From Branchiostoma floridae (Eukaryota; Chordata; Leptocardii; Amphioxiformes; Branchiostomatidae): DNA of 64,000 nt. Location: NCBI RefSeq assembly GCF_000003815.2, contig NC_049984.1:12455186-12519185 (forward strand), written 5' to 3'. Of the stretch, positions 1 through 64,000 are shown piece by piece (the stretch's first letter is position 1; every line of letters starts with the position of its first letter). Made by a program: the position numbers and the translations under genes. Under the pieces are notes generated by a model. It searched no databases. It had not been told where the DNA came from and saw nothing but the letters and a program-made list of their open reading frames with translations.

Positions 1-462
1 TTTCCAGACCACACACTGCGCCGCATAGAATCAGCTTCAGAAATTCTTCACGTATCCCCCCAGTTGAGCCCACCGTAATGCCTATAGATGAAAGGTCGTG
101 GTACAGCGAGCTGAGTTAATCAGTATTTCATTACATCACGAGCAGCAGATAACGCAGGTATTTTGTATAGATTTTGTCTCGGTGACAGTTTAATGCTGCG
201 CACTGCCACGTCAGTGGTATAATTGGAACAAATGCCCATGTAATGATATATACAGGGCGCGAAATGCACCAGTTTATATGATAGACTGTCATTAAAAGAA
301 ACCCTCAGTATCTGTAGGAAGATTGAGTGTGGCCCATACCGTTATGCTAGCCCATTTCATACCTGTCGAATGACTTCTCGTTCGTTCAAACCCTTGTAGT
401 GCCTAGTGGCACATAGGATCCGTTAACTTTCCTTCCTGTTTTAGTAGCAGGATATATTTTTA
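1..462. other. No gene seen
   Basis: Unique-looking AT-rich DNA. I see no splice-flanked coding segment, long open frame or clear repeat before the SINE that follows. Confidence 0.5.
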
Positions 463-671
463 CAGGGAGGTGTTGCTAGCCCTTCGGCTTCGCCTTTAAC
501 GCTCTAGCTCGAGGCACCTCCTTAAACACGGGACTCAGATTTTACATCCCGTCCAAAAGACGGATGCAGCCCCAACAGGGATGTCCTGACCCGGGATTGA
601 ACCGGGGTCTCCAAGTTACCAACTGATCATTGGAACCAGAAGCTGCTACCAGTTGAGCTACAGAGGCATCC
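463..671 (-). mobile_element. tRNA-derived SINE
   Basis: Read on the minus strand, the element opens with a tRNA-like head. The A-box-like sequence TAGCTCAACTGGTAGC is followed by a B-box GGTTCAATCCC inside a CCCGG/CCGGG T-arm stem. The acceptor stem does not pair as a working tRNA would, and the loop between the boxes is long, so this is a SINE head and not a tRNA gene. Behind it lies a tRNA-unrelated body with a hairpin (545-566, CATCCCGTC/GACGGATG) and a further GC-rich segment ending near the CAACACCTCC motif. The 3' boundary is approximate. RNA polymerase III promoters of this type drive SINE transcription in many animals. Confidence 0.7.
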
Positions 672-1274
672 ATCCTTTTTTTTCATATTGAACGCCATAT
701 CTTGACACGACAATGAATTGGATAATGTTTTGACTAGTCATCGTTGAGTGACGTATCAATCACATGTCGGACGGTCGACAGCAAATACTGTAGTAGCAAG
801 AAGACAATTTTCGGTGCATTCTATCTTACATTTTCTTCTTATCTCAGAAGGATGATGTATGAGAATGAGTGGTTTTATTTGTTTGGCATCTGAATTGTAC
901 CCGTATTACGTTAAGTTCCGTATTATCTAAAGCACTTCCTCTCTAAATATTTCACACGGATTACCCGGATCATAACGACCTGATTCAACTAATCCAGTCC
1001 TAATCCTGTTGGTCACGTTGTCCGACCTTTCTCTGCTACATGCTCTGTATATTCCAGAATTGATTCTACCCTTTTGTTTCCGCGTTTCTTTTACCCGTGC
1101 TCTAACTCCGTACACTGATTGACTGCTCTGATCGTTTTCCACGTGTTTCCGAATATGGAGTTCTGGGTCAAAGCGTAATCAAATCAAATATCACTCTACG
1201 GGGGCGTATGTAGGTTACAAGGTACCCGTTCAACCCCATCCTGCATTCAAAGGGGATGAAATGTTCTCAGAGGT

Positions 1275-1345
1275 TTGATGTTCGCGCTTTTCGCGGTGGA
1301 ACTCAAAACCACCGCGCGCCTTTATAGTAAAGCCATGTGTCAACC
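1275..1345. repeat. Interspersed GCGGT/ACCGCG repeat, copy 1
   Basis: The segment carries TTCGCG...TTTTCGCGG followed by AACTCAAAACCACCGCG. A similar arrangement recurs at about 21376-21490, where ACTTAAAACCAACGCG and CTAAGACCACCGCGAA appear. The inverted GCGGT/ACCGC words give it hairpin potential. It is a dispersed repeat of unknown family, and the boundaries are approximate. Confidence 0.45.
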
Positions 1346-4300
1346 AAGAACTGACAGTACCACCGACAATCATTTTATCCCCATTTTCAGCTTTATGAGT
1401 ACTGTATACTATAGTATATATTGTATATGTTGATGAACTATGAAGAATCTTGCAGAGATGTATATGGTTTAAATTTAATTCCATCTTGTAGAAATGCTTA
1501 TGGTGTAAATATGATTCATACGTGATATGTGCGTTGATATTAGTTTTATGAGATTAGAGAGAATTTTATAACGATGAAATCTTAAGCATTTGAGTCAGTA
1601 AACAACTTTTATTGACCTTTGACCTCAACTCATTTGAAGCGTTTTAGATTTTGTCAAATTCTTAGATTCATGACAATTTGTAGTTGATAAACCAAGTTAT
1701 AGCAAGCAGTCCTTTGATGACACATGTCTTTTGACATCGAGAATTCAAGATGGCGGAGGTTAATGAAGGTCGTCCATTAGCTGGGTTGTGGGTATCGTCT
1801 TATCGTCTAACATTTTGATTAGATTAAAAACCAAGGAGGTTAAAAAGGAGATCAAACGTCATGCCTTTGGGCTTATACCTGATAGCTTGGTTTTCTTAGA
1901 ATGAATTAGAAGTTTTCTTAGAACTTGGTTCCGTTACACTTGTGGCTATATAGTAAAAATGGCCAAAAGCGCGACGAAGACCAAGCGGCTTGTTTCAGAT
2001 ACTATACTATTCATCTACAGCTAGCAAGACCTACCCACACTCCAAATAACATCACAAACCATCCATAGCTTCCAAACTTACTGAGTGGTGGCCTACTCTC
2101 CAAGCAGGGGTTCGGCTCCTTTTCGACGTGTTTTAGGCGTTTTGACAGGTTTTCTATTTTGTACCACTTTCTTTATGTCCGCAAGCCAATCGCATAAGAA
2201 AACGGTTAAGTAGAAAGCCCACCAAAAAAGCCTAAAGCCAAGTCGAAAAACAGCCGAATCCGATGAACCTATGGTTGGATAGTATTCTGGCCAAAATATG
2301 ACCGAAACACGGATACGCAGAGAGACACCCCAAAAGAATCAATCACCACCGGAATACAATGAGGCACATTTTCGATACCTCTGACGTTATAATACAAAGT
2401 TCATATAACAGTTATGTAAGTAATCAATCATATTGTCCAGACCATACAGCAGAAATCGTTAGTAAAGGCTTATTGAAAAGGCCGGGGGAAACGCTTAGTC
2501 ACTCTCAGCAAAAAGTCGGGCCTGTTGGGACGCCGCCTCAAGAAACAGGGTGCAATAGAATTGATTCGCTATCAGGAAACAAGCAAACAAGCCCCAAAAG
2601 TCGGACTGACAGCCTGCTAAGCGAGCAGCCCACACAAGCAGGTGTCTCATGAAGGATCAGGTAGCAAGAAAACGGCCCATAGAAATAAGTATGAAATAAT
2701 AATAAAAAAACGTCTTACCTTCTTACGGCGTCCGGCCCCGTGACACTAAGAATTTTTACAATCCCCCCGTGTTGACCGACCTCCTCGCGGCCCGTTGTGC
2801 CCCTAGCCTGGTCTTGTCAGACGACAATTCCGCACCTTTGTTCAAGTCCTTGCTGCGTGACGAAACCGGGCTGCGCGCGCAGTTTTCCCTTAGACGTCCC
2901 GCCTATCAGGGGGTGTCAGGCAGTCGGTATCTGTGGCGAGATAGGATATAGAACAACCAAAGTCCATTACACGTGACTTATTATAAACGTGGAGATTAGA
3001 GTCTCGCAGCGAACATTTTTTTCCACATATATTTCAAATAAGACATTTTCGAGTAGGCTTTGCCTTTCACACGCATCTCTGTACACACCATGATCGTTTC
3101 TGCGCACTACTAAAGGCAATACAGTCCTGTTGGCTTCCTCTGCTTACAAACATTTAAGAATTTCACCATCCATCCGGCACCCTTTCCTTACAGCCATCCT
3201 TTTCAGTAATCTATGGCTTTCTTTAAATGTCAGTGTTTAGCTGTAATAGCAGTCCAAGGGCAAACAAAATGGCCGGGGATTAAGTTCAACGCTCCTGGAA
3301 TAGGCAGAAACGCACGGCATCTCCATGTATCTCAATGCAGAATTCTAGAAATAGATGTCTGAACCTTAAAAAGCTATAAAGACTTATGGAGGTCTCCTGA
3401 ACGGTTCAACTGATAAAATGTCCTGAAATTCTGCCGTGCAGTCGAATTTAGGACAACGCCGAATAAGGGCAGGTCTGTGAGTCTTCAATAGTGGTAGAAT
3501 AAACGATGTGACATTTCAGAAGTGGCTAACTGAGGAAAAGAATGGTTGTGAGGGAAGGGGTGAACCGTTCTCGACACTCTTACGCTTACACAACTGATGC
3601 GTTTGTTCTCATCACGTAAAAGTGATCTCAAGCCAGTTTATACTAGCTTACTGGCAAGCTAATCTTTCACTGTTTGTGAAAGAGGCATTTCTTTTTTGAA
3701 TGAGCACAATGAACAGTGGACCACCTCGTCATAAGGACTGCAACCCTTTCTGGTAGCATATTGTTGCACATACCAAAAAAACACTCGAAACATAATCCTG
3801 TTCATGAAGGTATTGGCGAAGACCTCTCCTCATGGGTTGATGGAATTCTATGTTAGAAGTTAAAACGAATCCTGTGTCCAGTATCTAGATCCTTGCCAAT
3901 ATCTGAACCGCACTTTTTGGACTTAAAGTATCCCTGCATCTTTCCAATCCCTTAAACATTCCCATTACCCTTCCCCATTTCCTCCATAGATGTCATCATC
4001 TCCAAGCTATCCTTATATCTCCTCAGAACAGCAGCAATAAAAAGTTATGAGCCTCCAAGCAGGTAATAATCTCTTCTGTGTCATGAATATGTTGGTAATA
4101 TTCTGTGACCCACACGCCCTATCTCACTCGTATATATAGGGTTACACAAGACCGGCTGTTCCAGTTGTCCGGGTAACGTATAGCGCGGTTTTCTGTCTGC
4201 AGCACTGATACCGAGCGATAAGGGACAGCCGTCTCGGTGATGGAGCTAAGTTGTCCCGAGGCCGAGACCGATAGCCCGTCTGGTCGTAAATCAGCGGGCT

Positions 4301-5082
4301 AAACTCACCAGTTTTCCCCTGCTGATGTTATAGCTCACGATCAGCCATGATTATCTGTTTTCTTCTGGAGAGTAGGATAATCTGATTAGCGGAATTTACG
4401 GGGATCGCCACGTCGTTGATCCTAGAGATAATGCCTTCAAATTGCTAACTGTAGTGGCAAGTAATGAGGTGTGTCCTCTTTCAGGAGATAATTCAACGTT
4501 TGGCTACAAATAAGACTTTTGATATTGTACGGAAGAGGCGTAAACAATGGAAAGCGACACAATATTGGTATTTATCGCAGGTAATGTTCCATGTCTCTCT
4601 GAGAGGTCCAAATTAGTCACAGCTTTCATGTTAGGTATAGTCACTCGCTCACATACAGTACAAGCCATCATGGACTGCTACAATCCTTTCTTGATGGTAA
4701 GAAATGGTGTGAGAAACTGCCACTTAGGGTCAATATATTGCCATATTTTGCAAACCCGTAAATGCGCAGCTGCCCTTTCAGCAGGCGCAGCTTTGTGGAG
4801 CGGTACGTGAGTGATTTTAGACATACTCAGCAACACGGCCATTCTGTACTCACGAACTTTGAACAGAGAAAAGAATACTTTGTAGAACGAAACTTTGCAG
4901 CAAGCCTACCTCGTGTGTGTGGGGAGGGGGGGGGGCACAATTCCCTGTATTGATCATGAAATGTCACCAACACTGGGCACAAGGATGACTTTGGCATTAC
5001 CTAATTGTCAAAACGAGCCAAACGATACTTGAAAATCTCCACATCCGCTTTATATTCACACAACTGCGGATGCACACAAACT

Positions 5083-5107
5083 CAAACAAACAAACAAACA
5101 AACAAAC
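5083..5107. repeat. (AAAC)n microsatellite
   Basis: Perfect tetranucleotide repeat of about six units. Confidence 0.9.
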
Positions 5108-8100
5108 CGATTACAATATCTCCGTTTTCGCGGAGTTAACAACTGAGCACAAATTCATCACCAGTTTTTAGGACTTGTCCTACGACATGCAAAGCGTATC
5201 ACAAATGTGTCATTTGTTCACATCACGCAAAAAATCAACAGCTATAAGTTCTGCATTGATTTTGACAAAGATGAACAGTTTCCGTTCCCTATCTACATGT
5301 GGAAATGCGAACCTTATCTCCAGCAGCAAGCCAGCGATGCTGCAGCTGATACTGGGTACCGGCTCCCTCTCCGCGATATGCCAGAGTTGTAGAAAGTTAT
5401 AACGACAAAAATGATGATGGACGTCATACATGATATCTGATGTTCAGAATCACAACCTTTAGCCACAGAACGAATACGGGTAGATATATACGAAGGGGGG
5501 GGGGGATAATATGCCAAAGAGGAGGCCCGTGGGATATAAACAAAACAAGCACGGTCACTGTTATGCAGATTGTGGAAGAGATCTGACTATGTCTGCCTCA
5601 TGTACGCTTGATCTTCTTGCTAAATACATACGTCGCATCCCTATTATCACCTGTCAGGTTTCACCTTTTGTTAATTGGATTACTTACGTTGTCTTTACTT
5701 CCGCGGCGACTACACGATTGAAATATTGACAAGAACTGACTATGTACAGTCATTCGCCTTTGACATATTACCCGCCATACATTTTGCCACGGATGCCTCC
5801 TTAGAATCGTAAACCCGATTACTTAGCTTGATGACGATGACTGGTTAATTCAAACAACACACAATCACTTAAGTACAATCCTCATAGCAACCTTAAGGCT
5901 AAATTGACAGGATGGTTTAAGTTACAATAAGAAGCATCAGTAAGCAAGGTCACGATGTGTGAAATGGGGCTCTTTGTGGGCCGAAAGCTGTAAAAGCCTG
6001 TAACGGTTACTTGACGGAGTTTTTCTGCCGAAGATCGCCTCGCGTCACGTTGGAAACAAGTCCTTTTAGAACTGATGACCATAAAAGTCCTTTGAGGACG
6101 AAGGTCCAAAAGAAAGTATTTCTAGACAAAACCATCTTTTCAATATGATTGCAGGTTGAAGAAGATTGATACATATTACCATTACGGCAATGTTAACGTA
6201 GTTAAAAACAGATTACATCCCTTCAGCACTTTCCTCTTCCCGTAAAGTAAATGCTATAGCTTTCGGTCATGAAGCAGATAATGGGGTTTACATTACATAG
6301 ATATGCGTTTTCAAACGTCTGGCCATGCAGCTAGAGATGCTTATTCGTAGTTTCCATTTTCATTGGTCTGAACAAAGGTCAATAATTCGCAAAAGTCTAA
6401 TTTGCAGGAAACACATTGCTTCTGAAAGAAAACTGATACCTTATAATACTCTTGCAGATACATTTTAACCTTCAATCCTTAGATGAATAGGCTCCCAAAG
6501 ACGCCTTCAAACACAGCTATACGGCGGATGGATGGCATCTTCTGGGTGCCGTGTGAAGTTTTTTTAATCAATAAAGCTTTACATCCGCGGGATTACACCG
6601 ATGACCCTTATCTGACGCACACTGGAGAATAGTCTCGTGAGCTCGGGGTCCATTCAAAGCAGTCTATTCGTTTTGGGTTGTCTAAGGTCACCAAACAGGA
6701 AACATAGCTAGCTATATATAGGCGACGACCGATTCGCATTCTACATTTGTTTTGTACAGAAAGTAGTTTGACTTTTGACTCCTTCTCTTCTCCTCGTTTC
6801 GCTTCAAACTTTCAGATGTACGCCTAATTCTTGTTAATTAGACCCAAAGGACCAAGCAGGAAACCGGCAATTAGTTGATCGGTGATTCTGCACGTATTTC
6901 TTTTGATGTTCATATTGCTCTGTCATGGCGACTTTGCTTTTGATACGTTTGAAATTTACCGACGCTGCTCGCTGTCTTGTTCTGACAGACATGCTAGTGT
7001 GGCAATGATATTAGAAATATTTACTAAACTAACGTTACAGGTTGACGCACAAAACTTTTTCGGAGCTATTTCCGGAGACCGTAGATTGATAGGTTCCACG
7101 GCCATGGGACGTTTGGTGATGAATTCCACGGTCATAAGTGACGAATTCCACGGCCGTGGAACTCATTAAACTACCATCTCCAGATATACCAGTTCGCTTT
7201 GCCGGATTCAATTCAGTAGTTCTTTCACAACGCACAGTCCCTACCGATCGGCGGGCTTCATCTCAATTTTTCTATGTGTGTGTTTGTATGTTTCCATCTT
7301 AAATTGCTTGAGCTACTGAAATTGACCGCAGTGTTCCAACTTGATGAAATGCGGGGAAGTCGTGTCATATTCCAGGTGAAAATTGCTCATGTTTTATGAC
7401 GAGGTGAAACCTGCAGTAGTCATAACCGCTTGTTGCAGAAACGGGGGATATAGAGGTCATCCCGGGCTCCATTTCAGGTGGAGAAGGAACACATCAAGGC
7501 GGACATATTGGCAATTTGAAAGGCATTTACCGATCCGGAGAGCCGCTTCACTGAGTTTATTACTCCAGGGCCTTGTGGGCTTCCTGGCGAGGAAAACCTA
7601 TGATGGCATAACGATGTGTAAACTTCTCAGGGCATTTTGGATCAATGGTATCTGGGTATCATGGAGAATTTAAACTGTTCGCCAACTCATAAAAATCCGA
7701 CTCACCCGGACTTTCGACTGAATCACAGTCCTCTTCAGCTATCAGACCCAATCACCTCCTGAACGTGACTAAATGCGCGTGTTACGTCAGCAATAGGTCA
7801 AAGGTTGTTGGAAGTCGATATCGCCCCCCGTCCCGGCTGAGAGGAGGCTGGTGGGCCCCGATGTACATGGCCGTCTTCGGTATCCCGAATGGTTTTAGTT
7901 GGAGGACAATTTACATTCTCCATAATGTAATTTACCAACCGAGATTAACTTTCATACTGATATTCAGGTATCTTTAATTCGGTAGGAGCATCTAAGATCC
8001 AAATGCTAATAATCGTCAATCCGGGGGTTTTGCGGAGATGTTGATAACCTAAGGCTAACCACCGTCTGTCAATGAACAAGATATGAACGTTGCCAATATG

Positions 8101-8601
8101 GGCTGATGAAGGCTAGACGTGCAGGTAATGAAATGAAAAATACAAAAGGTACACAACAGGGTAGATTGTGTTTACTTCCTTGAGTGATTTTTGTCTTTTG
8201 TGTGACTAATATTTTTCGTTTTCAATGCTAGCCTTCATTCTACACAGCGCAAAAATGCGATCGAAAAATACATTATACACCTTAAATTGGTCATTCTTTG
8301 GCGTTCCTACCTTAAGGCGCTTGATTATGCGCTCTCTCCATTCTGATCGTATTTCGCCTTTGTGTATCCAGCCGTTAAACCGTAAAGTAGACTTTATTCC
8401 CCATGACACCTCTACATAATGCACGGTGTTAGCCCCCAGGACATGAAAGGGTGAGGATGGAAAGTTTTATTTCCTACCGCAGGTAACTTTTGTCCTTGGG
8501 TCAGAACATATGCATGGTCGTTCAAAGAGTTTGAATTTGGAAGTGAAATTCACCAAGTACTCCTACATATAGACTCGACAGCAGCCTATACAATATACCT
8601 T

Positions 8602-8806
8602 GGGACTACTCTGCTGAACCGGGCTGAGGTTTCCACTTGTGTGGGCGTGGTCACTAACCAACTGTCAGCCAATCAGAGAATCAGCTTTACCATAAGGAAA
8701 CATTTAGATGATCCTCTAATTGGCTGACAGCTGGTTAGAGGCCACGCCCATCAAAGTGAAAACACGTATACAGCCTCAACCAAGATTATATTAGCAGAGC
8801 CTCCTA
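8602..8806. mobile_element. MITE family A, copy 1
   Basis: About 205 bp with imperfect inverted ends. The left end reads CTCTGCTGAACCGGGCTGAG and the right end reads TATTAGCAGAGCCTCC. Inner inverted arms include GGGCGTGG...CCACGCCC and AACTGTCAGCCAATCAGAG versus CTAATTGGCTGACAGCTGG. No open frame is present, so it would be non-autonomous. Relatives occur at 19708-19853 and 53586-53700. Confidence 0.7.
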
Positions 8807-11800
8807 TTGCACAGGCCACTAGTGAAGTTGTGCTTAGGAGAATGAGTATACTATCTCCTCAAATAAACACTATTGTTCCTGCCATGTTCATGTCCTTGGT
8901 GTTGAACCGTCATCTAATTGAGAGTTTCGACACCAAATACATTTTTGATATATGCAACATGGCATTTTTCCTGTTGCTGAGATCGCCTTATGTGTATAAA
9001 ACCCTGACCAGATTTGATAGAGCACTTTTGTCAAAACTACCCCTGGAATTCTTGGGTCAAGGGATGGTGGATAGTAGGTTGTTAAAGACAACCATGTTTG
9101 ACGGGGAAACTGTTGAATGCCAGGACATGCTTTCACTTGCCATTTCGTACTAAAGACGTTTGTACTACAGGGGCTAAACGCTTACGTTTGTTTCAATTGG
9201 AAATGACACAAATAGTTCAAAAGATAATGGATTTTCAGCATCTCTGACGATCACTCTGGACGTTACTAGGGCTATAATGTAGAAGAAAAAGAGTGGAATT
9301 GATTTCGTTGTCTTTTCCCCAAAGGCACACAATAGCCAAGTCCTCAGCAGAATGTAAAATAGTCACGTATAATGGTCGATGTACGATTGCAGATGATTGG
9401 TTACCTCCTCCACGCTAGTTGGAGGGTATCAATCAAAACCGTTATAGTCCTGTCTAACGATATGTAATAACCGACCGATTCGTCATCTATCAAACATAAT
9501 GTTACAGTTTTAGCTTTAGTATTTTAACTGACTGTCTTTTTGTTCTGAACTTGTATTTGGACGCAAATCACGAACAGTATTCCACCGATAGAAATCAACA
9601 TCTTTCCTTAATATTTCCAAAATGGCTCTAGTCTACTTCTATCTGGCGTTGATATAACGTACAATGTTACTGTATAGATATAGGTGGGTCCACAGCGGGT
9701 ATTATCTTATGTTATTGTGGATGGGTATGCATATGTGGGGCGATCAGAACTTCAGAATAAGTCAAGTACAGAAATAGATAGCGAATATCATGGTAGTAGG
9801 TAGCAAACATCATGGCAAGATGCCGCTCTGTAATATTCACCCAACTGCGGAAGCACAACAAGACAAAGAAACAAACAGATCAATCGGTAAACGTCAGGTA
9901 TGCCTGGTAATATTTGCTTTTTGGCAAACTTTACCGGACTTACCTGGAATTTACCGGTCTTGGTAAATCCCACTTTTCGTGCAATTTGCGGAATGTGTCA
10001 TTCCGTTCCCAGCCATCTCCACAACAATAGCCCCCATAGTGCGAGGGTTACATCGTGCACAAAATTAACTTTCTCCTCGCGCCTCGACACCCCTTTATTT
10101 CCGGCTTGACCCCGGAGTCGGATCGATGGCCCTTTGGTCAGTCCGTGCGCGCGAAGACTCGGGAAGGGCCGACAGGCCCCAAGACTTATCTTATCTCAGT
10201 GATTTAGCTTCGGAAAGGTGTGTGACCCCCACCAACGCACTGGGATATTACCTCATTTGTCTGTACGTACGGGCGTCACGCCCTACTTTGGAACGCTATC
10301 AAGGGAGTGTCTAATGTTTCGTTACACTCACTTTCCGTTGGAGGCCGCGACCGCCTAGCGACTAAAGATTTCACAGAGCCCCCAATGAATTTCCCGCATT
10401 AAGAACAACTTTCTTTAAGTTGTCATTTAAATCATACTTTTGAATTTAAATCTTTCATCATACTCCAGTCATGAAGTTAAGGGTCACGCAAATACAATTT
10501 TGGTCGCCAGTCAAAGATCGCCGTCTTGTGCAAAATTGGGCATTACAAGAGTGAGATGGAACCTGCCCGGAATTTTTTTCATGTATCTAACTTTTGACTC
10601 CTTGAGTTTTAGAGACAGACATATGGTATCCGGCACACTCAACATGCACGCCGTAGCCCTCGCGTAAGAGTAGCTCCTGTTATGCAATAATGTCTGTTGT
10701 ACTTTTTACGCCGTAACTGACTTGGGACGTGGCACGCATATGATTCAGGGTGAGGTTTTGTCACTTTTGTTTTGAGATATCACTTGATCACATTAGCGCA
10801 GGACAATCCAATTTCGTTTGTAATTACCTCCATGAAAAATGCATGGAGATATTGTCAGCCTTTGTGTCTATCTGTTTGTGTTTCCGCAAAGTTGTGGTCA
10901 GCATAATTTAAGAACCTCCGGATGGAAATTGATGATGTTTAGTATGTGGGTATGTCTGGAGAGTACGGAGGTCCAGAGTGATCATGCGCGGCCTAGCGGC
11001 TTTACTTGGTACTGCAGCAGAACGCACGGTTTTAGTATCTTTTGACATGGTCACCTGGACATGCCGCGGTCTTGATTATTTCGATGGCGTATAGATTTTG
11101 ACGACAGTAAAAATCATGTGGATTTGAGGACCCCTAGCAGCTTGTTCCGCAATTGCAGGGGTGTTTTTTCTTAGTCTTGTCAGTTAATGTCAACCGTTTA
11201 AATGTCTTCGATAACATCCCTGTAACGTCACTTTTATCAACATTCAGACTTAAGGAAACCTGGACGGATGCCAAGGTCATTTCGCACATCGTCGAACCCC
11301 GTCCAGGCGATTTCCCTGCGGAGCTTGGCGGGAATCTGTAAGATTCAGACGGGCAATATTGACTTGAAGTCTGGACGCCCCGGCAATCCTTGCCGATTCC
11401 ATTTTATCCCCTATTCCTATATATTCCTATAACATATTGGCGGGAAACTGGTATTTTCAGCTACAGACTGTGATTGCACAGATATACAGCTACTGCGTCA
11501 GAAGTAGAATTTGCTGACGCTTTCAACACTCAGATGTCGGATCGAGAATTTCAAGTCCCTTGCCAGCAGTCGACCATAAAATACAATTTCGGAAGGTTTT
11601 AACCAGGCTCGGCTACATAAACGGAAGTTCTTTCCCTTTGCTTTAGACACCCGCACAAAGTTGAAGACCAGAATATCCGTCCGTACAGCTCCATACACCG
11701 TGAACGATGATACACTTTCCACTTAATAAGCTTTGCCGACAAAGACCGATGTGCCACCACGCCTTCCAGTCCATTTGCCAAAGCCGAATGATCTGCTCCG

Positions 11801-14800
11801 TTCCTCGGAGCGCAGAGCTGGTTTCAGGCTGGTAAGGACGGGGTGTAAGCTAAGGCCGTAATCTATGTGAAACGGTCCCGGGGCGAGTTTCCGGCCATGC
11901 TTTCAACGTCACGGCTGAGATAGATAATACATGGAAGAGTTAATGCCGTGTTTCCGATTCAGGGCATAATAAATCAGGGTCTTTATTTAGGAATTCTCTC
12001 TTCTTTTTAAAGAACAAAACATCATATTCCTCCTACCTCGAAAATGAATGCATTAAGTAAATTTTACAATATTTGCCATGCTTATAGCGCTTACAGTGTG
12101 ACTGATGTTAGGTTTTCGTTGTCGTTTCAAATTTCATCTTAAAAGATGAATGATGTTTGGGATTACTCGCAGAGACAGGGCGTGCCTCGTCCCATGATCT
12201 TATCATACAGACACACCGTAAGCCGGCAACTCTTTATTCATAACTCATAAGTACACACTTGATGGTGGCTTTGGGTGGTCTTCCAGTTTCACCTCTGTGA
12301 ATTGTAAGCTGATAATACTCTGTGACTGAGAAAGCGCCATTTCACTCCACTAAGAATATTCCTAATATATTATCGTATTGTCCTTGGCATTGCCAGGCTG
12401 GTGTACTTGCATAGCGATCATATTTCATCTACGCTCGAACCCTGTATGCTGTATGATTGATATTTTTCCACAGACTGTACTTGCCACGGAAGATGAATAT
12501 GTCTCGCTAAACAGGGTTACTTTGTGAGAATAAAAGAGACGATTTTAATCAGGACGTTCTCTAACTCATTATTTTGAGTTAGGGAACAGTTTCAATTCTC
12601 TATAATGCTCCTCTATGCTCATGTTTTTCATTGAAAGTACAGACGGAAAGTATGGACATGCTACCTGACATCACGTATGCAAGAGACATCTATCTGGTCA
12701 AACTTTTTGTGCACAGGCGTGTCATGATCTAGAAGATTCCTTCCCATATTTATGGAACCCCTTATCTGATTTATGTACATAGAAAGTTTTTTCCTGGTTG
12801 AAGAATATCAATACAATCAACACGCTTACCGAATGCATATCTCTGTATGCTATGTGTTGTCGCTATTTCCACTTTTCCATGGTCAGTATAATGGCTCAGC
12901 ATGGCTAGGTACCGTATCCAATGACAGCTTTTTTTACGAAATTGTATGTTAGGTTGAAGCATATCAGTATCTTTAACACACTTACTTTGAAACTATAAAC
13001 GTATATTCCTATACGGTACTCCATCTTCCCTGCTACTATCGACAGTATCTCTGCTCCACATGACTGCGTAACTTATGAAGCGGAAGTTCTTGTACAGTCT
13101 TCTGGAGCACATCGTGTGTTAATGTCGCCTGCGTAACGTTATCGATCGCGGGTTGACACAGAGAGATCCCCGCACGTCTGTATGGAAATGGCTAATCTCA
13201 ACAGTGTGGTCCAAGGGTCATGCATCAGCGCCTTATCTCTCAGGAGACTCGCGGGACCGAGTCGTCGCTCAGGGTTAACGAATGAAATTGAAAACTCTTA
13301 TCAGATCAGCCTAAAGGAAGGGCATAAATCAGGAGTTTCCGGAATCCTGAAGTAGCCAGTTGCTCATCCTGTCCCGCGGCGGCAGGAAGTGCTGATCCTC
13401 CCACCGCCGTGCGCAAACTCCGCGGGTAGGGAAACGTGATGGGTGGATATTAATAGGCTCTCACACGGGCCGGGCTTCACCTCAGAGGAACCGCCACTTT
13501 TCAGGCTTTGCCGCCTCAAGTCGAAGGACGTAACGGCAATAAATTATTCATAAAGATAGCAGCTAAAGGTGTTTCCTGCTCTCATCAGCTTCCATATTTT
13601 CAGTGAAGAGAGGCAACTCAGATTGAAAGGAAATCTAATCGACAATCTCGTCATGTCTCAACAATTACATCTTTCTACTTATAACAAAGTCTGGAGGACA
13701 CATGTACAGACGTATCTTCTGTAATAAAGCCTTAAAAGAAAAGCTCAATTGTAGGTTTACATTGCCAACGACTTGATATGAACTGATAGTCACCACACAT
13801 TGAACATGTACTTTGCAACAAAACGTATACAAACATAACAAATATTATCATGTGCTATGAGTGTATTTTATATAACCTAATTCTTCCAGGTGCGATTTAC
13901 CCACTACCCTGAAAATACCGAGACTAGAAATATCTCCAATGCATCGCCTCACAATGTGCCTTCTGCATAACTAAACTGTGCATACCCTTGATCTTTCAGC
14001 ACTAGAGATCTTTTAACACATAACCGGTTTGGTGGTGACTACCCCTATTTCAAACCAGATACCAGACATTAAGGTATAGTCCACTCATACCTGGATGAAT
14101 GCCTTGTGATGGGGTCTTAAACTTTCTCGACTTGTGCCTCTTCTCAAACACGAGGTCTGTCCAAGAAGACGTCCATAACCGAAGCTAGGTAACAAAGTCA
14201 AGTGGTAACTTGGTGTTAAGTAACTTTCCCAGGGGACCCAGAACCCACTACCCTACTACACTAGCATTAAACTTATGTTGAAGAACATTAAACATTACAT
14301 AGACACAGAGCCATGTAGGGAGGACTGCTTATAATGATATCCAGTCCATTGCCGCTTTCAATTAACGCTTCATTCTTCTTCTTCATATAAAGCGCCGACC
14401 TGGTAATTGTTCGTCAGCAATAACAATAACGTTAACAGTCACAGGGCCCATTGCGGTCCCGCGTCTAATCAGAGTTCCTCCAATACTCCACGGAGTATTA
14501 TGCAAATATTGCACCGAATGTTGGTGAAGTCTCAGGGTGACTTTCCTAGCGTAACGCCCATTCCCTCCCCTTGGGAACAATTGGTGCCAAATTGATATTT
14601 CTAGAATGGTGTTGTTGGGATTTCGTTGCTCAAACGCAAAGTAACCGCACAAATTTCCCGAACATTCATTTGCGTGCGTCCCGCCATAATTCTGCGTTTT
14701 CTTGAAATCCAATCTTGGACCGGGGTATTTTGAGAATAAATGTTTTGGAATGGTTCATTATGCACTGAGATGCACGGAAGAGTCTATTTTTGCAAAGGTG

Positions 14801-17017
14801 GTCAAATTGGGAAAGCCTAATGTCGGAGTGGGATGACTTTGCAGCAGAAAATCGGCATGTTATTAAGGTTTTCCAATGAATCATTGATCGAGTGACCTTA
14901 GCTTTTACCTATTAAAACATCAATAACAATTATGGCTGCCAAGCCGATCTTCTACAAGAGGAACGGTGTTGCTCAGTAACAAGAACAAACTCTTAAGCCT
15001 TCCATAAGTCATGTGGCTGTCCTTGGTGCTGATAATACTGTTGTAAATCTACCTCGAGATCTGTTTCCCTAAGCTTGGGTGTTATGTACTCTCGTTAGGC
15101 CACATCAAGTGTATTTTATGGAATGCATCCCCTGCAAAACTCTTGCACATCTTATACACAAAATGTATGCACAGCATGCTTAAATTTTCGATAAAGAGAT
15201 CTCCAACGTTGCAACAAGGATTGCAGCTGCAAGATCACAGACAACAAGTCTTTATTCCTGTATTCAAGAAGTGCAGGAAGGGTCGATAGGTTTGATAACC
15301 TAGTGTTACGTACCAACTTAACTCTGTGGTATATGGCACTACGTCGTGCCAGTCCCACAACTAGTTTCCCTTCTACGACTACAATCAAGGCTAGCGCGCG
15401 GTATATTCCCATTTTCGGTACTTCCTTGTGATGGTGATCATTGCCGGAGGTAAACAATATTTCTTGTGATTTTATCTAAAGCCAGACGAAGCTCAATGTG
15501 CGCTCAGAAACCAACCAAAAGATGTACTTGCTGTGGCCGTATGAAACAGGAACTACCTATCAGTACGCTATAACTTGCATCATCATTTTGAAACTGCTGG
15601 TAACCATAATGTAACAACATTAGGACAGACTAATATCCCCAAAAAAAGTCAGTAAAACCTCTTAAAGGGTGTTTGAAAGCTTCTAACATTACTTTCGGAT
15701 AACTTTCAAATTACACTCTGACTAGTGGAAGGCCATTCTCTACAATAAAAAGACAACCACATTGCAGATCTTTAAAGGGAGGTATCAGGTAAAAGATGTA
15801 GCCATGGCTAGTGTAATGCAATCGGAAGCTTCTAGTAATATAATGGCCTTTTGCAAAGTTGTGATAATGCTCCCAGGCCACTGAAGTGTTGATGTGATTG
15901 CAAAGACGATAAAGTCAAATTGCATTAAAACAGACGGACCACTTCTAGCGCACTTCCTTGCTCCTAATCTCCAACGGAATGATTGTCTGTCCGCTGAAAA
16001 TGGAGATCGCCATCTCCGCCGAAATGAGGTGGGCCAGCAATAGACCGGTCGATGTCTCATGGTTCCAACGTTTCCGCAGTAACGATTTCCGTTAAGAAAG
16101 CTCTCGTCCACAAAGTGACTAATTGGAAATCGGAGCGATCCCTCCTTCAGTGCGGCAGGCCTCAGGATGGTGTAGGCAAGTCACGTGTGGAGGGACGCAC
16201 CGTTCCACCAACCAGTCGTAAAACATAGTGACATGGATAGAGCATACAAATGCCATGAACCAGATTATGGGACAACTACTGTTTTGTAGGCGATATTTAT
16301 GACGTGTTTAACGTAGCCGTAAACAGGGATCCTCGGCATCAATACGTCATACGATCAGATTAAGGATTCCGAGTTTCCTGGCGCAGCTAAGGGAGTAGCG
16401 CGGTAAAGTTAGCAATCATAACTGGTATGCATCGGTCAGTTGTGCCGAAGGTGCACGTGTTACTATGTTTAATTGTATCAAAGCCAAGGATGTAACAAGG
16501 AGACCAAAATCATTCAGAAGAATTATTTTCTCCTTTTTTTTTACAATGGCGGACGTAGTCCAGTCAGAGGTCATAAGTTCGTATACGGGCTGTGTCGTTC
16601 ACCCAACATGCATGTTACTAGGACGGGACGTTAAGCCGTGGTCCACTGTTCCTTGTGCTTGGCGAAAGGAGCTAGGGGAATTTACCCAGTACAATGAACC
16701 TGTTAACCCTATTCAGACGGGGGGGGGGGGCTTTTGAGGCCTGCGCCAACTTTGATGTCGTATAACGCCGGAATGGCTTATGACTAGCATGTGTCTTCTC
16801 TGTCAACCCCAGTGGCAGAGTAGCTCTTCAGTGAGCTGAACTGGTTCGAGATCACTTTCATTCTTTTCAACTTTTTGAAAAGCTGTCCACAAGAAGATCC
16901 CACTCGATAGGCAACAAGCACGTCTACGTCATATATTTACATACTTCTGTATTTACTTTGACAAACATACATCGACTCAGAATTCACCTGTCTTTATTCT
17001 TGTATTAAAGAAGTGCA
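8807..17017. other. No supported gene
   Basis: Only short open frames without family features, for example the 107-codon frame at 8830-9153. A palindrome ATACTCCACGGAGTAT lies near 14484. A stretch at about 15247-15282 (GTCTTTATTCCTGTATTCAA) resembles 16989-17015, hinting at a low-copy repeat. Confidence 0.5.
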
Positions 17018-17087
17018 AAAAGTGACACTTGTGTTGTAGCCTTGTATCACTACAACTATTTTCAAGGCTACTTCGCAAGTGTCACTT
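17018..17087. repeat. Pre-miRNA-sized stem-loop
   Basis: A 70-nt fold-back. AAAGTGACACTTG pairs perfectly with CAAGTGTCACTTT, and GTAGCCTTG pairs with CAAGGCTAC. The two stems are separated by a small TGTT/TTCG internal loop and closed by an 18-nt terminal loop. Size and shape fit a microRNA precursor, but a short inverted-repeat transposon remnant would look the same. The strand cannot be assigned. Confidence 0.5.
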
Positions 17088-17267
17088 TCCCTACACTCAT
17101 TGCATGTTGACCTTCGTCAAAGAGGAACACATTTTTGTGTGTGTAAAATCAGACGAAAAGCGAAGGCGACAGCATGATATTTCTGCAAGGTTCAGATGTC
17201 CCCACCCCGTGACATGCAGTTATAACGCAAGGCTAAAAAGTTCACACTTCACACCATTGATATTAGG

Positions 17268-17292
17268 ATGATGATGATGATGATGATGATGA
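17268..17292. repeat. (GAT)n microsatellite
   Basis: Perfect trinucleotide repeat of about eight units. Confidence 0.9.
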
Positions 17293-19707
17293 TTGATATT
17301 AGGGGTCCATAACCTAATCAATTAGTTCTCATTCACCCCGACATGCCTCTTGTCGACCTTACATGCCGCTTCGTCAATTCAATATAATAAACGTCATCAA
17401 TCCTACGACCACATGTTTCACAGCTGATGAAATGAGGTGCATGTGTTAGATCTGATACAACAGTAATCCTTTGACGTGCGGGCTGCATTTTTGTCTACTA
17501 TCCCCAACTACGTACTTAGCTGTCTTTATACCCCTGTCACATTTGGCGAAAATCGCCAGGACGACGATTCTGCGGCGATCGCCCGAGCCTCGCTTGGGAT
17601 AATAACTTTATTGCACAATTGTTCAAGGTACAAAGTATGGCTTGTATGTGACAGGGACGGTTTTCAGGTGAAAAATACGCGCAACCCCTTGTCGATCTTA
17701 AATATGGCCGATCTTCCATCGATACGCCCAAAGATCGTGGATAATGCGACAATGGTATTAGGAAATCCGTACGGTGTATTTTCATATGAAACGCGCGCTA
17801 ATATTGCATGTTCTTCGTGTAAGGACGTGGTCACAGTCATCGCAGGTCTCTAAACGATTCTCAAGCAGGCTGTGACAGAACCAAAGTGCAGACAAGCATC
17901 GCATACTGCCTTTCCACAGCATAACAACTGAATGCTGTACAGTCCATGCACGACTATTCCAAAATAAATTTGTAATCGCACGACGACTGTACTACAAATG
18001 TAACCGTGCACTAACTGATGGCATGTGATATAAAGACACGTTTATGAGTTATGGTGTATAATTTGCATGTTCTTGGTCATACTTGTATGTCCTTGGTGAT
18101 TGCAAATGATGGCAAAGGTACTCTCATATAAAAGAATGCTTTAGAATATGAGCAGAAAAATTAACAGCCGTAGTCTATCAAGAGAATGCACACGCCAAGA
18201 GAATCACTTGTCACCGTGCCCTTTATGTTCTTAACCCAGCGTACCAAGTCTGGTTGGTGATACTGCGCTATCAACACCACCTCTTCCCCAAAGTATACTT
18301 GGTAAAGGTTACCGATATAACCGGCCGATATTAATGATTCTCCAAGTCTAACGTTACGTAGGCGTCTCTGCTTATTGTCGTATCTCATAACATTTCCATA
18401 AAAGGTCTTTACTAGCATATAATTTTAAAGTTTGGAGAAGGTAAGCTTATGTTTAGTGGTAACGTTATGTCGTCGGTGAGATCTCTGCCATATATTGATG
18501 TAAATATATTCGCCCGGTTCTGTTTGACCGTTTGATTAAAAATCAATTTTTTTCCATAAATATCTTGGGCGGCCTTTCACCAATTTAGCAAGGCGCTGTG
18601 TTAGAACGCATTCTTACATTCTGATATCATATCCTTCCGTAGCAATAATGAATAGAGCGTTCCTTTATCAAAATCTTACCCTTGCAGTAACCAACAGTGT
18701 CTTTCACGGAGAAGCTCTACCGCATAACGCTATGTGACAGAGCCATCGTCTGGTACCGGTAACGTTACATTGGAATAGCTGCAACATGAACGTCGGTCGA
18801 TAAAGTTGGGTCTGGTGGTTGCTCCAGGTCGTGGAGAGCGCACAGTTCACACAAATCACACCAACACACAAGCTTTCTGCACTTTTGGAAAGGTTCGGAT
18901 AACTCAGACTAAAAGATCTCTTCACAACTTTGCGGTTTTCGCGCGGACTGAAAGAAATCTGAAGCAGAAACGTTGGAATTCGTGGGCAATTTTCCAAGCG
19001 AAACAATCATCAAACACACCCTCACATTTTACAGTAATTACGCCATTACTGTCTCAATGGTATAACAGGTCACTTGACGCCGGTATTTTTTTTTTCACTT
19101 ACGCTGTAACAAGAGATTGGTACTTACCAGCTCAGGCTGACTTCAGAGACCGCACAGTCGCCGCATAGTTTTGCAGTGCGTCTCTCCATGTACATGTATA
19201 CTATGGAAAAGAATGATGAGCGCACGGGACTATCCTCTGAGATACGGAAGCTCCACTGAAAGATGAGTGCCTATCTTGTCAGTCGGTATCCATCTCCGCG
19301 GTGCAGACTTACACCGACAGCGCCGGCCAAATGCATGTCCACGGCAGTCTCTCCCTGCAACATGTATCGATACCCGGAGGGTAATGAAGGGGGTTTTCAG
19401 CAACCCGGTACTAACCAGGTCGGACGAACGTATACATTGTAGAGGGTTGAAGTAGACTGCAAATGTAAATCTTCAAGGCAGTATTTTCACTTTTCAACAT
19501 TCTAAAATCAGCCCACGTTGACAAAATGAAACAAATAGACGTACCACAGCTGCTATAAAAGGGCAGTCATCAGATGAAAATGTCCAACCTGGTCAATTCT
19601 CTAAATTACATACTAGTAATAAACATCGTGTTGAGTATAGATATGGGGTCACGTAAACTTATTCCTCTACGCAAAGCATCGCTCATGGCCAATAAATGAT
19701 ATATTTT
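17293..19707. other. No supported gene
   Basis: Unremarkable DNA with short non-homologous open frames. The octamer TAACGTTA-like words recur (18352, 18466, 18763). Confidence 0.5.
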
Positions 19708-19853
19708 GGTAGGCTCTGCTAAACCGGACTGAGATTTCCATTTTTGTGGTCTTGGTCTTGCGTAAAGAAAACATTTCGACGAGCCGCTTAGATGCCACGC
19801 CCACACCACAAATTTGAAAGTGGCAACCACAGCTCGGTTTAGCAGAGCCTCCC
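19708..19853. mobile_element. MITE family A, copy 2
   Basis: About 146 bp. The inverted ends are strongly matched: AGGCTCTGCTAAACCGGACT at the left and CTCGGTTTAGCAGAGCCT at the right. The interior has a CCACGCCC word and a GAAAACATTT word also found in copy 1. It has no coding capacity. The ends are better preserved than in the copy at 8602. Confidence 0.75.
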
Positions 19854-20046
19854 AAGATATGTTGTAACGTTATATGCCGCGGGCAAAGTACTGCGTAGAG
19901 GAATGCGCAAACAGTTATAGGCGATTTTCAACAAAATCTTTAAAGTTATAAAACAAGGCGGATCCGTTTTAGTCCAAGCCCTGTGTGATCCTCTGAATCT
20001 TTTCATTCTTACATAACATCCTGCACTCCAAGCTTTCAGCCTTAAC

Positions 20047-20302
20047 CTAAGGTGCACTCTCACCGGACGTGGGGCACGCCTGCGGCATTGCTGGGTTCGG
20101 AAGATACTCAACGAATTTCAGGGATAAAGAACGAATTTTCTTACTTGCTGTGTATTTTGTCGTCTTCTATGTCATTCTTATACGTATTACGAAATATCTG
20201 AATTATAAAAAAAAATCGGAGAAAATAACAAAACAGTGACGCAGTGAACGGGCGCAGCAATACCGCAAGCGTGCCCCACGTCCGGTGAGAGTGCACCTTT
20301 AG
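20047..20302. mobile_element. MITE-like element with long inverted ends
   Basis: Arms of about 48 bp are inverted copies. The left arm contains AGGTGCACTCTCACCGGACG and GGGGCACGCCTGCGGCATTG. The right arm carries their reverse complements (CAATACCGCAAGCGTGCCCC and GTCCGGTGAGAGTGCACCT). The core of about 155 bp is AT-rich and non-coding. Clear target duplications are not visible, so the superfamily is unassigned. Confidence 0.75.
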
Positions 20303-21375
20303 ACAGGCAGGCCGCGGAATGTCCCCGGAGCTCTGAATTATGCACGTTCTAAGCGTGCAGTCGTGTCACGAGGAGAAAATGGTATAATTTCCTCCGAGCG
20401 GAACAAAAGTTCCGCAGGTGTGTGTCCTCCGTGGACGCAGTCATCATGCCGTTTAGGTTGAGATAGATCACCCCGCGCCAGACAGCGCGGTGCCAATCAG
20501 ACGTCATCATTACGCACGCTACTCCGGGAAGGAGTCACGCAAGCAGGGGACGAGAGTCAGTGGGGACCCCTTAGACAAGACTATAATCTTATCTATTTTA
20601 CACACATTGTTCATTGAAGATCGGTCAAGAAGCAAAATGCTCATAAGAAGCTCCCTCCTTAAAATGTAGATGCAAATATAACAGAAAAATAAATTTCTTG
20701 TTGTCCTCAATGACCAATTTGTCTCACTACCCATCCAACCTAAAGAGAAGCTTTTACATTGAATTTTTTCACTGTCAGTGAACACATTGGGGCACTGTTG
20801 TGTTTACTGACAGTTAAATGATTAAATACTTCAATACGGATTATACCAACACAGATGAGCTTTTATGCTAATAGAAGCATTTTATCTGTTCTTTTAGTCC
20901 CAGGGGCAAGAAGCAAACTGCTTATACTAACTAAGTCTTCTCTTCAAGGCATGAAAACAAACATAGAACACTAGCAGTGAGTAAGAACAAGATATACATA
21001 TAGAAATACAAGATGGATAAGAAACAATCAAGAGTTGGTGTACATTTAATCACGAAAGCTACCCCCTGTACAATTAATTAGAGAACAATATCGCAATATG
21101 TGACCAGTACTGAAAATATTACAATTTTGTAAATATGGAAATGAAGTGGATCCTCCTAACGTAGAGTTAAGAAGAGTAAAGTATAGTTTGCTGTCATTGT
21201 AGATGTAAAATGTTTTAAAGAGATGATGACAGAGTTTGATAATATTTCGGGGAATGGGGAGTGTGTAAATATTGAAAGCAGAAGGAATGTCAAACCAATG
21301 TAATTAAGGGATCAAACAAATAGGGCTACAAATTGAAAATTCACTAGCATACTGTAAAAGGGGAGGAGTTCGTGG

Positions 21376-21490
21376 TGGGTTAATGTTCGCAATTTTCGCC
21401 TCTTCACCGCGAACTTAAAACCAACGCGATTTTTGTCAGTCTTCTGTCCACTTAGCGCCTTGTTTCAACCGCGAACCTAAGACCACCGCG
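21376..21490. repeat. Interspersed GCGGT/ACCGCG repeat, copy 2
   Basis: Two GCGAAC words and two ACCRCCGCGA-type words alternate here, matching the organisation at 1275-1345. Confidence 0.45.
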
Positions 21491-22230
21491 AATACTCCAG
21501 TGTCTCCCTACTGCGCAATTAAATCTCCGCCAACATTTTCCATCTTACAGTGTTCCGTTAATTTTCCCTCCCTTCCAGTTTGTTGAACGCCCCATCCCTC
21601 CCAGTAGTGTGATTGCCCATCTGCCGCGTACATGTTTCTAAATGAAGTGTTGATTGGCTTCATTTCGTGAGGCTGAAGAGGAGGGACACCTTTGGCACCG
21701 TGCTCACCATGTGTGGACGCTATCGTAGACCCACAGAAACGACTTTAACCCCAAACGTTCCTAGTATGTTTTGTTCATGACCTTCGTGAAAATCAGTTGG
21801 TGTTCTGTCTGTTTGTCCGTTGTCTTGGTGTGAGTCTTCATTTTCAAAAGGATGTAAGGCGAAAATGGTGTAATAGGATACTTGGAGAATTGGAAGGCTG
21901 ATTTGGCACTCGTCGAATATTGTAGACAGACAGATACGAGGTGATAATGATGGCTACAACCACACCGTTGTAAAGAATGGAAACGGAATGGAAGATAGAG
22001 TCACGTTACTTCACATCTTACTCTAAAAGTCATTAAAACTAAGAATCTAAGCGGGAATTTCGGCCCTAACATACAGTTGTATCTAAGGGTTTTATGTTTT
22101 AGCTACACGTATCAGAATTCAAATCAAAGATAGCTCACAGACAAGACCTTCAATCGGACTTGCTCGTTGCTCTCCAAGTTGTGTGGGCCCATATATGCAT
22201 GTGTTCATGTTTTTAATATGTTATAATCTG

Positions 22231-22493
22231 NNNNNNNNNNNNNNNNNNNNNNNNNNNNNNNNNNNNNNNNNNNNNNNNNNNNNNNNNNNNNNNNNNNNNN
22301 NNNNNNNNNNNNNNNNNNNNNNNNNNNNNNNNNNNNNNNNNNNNNNNNNNNNNNNNNNNNNNNNNNNNNNNNNNNNNNNNNNNNNNNNNNNNNNNNNNNN
22401 NNNNNNNNNNNNNNNNNNNNNNNNNNNNNNNNNNNNNNNNNNNNNNNNNNNNNNNNNNNNNNNNNNNNNNNNNNNNNNNNNNNNNNNNNNNNN
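22231..22493. other. Assembly gap (263 N)
   Basis: Run of N. The length is not a round default, so it may be a size estimate. Confidence 0.99.
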
Positions 22494-23023
22494 GGGTGTC
22501 TTTCTTATTTTTAGGGGCCTTTACCTTTGACATATTACCCACAATGCAATTCGCTGCACATGTCCATCGTGATCTTCCTTATTGGCAGAGCGGCCGAGGT
22601 TCAGAGGGTCGTTTTGAGGACGTAAATATACCTGGACGATGTCACAGAGCTGATAGTCATCGGAAGAGCAAAAGCAATATGGCCGTTGGAATATCGAATA
22701 TGAGTAGTTGCACACACACGGTCCCATCAACAGTTTAGGCATAAATCAAAGTAACACCCGTCCTCAGGCACCATATCCTAATCACACTCAAACACCAGGT
22801 TTAAGATGTGGAAATTTGTGTGTGTCTCAACTCATCAAAGGTTATCATAGAAAATCGTATCTTCGATATTTAGTACAGGGGATTATGAGACAGAATGGCA
22901 TTTGCAGGCAGCTGTTTTGCAATCCAGTTGTTTGACGTGCATGTACTTATATCATTAAAAATGGAGTCGTTTTCATCAAGGACTACTTCAGAAGTATAAA
23001 AGACCATTAATGTCCATTTTTGA

Positions 23024-23167
23024 TAGCCTGGTATCCAGCCGTATTATCGCTTCCGAGTCTCTTCTGTCCTCAGAAGAGACTTCTGTCCTCAGAAGAGACT
23101 CGGAACAGAAGAGACTCGGAAATACAGAAGAGACTCAGGAACTGTAATACGGCTGGATACAAGGCTT
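23024..23167. mobile_element. Palindromic MITE with 9-bp target duplication
   Basis: The ends are inverted copies (GTATCCAGCCGTATTA at the left, TAATACGGCTGGATAC at the right). The interior holds several copies of CAGAAGAGACTCGGA in direct and inverted orientation. CATTTTTGA flanks both sides exactly (23015-23023 and 23168-23176), as expected of a target-site duplication. The whole unit is about 144 bp and cannot code. Confidence 0.8.
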
Positions 23168-23176
23168 CATTTTTGA

Positions 23177-24224
23177 CGCTATGGACATGTAAAACAAGTT
23201 ATAACATGACCATAAAAATTGCCTGTAGACCCTTTTCGTAAACGTTAATTAGAGTGTATACTACAAAATCATTTGAGTTATTTCTAGACACTCCACAGTG
23301 TACGTTCACACGTCGTGTGCATGCAGGGAGTGTTGACTATAAAATGTCAGCAGAACTGATTTCATTTATACACACGTACGATCGAATGTGGGCTTAACGG
23401 TTTCATTATAGGTTCGCGTGCTAGATAGTCCCAAATCGCCGCCGGCTGCCATCTGCATGATCATTAAAGAGGCCAGATCGAATTTTATGGGTACTTAAAC
23501 ATCTGCAGAAATTCTGAGCGGCTGTCTGAGTAGCGTCTGTTGCAAGACTCGATGTGTTAGTTCAGAAGTTTCAATCAAAATCACTAAGAACAGGCAACTT
23601 GCGTCACGTTCAAGAATTCTCAACTTTTGATACGGTATCGTCTGACACTTCCGTCAATCACAACCAGAAAGGTTGGAGAAGGGAGGAGAAAGCATAATCT
23701 TCATCTACATGTGTATTGTAATGTAGCCAAAGGCTACTGACAAAGTTAACGAATATGTATATGTAGCATTACAATCCATAAATAGCAAATATACACCGCA
23801 GACCGTGACATAACTTGACTATTCTTTGTCAGTTTCCCGTCGTGTTATTTCACCTGACATATTGATTTGTCCCATATCCCATCCGTAAGTGAACCAGCCT
23901 AGGTACACTATACCACGATAATTACATCAATATAGATATAGACACAGATATGCCCTATTTCCGCAGTGTAGTCGTGTTCCCCGGGGCCAGCTAGCGCGCT
24001 GCTAACCCGTACTGAAGGCGGTATGGATGAGTACGGGGTCGGTAAGGGTTGACGTACGGACCGGAGGGCACACCAACCTGCCAACCCTTCGACCCGTGGC
24101 CTATTTCTTCTCCACGTGTGTTTAACGCCCAATACTTGAACTATTAAGCACTGTCACAGCTGTAGTGTGCGAGTTATTAATGAACCTCACATGATTATGA
24201 ATCATCACTCTATAAATTACACTT
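23177..24224. other. No supported gene
   Basis: No splice-flanked exon or repeat recognised. Confidence 0.45.
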
Positions 24225-24252
24225 AGCATGAAAGTTCATCTGTGTTGGTAAA
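24225..24252 (-). repeat. Dispersed CAACACAGATGAACTTTCATG motif
   Basis: On the minus strand this reads as a copy of a motif also seen at 42014-42040 (plus). Weaker copies lie near 20846 and 55368 (plus). Here and at 42 kb it sits directly beside the same palindromic MITE family, so it is probably part of a larger repeat. Confidence 0.6.
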
Positions 24253-24258
24253 TGACAT

Positions 24259-24443
24259 TGTGGAAAAACTAAACTTTACTTAGGGGACTTGACCCTCTGC
24301 TGCAGTCGTGTGTCCCTGACGTCACGTCCGGATGTTCAGCAGACGGGTCCATTCCGTGAACAAGGCTGACGGAGTCGGCTGAAAATTTGGGGTAAGTCCC
24401 AATTAATCTTGGTGTTGGTTAAGTAAAGTTTAGTTTTTCCACA
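24259..24443. mobile_element. MITE family D, copy 1
   Basis: The ends are perfect inverted repeats: TGTGGAAAAACTAAACTTT at the left and its reverse complement at the right. The interior contains CTGACGTCACG, GTGAACAAGGCTGAC and GAAAATTTGGGGTAAGTCCC. The last two words recur with few changes in the larger palindrome at 41712-42010, so the two are the same family. Confidence 0.75.
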
Positions 24444-26164
24444 CTATAATTTACACATTGGCGTTGACGTAGTGTTATATACGGCGAACGCGTATAATGA
24501 CAGACTGTTCACTGAACAATTTTACTGAAGAGTGGATAAGTAAATAGCTTCTTAATTCCAGCCTTAATGTACGGGTAGCCATAAGCAGGGTACAGATAGC
24601 GTCCAGACAATATTCTTCTATATACCAGTGCTGTACTGTCACTACATGTTTACTAGAGGCTGCGACCTCGCTGCGATCGGAGATTGATCAACAAATTTCA
24701 TAGATAAATCGACTTTTCCGCGTGTTATGTGCTCTGTTATGTTTCAAATAATTCTTTTATGTCGCGGATCATATTTCAGTTATGATACCGAGGGTTAGAC
24801 ACATCTAATTTTGGTCCCTGTACGGTCGCTCGGCGTTAGCCGTCTTGTTGAAAGGGGGTCTGACAAAAGTTGACTTTGTGTAACTTTGTGATATTATAAA
24901 CCCATCTGATCTCTGAGCCTGATCTTTGTTGGTGGAGGAGCATAAGATTGAGACCACGCGCGGTCCGTGTACAAAGGAGTGAATGCCGTCCTGATGAAGG
25001 TCGGCCCAGCGGGGAACTAGGTCACAAATCGCGGTCGCTGGTAATTGGCGGAGCAGGTGTCGTGCATTCTGGTCCCAGGCAAGAAGTCAACCAGAATTGG
25101 TCGGGNNNNNNNNNNNNNNNNNNNNNNNNNNNNNNNNNNNNNNNNNNNNNNNNNNNNNNNNNNNNNNNNNNNNNNNNNNNNNNNNNNNNNNNNNNNNNNN
25201 NNNNNACAACATGAAGTCTCTTCATTGACGGTGTATTATCACTACATTATTGTAATGTGCAATCTTACGGGGAACCATCTGAAGATCACTGTTTGCTATG
25301 TATGGAAACAAAATCGTTTTGAATTAATAGAATGCCTTTATTTTTACTAATCTTCATGTAATAAAGATTATTGTAAGCGATGGTTGAAGGGCTATGTGCA
25401 TGTCATATGTGTATGTCATTGGAATACAAACGTAACGAAAAACTCCTTTCCAATTAATCAAAAATGGGGAAAAAGTCTTCCTGACCATTCTTTCGGCCTC
25501 TTGCAATTGTCTAAATTGTTCTTAGAACACAATAACCTACTAGTGCCGTCTACTTGGCTCTTCCATGGAAAACTTCCATTGTTACGATAAAAGGAAACAC
25601 GGATCGCTTCGTCTTTCTCTTAAGGGTCCTGTACAGAGTGCTTCGTATTCTTAGCGCGAAACGATAGCTCTTTCAAATAAGTTCTCGTCACACCCACCAT
25701 AATGAAAAATTAGATCTCTGTCAGGTTGTCAAAAGTAAAAGCACCAACTGACATTGACATTGACGTTGCCGGTCGTGTCGTCGGATCGTTCGCGCATGAT
25801 GCACGGTAGGCTGAGACAAATACTGACACTACTAGCCTCAGGATCGACTTTGTGTTGTACGGTTGTCGGCAAAACTTCTAGCCAAGCAATATTTGACGGA
25901 ACATCCATCGTGCAGCGCCTTTCCCGTGACAATCTCATCTGTCTTACACTTCACACTTCCGGTCTCATGTCTAACAACAGCCACGTGAATAATGGCACTC
26001 TGCCGTGTGGAAATATTCCAGATCGAGGTGCGGGATGAAATGCCGTCTGACAGGTTTGTAAGAGTTATTACATATTTGAGGATTACTGGTGATCGGATTT
26101 GCCGATATTTTCCAGATGTCTACAATATACTGGGCAATGATCTCGATTTCAAACGATGTCCATG
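24444..26164. other. No supported gene; assembly gap inside
   Basis: Non-coding-looking DNA with a 100-base gap at 25106-25205. Confidence 0.45.
25106..25205. other. Assembly gap (100 N)
   Basis: Run of 100 N, a default gap size. Confidence 0.99.
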
Positions 26165-26890
26165 TTAACATTGCTGTAGCTGTCCATGGTGCTGATTACG
26201 CCATGCAGGCATTGCTAAACCTGTTCGTGGTGTTGATTAACAACAAAATGAACATTGCTGTCTCTGCCCATGGTGCTGAATACCATCAATGTGACTATTG
26301 TTTTCTCTAACCATAGTGCTGAATGTCGGTCATGTGACCAATGTTGTCCCCGTCCAAAGTGCTAAATCTCAGTCATGTGACAATTTCTGTCCCTTTCCGT
26401 GGTGCTGATTGACAGCCATGTAATCAATGTTGTTCCTGTCCTTGGTGCTGTATGACAGCCAATTCAACGATGCTGTCCCTGTCCATACATCTGAATGACA
26501 GTCATGTTACTGCTGCTTTCCCTGTCCGTATTGCTGAATGACAGTCATGTGACCAAAGCTGTCCCTGTCCATATTGCCGACTGCCAGCCATGTTACCACT
26601 GCTGTCGCTGTCCATGGTGCTGAAGGACAGTTATGTTACCGCCGCTGTCCCTGACAGTGGCGGTGATTAACAGCCATGTTACCACTGCTGTCCCCGTCCA
26701 TATTGCTGAATGACAGTCATGTAACCACTGCTGTCCCTGTCCATGGTGCTGAATGTCAGCCATCTTTTCCGCTGCTGTCCCCGTCAATATTGCTGAATGA
26801 CAGTCATGTAACCGCTGCTGTCCCTGTCCATGGTGCTGAATGACAGCCATGTTACCACTGCTGTCCCTGTCCGTATTGTTGAATAGTGAT
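26165..26890. repeat. Degenerate 43-bp minisatellite
   Basis: About 17 tandem units with a consensus containing GCTGTCCCTGTCCATGGTGC and TGAATGACAGCCATGTTACC. Units are best conserved in the right half (26570-26880) and progressively diverged and length-variable to the left. That is the usual pattern for an array whose older edge is decaying. Open frames through it are a by-product of the repeat. Confidence 0.85.
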
Positions 26891-27858
26891 CATGTCGCTG
26901 CTGAATTCACTTTCCTTATGTCGTTACGATTACCATACATTGTTTTTTTTCTCTCGGAATAACATTTGGTTACTGGCGGCCTGTTTTGCCTTTCATTTCT
27001 TTGAATTCATCTTTATTTAAGACAATAGTACAATATGTGTACAGTAAAAACTGCAACAACTTTTTGATATCTTCATGCATATACATATTACTATACACTA
27101 TATAGCCTCCCACACTTTCTATGATGACTGCTTGATTTATTGTGGGTTCTTCTTCAGTTTCTTCTTCAGACTTAGAATCATCAAGGTAACATCTTGCACT
27201 GAAACCTTGCCTTTCATCAGTACATCCCCCCTTTCACGGCCAGCTATGCATTCTCACAGCACGGTGACGGGTAGGTATATATTGGGCATGAATGAAATGG
27301 TACCCTACAGCGCTGTCGTCGTAGTTTTAATCCGCTCTTAATTAAAATACGTCCATTACAAAACTGCCCTTTTTGTGCCACAGACACTTCCATTAATATT
27401 TTTTCTCACGATATCTTCGATCCACCCCCCTAGAGTCACCAGTTGTGATGATGATGAGTTTGCAACCGACTTCCGCTTATCTCATTCACGTTACAGAACG
27501 TGCAACACTGTCTGAAACCGGCATTATCGTTAGCTTGATCTGGACATATATGATTTTAAGACCCGTCACTGTAAACGTGGGTCTGTCACTCTGTCTACTT
27601 TTGGTCTAATCTCCCGAGGAACAGGTGCAAGTGATACCTCTTTAGTAGAAACCATCGCCTTTGTACTAGGATACGATTTGAGCTGGTGACAAACACTGGC
27701 GATTGGAGTATTTGGAGCACGGAAGGAGGAGAGGACCCAAGCTGGGGAAAAAGTACTGCCTAGAAGTTCTCCAAACTTCCGAGTGATGTTTCTAAGCATG
27801 TATCTACTTGTCATCCTTATACAGACCTGACACATTTTATAAGTAAATCTACAATTCA
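26891..27858. other. No supported gene
   Basis: Unique-looking DNA between the minisatellite and the transposon. A 117-codon minus-strand frame (27566-27919) runs across the transposon end and has no family features. Confidence 0.45.
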
Positions 27859-27979
27859 TCGCACTGTGCGAAAGGGTGTGATTTCCGGACAAAGTCGGAG
27901 TTGACATATTTTTGGACATGCTAGATATTCGGACTGTGTCCGGGCACGATGTTCAATATTTCCCATATCTGGAAATATC

Positions 27980-28900
27980 ATGAGTCAGGAATTGTCTTGT
28001 TATGTATCCGGACAAATAAGACTTTCCTGCTTTTCAAGATACGCGCCATCGACGTTTCTTGCCTCCGAATACGTGATATGTTCTACATTCTTTACATATC
28101 CAAGGTCCATATATTTCGATAAGGAATACCCGGACAAATTAGGAGTTTGCACGAAGCATGATGTGCATTATTTCTGGGCCATTGTCAGATGACATTTTCA
28201 ATTCATTATGTCTCAGAATATCATGAGTCATGAAATGTTTCAGCACATGCCCGGACGGATAGAATTTCCCGTTCTTCCGAATACGTGTCAGGGACGTTTC
28301 ATGTTTTCGAATTCATACTATTTTCTTTTCTTTCCATTTACGAGACATAACCGCGACAGATATTCCATGGATTAGTTTTAGGACAGATTCGAAGTTAGCA
28401 TATTCTGACCGTTACCGATAAAGGTATTCTATACGTGAATTGTGAATCGGTGATTGTTTTATTGCGCATCTGAACAAATAAGACTGCATTTTTTTGCCGA
28501 AATTTTCGCTCCTTCCGAATTCATATTCCGTTCCATTTACGACAGATGTCCAAAACAGAAACATTCCAGAGATCAGTTTTCGGACAACTTAATGGTTAAC
28601 AAATTACTTTTCTTGTCATACATGAATCTGAGATTGTTTTGTTGGGTATCCTTAAAAAGGTTTCCTATTTTGTCAAATTCACGTCATTAACGTTTTTGCT
28701 TCTGTATATGTGTTTTTATTCTACAACGAGTATGGCCGATGTCAATGTATGTTTACTCTTTAATTTTCTGGTAATTGAAGCTTAAGCTTCCATATACATG
28801 TGCAAATATACTGACATCGACATTTACAATCAAATGACACAGAAAGCAATCTTTGCGATGGTAACAATTATGAGTCAAGTATTATTGTTTCTTTGCATAT
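27980..28900. repeat. Degenerate subterminal repeat, roughly 200-250 bp period
   Basis: Related segments start near 27980, 28222, 28440, 28620 and 28868. They share words such as ATCATGAGTCA, a TGTTTTGTT-like run, CCGGACAAATAAGA and CCTTCCGAAT. Spacing varies and similarity is low, so this is an old, decaying tandem array inside the transposon's left arm. Confidence 0.5.
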
Positions 28901-29630
28901 CCCGACAATATCTTGAACAAAGTTCAGTCAAAACACTCCACCCCAGCGGTGCAGTTTGGGATAGGTCCATATCCGGACAATATCTTGAACAAAGTTCAGT
29001 CAAAACACTCCACCCCAGCGGTGCAGTTTGGGATAGGTCCATATCCGGACAATATCATGAATAAAGTTCAGTCAAAACACTCCACCCCAGCGGTGCAGTT
29101 TGGGATAGGTCCATATCCGGACAATATCATGAATAAAGTTCAGTCAAAACACTCCACCCCAGCGGTGCAGTTTGGGATAGGTCCATATCCGGACAATATC
29201 TTGAACAAAGTTCAGTCAAAACACTCCACCCCAGCGGTGCAGTTTGGGATAGGTCCATATCCGGACAATATCTTGAAAAAGTTCAGTCAAAACACTCCAC
29301 CCCAGCGGCGCAGTTTGGGATAGGTCCATATCCGGACAATATCATGAATAAAGTTCAGTCAAAACACACCACCCCAGCGGTGCAGTTTGGGATAGGTCCA
29401 TATCCGGACAATATCTTGAACAAAGTTCAGTCAAAACACTCCACCCCAGCGGTGCAGTTTGAGATAGGTCCATATCCGGACAATATCTTGAAAAAGTTCA
29501 ATCAAAACACTCCACACCAGCGGTGCAGTTTGGGAAAGGTCCATATCCGGACAATATCATGACAAAAAGTCACTCATGATATTGAATACCAGCGTTGCTG
29601 TGTGGGAATGGCCCATATCCGGACAATATC
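28901..29630. repeat. 72-bp minisatellite
   Basis: Ten tandem units start with the GTTCAGTCAAAACACTCCAC word at 28923 and repeat at 72-bp steps (28995, 29067 and so on). The first five are almost identical. Two later units lack one base (TTGAAAAAGTTC), and the last two diverge. The unit ends in CCATATCCGGACAATATC, the same word used in the degenerate subterminal repeats to the left, so the array grew from a subterminal repeat. A 136-codon frame (28913-29323) is open only because 72 is divisible by three, and the one-base deletions break it. Confidence 0.93.
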
Positions 29631-29632
29631 AC

Positions 29633-29789
29633 GAGGCAACTTTACTCGTAAAGCGGTTATGCAAGCTGTGCAAAGTGCCGAGCAGACCAGTACGTTGGCA
29701 TGTCAACGGTGCGCCTACTGGGGCAGTCGTTGCAGATAACAGCCTACACCGTGCCACAGCGTTTGCTGCTGTGTACAACATTGAAACTG
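29633..29789 (+). other. Possible exon inside the transposon
   Basis: GC content rises here, the segment follows an AG at its left edge and it ends in a strong donor (CTG then GTAAGT). Two frames stay open to the donor over the right two thirds. One gives ...WHVNGAPTGAVVADNSLHR... with a phase-1 exit. The other gives ...AKCRADQYVGMSTVRLLG... with a phase-0 exit. I recognise no family. It could be a captured host exon or part of a degenerate transposon gene. Confidence 0.25.
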
Positions 29790-30581
29790 GTAAGTACATG
29801 ATGCATTTATTCACAAAAATAATGCACAATGCCATTGTGTTTCCGTGAAACAGGCATGATGGATGACACTAACTTGCTTGGAACCATCTGGAGGAGTCCT
29901 TAGGAAACAAGACTATATTAGGAAGTCACATGACTTGACTAGACCAATAGTAGACCAGCTGGTGACAGCAGTTAGGTTTGAAACTAGATTTGAATCTCCG
30001 CTGCCGCTAATCGCTACCGGACCAAGAAGTGAGTAGTGTAGCTCTCTAGTACATAGATTGTATATACATAGCAGTTACCGTTCTTAGTTCCGTATATGTC
30101 TGTCAGCAATGTCTGTTATCCCTTCCTAGTGTTTTGTGTATTTAATAATTAGTAGTGTGATCTCTTTGTAAAGATTGTTGTATGATAGATCACTTCTCTT
30201 TCAGCTGGAACCCCCGGCTTGTGTCATCCCCGGCTTGTTTACAAATTGCCCGTTCCATAGTTAGTTAAATTCTCATATTATTTTGTGCTGTATGTGCCGT
30301 AACGGCTGCTTCTAAACTTTCCTGTCCTGTTGTTTTGGCTGGCTAAATCTTTAATGGAACCAAGGAGAAACTGTAATCTCCTCACTAGGACCAATGTGAT
30401 TGTGTGCATATAAAATTCCATTCGTTCTCTGGGGGTCCTTATCTGTGCCATCTGTGTGGCCCGCACCCTTTGATGATAGCCGACTCCAGATTCCTGCCTT
30501 TGTCCCCGTCTTGTCCTGCTGTGATTTTTATGGCCGTGTTGTTTGAATAATTTCAATGTATCGTTCATGGGTTCGGGGCAG

Positions 30582-31334
30582 GTGGTGCCTATCTACCTTC
30601 CCAGAATGCATCAATACACATCCAACAATACACACCCCAGATGGCTTACTGTGGCCCACAATCATATGGATTTCTTATGTTACCTTTCAAAATACAGCAT
30701 CTAGTATAATATTATCAGCAAATCTTTATTTTCTTTAATTGTCAACAGACTCAAATGGTCCATGAGAATGTCGATTTTTGTTACTTTTGTACAACACTTA
30801 ATAATTTGTTTGATAAACATTAATGCAAAGATTCATGTTAAAAATTGTTCCCAAACTTCACCAAATAGCAGTGTTTTTCTCAAAACAGCATTAATTGATG
30901 ATGCTATACTACTTGCGCATCGGAAAAACACAAAAGCACTAAAAAGCACTCATGGGAAAGTAAAGAAAAAGAAATTTGATATATTGTTTTTGTAATAANN
31001 NNNNNNNNNNNNNNNNNNNNNNNNNNNNNNNNNNNNNNNNNNNNNNNNNNNNNNNNNNNNNNNNNNNNNNNNNNNNNNNNNNNNNNNNNNNNNNNNNNTT
31101 ATCACACAATTTATAAAGTTGTAGGCAAGTAACAAAGATCAAGACGTTCTCATGGACTAATTGAGTCTGTTGACAATTCAAAAATTTACAAATATACTGA
31201 TAATATTGTACTAGATGCTGTATTTTGAAAGGTAACATAAGAAATCCATATGATTGTGGGCCACAGTAAGCCATCTGAGGTGTGAATTGTTGGATGTGTA
31301 TTGATGCATTCTGGGAAGGTAGATATTCACCACT
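30582..31334. mobile_element. Nested fold-back element with long inverted arms
   Basis: Arms of about 235 bp (30582-30820 and about 31099-31334) are inverted copies at high identity, both ending in GTGGTGnnTATCTACCTTCC at the outer side. The 14-bp string TGGGTTCGGGGCAG lies directly outside both ends (30568-30581 and 31335-31348), consistent with a target duplication. The core is AT-rich and holds a 100-base assembly gap, probably caused by the fold-back itself. It inserted into the older CACTA-like element. Confidence 0.85.
30999..31098. other. Assembly gap (100 N)
   Basis: Run of 100 N in the centre of the fold-back element. Confidence 0.99.
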
Positions 31335-31454
31335 TGGGTTCGGGGCAGTTACTAGCCGTTTTTTTTCCATTCCAGCCGCTGAGCCTCTGTTTCCCAATCG
31401 CCTGTCCTGCCATGCCGACGACCGAGGCCTACCTCCTGGTAACACTTACGACAG

Positions 31455-31703
31455 TCTGTGCCTGGTGCCCTTGTATACTGCCAGAACTGTTTCTACTCTG
31501 AAGACGGACGGTGCCTGGACTATGCAATGGAGCGGACTGTCCTCGAGACGTGCCGTCGATATTGCGGGGTCTTGCCAGAGCATCTTCCGTCGCCAATGAT
31601 CGTCCACTACCACAAAGACGCAGAAGAGGGCGCCCCGGACGATGATTCCACAGTCAACACGATACGGACTTATAGAGGACTTGAAAATGGACTGTCGTAC
31701 TGA
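31455..31703 (+). CDS. Possible terminal exon of an unknown gene, inside the transposon
   Basis: After an acceptor (CTTACGACAG), one frame is open to a TGA at 31701-31703 and gives about 82 residues. It starts SVPGALVYCQNCFYSEDGR, continues with a Cys-containing stretch (TCRRYCG) and ends in an acidic, Asp/Glu-rich tail. Codon composition looks coding: many GAC, GAG and CTG, and GC-rich against AT-rich surroundings. A second candidate acceptor (CTGCCAG) lies at 31487, and the overlapping frame 31282-31599 is also open. I recognise no family. It could be the last exon of a captured host gene or of a transposon gene, with 29633-29789 as a possible upstream exon. The boundaries are uncertain. 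Confidence 0.35.
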   Translation, partial: SVPGALVYCQNCFYSEDGRCLDYAMERTVLETCRRYCGVLPEHLPSPMIVHYHKDAEEGAPDDDSTVNTIRTYRGLENGLSY

Positions 31704-32263
31704 TTTCGTAATGACATTTTTATCCTACGAATATTGATTGTATGGTTTATAACGTTAGACTTGTGTCGGATACTGCACATTTGATATTGTACATTTAAAC
31801 TGATCAGTATTGTTATGATGTTATTGACTTGGGCTTGATATTATTGGATCTGACAGTGAACTGTTTAACTTTGGCTTCATTCGAGCTTCACTTTTTGTGA
31901 AGACCAATGAGGTTGTAGTGAGCTAAAACTTCCTTGGTAAGACTAAGAGACAAATGCATATTGATTTGCCCCTTGACGTTAACATGATCTGTTCCTCCAC
32001 ATAATGTATTTGTTGTGATACTTGTGTCATCTGATTTATACAGGAAAGTCTTTGAAAAGCTTTCACAAAATGTAGCCTTACCGAGTTAGCATTTTCGGGG
32101 TTAAAACGGACAGGAAACGTTAAATATTAGGTATTTAGCATGATCGTAAAGTTACTGGATATTCTGAAATAATGTGTTGTATTGTTCCTATGATGTTTCA
32201 GTATATCTTAAGTTTATGCAACCTTTCCGGGGCGTAATAGCCCCGAACGCGCTCAGAAAATAT

Positions 32264-32640
32264 GAAATATTCGGAACGTGTTTTGTCTCCAAAGAGTCCT
32301 AGAACGTTCCATTACTTGAAATCCGGATATGCGACATGATTATATGGTCCCATTCTTGACTCCTGAAATTATCCGGATTAATACGAAATATTCGGAACGT
32401 GATTTGTATCCAAAGAGTCCGAACACGTTCCATTACTGGAAATCCGGATATGAGACGTATACGTAATTATTTGGTCCCGTTCCGGACTTCTGAAATTATC
32501 CGGATATATACGAAATATTCGGAACGTGGTTTGTCTCCAAAGAGTCCGAAAACGTTCCATTACTGGAAATCCGGATATGAGGCAGGAATTAAATGGTCCC
32601 GTTCCGGACTCCTGAAATTTTCCGAAAACGCAGGGGAGTC
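32264..32640. repeat. Subterminal tandem repeat, 121-127 bp unit
   Basis: Three units begin with GAAATATTCGGAACGTG at 32264, 32385 and 32512. Each contains CCAAAGAGTCC, CGTTCCATTACT, AATCCGGATATG and TGGTCCC. This is the right-hand subterminal array of the CACTA-like element. It shares the CCGGATAT word with the left array, in opposite orientation. Confidence 0.88.
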
Positions 32641-32748
32641 ATGTCAGATTTCGTACGGATATTGTCCGGATATATCCAGAAACGGTCCCGATCCGGATGT
32701 ATACAAACAAAGAAACGTCCGGAAATGACACCCTTTCGCACAGTGTCG

Positions 32749-35700
32749 ACTTATGTATTTTGAATAACAGGTAGCCTTCTGGTAGTACGTAGCGATCACA
32801 TTAGTCGTACTATTATGGTACGATCGCAATATGGCGTAATCTTGAGATAGTCGTGCAGCTCTCTAGTTACCGAAAAAGGTGCCTTAGATCCTTGTCGGTG
32901 GTTGGTGGCTGGTTCTGTCACAGCCCGCTTAAACACACAGTGACGTCATAACCGTAATACGACCGTCAGCGTATATGACCACATCCTATACTAAGTCGGG
33001 TATGTGTCGGATGACGTGTTATAAGTCACCATTCACCAGAATAGTGCAGCTTCAGCTGTTGTCCGAGTAGAGTTTTACGAATACCTATAGCTAACAATAA
33101 CGCACAACTTGTCCAATTTGAAAATTCAGACCGTGCATTGAAACGACACTGGCTCTAGATGGTATTCACGCTATAATTCTTAACTCTCACATGTTCAATA
33201 GAGAAACATTGTGCATTTCATGCGAGGATTGATAGATGGCACTTTTAAGTCGGTCGTAAAAATCGTAATGAAATTGAAGACAACACCGTACAGATATCAC
33301 TTTTTTAGTATCTCACTATTTCTACTGAAAATGTGAACGTTTAACGGCAAAAATGAGTCTCGTTTGTTTTCCATGGTTGTCATATTCTTACACATATGTT
33401 CAGTAAGCAGTAGCTTTGAGGCTGGATTAGCACCTAATGTACGGGTAAGTGAATGAGTCGATCGACTGATTGTCTTCGTAGGCTGTTGCAGGTATTAACA
33501 CCCGGGGCGTAATATTGATTTTCCTGCCATTTTACCTAAAATCTTTATCTCGTGATCTGTGAGCAGCACACCGAACTAAAAATGTTGAAACCCCCATACA
33601 AGCCCGCGGTAACTACAGCTTGAAATTTCTTCTCTGTTAGAAATCTTTGTGAAGCAAAGTCGAACTGAATTTCAAACACAAAGATAGGACTTGCCAAATT
33701 ATTGACTGTCTAACTACGGCCTTTGTCAAGGAATGATCAATCCAGCACTTCTGAGTTCCGTGGCGTTTCTTTCACAGCTGATTCATTCAGGCCCTAACCA
33801 GGGACGGGGGCGTCATAGGCTTTCTGCAACTTATGATCAACTGCTCCTACGTGACACTAAAATATCTTTGCAATCATTATCGAATGATAAAATAGCATTT
33901 ACATGACATTCTAGTCCCCATTTATTGGCAATGTTGTCACTACAATACATATCAAACTAAGATTTTAGTACAGCAATGATGTAGTAATACATTTCCTTAC
34001 GGTTTCCTTCCTGGCTAAATTGGCATTTAAACCTTCCAATGTTTTCTCATTTTTGAATTTAGAAAGAATGGAGTCATAACGAATAATGATAGCTGGGCAG
34101 GAAAGGATTTTAACATGATTTTTGGACCATATGGATGGCGTCATAAAGTTTTATTGCCCCCTATACAGTTTTTGTCTAAGAGAAAATACAGCACTTCGGT
34201 ACATACCACTTCAATGAAGCTATGTTTCCCATGCACATAATGATGAAAGCAACAAAAGTAGGTTTGCACATCTACATATAGAGATATAGATATAGAGAAA
34301 ATGAAGAAAGCTTAAATTGCCAATGTAGCCATTGAAGAAACTCTAAGTGTGAGTGTGCATGATGATAACTACAGCAGTTATGTAGAAGACATGACACCTA
34401 TTCATTGAGAATAGTTGATATATCACATGATAGATAAATACATATCACTGTAACACGAAAGCTATTATTGTCCTGAAGTAATGCATATAAATTAGTTGGC
34501 CTTCAATGGAAGGTGTGAAATACATATTAAGAATAAGGCAGACAAGATATGTATTTCTAAAACAATACTTGCCATCTATTTACAGACTTTAGCATCACAT
34601 TATACATTCTATTGGCAAGATTAGTTTTTGTTTACATCAACTCAGATGAAGAAAAGCAATGTGAACCAAAGGCTTTTCTTACCCAACCCATCTAAAAATA
34701 GAATGTCTTGTAGTATAGGATTCAAGCTGAAAGTATACACTAAAGACATATGGGATATAACAGATAAATATATGGGGACCATTTATTTTGCACATACCCT
34801 ATTCACTGATATAATGGCACGCTCACATTTGTCGTACGCCATCATACAATTTCGCTGCTGGGAATTTTGGCCATGACAGAACCAAACGCCAACAAGGCTT
34901 TTCTCTGTTAAATTTTTCATTTATGTAACATTTTGACACTTGCGACTATTCCAAGAATGTCCTCAGTTTGTGAGCATATAACAATTGTACGACAAATTAT
35001 GACAAATGTAACCGGACCATAACTTGGAAAGTATTTAAGGAGGAATGCTTGTATCTGTATCTACTATCTTGTAATAGGTATGACAAACTGTTACAGCATG
35101 AACTCTTTTGTCACTTGTAAACCTGGCATGATTTAACCTTGGACCATGTCACATGTCAATCATTTGCTTTTAACCATTAGCACACTGAAGTGGCTGGGCA
35201 GAAAGGACAGGGTTAAAAGGTTGAGCCTGACAGAATTCAAACTTGTGAGTCATACCAATTCTTACGGTTGTCAACTGGACATTTCAGCTCAGAAATGGTG
35301 TCCCACTAACAACCGCAACTTTTCCTTTTCACCTCATGGCCACCAAGAAAAAAGGAAACATTCTGTGCAACTATTTAGTGACTTTTACAAGCTTCTCATC
35401 AAAATATTGCAATCATCAGTAAGTACAGTCCTAGGACGTGCACATGGGTCATCATTTCCCATCTTGACCTAGATAACAACTTTAATCATTGCTAGCACAT
35501 TTACTTAAGTACAGTATACAAGTCAGATACCAAACCTCCAACAACAATACCTGTCCAATACCACTAAATATCAGTATACATGTATCCTTTCTGACTCTAT
35601 ATGGCTGTTTGTATTGCTCTATTTACAACATGGATACGGCTAACAATACAAAATATGATACCACTTATTAACATGATATACACGTCATGTACATGTGCTA

Positions 35701-37968
35701 ACTCTACAATAACAACAGCTATCCCTGGGAAGTAAATGCAGGCACACATTTCAGACTAAATCTTGTTTAAGTCCCTAAGAACAGATTAAGGTACTTGTTT
35801 GGCCATACTGATTTGATTATATGGATGACATCCTCTGGGCACAGCAAAATTGATTTGTGTACAAAGATGATTAAAGCTGCCCCCCCTAAAAAAGTTACCT
35901 TCATTTTGAATAAGAAGTGGTCAGAAAGGTTTTACCAATGATTGCACGTACGGAGTATAGCATACCAAACAATAAATTCTTTATCTTTGTTATTTCCCAT
36001 TTTCTTGGAAGACTTCAGAAAACTTTGCTTCAACTACATGTTGTGCAAGGAGTACGTTTACGAGAAAGTCCGTACGTTACAAAAGGAAAAGAGGCACTGT
36101 ATGACATTAGTATCTATTTTCCGATATTTCGTTGCAATAATGTACAGAATAATTGCTCCATTTGCAGCTTCTTTGTGTAATTTACAGAATGTAGACAACT
36201 GATGCACGCACAGATGTCATCCAATCATGTAATCAAGTCAGCATGGCCTTAGTTCAATACTGTAACAACAATATCCTCAACATGTGAGATGCATTTGATT
36301 GCATTTAGTGTGTTTCTTACGTGGATATATTAAACAAAATTCATCATAGTCTAGAGATTTACAGGATACTTAAGTTAGTACACTTTACACAATATGTTAA
36401 GAGCAATTAGTTGATGTTAAGTACAATAAGATAAATAAAGTATATAATATAGGATGTGTTGTCCTGTTGACGTGATCTCCTCTCTGCCCTGCTGTTTGAC
36501 ATCTCTATCCAGGCTGCCGGGTGGTTGGACAGGCCAGGATTGGGCAGTGTGTCATCATTCAGCTGCTAGTCCTGGTACAGGTAGAGCATTAGTGTTAGTA
36601 TCTCAAAGGAAAAACTCTACAAATAAAACAATTCAGAACAAATGATTGAAAGATTAGAAGATTCTTGACTAGGCTCTGAAATCTGTTCAGGGTAGTCTAT
36701 AGAATGTCATGTGATATTTCAATCTATGGAAGCCACAATGCATAAAAAAGGGTGGCTAACGTTATTTTCCTATGAGGAAATGACCCGAAAATATCTTTGA
36801 ATGGAGTATGGATCTTTCTCCCTGCTAAGAGGTCCGTCCTTATGCACCAAGGTGTAGCAAGAAGATGGTAAAAGCTTCTTTTCCATAGCATAATGATTAC
36901 AGATGTCCTTCAGGCCTAAGAAACAAAATGTTTTGTTTCTGGTTACATGTACATGTCCGAATTCTTGCAAAAACATCCTTTTTTGCAGGTTTACGCCATG
37001 CATTACTGTATGTGCATTTGTTAGTTTACTCTGGCCTGAGTCTAAAATAAAAGAAGTGAGATGATCCCTTCTGGGGATCATTCCCTACCTAATGACCCTA
37101 AGTTTTCAGGACCATCATTGGATACTCAACATCAATCTTTCTAGGCCTAACGTTAGTTACATATTCATACTACACACAAGTCACAAGCTATACACCCCTT
37201 CTGGCCTCCTCCATAACATGCTTTTAAGGATCTTTGGATGTTTCTCTCCACTGGACTAGATCCCTCATAAAAGACCATAAGTGCATAATGGAAGTAAAAG
37301 CTACATGAAGGTCACCTGTATGTAGACATATAACATGTCTGAAAATGTACATTCAGGAAACATATGGTCCATAAAAATGCTGCAGATTTCTACAGACATC
37401 AAAAGATTTTTTGTTGGTCATTAATGTTAAAGTAACATTTGATCAATAGGTCTAAGAAAAAAATACTGTCTCCATTACCCGACGGACTCCAGCAAAAACC
37501 TACTAACTGCAGCCCTTCCTTTTGGTTGACCACTGGCAAGGGACATAAAATCTGTGATTAAAATTCCAAACAAACAAAATTCCAAACAGACTTAAATGTT
37601 GCCATCAAAGTTTTCTCACAGACTAGTTGTGTATTTCACACTCTGTTACCTGAGTAATAAGATTTCATCACAGTTGATGTAAGGAGGTGTAGTATACATC
37701 ATACTTCTTTATTGATTTTATTAATATGTTTGAACAATATGATGTTAAAAATACCAATGTCTTGAGACAGGTTAACATTTTAAAGCTGTATTAGTCCGGT
37801 CACTTTGGACAAAATCTGAAGAAAAAGAGAATCTCTACCCAAACCTAATCTTTCCAGAACAACTTTCCTAGGATGGTGGGAAAAGTTCACATTTCACCCA
37901 TTCAGCAATGTACATACTACAGAAAAAAAATGCCCAGTACCTGCATGATTAGTAAGACTGCAGGACTA
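32749..37968. other. No supported gene; includes the probable 3' region of the RNF166-like gene
   Basis: AT-rich DNA without a coherent exon. On the minus strand an AATAAA signal lies at 37708-37713, about 255 bp past the RNF166-like stop codon, and could end that transcript. A GC-richer patch at 36450-36590 is not convincingly coding. A segment near 32895-32935 (GTTGGTGGCTGGTTCTGTCA) resembles one at 49129-49165 in the Kelch gene, a low-copy dispersed repeat. Confidence 0.45.
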
Positions 37969-40900
37969 CTATTCAGACAGGGATCTTCTGATGGCCTCCT
38001 CCAACATAGAATCATCATCTGCTTCAAAATCCTGCAGAACAACAAATGTTTATTTATTTATTTATTTATCAGCAAATGTGACAAAGTACATTTCACAGAC
38101 TTTCAGTCAGTGTTCAGCAACAAGAAATATCAGCTGTTGGCAGTATCTGTGAGTAATATGCATGTAGTTTGTACTTGGCATAGATGATAATTTGTTAAGT
38201 AGACAATGCCACATAACATTCTTTGTTGTACGTTGTATGTATAACATGTACATACATATGTATGTGTGTGTGTGTCTGTGTGTGTGTGCATGTAATGATT
38301 ATTATTTACACAAAGAGAGCAAGAGATCATTGAAAGGATGCAATTCACTCATGTTTCATTCCTTGAACGCTGACATAACGGGGGCCACCCTAAGATGCCC
38401 CCTGTCCTAAGATGCCCAGATTTTTTGCTGATCTTATTATGCATAAGTACGCCATGTTTGTTGCCACTGACAATGATGATTAGAAAGGTAAATAAACCAA
38501 GTCCAAACAAACAGCTTTTTTTTCTATTATAATTAAGATTTTTTTTTTACACATATTCACTTCCCCTTTTTTTGAAGACATAATTTTCACAACTAGAAAG
38601 GCCGACATTTGCTTGAGAGCACATGCAGCATATTTCAGCCATCTCCCTCCCCATGCAACAATATTCCAAAATCACCCATGTGCAAAAATCGAACACTTTT
38701 GTTTAAAAGTCACTTCCACTAATGACACTTAATGACACCCAAAAATGAATCTTACAAAATTCCTAGTGCAAGAATGGACTCTTCCAGTGCACCCCATGTG
38801 AATTTGCACAATAGACCAGTCCAGAAATACTCTCACTGAAAACATGGTCAAGGTTGAACTAAGCAAAAAAGGCATGAAAAGGTAAAATAGACCAGTCCAA
38901 AAACACTTCCACTAAAAATGGAATATTGAATCATCACCTTTCTAAAACTAAATTTGAAAACATCCCCATGCAAAAATTGACTCTTCTTGCGATGCCCCTA
39001 TGTAAAGTGGTGCAGTCCAAAAATACATCCGCTAAAATTGGACTTGGACGTAATCACCAAGTCCCAAAAGTGGATTTTAAAAATCTCCCCATATAAGGAT
39101 GGACTCTTCCAGCACAACCTATGTAAAATTGCAAAGTTGATCAGTCAAAAAATAACCACACTGAAACACTTTGACATATCAAGTCACCAAAGTCCATAAA
39201 CAAATTTTTTAAAAATGCCCCCCTCCATGCAAGAATGAACTCTTCCAGTACACCCCGTGTAAATTGCAAAATAGTCCAGTTCAAAAATACTCCCACTGAG
39301 AGACATTATCTAATCAACAGTCCAAAGATGAATTTAAAAAATATGTACCCCCTCCGTGCCAGAATGGACTCATCCAGATAACACCGGGCTCACTGATTGG
39401 CTGCCAATCTCCTTCGGGATGTTGACTCAGGCTACGTGATTAGTTGCCTCTTTAATCAAGTTACTAGTATATATAGACATGTGCACATGCTGTCTTCAGG
39501 TGGGAGGGACCCTCTGGCCAGTGGAGAATTACCAAAAAAGTCCCCAAATACATCATTTCAAAGTGATTTATGCCAGAAATTATACATGGGTCATTTGAAT
39601 GAATATCTAGTGCACCTATTTACCAAAATGTAGGTCATTTGGTTACAAGACCAGGGAACAGGAGCCAAAAGCGTACGTTTTTGGTAAAACAACGGCCAAA
39701 AAATTCCAAAATTAAGCATTTTGTTGTACCGTATGCCAAAAGTGTTAACGAATTCACGTGCGCATATGTAGACGGCACTCCTATACCAAATTTCAGGTCA
39801 TTTGGTTGTAAAATGGGGGCAAAGGAGCCAAAAATGTCATTTTTGGGGCAAAAAATGCCAAAATTAAGCATTTTGCTGTACCTTATACCAAAATTGTTTT
39901 TGGATTTTTGTGGGCATATGATCAAGGCACCTCTGTACCAAATTTCAGGTCATTCGGCTGTAATACCAGGGTACAGGGGAGCAAAATGTACATAGAAATT
40001 GCCAAAAAACATGAATAAAATCATTTTAAAGGAAGATATGAAAAAAATGAGAAAAAAGCACCTGGTTATTGACCCACTCTACCCTTGTGCCAAATTTCAA
40101 GTAATTCGGTCCAGGAACGACGGAGTTGAATCGATTTGAAGATTTGACAGGAGAAAGAAGAAGAAAGAAGAAACATTACGAATACAATATATTTCACCAT
40201 ACCTATGGTATGGCTGAAATATAATGATGTTGGTACTGCCGAATCACTGTGGTCACCTGTTACTAGGTATTGGTGGCTCGTGGCCATAAATATACAACCA
40301 ATAAAAAACAGCCACACAACTGTCATACACATAAGGAACAAAGCTTCACAAAACACGACAAATATTGGTCTTCAAATGTTTGTTGAGTAGAAGACCGGCC
40401 ATAGAAAAAAAAACATAAGCATCACCGCCGTTGTTTTCCCCAGGGAGCGTGGCCCCACAGGTGGCAGACGAGCGAACGCCCAAAAGATTTGTTACTTTAA
40501 AAATGATTCGTACCGTCTATAAAAATGAAACTTCACAGAGTGATGTCAAATATGTTTCCCAATACGTACACAGAGTTTTTTTGTGATTTTGGCGTTGTCG
40601 TTTTTTGTAATGATTTTGTTAGTCGGGCCGCCACATTCAGTGCATTTCCCATGAAAACACGACCTAGATTGTGAATGATTTAGCCCTCCTCGAGGGAGAC
40701 AAGAAGCACACACAATCACAATTCTACTGTCAAAAGAAAGCTAATATATCATAAAATTAGAATTTTTATTTATGTTTGTCTAAATTGGTCACCAGCTTCC
40801 GACGAGAGCAAATTCCAAAAGCGGGGCAAGTTAGGGCGCACTGTTTAACGCGGCTCAAAATCGGAATTTATATTCACGATAACGTCCTCGGTGTTTTCCA

Positions 40901-43900
40901 GTTGTAACGCGGAGGGTGAAGGGTTCATGAACAGTATGGATGTCTTCCTTATTCAAGTATGGTCTCTAGATGAATGTGTTAAAAATTCATTGATCAAAAC
41001 TTGACCACTCTTTGGCAACTAGTGAAGGAGTGCCGTGAGTTTGAGCGCGTAAAAAAGGGGGGCATCTTAGGTCGGCCCCCGTTATATCCTAGAAAAATAA
41101 AATGATTAGAATTTGTAAGATACAATGAGTAAGGATTTGGCCTAAGCCTAAAAGTATAATTTCCAGAATAACCAGTGAAGACTGTCTCAAATCTTACCAC
41201 ATATGTGTCATATTCAAACTTGTGCCGGACATTCAGGTGACCGATAAAGTTAGCACTCTTGAAGCTGGGGTCTCCCCATGGCATGGAGGAACATATAGGG
41301 CACACCTGGACCAAAGACACAGCATATCATAATTTATTACATTCAAGAAATGTCATAGTTTCATAATGTTTTCTCTTAACGCCAATTCACCTTTATCTGC
41401 GGGGTAACCTTTTTCTATTGTTTTTAAAGACAGGGTACATTTGTATGTAGGGACATCACGGACGTCGACAGACGTTGGTTTCCGATTGCAATATCTTTGA
41501 TGTATCCCAGTTTTAAACCACCGACAGTTGACTTGATATCCCTTAATACCCTGTTTTTAACAACAACAAATTTAGGTAACACATAGATAAAGGTCAATTA
41601 GCGTACTACGTTACATCTACTGTAGGATGAGAAAACCTAGAAAAATTATCACTATTTTACACAAATATATACTAACAAGATACATTTTCAACACATATAT
41701 ACAAAAAAACTTGTTATAGAAATTGCTAAACTTTCTTTCCAACACTGAATTAATATAGGGACTTACCCTAAATTTTAGGTCAAACTCCGTCAACCTTGTT
41801 CACAGAATGACCCTCTCTATCTCCAGCAGTGACGTCAGGAACACGCCACTTTTGCAGGAGGGGGTCATAAAGTGGCGTGTTCCTGACGTCACTGCTGGAG
41901 ATACAGAGGGTCATTCTGTGAACAAGGTCGACAGAGTTTGACCGAAAATTTAGGGTAAGTCCCTATATTAATTCAGTGTTGGAAAGAAAGTTTAGCAACT
42001 TCTATAATGTATTCTACCAACACAGATGAACTTTCATGCTAAAAAAAACTTGTTCTGAAATTCTCTAAAGAAACGCTAGTGAAATACTGATGCCTGTACA
42101 ACTGACCACTTGTTTATTGTCGTCCCGGTGGGCATCGTTGCAGTGCCTGACCAGCGCGGAACAGTCCAGGTTCTTCAGCCCACAGTACGGGCACATGAAA
42201 GTGGAGCGGTTAGGCACATTGCTGTCAACAAAACCAAAACACAAATCATGGTCATACATGAATATGTACTACAAGCTAGGGGACAGTAAAAGACAAAGAG
42301 AAAGAAGTGTTTTAGTCATATGATCGTTTTCCTTTATGTGCCATCATGCAAAGCATGAAAATCGGAAGAGCTGAGAAAAAACGTGTGGTCTCGCTGGAGA
42401 AGCTAAAGCAACTGCTCTCCTATTGGCGGGGGTCTGAGGTCATCTAATTAAGTTGAATGACCCTTCTGTCCAAACCACCCCTATGTTAAAGGCACATAAA
42501 TTGTACTGTACAAAGCCATTTCATGAAAACTAAAAAAAAAAAAACATTCAAAATCTGACTTCCCTCTTCCCCATTTTTTGCAGCAGACTACGAATAGTTC
42601 CCTTCTTACAATCATATGTGCCTTACAAATTACTGTAATTCACTTTGTCCTCTCAATCGGTAGCAAACTTTCATGGTCTGAGAAAATTTAACTTGTTCTC
42701 AAACTAACTATTCAAACTAAAAGGAAACACAACATGACACACGCTGTTACCTTGGAATGGGCTGAGAAGTGGGGGCCACTGGAGAGAACTTGGGCATGGT
42801 CTTAGTCAGCTTGGAACAGGAGGAATTGTGGGAACGCATCTTGGCCAGAGACATCTGAAAGTCATGTTCAGAACAACAAGAGACAGTTTAACATACAATA
42901 TATCCTGCCATTGATATAAAAACTTAATTGATGACAGTGCACAAGCATAAAATATGTGAATTTACATGAGACAGGCAATGAAGATTAGCTATAATAATGT
43001 TGCTAGACTATTCTAGATTTTAAATCTATGTTACTGATGCAGGGTTTGACGTGTTCTTGAAGCAGTATGGAATAAAAATCCTCATATTTTCAATAGTACA
43101 TGGTTTGGATGATTTCTTAAGGAAGATGGTTCTCTGTAGATTTGACGTAACCTAGAAAAGCTTGTTAAGATTTTGTTTCAATTGTGAATAATCTACTTTT
43201 TTTACATCAAACATCAAATTGGGGACATGGTAAGGTGGATTATGACTTTCAGTCTGTTTACCTGCAACTTGGAAGACTTATGATTAATAGAAAGTAAAAA
43301 TATATTAAATGACAACAATATGAAGGTTACACATTGGGTCATATATTAAAATCTTGGAGTGTACTTTTACACATTACACTAAATTACAGACCACGCTAAT
43401 TTTCCCACAACATGGAAACTCTTCACTTAAGTCGTAAAAACACAATAATTTTTCAACTTCTTCACCTGTGGACCAGAAGACTTATGAGGATCAAGGAATA
43501 AAAATGAGGCAATCATGGCACAGGTTACACATCAGACATTTGGTTATGCCTGTGGGGTGTATTTAGCCATGGCACTGTGACCTGGTCAGCACCTCTGTGG
43601 CTCCTGATTTATTGTGTATTGATTTTGAAATCTTACCCCATTGATTTAACAACCCAAAGTAGCTCGTAAGTATCTAATGGTGGCAACCAGTGAGAGATCT
43701 GGGTTTGAAATAGTATTGCAGTTATAAATGGATAAAATGGCACATCTGCAGTAGAATTTCATTTATAATGGTAGTGTGTGTTTGATTCCTGTATGTGTGT
43801 GTGTGTGTGTGTTTGATGCCTGGGTGGGACCCAGCTTGGACTAATGTGAGTGACTGGATTTTTAATTTTGGATGGTAACATGAAGCAGAGCGCTCTGTGT

Positions 43901-46623
43901 ATGAGGAAGCTTAAGGTATAAGACTTAAGCATCGAACCTCTGCATGTAAAAGAAATCATCACACATATTTGGCTGAAATGCAAGGGCAGGTGCATTGTAC
44001 TGCATTCTTACAAGAAAGCAATTAACTTTGTCTCAAGCATTACACGTTCAGTTTGCCCTGCTTTACTGTAATACATGTAGTTGTACTAGATGCAACTGTA
44101 TTGTTTGCAAACTTGAAAGTTTACCTAATTCTATCACTGTCAAGTGGCATTAGCCATTGCAATGGGTTTGTTCTAGAAAGACATGTCTTCAACTAGTCAT
44201 GACAGAGAATACAGGCACTATGTACAGTATTCACGCAGGTTCATTGGAACTGGACTACGCAATGCAAACAGACCACTGCTATCTGCATACCAGTACTGGT
44301 GGGGGATTTGGACTAAAAGGGGACTTATACCTAACCCTTTTCTGAGCCTAGTTGCAGGCCTAGAGGTAATAACTGCCTACATCCATACCTATCATGTTTT
44401 ACCTAGATTACAGGTTGCAGGTGCCTATTTTGGGCCCAGCTAATATTTATCTAAATCCGTGAAAATCCATGTACTGGTATAGGTGACAATCATTTTCCTG
44501 GCTAGCTATTTTTACATGTTTGTATAGATATCATTGAAAAGATATAAAAAATGTCTTTGAGAAACACCCTTAAATTAAGACTGACTTTGATGCAAATGAT
44601 GTATACTTATTTGACCCCGTATATTCCAAATCATAGCAATATGGCATGTACTATGATGTAGCTCAAGGCTTCAACCTATGGCTTGCCTTGTCCAACAATC
44701 CAGTTGATAAGGCCGATGATAACTTATTTTGCCTGATGATTAAAGCTACCTGATCTGACAGTAAAATGGTTACAACAACAGGAACTAAATGATTGAAATT
44801 CCCAGACAGAAATCAATTGATAAGTTTTGAGGGAAACCACAGATTTGTTGCATTTCGGCACACGGCGTGAAACTTCTTTTTAAAACACCCATTTAATGCA
44901 TATACTCGATTAGTCTTGTTCAGGAATTTCAATAATTCTCATTTTTGCATCGTCTGTCAGAATCTTCTTTATGGGTCAGAGATATGGTTAGTTTCAGGGT
45001 TAACAGGTCATAAAGGTGTTATTTGCAAGATTATAACAGGCTGTAAGTTGTAAATACTATATCAGTAGAGTTGGTCTTATTAGAGAGCATTTAATCATAT
45101 CTTCACCTTCATTACGTATCACCAAAAAAGATCAACAAATCTTTATTTTCTTCACAACTCCGTATGAAATGCCAGCTTTTTTTTCAAAAGCACTTCTTTA
45201 AAATCTGATATTTTTTTCGTCACCTTTTTGCCACAGCCCTTGCAGCTTCCCTTGGTGTTGTTGACCTGCTTGTCGATGGCAGAGTTTTTCTTGGCCTTCT
45301 GCGGGTCGAACACAACCCTGCACAGGGGGCAGTTGGGGGAGGCAAGCTGCAGACAGGGGGCGATACACGACGAACAGAACCTGCACAGGAGAAAGACAAG
45401 ACAAAGGTTGACAGAAAACTGTAAATTCATTTTCATTTTGAGGAAAGGAGGAACAGGTAGCTTGAAAAATGATGTGATTTTGCCTCTCTATGATCTGCAA
45501 ATGCTTGACAATTTAACACATGCTAGTCCCTATATGCTGATTTATTCATACCTATAGATATCCATATGTGTGTTTAGTTGTACTGTAAGTAGTTGTTATA
45601 CATGTAGACCTTACGAAAGCCGCTGTGCTTTTTGTCGTGTCAATAAAGATTTGATTAAATCATCAACCAATGCTGATGATGATGATAATGATCCCAAGCA
45701 TAAGTAGTTAGAATTGGTATCGTAACATTTTTGTGCTACCTTATTTTTCAGACGTGCATCCATTCCGATTTGGGAAATGTGACTGTCACAGTGATAAAAC
45801 CTTATAATTTTCAATCCAGACATCTGCTTGGGGAGGGAGGTCTGGAGAAAAACTGGTACAAGACCTCACCATTGTATGTATACCTCAATACCGTCTTTGG
45901 GAAATAGGTATTCAGGCCTGTAATTGTAATTGTTATGTGTAATTGGCTTGAGGTTTTCTCAACACATTACTCCAAACACACACGGAAAAGACTTAATGAT
46001 CACTTTCCAGTTTATTTCCCTTAATGTGCCACAAAGGAACCCTTAATCTTCCTGCCATCTCCTTATCCAATAATGTAATCATAAACATTAATGGCAAGGG
46101 GTAACGTTATAGTATAGATTGCAGATTACCTGAAAGTCCAGTTACCTAAATGTTTCAGACTTTTCCTATAAGCACGTTTCTAAATCCATTCTGCCCCCCT
46201 CCCCATTCCTTCAGCAATTTCATTGTTCTGTGATCTTGCTATTCACGAGGATGAGGTGAGAATTATCAATGCAATCCATGCCTGATGAGGTGACTTGTAG
46301 GCGTAAACACCCTGATTAATGCTGTCACCTTACACCCCAGGCTGGCAATCAAAGACTTCGATTTTCATTGGGCAAAACCGCAGGCAAAATCCATACCCGA
46401 TAGAACCAATCTGTCTAGCATGTCATGGCAGGGAGGAGAGAATATTATAACGGGCCCGCTTGGTTAGCTAGCAGAGCAAGGTTGCAACGTTGAGTTGAAA
46501 GCTCTGAGAAATTACAGCTAGAACTTACGTGTGGCCACAGGTCGTCGTTACGGGCTTCAAAAAGATCTCGAGGCAGATGGAGCACGTAAGAGCTTCTATA
46601 GTCGGTTCCCCGCCGGTGGCCAT
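37969..46623 (-). CDS. RNF166: RNF166-like RING E3 ubiquitin ligase
   Basis: Six coding exons join in phase: 46529-46623, 45224-45380, 42751-42854, 42107-42221, 41198-41305 and 37969-38031 (stop TAG). The total is 642 nt, 213 aa. The start is the ATG at 46623 ([17 protein letters not shown]). The order is a C3HC4 RING (C14, C17, C29, H31, C34, C37, C49, C52), a C2HC finger (C78, C81, H93, C97), a [16 protein letters not shown] linker, two C2H2 fingers (C129/C132/H145/H150 and C159/C162/H180/H185) and a C-terminal ubiquitin-interacting motif ([16 protein letters not shown]). This is the layout of the RNF114/125/138/166 family, and the linker is closest to RNF166. Such proteins transfer ubiquitin from an E2 and bind ubiquitin through the UIM. 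It runs head-to-head with the Kelch gene. Intron 5 (38032-41197) is almost filled by a transposon. Exon junctions are inferred from splice sites, not from transcripts. Confidence 0.93.
38049..38069. repeat. (TTTA)n microsatellite
   Basis: Five tetranucleotide units just upstream (gene sense) of the last RNF166-like exon. Confidence 0.85.
38260..38288. repeat. (TG)n microsatellite
   Basis: Dinucleotide repeat with one interruption, in intron 5 of the RNF166-like gene. Confidence 0.85.
38690..39380. repeat. Degenerate tandem repeat, about 130-bp unit
   Basis: The words CCATGCAAGAATG, ACTCTTCCAG, CACCCCnTGTAAA, CCAGTCCAAAAATAC and TCCCACTGA recur in the same order, with anchors near 38777, 38971, 39101, 39239 and 39369. 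The array sits in the left half of the intron-5 transposon. Confidence 0.75.
39617..40100. repeat. Tandem repeat, 150-165 bp unit
   Basis: CCAAATTTCAGGTCATTTGG-like starts occur at about 39617 (diverged), 39784, 39937 and 40090. The units between them share GGAGCCAAAA, CCAAAATTAAGCATTTTG and TGTACCnTATnCCAAAA. It ends in GACGGAGTTGAATCGATTTG and a purine-rich GAAGAAGAAAGAAG tract. Confidence 0.8.
40189..40222. repeat. Perfect short hairpin
   Basis: ATATTTCACCATACC and GGTATGGCTGAAATAT pair around a three-base loop with one mismatch. It directly follows the purine tract and may mark the end of an internal repeat module. Confidence 0.7.
41712..42010. mobile_element. MITE family D, copy 2: large near-perfect palindrome
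   Basis: Two arms of about 143 bp are inverted copies around a spacer of about a dozen bases. They contain GTTGCTAAACTTTCTTTCC ends, a GGGACTTACCC word, GTTCACAGAATGACCCTC and CAGTGACGTCAGGAACACGC. The arms differ at only a few positions, so the insertion is young or gene-converted. It lies in intron 4 of the RNF166-like gene and shares its interior with 24259-24443. Confidence 0.88.
42014..42040 (+). repeat. Dispersed CAACACAGATGAACTTTCATG motif
   Basis: Adjacent to the palindrome, and the inverted counterpart of 24225-24252. Confidence 0.6.
43791..43812. repeat. (GT)n microsatellite
   Basis: Dinucleotide run in intron 2 of the RNF166-like gene. Confidence 0.9.
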
Positions 46624-46790
46624 CGCAGAAACGTCCGGAATCGGCCAAGAAATACGCTCTCAAATCCTTTGTTTTGGTTCCTTCCTTTCGAGAGCTGGGG
46701 CTGACGAAATCACTTCCGGGCTGCAGACTGTTTCCGGTTTGCCTCGTTTTAGGGGCGACTCAACTTTGACCTCTTTGAATTTCTGGCGCG
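46624..46790 (-). promoter_or_regulatory. Probable RNF166-like promoter with ETS-type words
   Basis: The region directly upstream of the start codon is GC-richer than its surroundings, has no TATA box and carries several TTCCGG/CCGGAA words (near 46634, 46713 and 46731). These resemble ETS-factor sites common in TATA-less promoters. The same 755-bp interval separates this gene from the divergent Kelch gene, so it may act in both directions. Confidence 0.4.
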
Positions 46791-47378
46791 AAATGCCTCA
46801 TCCTGACAGCTCGGGAATCCCACGTATGTCAGGCAGTTTCAAGTAATGGTTTGGTTGTTTCGAAGTCCGGACCGATTCAGATCGTTAGATACTAGCATTT
46901 AAATGAATGCAATAACTTATATCGTGGCTGGCTTCAATGAACCATAGCACTATTTGATCGTCAGCCTGGACTATTAAACTAATTTAAAGGCCTAAAACTC
47001 TAGAGAAACGCGGCGAGACGTAGATTGTCAGAAATGATATTGACAGTAGAATATATAAAAGGGTTTTCAAGAAAAGAGAAACGGAAAAGTTGAGTTAAGA
47101 AGATATTTCTGGCTGTACGGTCTTTCTTGCAACTGAAAATGGACAGTCGACGAAAGTTAAAAACTCTTAAAAAGCAAGTCTCTCCTTAAATCTTTACTTA
47201 AGTAACTAGATCAAACTAGCCTGGTTTCAGTGTCAGTTGATGAGTTATTTCTTTGAAATTAGAAAAAGGCCGAGGCTAAATCGTCACGAGCCCCCACCAA
47301 TCTTTAACCCCAAAACATTTGCACAGTAAACATGAGGAGGAGGCGTGGTGTTGCAAATGAGTACTGAACTCATGCAGA

Positions 47379-50300
47379 ATGGGACAAGCTAATATGGATC
47401 AGCCCGCCCTTGGCGTGATGCTATATAAAGCCTACCCTGTGTCGAGGGAAGATAAAATGGACCCTCTGATAGCAGAGCACAGTGTAGCGGTGTTGGACAA
47501 ACTGCGTCAGCACAGACAAAATGGACTCTTCACAGATGTCACACTCACCGTGGGGAAAACTGTCTTCCCGGCACACAGGTGAGGTGTGAATTAATGAACT
47601 GTAATGCTCGACAGTCGTACAATGTATGGCAAGAACTGACGATTAAAGCAACAACAATAGAAGTCTTATCTGCCCTGCATTTAGAACTACAAAATATCAT
47701 CAATAACAGTAACGTTANNNNNNNNNNNNNNNNNNNNNNNNNNNNNNNNNNNNNNNNNNNNNNNNNNNNNNNNNNNNNNNNNNNNNNNNNNNNNNNNNNN
47801 NNNNNNNNNNNNNNNNNTCAAACCGACCCGGCAACAGCACAGAGTACCAGCCTCTGTCTCTGCCCTATTGTGCTATGACCATATCATGAGATTTTCCCCA
47901 TAAAGGCACAAACACCCTGAAACAGTAAACAGCCTTCTGTCTAGCCTTGTTAGCACATACAAGCCCATCTCGTAGAGCCTGTTAAAGAGACTACCATGTG
48001 GCTACGTAATGGATAGCGTCTGTTGACAACGGACATGGTGTTCGGAAAGACACGCTCGGTGCAGATAGCAGTTTGCTGTTATGATGAATAAAATGTGATG
48101 ACGACACAGCTGGGTTTTCTTGCCGTGAAAGGTCCATTTTTCGTACCCTGCAGCTGTTGTGTGATAACTCATTGTGTTGTTTTACTGTGCTTTTGCGTGT
48201 ATTCAGTTAGCATGAACGTATCAGAATAAAGCATTTCTGTTTTGAAACAATTTGGATACAAACGCCATGCGTAAAGCCATGCTGAGTCAGTCATATCGTT
48301 GCCATGGAATGAAATGACACAGCTTGAAGGACACAGACGTAGAAAGGTGCACCTTTACAGTGCAGCGTAAACAATGTGAAATGCAGGAATTAACACATTG
48401 CTGACATGGAAAAGAATCTATATGTACAGTATATACAAAAAGCATTCTCGGCTCACGCTATCCAGGACCCCCTATTAAAATTCTGAATTAAAAAAAACAT
48501 TGAACAAAACTATTCACTGTCTTCGTGCTCATTGATCAGACCTTTTTGGTGAATGTCTAGTGGTTATACTCCGCACTGCAACTAGGTGTCGCTGCTGCAG
48601 TGTGAGCAATGTTATCCTCCCTTATGACGGACCATATGATGATGTTTTATACATAACACAACGGTCTGCATGTAACGTTAACTTTCTAAACACACACTTA
48701 TCATAAGTGTTTAGAAAGTTATATACAGACCGTTGTTTGTGAAGTCTCCCTCCTTACATACTTCTGTTCCCAGGAACGTCCTGTCTGCATCCTGCCCGTA
48801 CTTCGAGGCGCTGTTCTCGTCCCAGATGTCGGAGAGTCGGTCTGACAACATCCCCATAACCTTCACCAGTCCACAGGCCATGGAGGCCATCCTGGACTAT
48901 CTGTACATAGGTAGAATCGAGGTACGGTTGCATCTATCTAAAACTCTGTTGAAGCTCTGCCCGGCTGGAATTGGCATACTAGTACTTGAAGTTCTGTGTA
49001 AAGGTGCTAAGTCTGCTTCGGTCACATTCGTGCTGCGATCTCCGACCGAAAACGTTCCTGAGTCAGTTGTGCACTTGTGTCGCACAAAATTCATCTGACT
49101 CGTCACTGGAATATGTTGTTTTAGATTCACGTCGGCAGTTGGTTCTGTCGCAGCCTGCTTGAAAATTCTACGGCATCAAAATCGTACGACGTACTGCAAC
49201 CAAGGTGCTGCAACGAATGTGACTGCACTGTTATACGTCAAATATATTTATATCTAGACTTCCATTGATACAGTAGTGTGCATAGTACCCTAGACCTACA
49301 AATAGCCCAGCATAGACTCCCTTCAGAAATTCCTCTATCAAATTTTGTTTTGAATGAAATCCCAAATTGTCTGACCAAGAGATCGGTCAAGATCATTGTA
49401 CATACCTGCCCATTTTGAAAATACAGTTGGAGAGACTTAATCTATCGCACATGTCATAAAATATCATAAAATAAACACAGAAACAGTCAGTCTAAAGAGG
49501 CGAGGTAAAAAAAAATCTGTGTCCCTCAGGTCGCGCCTGACAATGTTGAGGAGGTGTTGATGGCCGCCGACCAGCTCCTGCTAACTAACCTGAAAAACAT
49601 CTGCTCGGAGTTCCTGCAGCAGAACCTGACCATCAAAGACTGCCTGTACATCAAGGTGCTGGCAGATCTGTACGGTCTGGAGGAACTCTTCCAGAGGGCC
49701 AGCAAGTTTATACAGGTAAAGAGTGCTCCTGAAACATTGCATGAAATGTGGCATATTTCAGTCGCAGCAGGTAGAAAACTGCATTCTATCATGAAAATAC
49801 CCCACAAAGTTGATAGGAATAAGAACATTTTTGTAACAGTAGGTTGTGAAGAGAAACAGTCGTTATTCATTTCCGTTAGAACATGTGAAATAAAATGATG
49901 TGAAATACATGTATATAGATTTTGTGAAAACAGAAGGCTACCTTGCAAGCGCAAGCTAGCTCATGCCCGAAGGACTTGGTCTTGGGAAACATACCGGTGG
50001 AAGAGACATGCATATAGGAACAGTGATTGACATCAACGTACTAAGACAAATAGATTTTCATACAAAAAAACTTCGTCTAAATGAAAACAAATCACTTTAC
50101 CCCATGTAGGACTATTTTGACGCAGTGATCTGTAATGACGACATGATGTTAGCCTCTTTCGAAACCATTCTGGAGCTAATCTCAGACGACAAGGCGCGGG
50201 TCCTTAAGGAGGAGTCTGTGTTCGAGACTATCGTCAGATGGACGGAGTACGACCTGACCAACAGGAAAGAGTACTTTCCCAAACTGATGGGCCAGGTATG

Positions 50301-53300
50301 TACAATGTTTGCGCTGAAGTCCAGTTATGAATGGCAACACAAATTGCTCAATACAAAACCCACATTCCTCATCCTAATATTGAGTACTTTCAGGAATCTT
50401 ACATGCAGGTTGAATAAGTATGGAATTCGTGATAATGTTCTAATAATGCAGATCATTTCATATTGCTATTTTTTTAGAAGAATCTCATTTTTACAACAAT
50501 GGAACGTATCGCCTACTTTTCACTGGAGGCTGCATGAGACCACTGAGCGACCAATCGTTCGTCGAATTTCATAGATAAAGTACGGTTTCTTTACGGTTTT
50601 AGTTTGATAAGTTGTCTTTTACACAGTACTTTTACATCTTGCACCATATTCAAATCATGAAATCGAGTGCCAGTTAAATTCGATTTTGTTTGCAGCATGT
50701 ACAGCAGTTACTCAGCAATCAGTCTAGTCAAACGGAGTCCTAAGCGTACTCATTCTTGGAGGTAACATCGCTACTTCAGTGACTACACCAAGTTTTTCTG
50801 TGCTGTTCTCCTATTCTCAGGTCCGACTGGTTCAGCTGGATGAGAAGTACCTGCTGGAGACGGTACAGAACCACCCCCTGGTGAAGGACTGTAAGGAGTG
50901 TAAGGAGTATCTGTACGAACTCATGAGGTCTTACGTCATGTCAGAGGTACGTACTATCATCTTCCACTTACTTTAGAACACTTGGCACCTCACATCTTGA
51001 CACATCATCATCATCTTGACACAGAGGAATTAAGATTATTATTTCTTGCTTGTTTGTTTGAAGACGAAGACGGGTGTTTCGACTGCAGAATTAACGTTTG
51101 CTCCTGCTTATCAGCGCAAATATGTTTATCTGTTCCTTTTTTTGATCGATTTGCTTTGATTGTATTTATCGTCGTTTCGTTTCCAGATCGACCCCAAAAC
51201 AGAGATGTCCGGCAGTGTCCGCCTGAAACCTCGCCAAGGTCGCCTGACCAAGGTCGTATTGACGGTGGGAGGGGAGTCAGCGGAAGGCAAGGACTCCGTC
51301 AACCTTTCAGTCCCATTGCTATAACATCAGCACCATGAAAAGCGACAATATTATTTTTTCCACAAATGATGGTCGGGTTGTCAGTGAACGGTGTGGCCAA
51401 AGTCTACTAACGAAAGTTTGTCGAAAGATGCCTTTCGATCAAAACAGTCCGTATCCGCCTCGACAGACACTCATTTTGAACCGTATAGGTCCCAAAACGA
51501 AGATTTTTTAAATCTCATTTTGTGGAATATGTATAAGCGTACATTGTAGTGTGAGCCAACGATTGAATGGTACAGGCAAGTTTGTACCCCATCTACGAGA
51601 TTTTAAAAAGTTTGTTGGGTGTATCCCGTGTATCATATACAATTGTCCTAAGTATTTCTGAGGTCTATGTGACTAGTTGACTAACATTAAGCACGTTTGA
51701 ACCTCCAGGTTCTATGAAGACAGTGAACGGGTTTGTTATTGATGAGAACCGCTGGGTGGCGCTGCCGGACCTGCCGATGCCTGTGTTCGGCCACGCCATC
51801 GCCCTGCTGGACGGGTGTGCGTACGTCGTCGGCGGGACCTGTGCACGATCTGTCTACAAGTAAGACACTTACCACATGTTAAATCTGTCATTTTAAGCCT
51901 ATAACAATATAGCTTCATCAATTTCATGTCATGAAATCAGACGGACGGGGTCAAGTTTAATTGCGCGTCCCAACAAGCACCTCGTGACAGAAGGACGGGT
52001 CGTAGAGACTGCCGTTGTCTCGATGTCCACGTGATTATCTATTAAAGACTAATAGCCCACAAATTGTTACAACAAGCGGAGGTTAGTGATTCTAAACAGC
52101 CTATTCAAAATGCAGAGTATATTGATGAATGCCCACGTTCCCGCACGTTTTTCTTAATGACATATTGATTTCGATTTTTTATCGTATACCGGATAAGCAT
52201 TTTCAATAGCGAAATGTTTTTTAAGTCACCAGTTTATTAGTCTCATATTGTTGTCACCACATATCCCATATAGATACGACCCACTGAACAACTGCTGGTC
52301 CTCCGTAGCTGAGATGAACATCCCTCGCCTACTGCTGTCCGTAGCGGTCTGCGACAGACAGCTGTATGCAATAGGTGAACTTATGGTCAAATAACCAAGC
52401 CGGCACCCGGTCGGGCAGTTTGCTGGAACGAAGAATGATATAAAAGACAACGAAGCACATAAAATATGATATATACTCTAGTTTTCCGTTCTGGCAAACA
52501 GCCCGACCGGACCCATTTGGATATGTGACCTCAGTACCACTCTTCTAAAAAATATTGCTAGGGCATGTAACGTAATATGATGTTGATTACATCGACAGCA
52601 ATGGTTTCCATTTTCTATGTTGATGTTGAGTTTCAGGTCGCACCCCATGGTTTGACACCCCTATCTGTGTACGTATCATAAAGGTGTGGGAACGTTTGAA
52701 CATAGGCTTGTCAGGGGCATGGTTTACCACAAGGTTTGCCAGGCGTATTGGAACATAGGGTTGTCGGAACATTATGCTGTCCCCGTTTTCACAGGTGGTT
52801 GTATCTCCTCGGAGATGTTTCTGGACTCCGTGGAGGTGTATGACCCGCAGGAGGATGATTGGCAGCTGATCGCCAGCATGCAGACCCCCCGCTGTCTCAC
52901 ACAGTGTGTGGCCAGGGACGAGAGGCACATCTACACTGTCAGTGGATGGAGGGGCGGGACCAACATCAGTAATGCCTTAGAGAGGTGACGTTATAAAGTT
53001 TATGAAAAAATTAATATCATTAGTATTGAAGACCGAGAAGGTTGATTCTCAAACTGTCAATCAAAATTATCTGTTCAATCAACTCTCCTTAGTTCAACCA
53101 ATGAGTGATTGGCAATTAGTGGTTCGACAAATGAGACAGTGGCAGCATGTCCGTCAAACATCAACAACTTTATGTTTTGTTTTGCATTTCTACGTTCTGA
53201 CGTTGGTGGACGGGACCACGTGACCGGTGATCAACGATTTATTGCCAAATTTGCGCAATTCTTCCTGTAGACTATTCAGCATTTTAGTCCAGCAATCGTT

Positions 53301-55089
53301 CAGCAAAATTCGTCATGTCTTTCTTGTTTCACCTGGCTAACAGATATGACCTGAGAGATGACACCTGGTCACTGCTGCCTCCATATGAGGAACCATTTCC
53401 CATCATTCCCCACATCATGTTGCTAGGCAACAGCATCCACATGACCTTCCTGGGTCAGAAGGTACTTCATTTCAACACAGAGGACAACACGTGGAAAGTG
53501 TCAAAAGAGGTAGGTCAGTGGTGGGCCTATGCAATGTTCATTGGAAAGGCCCTCCTAAATCTGACAGAGTTTTCCGCTTTGCATGGCAAACTGAGAATCA
53601 GCTTTACCTGAAGAAAACATTTAACTTTTTTAAGCGATTCTCTGATTGGCTGGCAGCTTGTTAGAGGTGATGCCCACAACAGTGGAAACCTCAGCCCAAT
53701 TTATTTATTGATCTTCAGACATGTGGGTAGCCCCTTCAACTTATTGGCAGTTGATTTCCAAGGGGGCCCACTACATAAATAACAAAACAAGACATGTTAT
53801 ATTCAGTAAGACAACCAGAGGACAACAAACAATATATACGATTTAGCAGAGCTACCACAAGATGTACTGCATGGACTGTGGGTGTGGCTCTGTGTACGAG
53901 AATGAGTCACATTATAAAGATACCAACATATACTATTCTCTTTTTTCTTTTTTTTATTCAGCCTTTTCCTGTCAATTTCTTTATGCAATTGCATGTGCTA
54001 TAGTCTCAAAGAACATCTTTCCCATATTAGCTCTTTGATATTCCCCGTCTGTGGGTGTTGTGTTTGCATACTTTCAAGAAACACATAGTTCGACATATCA
54101 TGCTAGAGATGTATGGATACATCACATTGACTTCTATTGTAAAATTGTAAAAGGAGAATGACCTTAAAGCTTCCAACTGAGATATGAACAGTAGAAGCCA
54201 AACCAGACTTCCAATTCTGCAAGTATCCTATCACATCACTTCTGCCTACAACTTGCCATGCTGCACTATTCATGTAACTGTAGGTGTCCACAAACACACA
54301 GTGACAACAATACATCCATTTTCATTGAGGTATAAATGAATGCCCGTTCCCAGCTTGTCCCTGCCATACCACGTGAACCCGGTAGGAGGTACCCTGCTGC
54401 ATGTATGGACAGCGGGGACCTGTTTGTGTGCGGAGGGAGAACACGTGATAAGTTACTGGATACGGGATTCCTGTATGTTGGCGCCGTGAAGGAATGGTAC
54501 TCCATCGCAAAAATGGATAAACCAACCACAGGTCAGACATCGCCTTTGTTAACAGAATTAGGTTAGATTTGCTTCATCTGAGTAAATGGCAAGCCAATTC
54601 ATTGTTTGCTCTAATGCAAGGTACAAACAACATAACAAATAATCATCAAATCCTCCACAATGAAAGTCAAATTTCCTTGGTTCAAATAGACATTGTACAT
54701 ACCACAGCAGATGAAAAGTTTTATTGAGAACTTTTTGGTTGTCCAACATATGAAGATACCTAAATATAACATGTACTATGTGGGTGACTATAAACAAATA
54801 AGGTTGTTATCAGTAATGATTAAAGCTACAGCCTGCAGTAAAAAACATGTTCTTACATATGCGGATACATGGTTCCAATCCTCCCTCCATCTCCATAGGC
54901 GCAGTGTGTACAGTCACCCCCGTCCCGTACGAGTTTGTGAAGGCGTCAGACACACCCAAACCTACAGAGAAGGCTTCTCAGACAGACACAGCACAGGGAA
55001 AAGGAGAAGAGAGGGAAGAAGAGACACCAGAGGGGGCTGGAGAACATGAGGAAGAGGCGGGGGCCGTGGGAGGGGGGCCTCAACAATGA
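47379..55089 (+). CDS. BTB-BACK-Kelch (KLHL family) protein
   Basis: Twelve coding exons join in phase: 47379-47578, 48774-48921, 49530-49715, 50110-50295, 50821-50946, 51187-51286, 51709-51859, 52274-52374, 52795-52984, 53344-53509, 54354-54531 and 54899-55089 (stop TGA). The total is 1923 nt, 640 aa. The start at 47379 (MGQANMDQPALG) is the first in frame; Met at 47394 or 47457 is possible. The BTB domain spans about residues 35-150 (LFTDVTLTVGKTVFPAHR, CPYFEALFSSQM). BACK spans about 155-275. Kelch repeats fill about 305-590 with double-glycine turns (VGGE, VVGGT, AIGGC, VCGGR; one is degenerate, VSGW). An acidic Glu-rich tail follows. KLHL proteins usually bind cullin-3 through BTB-BACK and recruit substrates by the Kelch propeller. 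Intron 6 uses a GC donor. I cannot name the human orthologue. Confidence 0.93.
47718..47817. other. Assembly gap (100 N)
   Basis: Run of 100 N in intron 1 of the Kelch gene. No coding sequence is missing, because exons 1 and 2 join in phase. Confidence 0.99.
48658..48735. repeat. Nested palindrome in Kelch intron 1
   Basis: ACAACGGTCTG pairs with CAGACCGTTGT at the outside, AACTTTCTAAACAC pairs with GTGTTTAGAAAGTT further in, and ACACTTA pairs with TAAGTGT at the tip. It ends 38 bp before exon 2. It is probably a small MITE remnant. Confidence 0.8.
51287..51708 (+). other. GC-AG intron of the Kelch gene
   Basis: Exon 6 ends GCGGAAG and the intron begins GCAAGG. No GT site nearby keeps the frame and the Kelch start (TVGGESAEG then SMKTVNGF). 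The acceptor is CCTCCAG. Without splicing, the frame ends at a TAA about 35 nt past the exon. Confidence 0.75.
53586..53700. mobile_element. MITE family A, partial copy 3
   Basis: GAGAATCAGCTTTACC, GAAAACATTTA, TCTGATTGGCTGGCAGCTTG, TTAGAGG and GTGGAAACCTCAGCCC match the 8602-8806 element in order. The left terminus is poorly preserved. A TTTAGCAGAGCT word at about 53842 may be its displaced right end. It lies in intron 10 of the Kelch gene. Confidence 0.65.
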
Positions 55090-56539
55090 ACTGTGCTGTG
55101 TATTTTCTACTATCAACATACCGTTACATAGACTATTTATGGAGAATTCAAACTGTTCACCAACAAAGACAGAATTGGCCATTGACTCTATGAAATTTTT
55201 GGTTGAAGTCCTCAGTGCTCTTCAGCTATCTTATCAGTGAATATGAATAAATACAAGTATGAGGGTTAAAGGTTTTTCTGAGTTGATATCGCTTCTGTCC
55301 CAAGTGTCAAAAATTCTGGTGAGTCTAGTTTTTTGCATTACTGTTAAGTCTGCATATTGTAATTTACCAACTTAGATGAACCTTCATGCTAAAATACAGA
55401 GATTAATCCAAGCTCCTTGAGATGGACAAGCTTTCATGACAATGAATATTTCATCAATGTTAAGATTTAGTTATGTTTTTATCTTGCTGACTACTTAATA
55501 ATGTGTATATAGCTTTACATTAATCTCTCTCTCTATATATATCTATATATATAAGATGTAAACAAATGAATAATATTTATATAACATGGAGTTGAAAACG
55601 AGATGAAGACGTGCAGGTGAGAAGTTAGGTACATGTATATGATACGAAGCAGTCATACTATGGGACAAGAAATGATGCTGTGTTTGCAAATATTTGATGG
55701 TGAGGACTTTGCTATGTGCTGCTTGTAAGTTGACTGAAAGTACAGATGTGTTAAGCCAAATGGAAAGATTGGGATTGAAAGAGAAGTCTACAATCATCTT
55801 TATGATACTACATGGTGAGATCCTTCTGGTAGGATTACCAAAAATGTCTTTATTCTGATAGATTTCTTGTACAAATTATTCTTCATTAGAATAACAATAA
55901 AAGGTCTGTATTCCTTGGTCATTTATCAGTAGTCTATGGTGTTGAATTCAGAGACTTTGTGGTATGTAAGTATTCCTTTAACCAATGGTAGAACAGTAAT
56001 TAGCAGTTCGGCCAATAATAATGTCAGACCGGCTGCTTGTCCAACATATATAAGCATTTTAATGTTCTATTTTGCATTTCTACAGTGTGACTAAGGGGGG
56101 GCAGGGCTATGGCATGCCATCGGTCTACACTTCACATCCAGACATTAGTATATATGAGTACACTTGCAATATATACAATTCTTGTTAAAAGTAACACTTT
56201 AGATTCCTGTCAATTAATTATTTTTGGCACAACTGACAGGATGTTTGTGTCAATACAACTTTAAAAAGTCAGTAAGATTTTTTTTGGCACAATTGAAAGA
56301 CTGTTCCTCATGATTTTGTCAACCTTAACCCTGAGGATAATCCTGTAATGCAAAAATATGACTTATTTACTATCCTGAGCAAGAACTTGGACAAAGAATT
56401 CACAAGAATAATAAAAATTGTATGTTTCTGGCCATGCTGCAATCTTTGCTTGTCAATCAATCACACTATCTACCTTTGATTCTCACGTCATTTCCATGAA
56501 TGGCCTTATCCTGCATATACAAACCATTTTCACACTGTA
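55090..56539. other. Convergent 3' interval between Kelch and DIPK1-like genes
   Basis: No coding exon is seen. It should contain both 3' untranslated regions. It holds a dispersed ACCAACTTAGATGAACCTTCATGC-type motif near 55368 and a TA/TC-rich simple run at about 55527-55552. Confidence 0.5.
55247..55252 (+). terminator. Polyadenylation signal AATAAA for the Kelch gene
   Basis: A canonical AATAAA lies 158 bp past the stop codon on the coding strand. Another candidate lies near 55896. Confidence 0.5.
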
Positions 56540-59446
56540 CTAAGTAATGCGCTCATTACTTTGCAGTGATTCTGAAAGAATGCTCCTGATTGTTTCTAGT
56601 GTCTTTGCGGATGCCTCGTGTGATTGGTTGTCACTCTCAGATAACGGTCCCACACATTCCTGCAGGGCTTTGTTCAGGCGATCTGCAATGGCGGCAGGAG
56701 GAGACCGTAACAGACCGCCGTACGGGGGGCCGTGTTCCCTGTGGCCTACAAATATCTTCTTGCAGATGGCCTGGATGAAGAGAGGATTTAGATTTTAGAA
56801 AAGTTTCGCAAAAAAGAAATGCCTCAGGGGCAAGCCTATTGGTATACTATTGTTACAAATACATGTAATTTTTGGCTGCTGCCCCAGTAGCTGCAATACT
56901 AAACTAATTCAACAGGAGTCTCTGCTGAGCAGGAAGAACGAGTGCTTGAAGAGAGCTTCATGGTTTGTATAATAGGGCATGAAATAAACACCACACATGG
57001 TCCCAAAGTTGTTTGCAGATGTAAAAAGAATCCTGTTTCCAAGCAAGTTGGTTTAGGGCATATAATTGGGCAGAGTCAACTGAAAAAAAAAGACATACAT
57101 GTATATGCTAGGCTAACCATAGGCTACCCATCTGCTTGGAGATGAGGACATTTAAAGGTAATATACTGCTAGTCTATTCATGCTTAGTGTTCATTTTTCA
57201 ATAACATACATCTGAAATTAGTAATTGAATCTACAATTGAAGATCACGTGACTGACTGCACTATGAACTGACCTGTAAATTGTTGTTTGACCTGTATTTT
57301 GAACATCTCCTATGTCTTAGGTCACACGAAGACTCGCAATGGACAAACTCACAGTCCTCATTTTTTGTGCAGCTCTTTTGTCCCAGAATTGCCTGCATTT
57401 TGGTCTCAAAAAATGCTGTATCTACATCTATCGCTTGTATGGTGAAGTCCGCTGATACGCCGTAGTTTTCATGCTTGACATCGCACAGATGAAGTGGTTC
57501 AGTATACAAAGTATTCAAATCTTCCAAGAATGTTAGGAAGCCAAGTGCAACATTTGCACGCTTGTTCCAGTCTGGTGTTGAAGTAAGTTCTACCGGTAGG
57601 CCTGTTTTGAAGAAAACCAACGGTGGGCTGAGTGTGTCACCAGGTGGGGTATACTCCATGACATACATATGTCCACAAGAGCCATAAATCTTTGGAAAAT
57701 GCTTGTTTCCTTGAAAGTATTGCATCATGAGGTATTCATCCTGCTGTAACAGTGCCCACAGGCTCTCCATAGCTGCTGTACTCATTGTCTCATGATCTTC
57801 CCATGGCATTTGCCACATTTTTTTTACAATTTCCGTTCTGGTGATATCTGGCGTATCCACAACAAAAATTGTTCGTAGCTGATTTTGAACCAGCATTAGA
57901 AAAGTTGCCATGTCTGGCAGTGAGGTGACCATTTTACCTTCATCCTTCATGTATTCTGGCATCAGTGATTTGTAGTCCTGTAGATGACTGTATCTGGATT
58001 TGAGTATGACTTTGTGTGCGTTCCACTCGGCAAGCATGACCCTTTTCCTGTCTTTCTTGTTGTTGAGACATTCCCTATAGATGATTGAATGTGTGGTGCA
58101 CAAATCTGGGCATAGGTTCCCTGTAACCTTGTTGCTGGTGTACTCTTCACACTGTCGATATGAAAAAAAATAGTTCCTTCTGAAAATGGCCTTTTAGTTT
58201 TAATTACTTTTAATTGCCTTTTCTGCTTCTTTCTCACTAATTTAATTTGTTACAATACTATGCTCTCATACTTTGATGTTGTCTTCCTGAGTGTGATGCT
58301 TGTGCCAAAGATTGTTCAACAGTATAATTACAGTTTTGACAAGAAATAGAAGATCTCGTACCTCTGTGAAATATTTCTTCAATGTCATAATTACCCAAAG
58401 CATCACAGATGTTACTAGTAATGATGAAGAGAACATTGGCCTGAAAATACAAATCCATCAAAAGGATGCAAAAGTTATTGGTGCCAACACACACATACGT
58501 ACGACCAAGCACAGCACCATTTCAAAGGTGAACCGTTATTCTCAAAGGTAAAATCCTTGAAAGATCACCCTGCAAAGGTATTTATCAATCTATGATTGAT
58601 AAAGTCAAGCCAACTCTCTACAGAATACTGTAAGGCACACATAGCGAGCTTTATAGAAGGAAATGTACTTAAAGGTAAACTTTCTGGGCTGGACTCATCC
58701 TAAAAGTTTTAAGTTTAGAATAGATTAATATGAATCATATTGTAAACATTGTATTTAAGATAGCCGAACACAGTATTTATCTGCGAACCCCGGGCCCATG
58801 ACGCGGGTACATAAAGTCAGATACATTTGTTGAAGGAGAGGTAAAAACCTTATTTGCGGGGCATCCAGATGTAACCTGTACTGCGTGGTTTGGATTGCGA
58901 AAGTTTTTACTTCATGTAAAAATGCGCCCCATTACGCAACTGCCCTTCTACTGTGGGCCGGCTGCAGTTATGTGACCTTCAATGTGGGCATGAGAGGGCT
59001 ATGCGCCGACAGGATTTTGTTGTTTTTCAATATTTTGTGGCTTGTACCCTGAACTCGAACATATCCGTTTTTGGTAATTCTGAAGTGCACCCTACTATAT
59101 TTTTTTCTGCGTCGAAGTAAGTCACCTTGAGGCCCTTAACTATAGAATCCCCATGGGCTGAAAACTGTGTTCTGCTACCTTAAGTTTAACAGTGTTTGAG
59201 CAGCGGTGCCCCCCTCCCCCTTGCAAAGTCAAAGAACGTTATCAAGTATACATCAAAGAGTAAATAACACAACTGCATATGTCTATGGCACCATACCAGT
59301 TTAAGTAGTGTAGTTCTCGCCTCCTGATCTGAACAGCTTTGCGATTTAAACTTCCTGGCCACATACAGAACTGCGACTAAGAGAAGCGAAACCAAAAGTC
59401 CTGCGAACAAAAACTTGCGTCGCTTCCGGGGTTGCCATCGCGCCAT
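56540..59446 (-). CDS. DIPK1/FAM69-like type II membrane pseudokinase
   Basis: Three coding exons join in phase 0: 59297-59446, 57273-58151 and 56540-56770 (stop TAG). The total is 419 aa, the length typical of FAM69 family proteins. The start is the ATG at 59446 (MARWQPRKRRKF). Basic residues precede one hydrophobic anchor (residues 11-30), as in the ER-resident type II FAM69 proteins. A Cys-rich luminal segment follows (C38, C51 and the NLCPDLC word). The kinase-like domain has a hinge-like MYVMEY (212-217), a catalytic-loop-like CDVKHENYG (273-281) and AIDVD (290-294) in the place of DFG. A second Cys cluster lies at about 311-333, and a helical C-terminal exon ends the protein. Family members (DIPK1A-C) are poorly understood secretory-pathway kinases or pseudokinases. 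I cannot choose among paralogues. Reading through exon 2 would give an early stop at 57261, but CAG/GTCAGT there is a strong donor. Confidence 0.9.
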
Positions 59447-59877
59447 GATTTCAGGCCACGGTGCTGGTTTGGGGGCACCAAAATCATCAACAACATTTCT
59501 GGCTGACGACCGGTACACGAAAAACTTTACACGTCTCTTTTACATCGTGGAATAGAGGAAAAGATGCACTAGCAGTTGCCGCCCAAACTTCAAACTCTGA
59601 TCAGCCTAGAACTCTGAACTCGGTACGTCATTCTTGTGGGCCGGACCATTTGGCCGTATAGGGGAGTTGATATAACGGTAACGTTTAATATTTTTACCTG
59701 TCAAGTTTTAATTATGTTTAAGTAATGACAAACCGTTATGACAACATATAACGTTACACCTCGGGGCTGGTCATTAACCCTTAACGTTAATTGTTGTACT
59801 CCCAAACGTATCTTACTGGGAATATTACAACAAACAATCGTATGTTGGAAGCCCTTGTTTATAGCGGTGCCCTGTCG
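59447..59877. other. Upstream region of the DIPK1-like gene
   Basis: Probably contains the 5' untranslated region and promoter. The reading frame stays open upstream to an ATG at 59518, which would add 24 residues. The downstream start is preferred because it places the basic residues right before the anchor. TAACGTTA-like words lie at 59679, 59749 and 59782. Confidence 0.4.
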
Positions 59878-59913
59878 GCCAACGCAAGTCTACGAAAGCT
59901 TCACCTTCCGCAC

Positions 59914-60423
59914 TGGAACCGAGTGCTGAAAACAATGGTCGAATCGGCCTCAGCACTCGGCGCCCAGTGCTGAAGAATGTTCAGCACTCGTTTTCCAGTG
60001 CTGATCGGCCTTTCTCCAGTGCTGAAGCTCCCTCAGCACTCGTTTTCCAGTGCTGAAAAGACGTCAGCACTCGTTTTCCAGTGCTGAAAAGACGTTTTCC
60101 AGTGCTGAATGTTCGTCAGCACTCGGCTCCAGTGCTGAACTCGCGGCCCAGGCGGCGACGGGTCAGGTCAAAGGTCACTCAGCACTGGTTACCCAGTGCT
60201 GAAACCGCCGTCAGCACTGGAACCGAGTGCTGATATACAAAAGCTTCGCCTTCCGCACTCGATTTTCCAGTGTTTAGGGGCACTTCAGCACTGGAACACC
60301 AGTGGTGAGAAATCTTCAGCACAGGAAAACGAGTGCTGACATCTTTTCAGCACTGGAACGTTCTTGAAACCAGTGCCGAAGTCTTTCGAGCACTGGTGTG
60401 CTGGAGTGTCCTAGTGCTGAGAG
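59914..60423. repeat. Left array of TCAGCACTSG hairpins
   Basis: About 12 units of the type TCAGCACTCG-TTTT-CCAGTGCTGA. Each is a self-complementary 24-26 bp palindrome with a 3-6 base tip, separated by 2-20 bp of unrelated sequence. Some are half-units. Tips and spacers vary, but the arms are nearly invariant. Confidence 0.9.
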
Positions 60424-61005
60424 CGGTACTTGACGTAATTATTACTGATTAAAAATAAAGTTAAACTTTTGGTTGTGCTATTCAATTTAATGTGTAACTT
60501 GGTGTATGTATAGAGTATAGATACAAAGTACTGAAAGCGGTACAATATACGATACTAATAAAGATGATTTTTCAAGTTTATGCAGTTTTAGCTGGTGTGT
60601 TACGCCAAACGGCGGTTATACCGGCTATATAACGTAAGATAGATACAGATGCAAAAAAGCCTGAATTTGTGTTGTTTTGTGTAATTGAAATGTATAAGGA
60701 ATGGATATCATTAGAACGGGATTGCAAACAACTTCATTACTATTACCGCCCACGTAAAGAAAGCATCACGACGATCGCGAGTATTTTCCATTATCCCCGA
60801 AGGTAATCGACAAATGAACACTGTTATAGAGTTATAGAGGTGTTATAGAGCAGAATGTAACGATAGGTGACGTTTATAATCCAGCAATCTTCCGTTTTAG
60901 TCGAGCAAGGACGTTATATAACGTCCTTGAGTCGAGCAAAGGACGTGTCGTAACTCCAAATTTATAATACTGTATACTAGTATGTCAGAGTCTAGTCTCC
61001 CGCTC

Positions 61006-61228
61006 TCTCAGCACTCGGTTTCCAGTGCTGAAGCCGGCGTTTCCAGTGCTGAGAGCGTCAGCACTCAGTTTCCAGTGCTGACGAACATTCAGCACTCGGT
61101 TTCCAGTGCTGAAGCCGGCGTCTCCAGTGCTGAGAGCGCGTCAGCACTGGTTTTCCAGTGCTGACGAACATTCAGCACTCGGTTTCCAGTGCTGAAGCCA
61201 TCTTCAGCACTGGTTTCCAGTGCTGAAA
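61006..61228. repeat. Right array of TCAGCACTSG hairpins
   Basis: Six full palindromes and two half-units of the same type as the left array. A segment containing CAGCACTCGGTTTCCAGTGC followed by TGAAGCCGGCGT is duplicated within it. Confidence 0.9.
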
Positions 61229-61269
61229 AAGGAGGGTGAAGCTTTCGTAGTTTTGCTCGGCCAACCCTA

Positions 61270-61345
61270 ACACTCAGGGTTGACTATCGCGGCAAAGCCT
61301 AACGATATCACTTTGGGCTGTGCCCCGATAGTCAACCCTGAGTGT
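61270..61345. repeat. 20-bp perfect stem-loop
   Basis: ACACTCAGGGTTGACTATCG and its exact reverse complement are separated by 36 bp. It abuts the end of the hairpin-array element. Confidence 0.9.
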
Positions 61346-61535
61346 GAGGTGTCTCGGCCAGGCCAGTGCGTGCTCATTTCCGAGCTTTGCGGAGTGATAC
61401 ATCAAAGCGAATGTTTGCCAACCAAATGCGGTCCAATCGTCGTTGTACAAGGTGACATTGATGTATTACTCCGAGTGGACACTAAAAGAGATCCGAGACA
61501 AAAAAAATAAACAGCTGCATGGACGCATGTTTTTA

Positions 61536-63205
61536 GGGGCCCAAAATGGCATTTTTGCAAAGGCGCGGACCTGCGGAAAGTTTTCGGGGTCCAAAAATGA
61601 AATTTCCCCAGACCGGCCGACATGGCCCGTTTTGGGCCCAAAATGGCATTTTAGCAAAGGCGCGGACCTGCGGAAAGTTTTTGGGGTCCAAAAATGAAAT
61701 TTCCCCACATCGCCCCGAATGGCCCGTTTCGGGCCCAAAATGGCATTTTTGCAAAGGCGCGGACCTGTCGAACATTTTTGGGGTCCAAAAATGAAATTTC
61801 CCCAGACCGGCCGACATGGCCCGTTTTGGGCCCAAAATGGCATTTTTGCAAAGGCGCGGACCTGTCGAACATTTTTGGGGTCCAAAAATGAAATTTTCCC
61901 AGATCGACCGACATGGCCCGTTTCGGGCCCAAAATGGCATTTTTGCAAAGGCGCGGACCTGCGGAAAGTTTTCGGGGTCCAAAAATGAAATTTCCCCAGA
62001 CCGGCCGACATGGCCCGTTTTGGGCCCAAAATGGCATTTTAGCAAAGGCGCGGACCTGCGGAAAGTTTTTGGGGTCCAAAAATGAAATTTCCCCACATCG
62101 CCCCGAATGGCCCGTTTCGGGCCCAAAATGGCATTTTTGCAAAGTGCGCGGACCTGTCGAACATTTTTGGGGTCCAAAAATGAAATTTCCCCAGACCGGC
62201 CGACATGGCCCGTTTTGGGCCCAAAATGGCATTTTTGCAAAGGCGCGGACCTGTCGAACATTTTTGGGGTCCAAAAATGAAATTTTCCCAGATTGACCGA
62301 CATGGCCCGTTTCGGGCCCAAAATGACATTTTTGCAAAGGCGCGGACCTGCGGAAAGTTTTTCGGGTCCAAAAATGAAATTTCCCCACATCGCCCCGAAT
62401 GGCCCGTTTCGGGCCCAAAATGGCATTTTTGCAAAGGCGCGGACCTGCGGAAAGTTTTTGGGGTCCAAAAATGAAATTTCCCCACATCGCCCCGAATGGC
62501 CCGTTTCGGGCCCAAAATGGCATTTTTGCAAAGGCGCGGACCTGTCGAACATTTTTGGGGTCCAAAAATGAAATTTTCCCAGATCGACCGACATGGCCCG
62601 TTTCGGGCCCAAAATGGCATCTTTGCAAAGGCGCGGACCTGCGGAAAGTTTTTGGGGTCCAAAAATGAAATTTCCCCNNNNNNNNNNNNNNNNNNNNNNN
62701 NNNNNNNNNNNNNNNNNNNNNNNNNNNNNNNNNNNNNNNNNNNNNNNNNNNNNNNNNNNNNNNNNNNNNNNNNNNNNGTTTTGGGGCCAAAATGGCATTT
62801 TGCAAGGCGCGGACTGCGGAAAGTATTGGGGTCCAAAAATGAAATTCCCCAGATCGATCGACATGGCCCGTTTCGGGCCAAAATGGCATTTTTGCAAAGG
62901 CGCGGACCTGCGGAAAGTTTTTCGGGTCCAAAAATGAAATTTCCCCACATCGCCCCGAATCGCCCGTTTTGGGCCCAAAATGGCATTTTTGCAAAGGCGC
63001 GGACCTGCGGAAAGTTTTCGGGGTCCAAAAATGAAATTTTCCCAGATCGACCGACATGGCCCGTTTCGGGCCCAAAATGGCATTTTTGCAAAGGCGCGGA
63101 CCTGCGGAAAGTTTTCGGGGTCCAAAAATGAAATTTTCCCACATCGCCCCGAATGGCCCGTTTCGGGCCCAAAATGGCATTCAAAGGGTCCAAAAAATGA
63201 AATTG
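61536..63205. repeat. 97-bp satellite with higher-order structure
   Basis: About 17 head-to-tail 97-bp units are marked by GGGCCCAAAATGGCATTTTT and GCAAAGGCGCGGACCTG, with a 100-base gap at 62678-62777. Units differ at diagnostic sites (GCGGAAAG or GTCGAACA; CAGACCGGCCGACATGG, CACATCGCCCCGAATGG or CAGATCGACCGACATGG). The first eight run A-B-C-D-A-B-C-D, a 388-bp higher-order repeat, with one inserted base in the second C. Later units follow a less regular order. All three minus frames are stop-free for over 1.4 kb, but 97 is not a multiple of three, so each frame cycles through the same peptide set. I regard them as non-coding. Confidence 0.93.
62678..62777. other. Assembly gap (100 N)
   Basis: Run of 100 N inside the satellite, likely a collapsed array. 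The units just right of it have several single-base losses. Confidence 0.99.
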
Positions 63206-64000
63206 ATGACAAACTAGAATTCGACGAACACATCCCTTCGCCAAATAATTATGCCTTTGTATTACTAAATAGTACCTACCCCAACAGCAAAGGACTGGAT
63301 GAACTGTGTTCCTCACAAACCCACAAATGCTACCAAAAACAAGACTGTGACCACAGATGACCTGGTAGCATCCCTGGTCAATCAGAATCTCTTGCTTGTT
63401 AGAGGATTTTCTCTTGATTCTAAGAGCGTCCAGCTCACAAGGCTCCTCGAGCAAAACATCTGAGAAACAGCTGTGTCCATAGATATAGGTCAAAATGAGA
63501 TACAAATGTATATAAAACAGTTTATTTTTGTTAATTGGCCACAGGTTACAATTAAATGCATCTTTCCATGTAGATTATTATCTAAAGTACCTTTTAGCCC
63601 AAAGCAATGCAAACAAGTTTGAAAGTCCTATCATGGAATCCAGTGGATTCATGAACTTTCCTCATTAATTATGCAAATTAGCTGTTGATTTGCATAATTA
63701 GTATTACATTATGTAAGTCATCACTATCTACCACTCAAAAATCACGACCACAGCATGTTCAGAACAGCCCACTATCATACTCGACCTTCGCTGTGCTGAC
63801 CCCTACTTACCTAAGAAATATTATCAGGATTCTTTCAAGGTTTCTCGAGTTATACATTCCACAAACAAACGGACGCACACACTCGGCCCGCTACCGTCCT
63901 AACGAATAATGCGACGCCAACTATTTTCGAACACAACCTTCATTTCCACAACCGCTACTCAAATACCAAATATCATGAAAATCCATACATAGCTTCTTGA
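63206..64000. other. No supported gene
   Basis: AT-rich sequence. Inverted TTAATTATGCAAATTAGC and TTTGCATAATTAG words occur near 63664-63700. No convincing exon. Confidence 0.45.

Follow-up and report, generated by a model that had tools for sequence, protein, structure and literature searches.

A complete non-autonomous CACTA/EnSpm-type element in amphioxus and its large coding relatives with a Dbf4-like second gene

INTRODUCTION

Maize En/Spm and soybean Tgmt*, as described in the available sections of PMC2613891, have CACT- termini, subterminal repeats and a tnp2-type transposase, need a second DNA-binding function together with the transposase, and have defective copies that are driven in trans; Tgmt* in addition generates 3-bp target site duplications and has a large coding element of 20.5 kb. 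These features recur in the amphioxus (Branchiostoma floridae) elements described here, where the second DNA-binding function and the drive in trans are predicted ones. The amphioxus elements differ from the two plant systems, as far as these sections go, in having CACTG ends, a Dbf4-like second protein encoded by a separate gene in the opposite orientation, and a third gene, for an acidic protein, close to the right end (PMC2613891). Among animal elements, SmTRC1 and related CACTA elements likewise have a Transposase_21 domain; 7 of 14 SmTRC1 copies have a 2-bp duplication as opposed to 3 bp here, and the available part of the SmTRC1 description mentions no Dbf4-like gene (PMC1636069). In the accessible part of PMC12730594, the EnSpm class is defined by 5'-CAC..GTG-3' ends and 3-bp duplications, both of which the fungal EnSpm elements described there share with the elements reported here, as they do the CMC signature and the presence of an extra gene; unlike here, the extra gene of the fungal elements encodes a TET/JBP dioxygenase.

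RESULTS

The window, i.e., the whole 64,000-nucleotide stretch of DNA analysed, contains a complete CACTA/EnSpm-type element at 27862-32745 with the following features.

27862..32745, + strand: complete non-autonomous CACTA/EnSpm-type element, 4884 bp including nested insert and gap
27859..27861, no strand: target site duplication TCG, left
32746..32748, no strand: target site duplication TCG, right
27862..27890, + strand: terminal inverted repeat, left
32717..32745, - strand: terminal inverted repeat, right
27862..28895, + strand: 5' subterminal block with CCGGA/TCCGG words
28896..29630, + strand: 72-bp unit array, with TCCGGA in nearly every unit
29631..32257, + strand: interior without recognised transposase frame, split by the nested insert
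32258..32624, + strand: 3' subterminal array, three TCCGGA-rich units of 121-127 bp
30582..31334, no strand: nested insert, member of another long-inverted-repeat family; arms 30579-30772 and 31143-31336 as reported
30568..30581, no strand: 14-bp duplication TGGGTTCGGGGCAG, left of the nested insert
31335..31348, no strand: 14-bp duplication, right of the nested insert

In an inverted-repeat search, the arms of the element were 29 nt each, 97% complementary and separated by 4826 nt. An earlier note on this DNA had proposed a complete CACTA/EnSpm-like element with TCG on both flanks, and its termini, coordinates and flanking triplets were exact. Its term "CACTA" holds for the superfamily, based on the 5'-CAC..GTG-3' inverted repeats at the ends of the window element and the family copies, the 3-bp duplication and relatives with Transposase_21; it does not hold for the pentamer, which is CACTG, not CACTA, in the copies whose ends were read. 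No tRNA and no Rfam family was found within the window. The nested insert, which in the window copy includes a 100-N assembly gap (30999-31098) and which is missing from the 18 other whole copies (18/18), had not been mentioned in the earlier note, and neither had the gap.

Allowing at most one mismatch, the terminal 17-mer has 70 + 69 sites in the 513-Mb genome, corresponding to 139 ends or about 70 copies, while the control, the same 17-mer read backwards, has 0 + 0. We checked 40 pairs of ends, drawn from the 100 of 139 sites listed and fetched for a part of the pairs, and 35 had a perfect 3-bp duplication: the window element (1/1), all 18 copies fetched whole, which are 3.6-5.0 kb long, and 16 of 20 pairs sampled at the ends only. 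In a 9.9-kb copy on C17 (0/1), the duplication is imperfect (tgt/tat); this copy lies outside the whole-copy set, the word and unit counts, the divergence estimate and the flank comparison. The five pairs lacking a perfect duplication were counted against our best explanation. The 19 whole copies have 16 different duplication triplets, and in a second family, 6 of 7 elements have a 3-bp duplication. The 450-bp flanks of the 19 copies were similar in none of 171 pairs on either side, and similarity therefore stops at the element ends. Both outcomes support the earlier proposal: copies sharing the ends with differing duplications had been named as its check, and similarity running past the ends, which is absent, as its refutation. 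The mean divergence between copies is 1.26% over the interior and 3' end, as estimated from 16 of the 19 copies (L036, L039 and L050 have no anchor), which suggests recent movement.

CCGGA words had been proposed to be biased to the two ends. Judged against 300 dinucleotide shuffles per piece, CCGGA/TCCGG occurs 7 times in the 5' 1034 bp (shuffle mean 1.1, maximum 5), 20 times in the 72-bp array (mean 1.3, maximum 5), 20 times in the 3' 514 bp (mean 2.3, maximum 9) and 3 times in the interior minus the nested insert (mean 1.7, maximum 6). The shuffles are exceeded in the first three pieces, in agreement with the proposed bias, though the density is uneven and element bases 401-800 have no such word. 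For TCCGGA, 22 of the 29 occurrences in the window fall in the 4.9-kb element; of seven end segments from three families, six have a density of 7-25 per kb and one of 1.9 per kb, against 0.12 per kb in the remaining window. By word rank, TCCGGA is only 30th of 668 in the first kilobase of the window family and only 12th of 129 in 147 bp of the C17 right end. The minisatellite at 28896-29630, between the 5' block and the interior, comprises 10.2 copies of 72 bp; by motif count, there are 11 units in the window copy and 4-15 in the 19 copies. Amphioxus "mirages" span exon-intron borders, according to the accessible part of PMC3087553, and a reading of the 72-bp array as a mirage was not borne out.

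Searching four frames of the interior of copy L034 against Pfam gave no family at cut-off, and the best protein-level match of 79 interior peptides to 15 transposase loci had an E value of 0.005 over 44 aa. Because no transposase coding was found inside, we take the window family to be non-autonomous, as had been proposed from the same lack of a transposase, and longer coding relatives exist. For the window element, the reading as an ordinary non-autonomous CACTA element is well supported. By eye, the interior has exon-like stretches with GT/AG signals and may derive from a captured gene, though no Pfam family reached its cut-off.

Longer copies with an EnSpm/CMC-type transposase, the search for which had also been recommended, were found at two loci.

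C9:864157-897720: coding relative, 33.6 kb, duplication AAG/AAG
C17:5344764-5368546: coding relative, 23.8 kb, duplication GTA/GTA

In both, a Transposase_21 gene is accompanied by a second gene close to the left end and by one for an acidic protein close to the right end; the three have the same order and orientation and lie at similar distances from the ends. These stretches could in principle be host segments caught between two separate elements, since compound arrangements of this kind are possible; given that, in each, a single left end faces a single right end, the flanking 3-bp duplications are identical, and the three genes recur at comparable end distances, we regard this as barely credible. 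The transposase is one frame in the C17 element and is split across overlapping frames in the C9 element in this assembly, so that, in its present form, the C9 copy is probably inactive. The terminal CACTGTG is the reverse complement of the RSS heptamer; a RAG/Transib reading was rejected on account of the 3-bp duplications and the Transposase_21 type of the transposase. D255, D345, C364/C367, H577/H581 and E601 are invariant in five of five aligned transposases, which include that of C17 and not that of C9. The aligned proteins match the CMC signature (DDE, with C(2)C and H(3-4)H between the second D and the E), from which, as given in the available part of PMC12730594, we infer which D and E are catalytic.

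The C9 element, which has transposase and zf-DBF frames inside, has ends that are 66-92% alike to those of the window family; its left end is 66-82% alike to the 5' subterminal block of copy L034. The C17 left end is 69% alike to the window family over 132 bp. Because the C9 ends differ by 8-34% from those of the window family, C9 is not its direct parent. A derivation of the window-family interior from the C9 element by deletion was rejected: there is no DNA match outside the ends and repeat units, and the best 30 rows of the protein-level comparison all lie within the ends. The differing ends, the unrelated interior and the broken C9 frame would fit mobilisation of the window family by another transposase, lost or unrecognised, rather than by C9-type elements. 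Against this, the 29-bp terminus of C9 is nearly identical to that of the window family, both subterminal blocks are common to the two, about three 72-bp units also occur in C9, and, among the 100 of 139 sites listed and compared by eye, no transposase row other than that of C9 lies between facing window-type ends. We therefore consider another transposase improbable and mobilisation by C9-type elements the better reading.

The Dbf4-like nature of the second gene had not been foreseen in the earlier note. Dbf4 acts as the cellular switch that sets off DNA replication. The second protein matches human DBF4 (PDB 4f99 chain B, crystallised with CDC7) with an E value of 1.4e-9 and, like it, has motif M followed by motif C. 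Motif C (zf-DBF, PF07535) is above cut-off (E 8.7e-16, 6.8e-14 and 3.9e-14); the aligned stretch upstream of it, which we take to be motif M, gives only 12.6 bits and an i-Evalue of 0.57 when taken alone, and Pfam Dfp1_Him1_M is found below cut-off in one of three proteins (E 0.026). BRCT (motif N, PF00533) matches weakly in two of four members (best E 0.0025), and comparing the BRCT-like part as a profile with PDB gave E 0.18 or worse, with chance matches on top. RFX (PF02257) is found in two of three members (best E 5.1e-7) and is unlisted for the C9 member; the C17 protein alone gave E 0.13, below cut-off, and for its RFX part no PDB match up to E 10, and an RFX profile including the C11 relative matched only RFX5 (0.0032) and RFX1 (0.23). 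The second protein perhaps has BRCT-like and RFX-like parts. Unlike human DBF4, it is encoded in a transposon and has a likely RFX-like N-terminal part.

For six of the seven zf-DBF matches in the genome, one of the 28 transposase rows is no more than 5 kb away, the chance of such proximity being 5e-4 per random match. The second proteins of C9 and C17 are 47% identical and their genes have a pN/pS of 0.53 (bootstrap 0.45-0.61); with values of 0.52-0.59 in three between-family comparisons, the ratios indicate that the second gene is under purifying selection (for this analysis, the C9 transposase was its first frame only and the C323 second protein its 268-aa frame only). Plant transposons are known to capture genes, and the second gene could be a captured passenger with no role in transposition, as might be suggested by the remaining 22 of 28 transposase rows, which have no zf-DBF match nearby. 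Its like place and orientation in C9 and C17, the identity of the two proteins, the six transposase-linked zf-DBF loci and the pN/pS values make a passenger unlikely. In the papers searched, we saw no connection between Dbf4 and these transposons.

DISCUSSION

We consider it highly probable that the window element is a non-autonomous CACTA/EnSpm transposon that moved by cut-and-paste, leaving 3-bp duplications, and that relied on much larger coding relatives to provide the proteins in trans, and that the Dbf4-like protein is TNPA-like. The transposase would cut at the CACTG ends, and the Dbf4-like protein would take the role of TNPA in maize En/Spm by binding the TCCGGA subterminal repeats, probably via its RFX-like part, and joining both ends. 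From the sequence comparisons, we infer that the second protein is such a partner, perhaps one that recruits CDC7; motifs M and C may be the parts that bind this kinase. The coding relatives weigh more than the window element, in that they would be an animal counterpart of the two-protein En/Spm system in which the second protein resembles the regulatory subunit of the origin-firing kinase.

The second protein may instead be a DNA-binding, TNPA-like factor only, in which the Dbf4 fold is kept for DNA or protein contacts at the ends and the CDC7 contact is lost. The RFX-like part would be enough for binding, and the DNA-binding proteins of plant CACTA elements, in the available sections of PMC2613891, are diverse and mutually unrelated; motifs M and C are both kept, in order, with invariant alignment columns in both, which speaks against it. 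We give this reading somewhat less than an even chance. More tentatively still, an animal CACTA lineage may have taken over a Dbf4 protein with an RFX-like domain as its second transposition protein, which would bind TCCGGA, recruit CDC7 and tie transposition to origin firing or S phase. If CDC7 is still bound, the transposon would be directly linked to the cell's replication switch, with a bearing on how cut-and-paste elements gain copies: a CDC7 tie would favour copy gain on jumps from replicated to unreplicated DNA.

The zf-DBF of the transposon protein is identical to that of the likely host DBF4 at 18/39, 20/39 and 18/38 positions and to the human one at 18/38, 16/38 and 19/37 positions; by these counts, it is about equally far from both.

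The window element and its family

The element at 27862-32745 has 29-nt inverted ends that are 97% complementary and carries TCG on both flanks, which bears out the inverted ends and exact target duplication described in the earlier note. CCGGA words at its 5' end are followed by three further features:

28896-29630: array of 72-bp units, 10.2 copies, built on CATATCCGGACAATATC
30582-31334: nested insert belonging to a different repeat family; its arms are long and inverted, it is bordered on each side by a 14-bp duplication, and it contains a 100-N assembly gap
32258-32624, at the 3' end: three units of 121-127 bp, rich in TCCGGA

The counts of CCGGA/TCCGG words in the 5' piece, the 72-bp array and the 3' piece were above those in every one of 300 shuffled versions of each; the bias of CCGGA words to the ends also held. 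The nested insert was absent from all 18 other family copies compared, and its arm gave 41 match rows genome-wide; we therefore conclude that it arrived later. Facing arms of the insert family delimit about 826 bp at other loci, for example C4:19369990-19370815; duplications of 14 bp are unusual among DNA elements. We note that parts of the interior at 29631-31710 resemble exons and are accompanied by GTAAGT and pyrimidine-AG signals.

Using the terminal 17-mer (at most one mismatch) to search the genome (513,431,437 bases in 431 contigs), we identified 139 sites (70 + 69) and none for the reversed control, and therefore about 70 copies; two of the 139 sites are the ends of a coding element on contig C9. 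By the earlier note's criterion, several copies that share the ends but have different 3-bp duplications would confirm the element. Indeed, a perfect 3-bp duplication flanked 18 of 18 whole copies in addition to the window copy, with 16 different triplets among these 19, and 16 of 20 further sampled end pairs, giving 35/40 end pairs in total. A 9.9-kb copy (C17:7817280-7827150) has the flanks tgt/tat and a 5.6-kb insert, the frames of which are repetitive in appearance. Similarity beyond the ends, which would have spoken against the element, did not occur: pairwise comparison of the 450-bp flanks of the 19 whole copies gave no similarity on the left (0/171) or the right (0/171), and similarity thus stops at the element ends. 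The mean divergence of 1.26% over the interior and 3' end (16 of 19 copies) indicates a young family. Copies carry between 4 and 15 of the 72-bp units when these are counted by motif, a count by which the window copy has 11. We regard the window element as a new member of the already known CACTA/EnSpm type; among the matches listed for amphioxus/Branchiostoma CACTA/EnSpm literature, none describes these elements by title.

The earlier note's view that the element lacks a transposase stands, in that none was recognised in the family copy L034: its four interior frames matched no Pfam family above the cut-off, and its 79 peptides of ≥30 aa, compared with 15 transposase loci, gave nothing better than E 0.005 (44 aa).

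Coding relatives carry a transposase and a Dbf4-like gene

A longer copy with an EnSpm/CMC transposase, of the kind that the earlier note proposed to look for, was found on C9. One of the 28 Transposase_21 rows in the genome (C9:888372) lies between facing window-type ends at C9:864157 and C9:897720, which delimit an element of 33,564 bp with AAG on both flanks. In the window orientation, its similarity to the ends of the window family is 66-82% on the left and 67-92% on the right; it has about three 72-bp units, and DNA-level similarity to the window family is restricted to the ends and repeat units. The C9 transposase is split over overlapping frames and is therefore probably broken in this copy. 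A DBF zinc finger is encoded by a further frame of the element, 394 aa long, and was matched at E 4e-16 with a 225-aa piece of it and at 8.7e-16 with the full frame.

Genome-wide, zf-DBF gave seven matches, of which six have a transposase row at a distance of 3.2-4.9 kb (chance per random match about 5e-4). The remaining match (C15, 12.3 Mb) is 4.3 Mb away from any transposase row and is probably the host gene. Judged from transposase frames and identities, the six linked loci seem to fall into at least three families (C9; C17 and C235; C323, C9:16.2 Mb and C15:2.97 Mb), and so do not represent six independent events.

The C17 element (C17:5344764-5368546; 23,783 bp, sequence examined in part) belongs to a second CACTA family. 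Its left end, located by reading outwards, is CACTGCGCGAAAGGGGTC; this end shows 69% similarity to the window end across a stretch of 132 bp and has 243-bp repeats containing TCCGGA; its right end is at 5368546, with GTA on both flanks. Six further end pairs 4.5-9.8 kb apart represent shorter copies, and 6 of the 7 pairs including C17 itself have a perfect 3-bp duplication. The same terminal pattern identified the right end of the C235 element, for which a left end was not found. The C17 transposase frame is stop-free (884 aa). In an alignment of five transposases (C17, C323, two C5 loci and C6), D255, D345, C364/C367, H577/H581 and E601 are invariant, in agreement with the CMC transposase signature in PMC12730594.

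The C9 and C17 elements share a layout: the Dbf4-like frame starts 3.2-3.3 kb from the left end and is opposite in orientation to the transposase, and at 1.5-1.7 kb from the right end there is a third gene, which encodes an acidic protein. The third gene gave 33 genome rows. Ten have a transposase row within 30 kb, among them loci that lack zf-DBF (C1, C6, C11 and C15:16.6 Mb), and 23 are not near one. Many third-gene rows, several with stops, occur on C6 (19.7-27.2 Mb) and C165.

The presence of a Dbf4-like second gene appears to make these coding CACTA elements a new variant. In the literature searched (Repbase, Dfam and most subscription journals being outside its scope), no report among the matches listed ties Dbf4/zf-DBF to transposons, transposase or EnSpm.

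The second protein

The best PDB match of the second protein is human DBF4 (E 1.4e-9), with motif M aligned at residues 278-306 and, after it, motif C at 333-378; motif M by itself is weak (i-Evalue 0.57). DBF4 chains of yeast type came next, at 3e-4. The zinc finger is about equally distant from the likely host protein and human DBF4, which speaks for an old acquisition. The pN/pS of 0.53 (0.45-0.61) for C9 versus C17 and of 0.52-0.59 in comparisons with C323, with silent sites near or at saturation, indicates that selection has maintained the gene.

The middle part is BRCT-like in two of four members (best E 0.0025), and its profile gave only chance-level matches against PDB. In the C17 protein, the first 80 residues matched RFX weakly (E 0.13) and, searched alone against PDB, had no match. 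Searches with the RFX family and with the second protein each retrieved a relative on C11 (C11:11963120-11964020) with an RFX-type domain and a related middle part; none of the 28 Transposase_21 rows is nearby, and the locus may be a transposon gene that is old, or one that has been domesticated. In a set including this relative, PF02257 was found in two of three members (best E 5.1e-7), and the profile of the RFX-like part matched RFX5 (0.0032) and RFX1 (0.23) only. Given the weak match of C17 alone and these set-based matches, an RFX-type domain in the second protein is likely, not proven.

Comparison with En/Spm

When the seven end segments of the three families (window, C9 and C17) are combined, TCCGGA is the top-scoring word; of the segments considered singly, four have it in first place and the other three in second, 12th and 30th place. 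Its density is 7-25 per kb in six of the seven segments, 1.9 in the first kilobase of the window family and 0.12 in the rest of the window.

As described in PMC2613891, maize En/Spm requires both TNPD, the transposase, and TNPA, which binds subterminal repeats; both can be supplied in trans to defective copies, and TNPA-like proteins of different elements are not necessarily related. The same two-protein division of labour fits the amphioxus elements. By this analogy, the window element is probably mobilised by a transposase together with a second protein that binds subterminal repeats. The Dbf4-like protein would bind TCCGGA at the ends in a TNPA-like manner and, as the two kept motifs (M and C) further suggest, might recruit CDC7.

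Other repeats and genes in the window

To the left of the element, at a distance of about 1 kb, 43-bp units form an array of 14.6 copies (26256-26884). At 59948-61226 there are arrays composed of CAGCACT / CCAGTGCTGA words, which occur in both orientations, and 61537-63181 has two arrays of 97-bp units, of 11.8 and 4.2 copies, that are separated or interrupted by Ns. The stretches 48715-52988 and 57261-58193 contain pieces of BTB and kelch genes and a frame of FAM69 kinase type.
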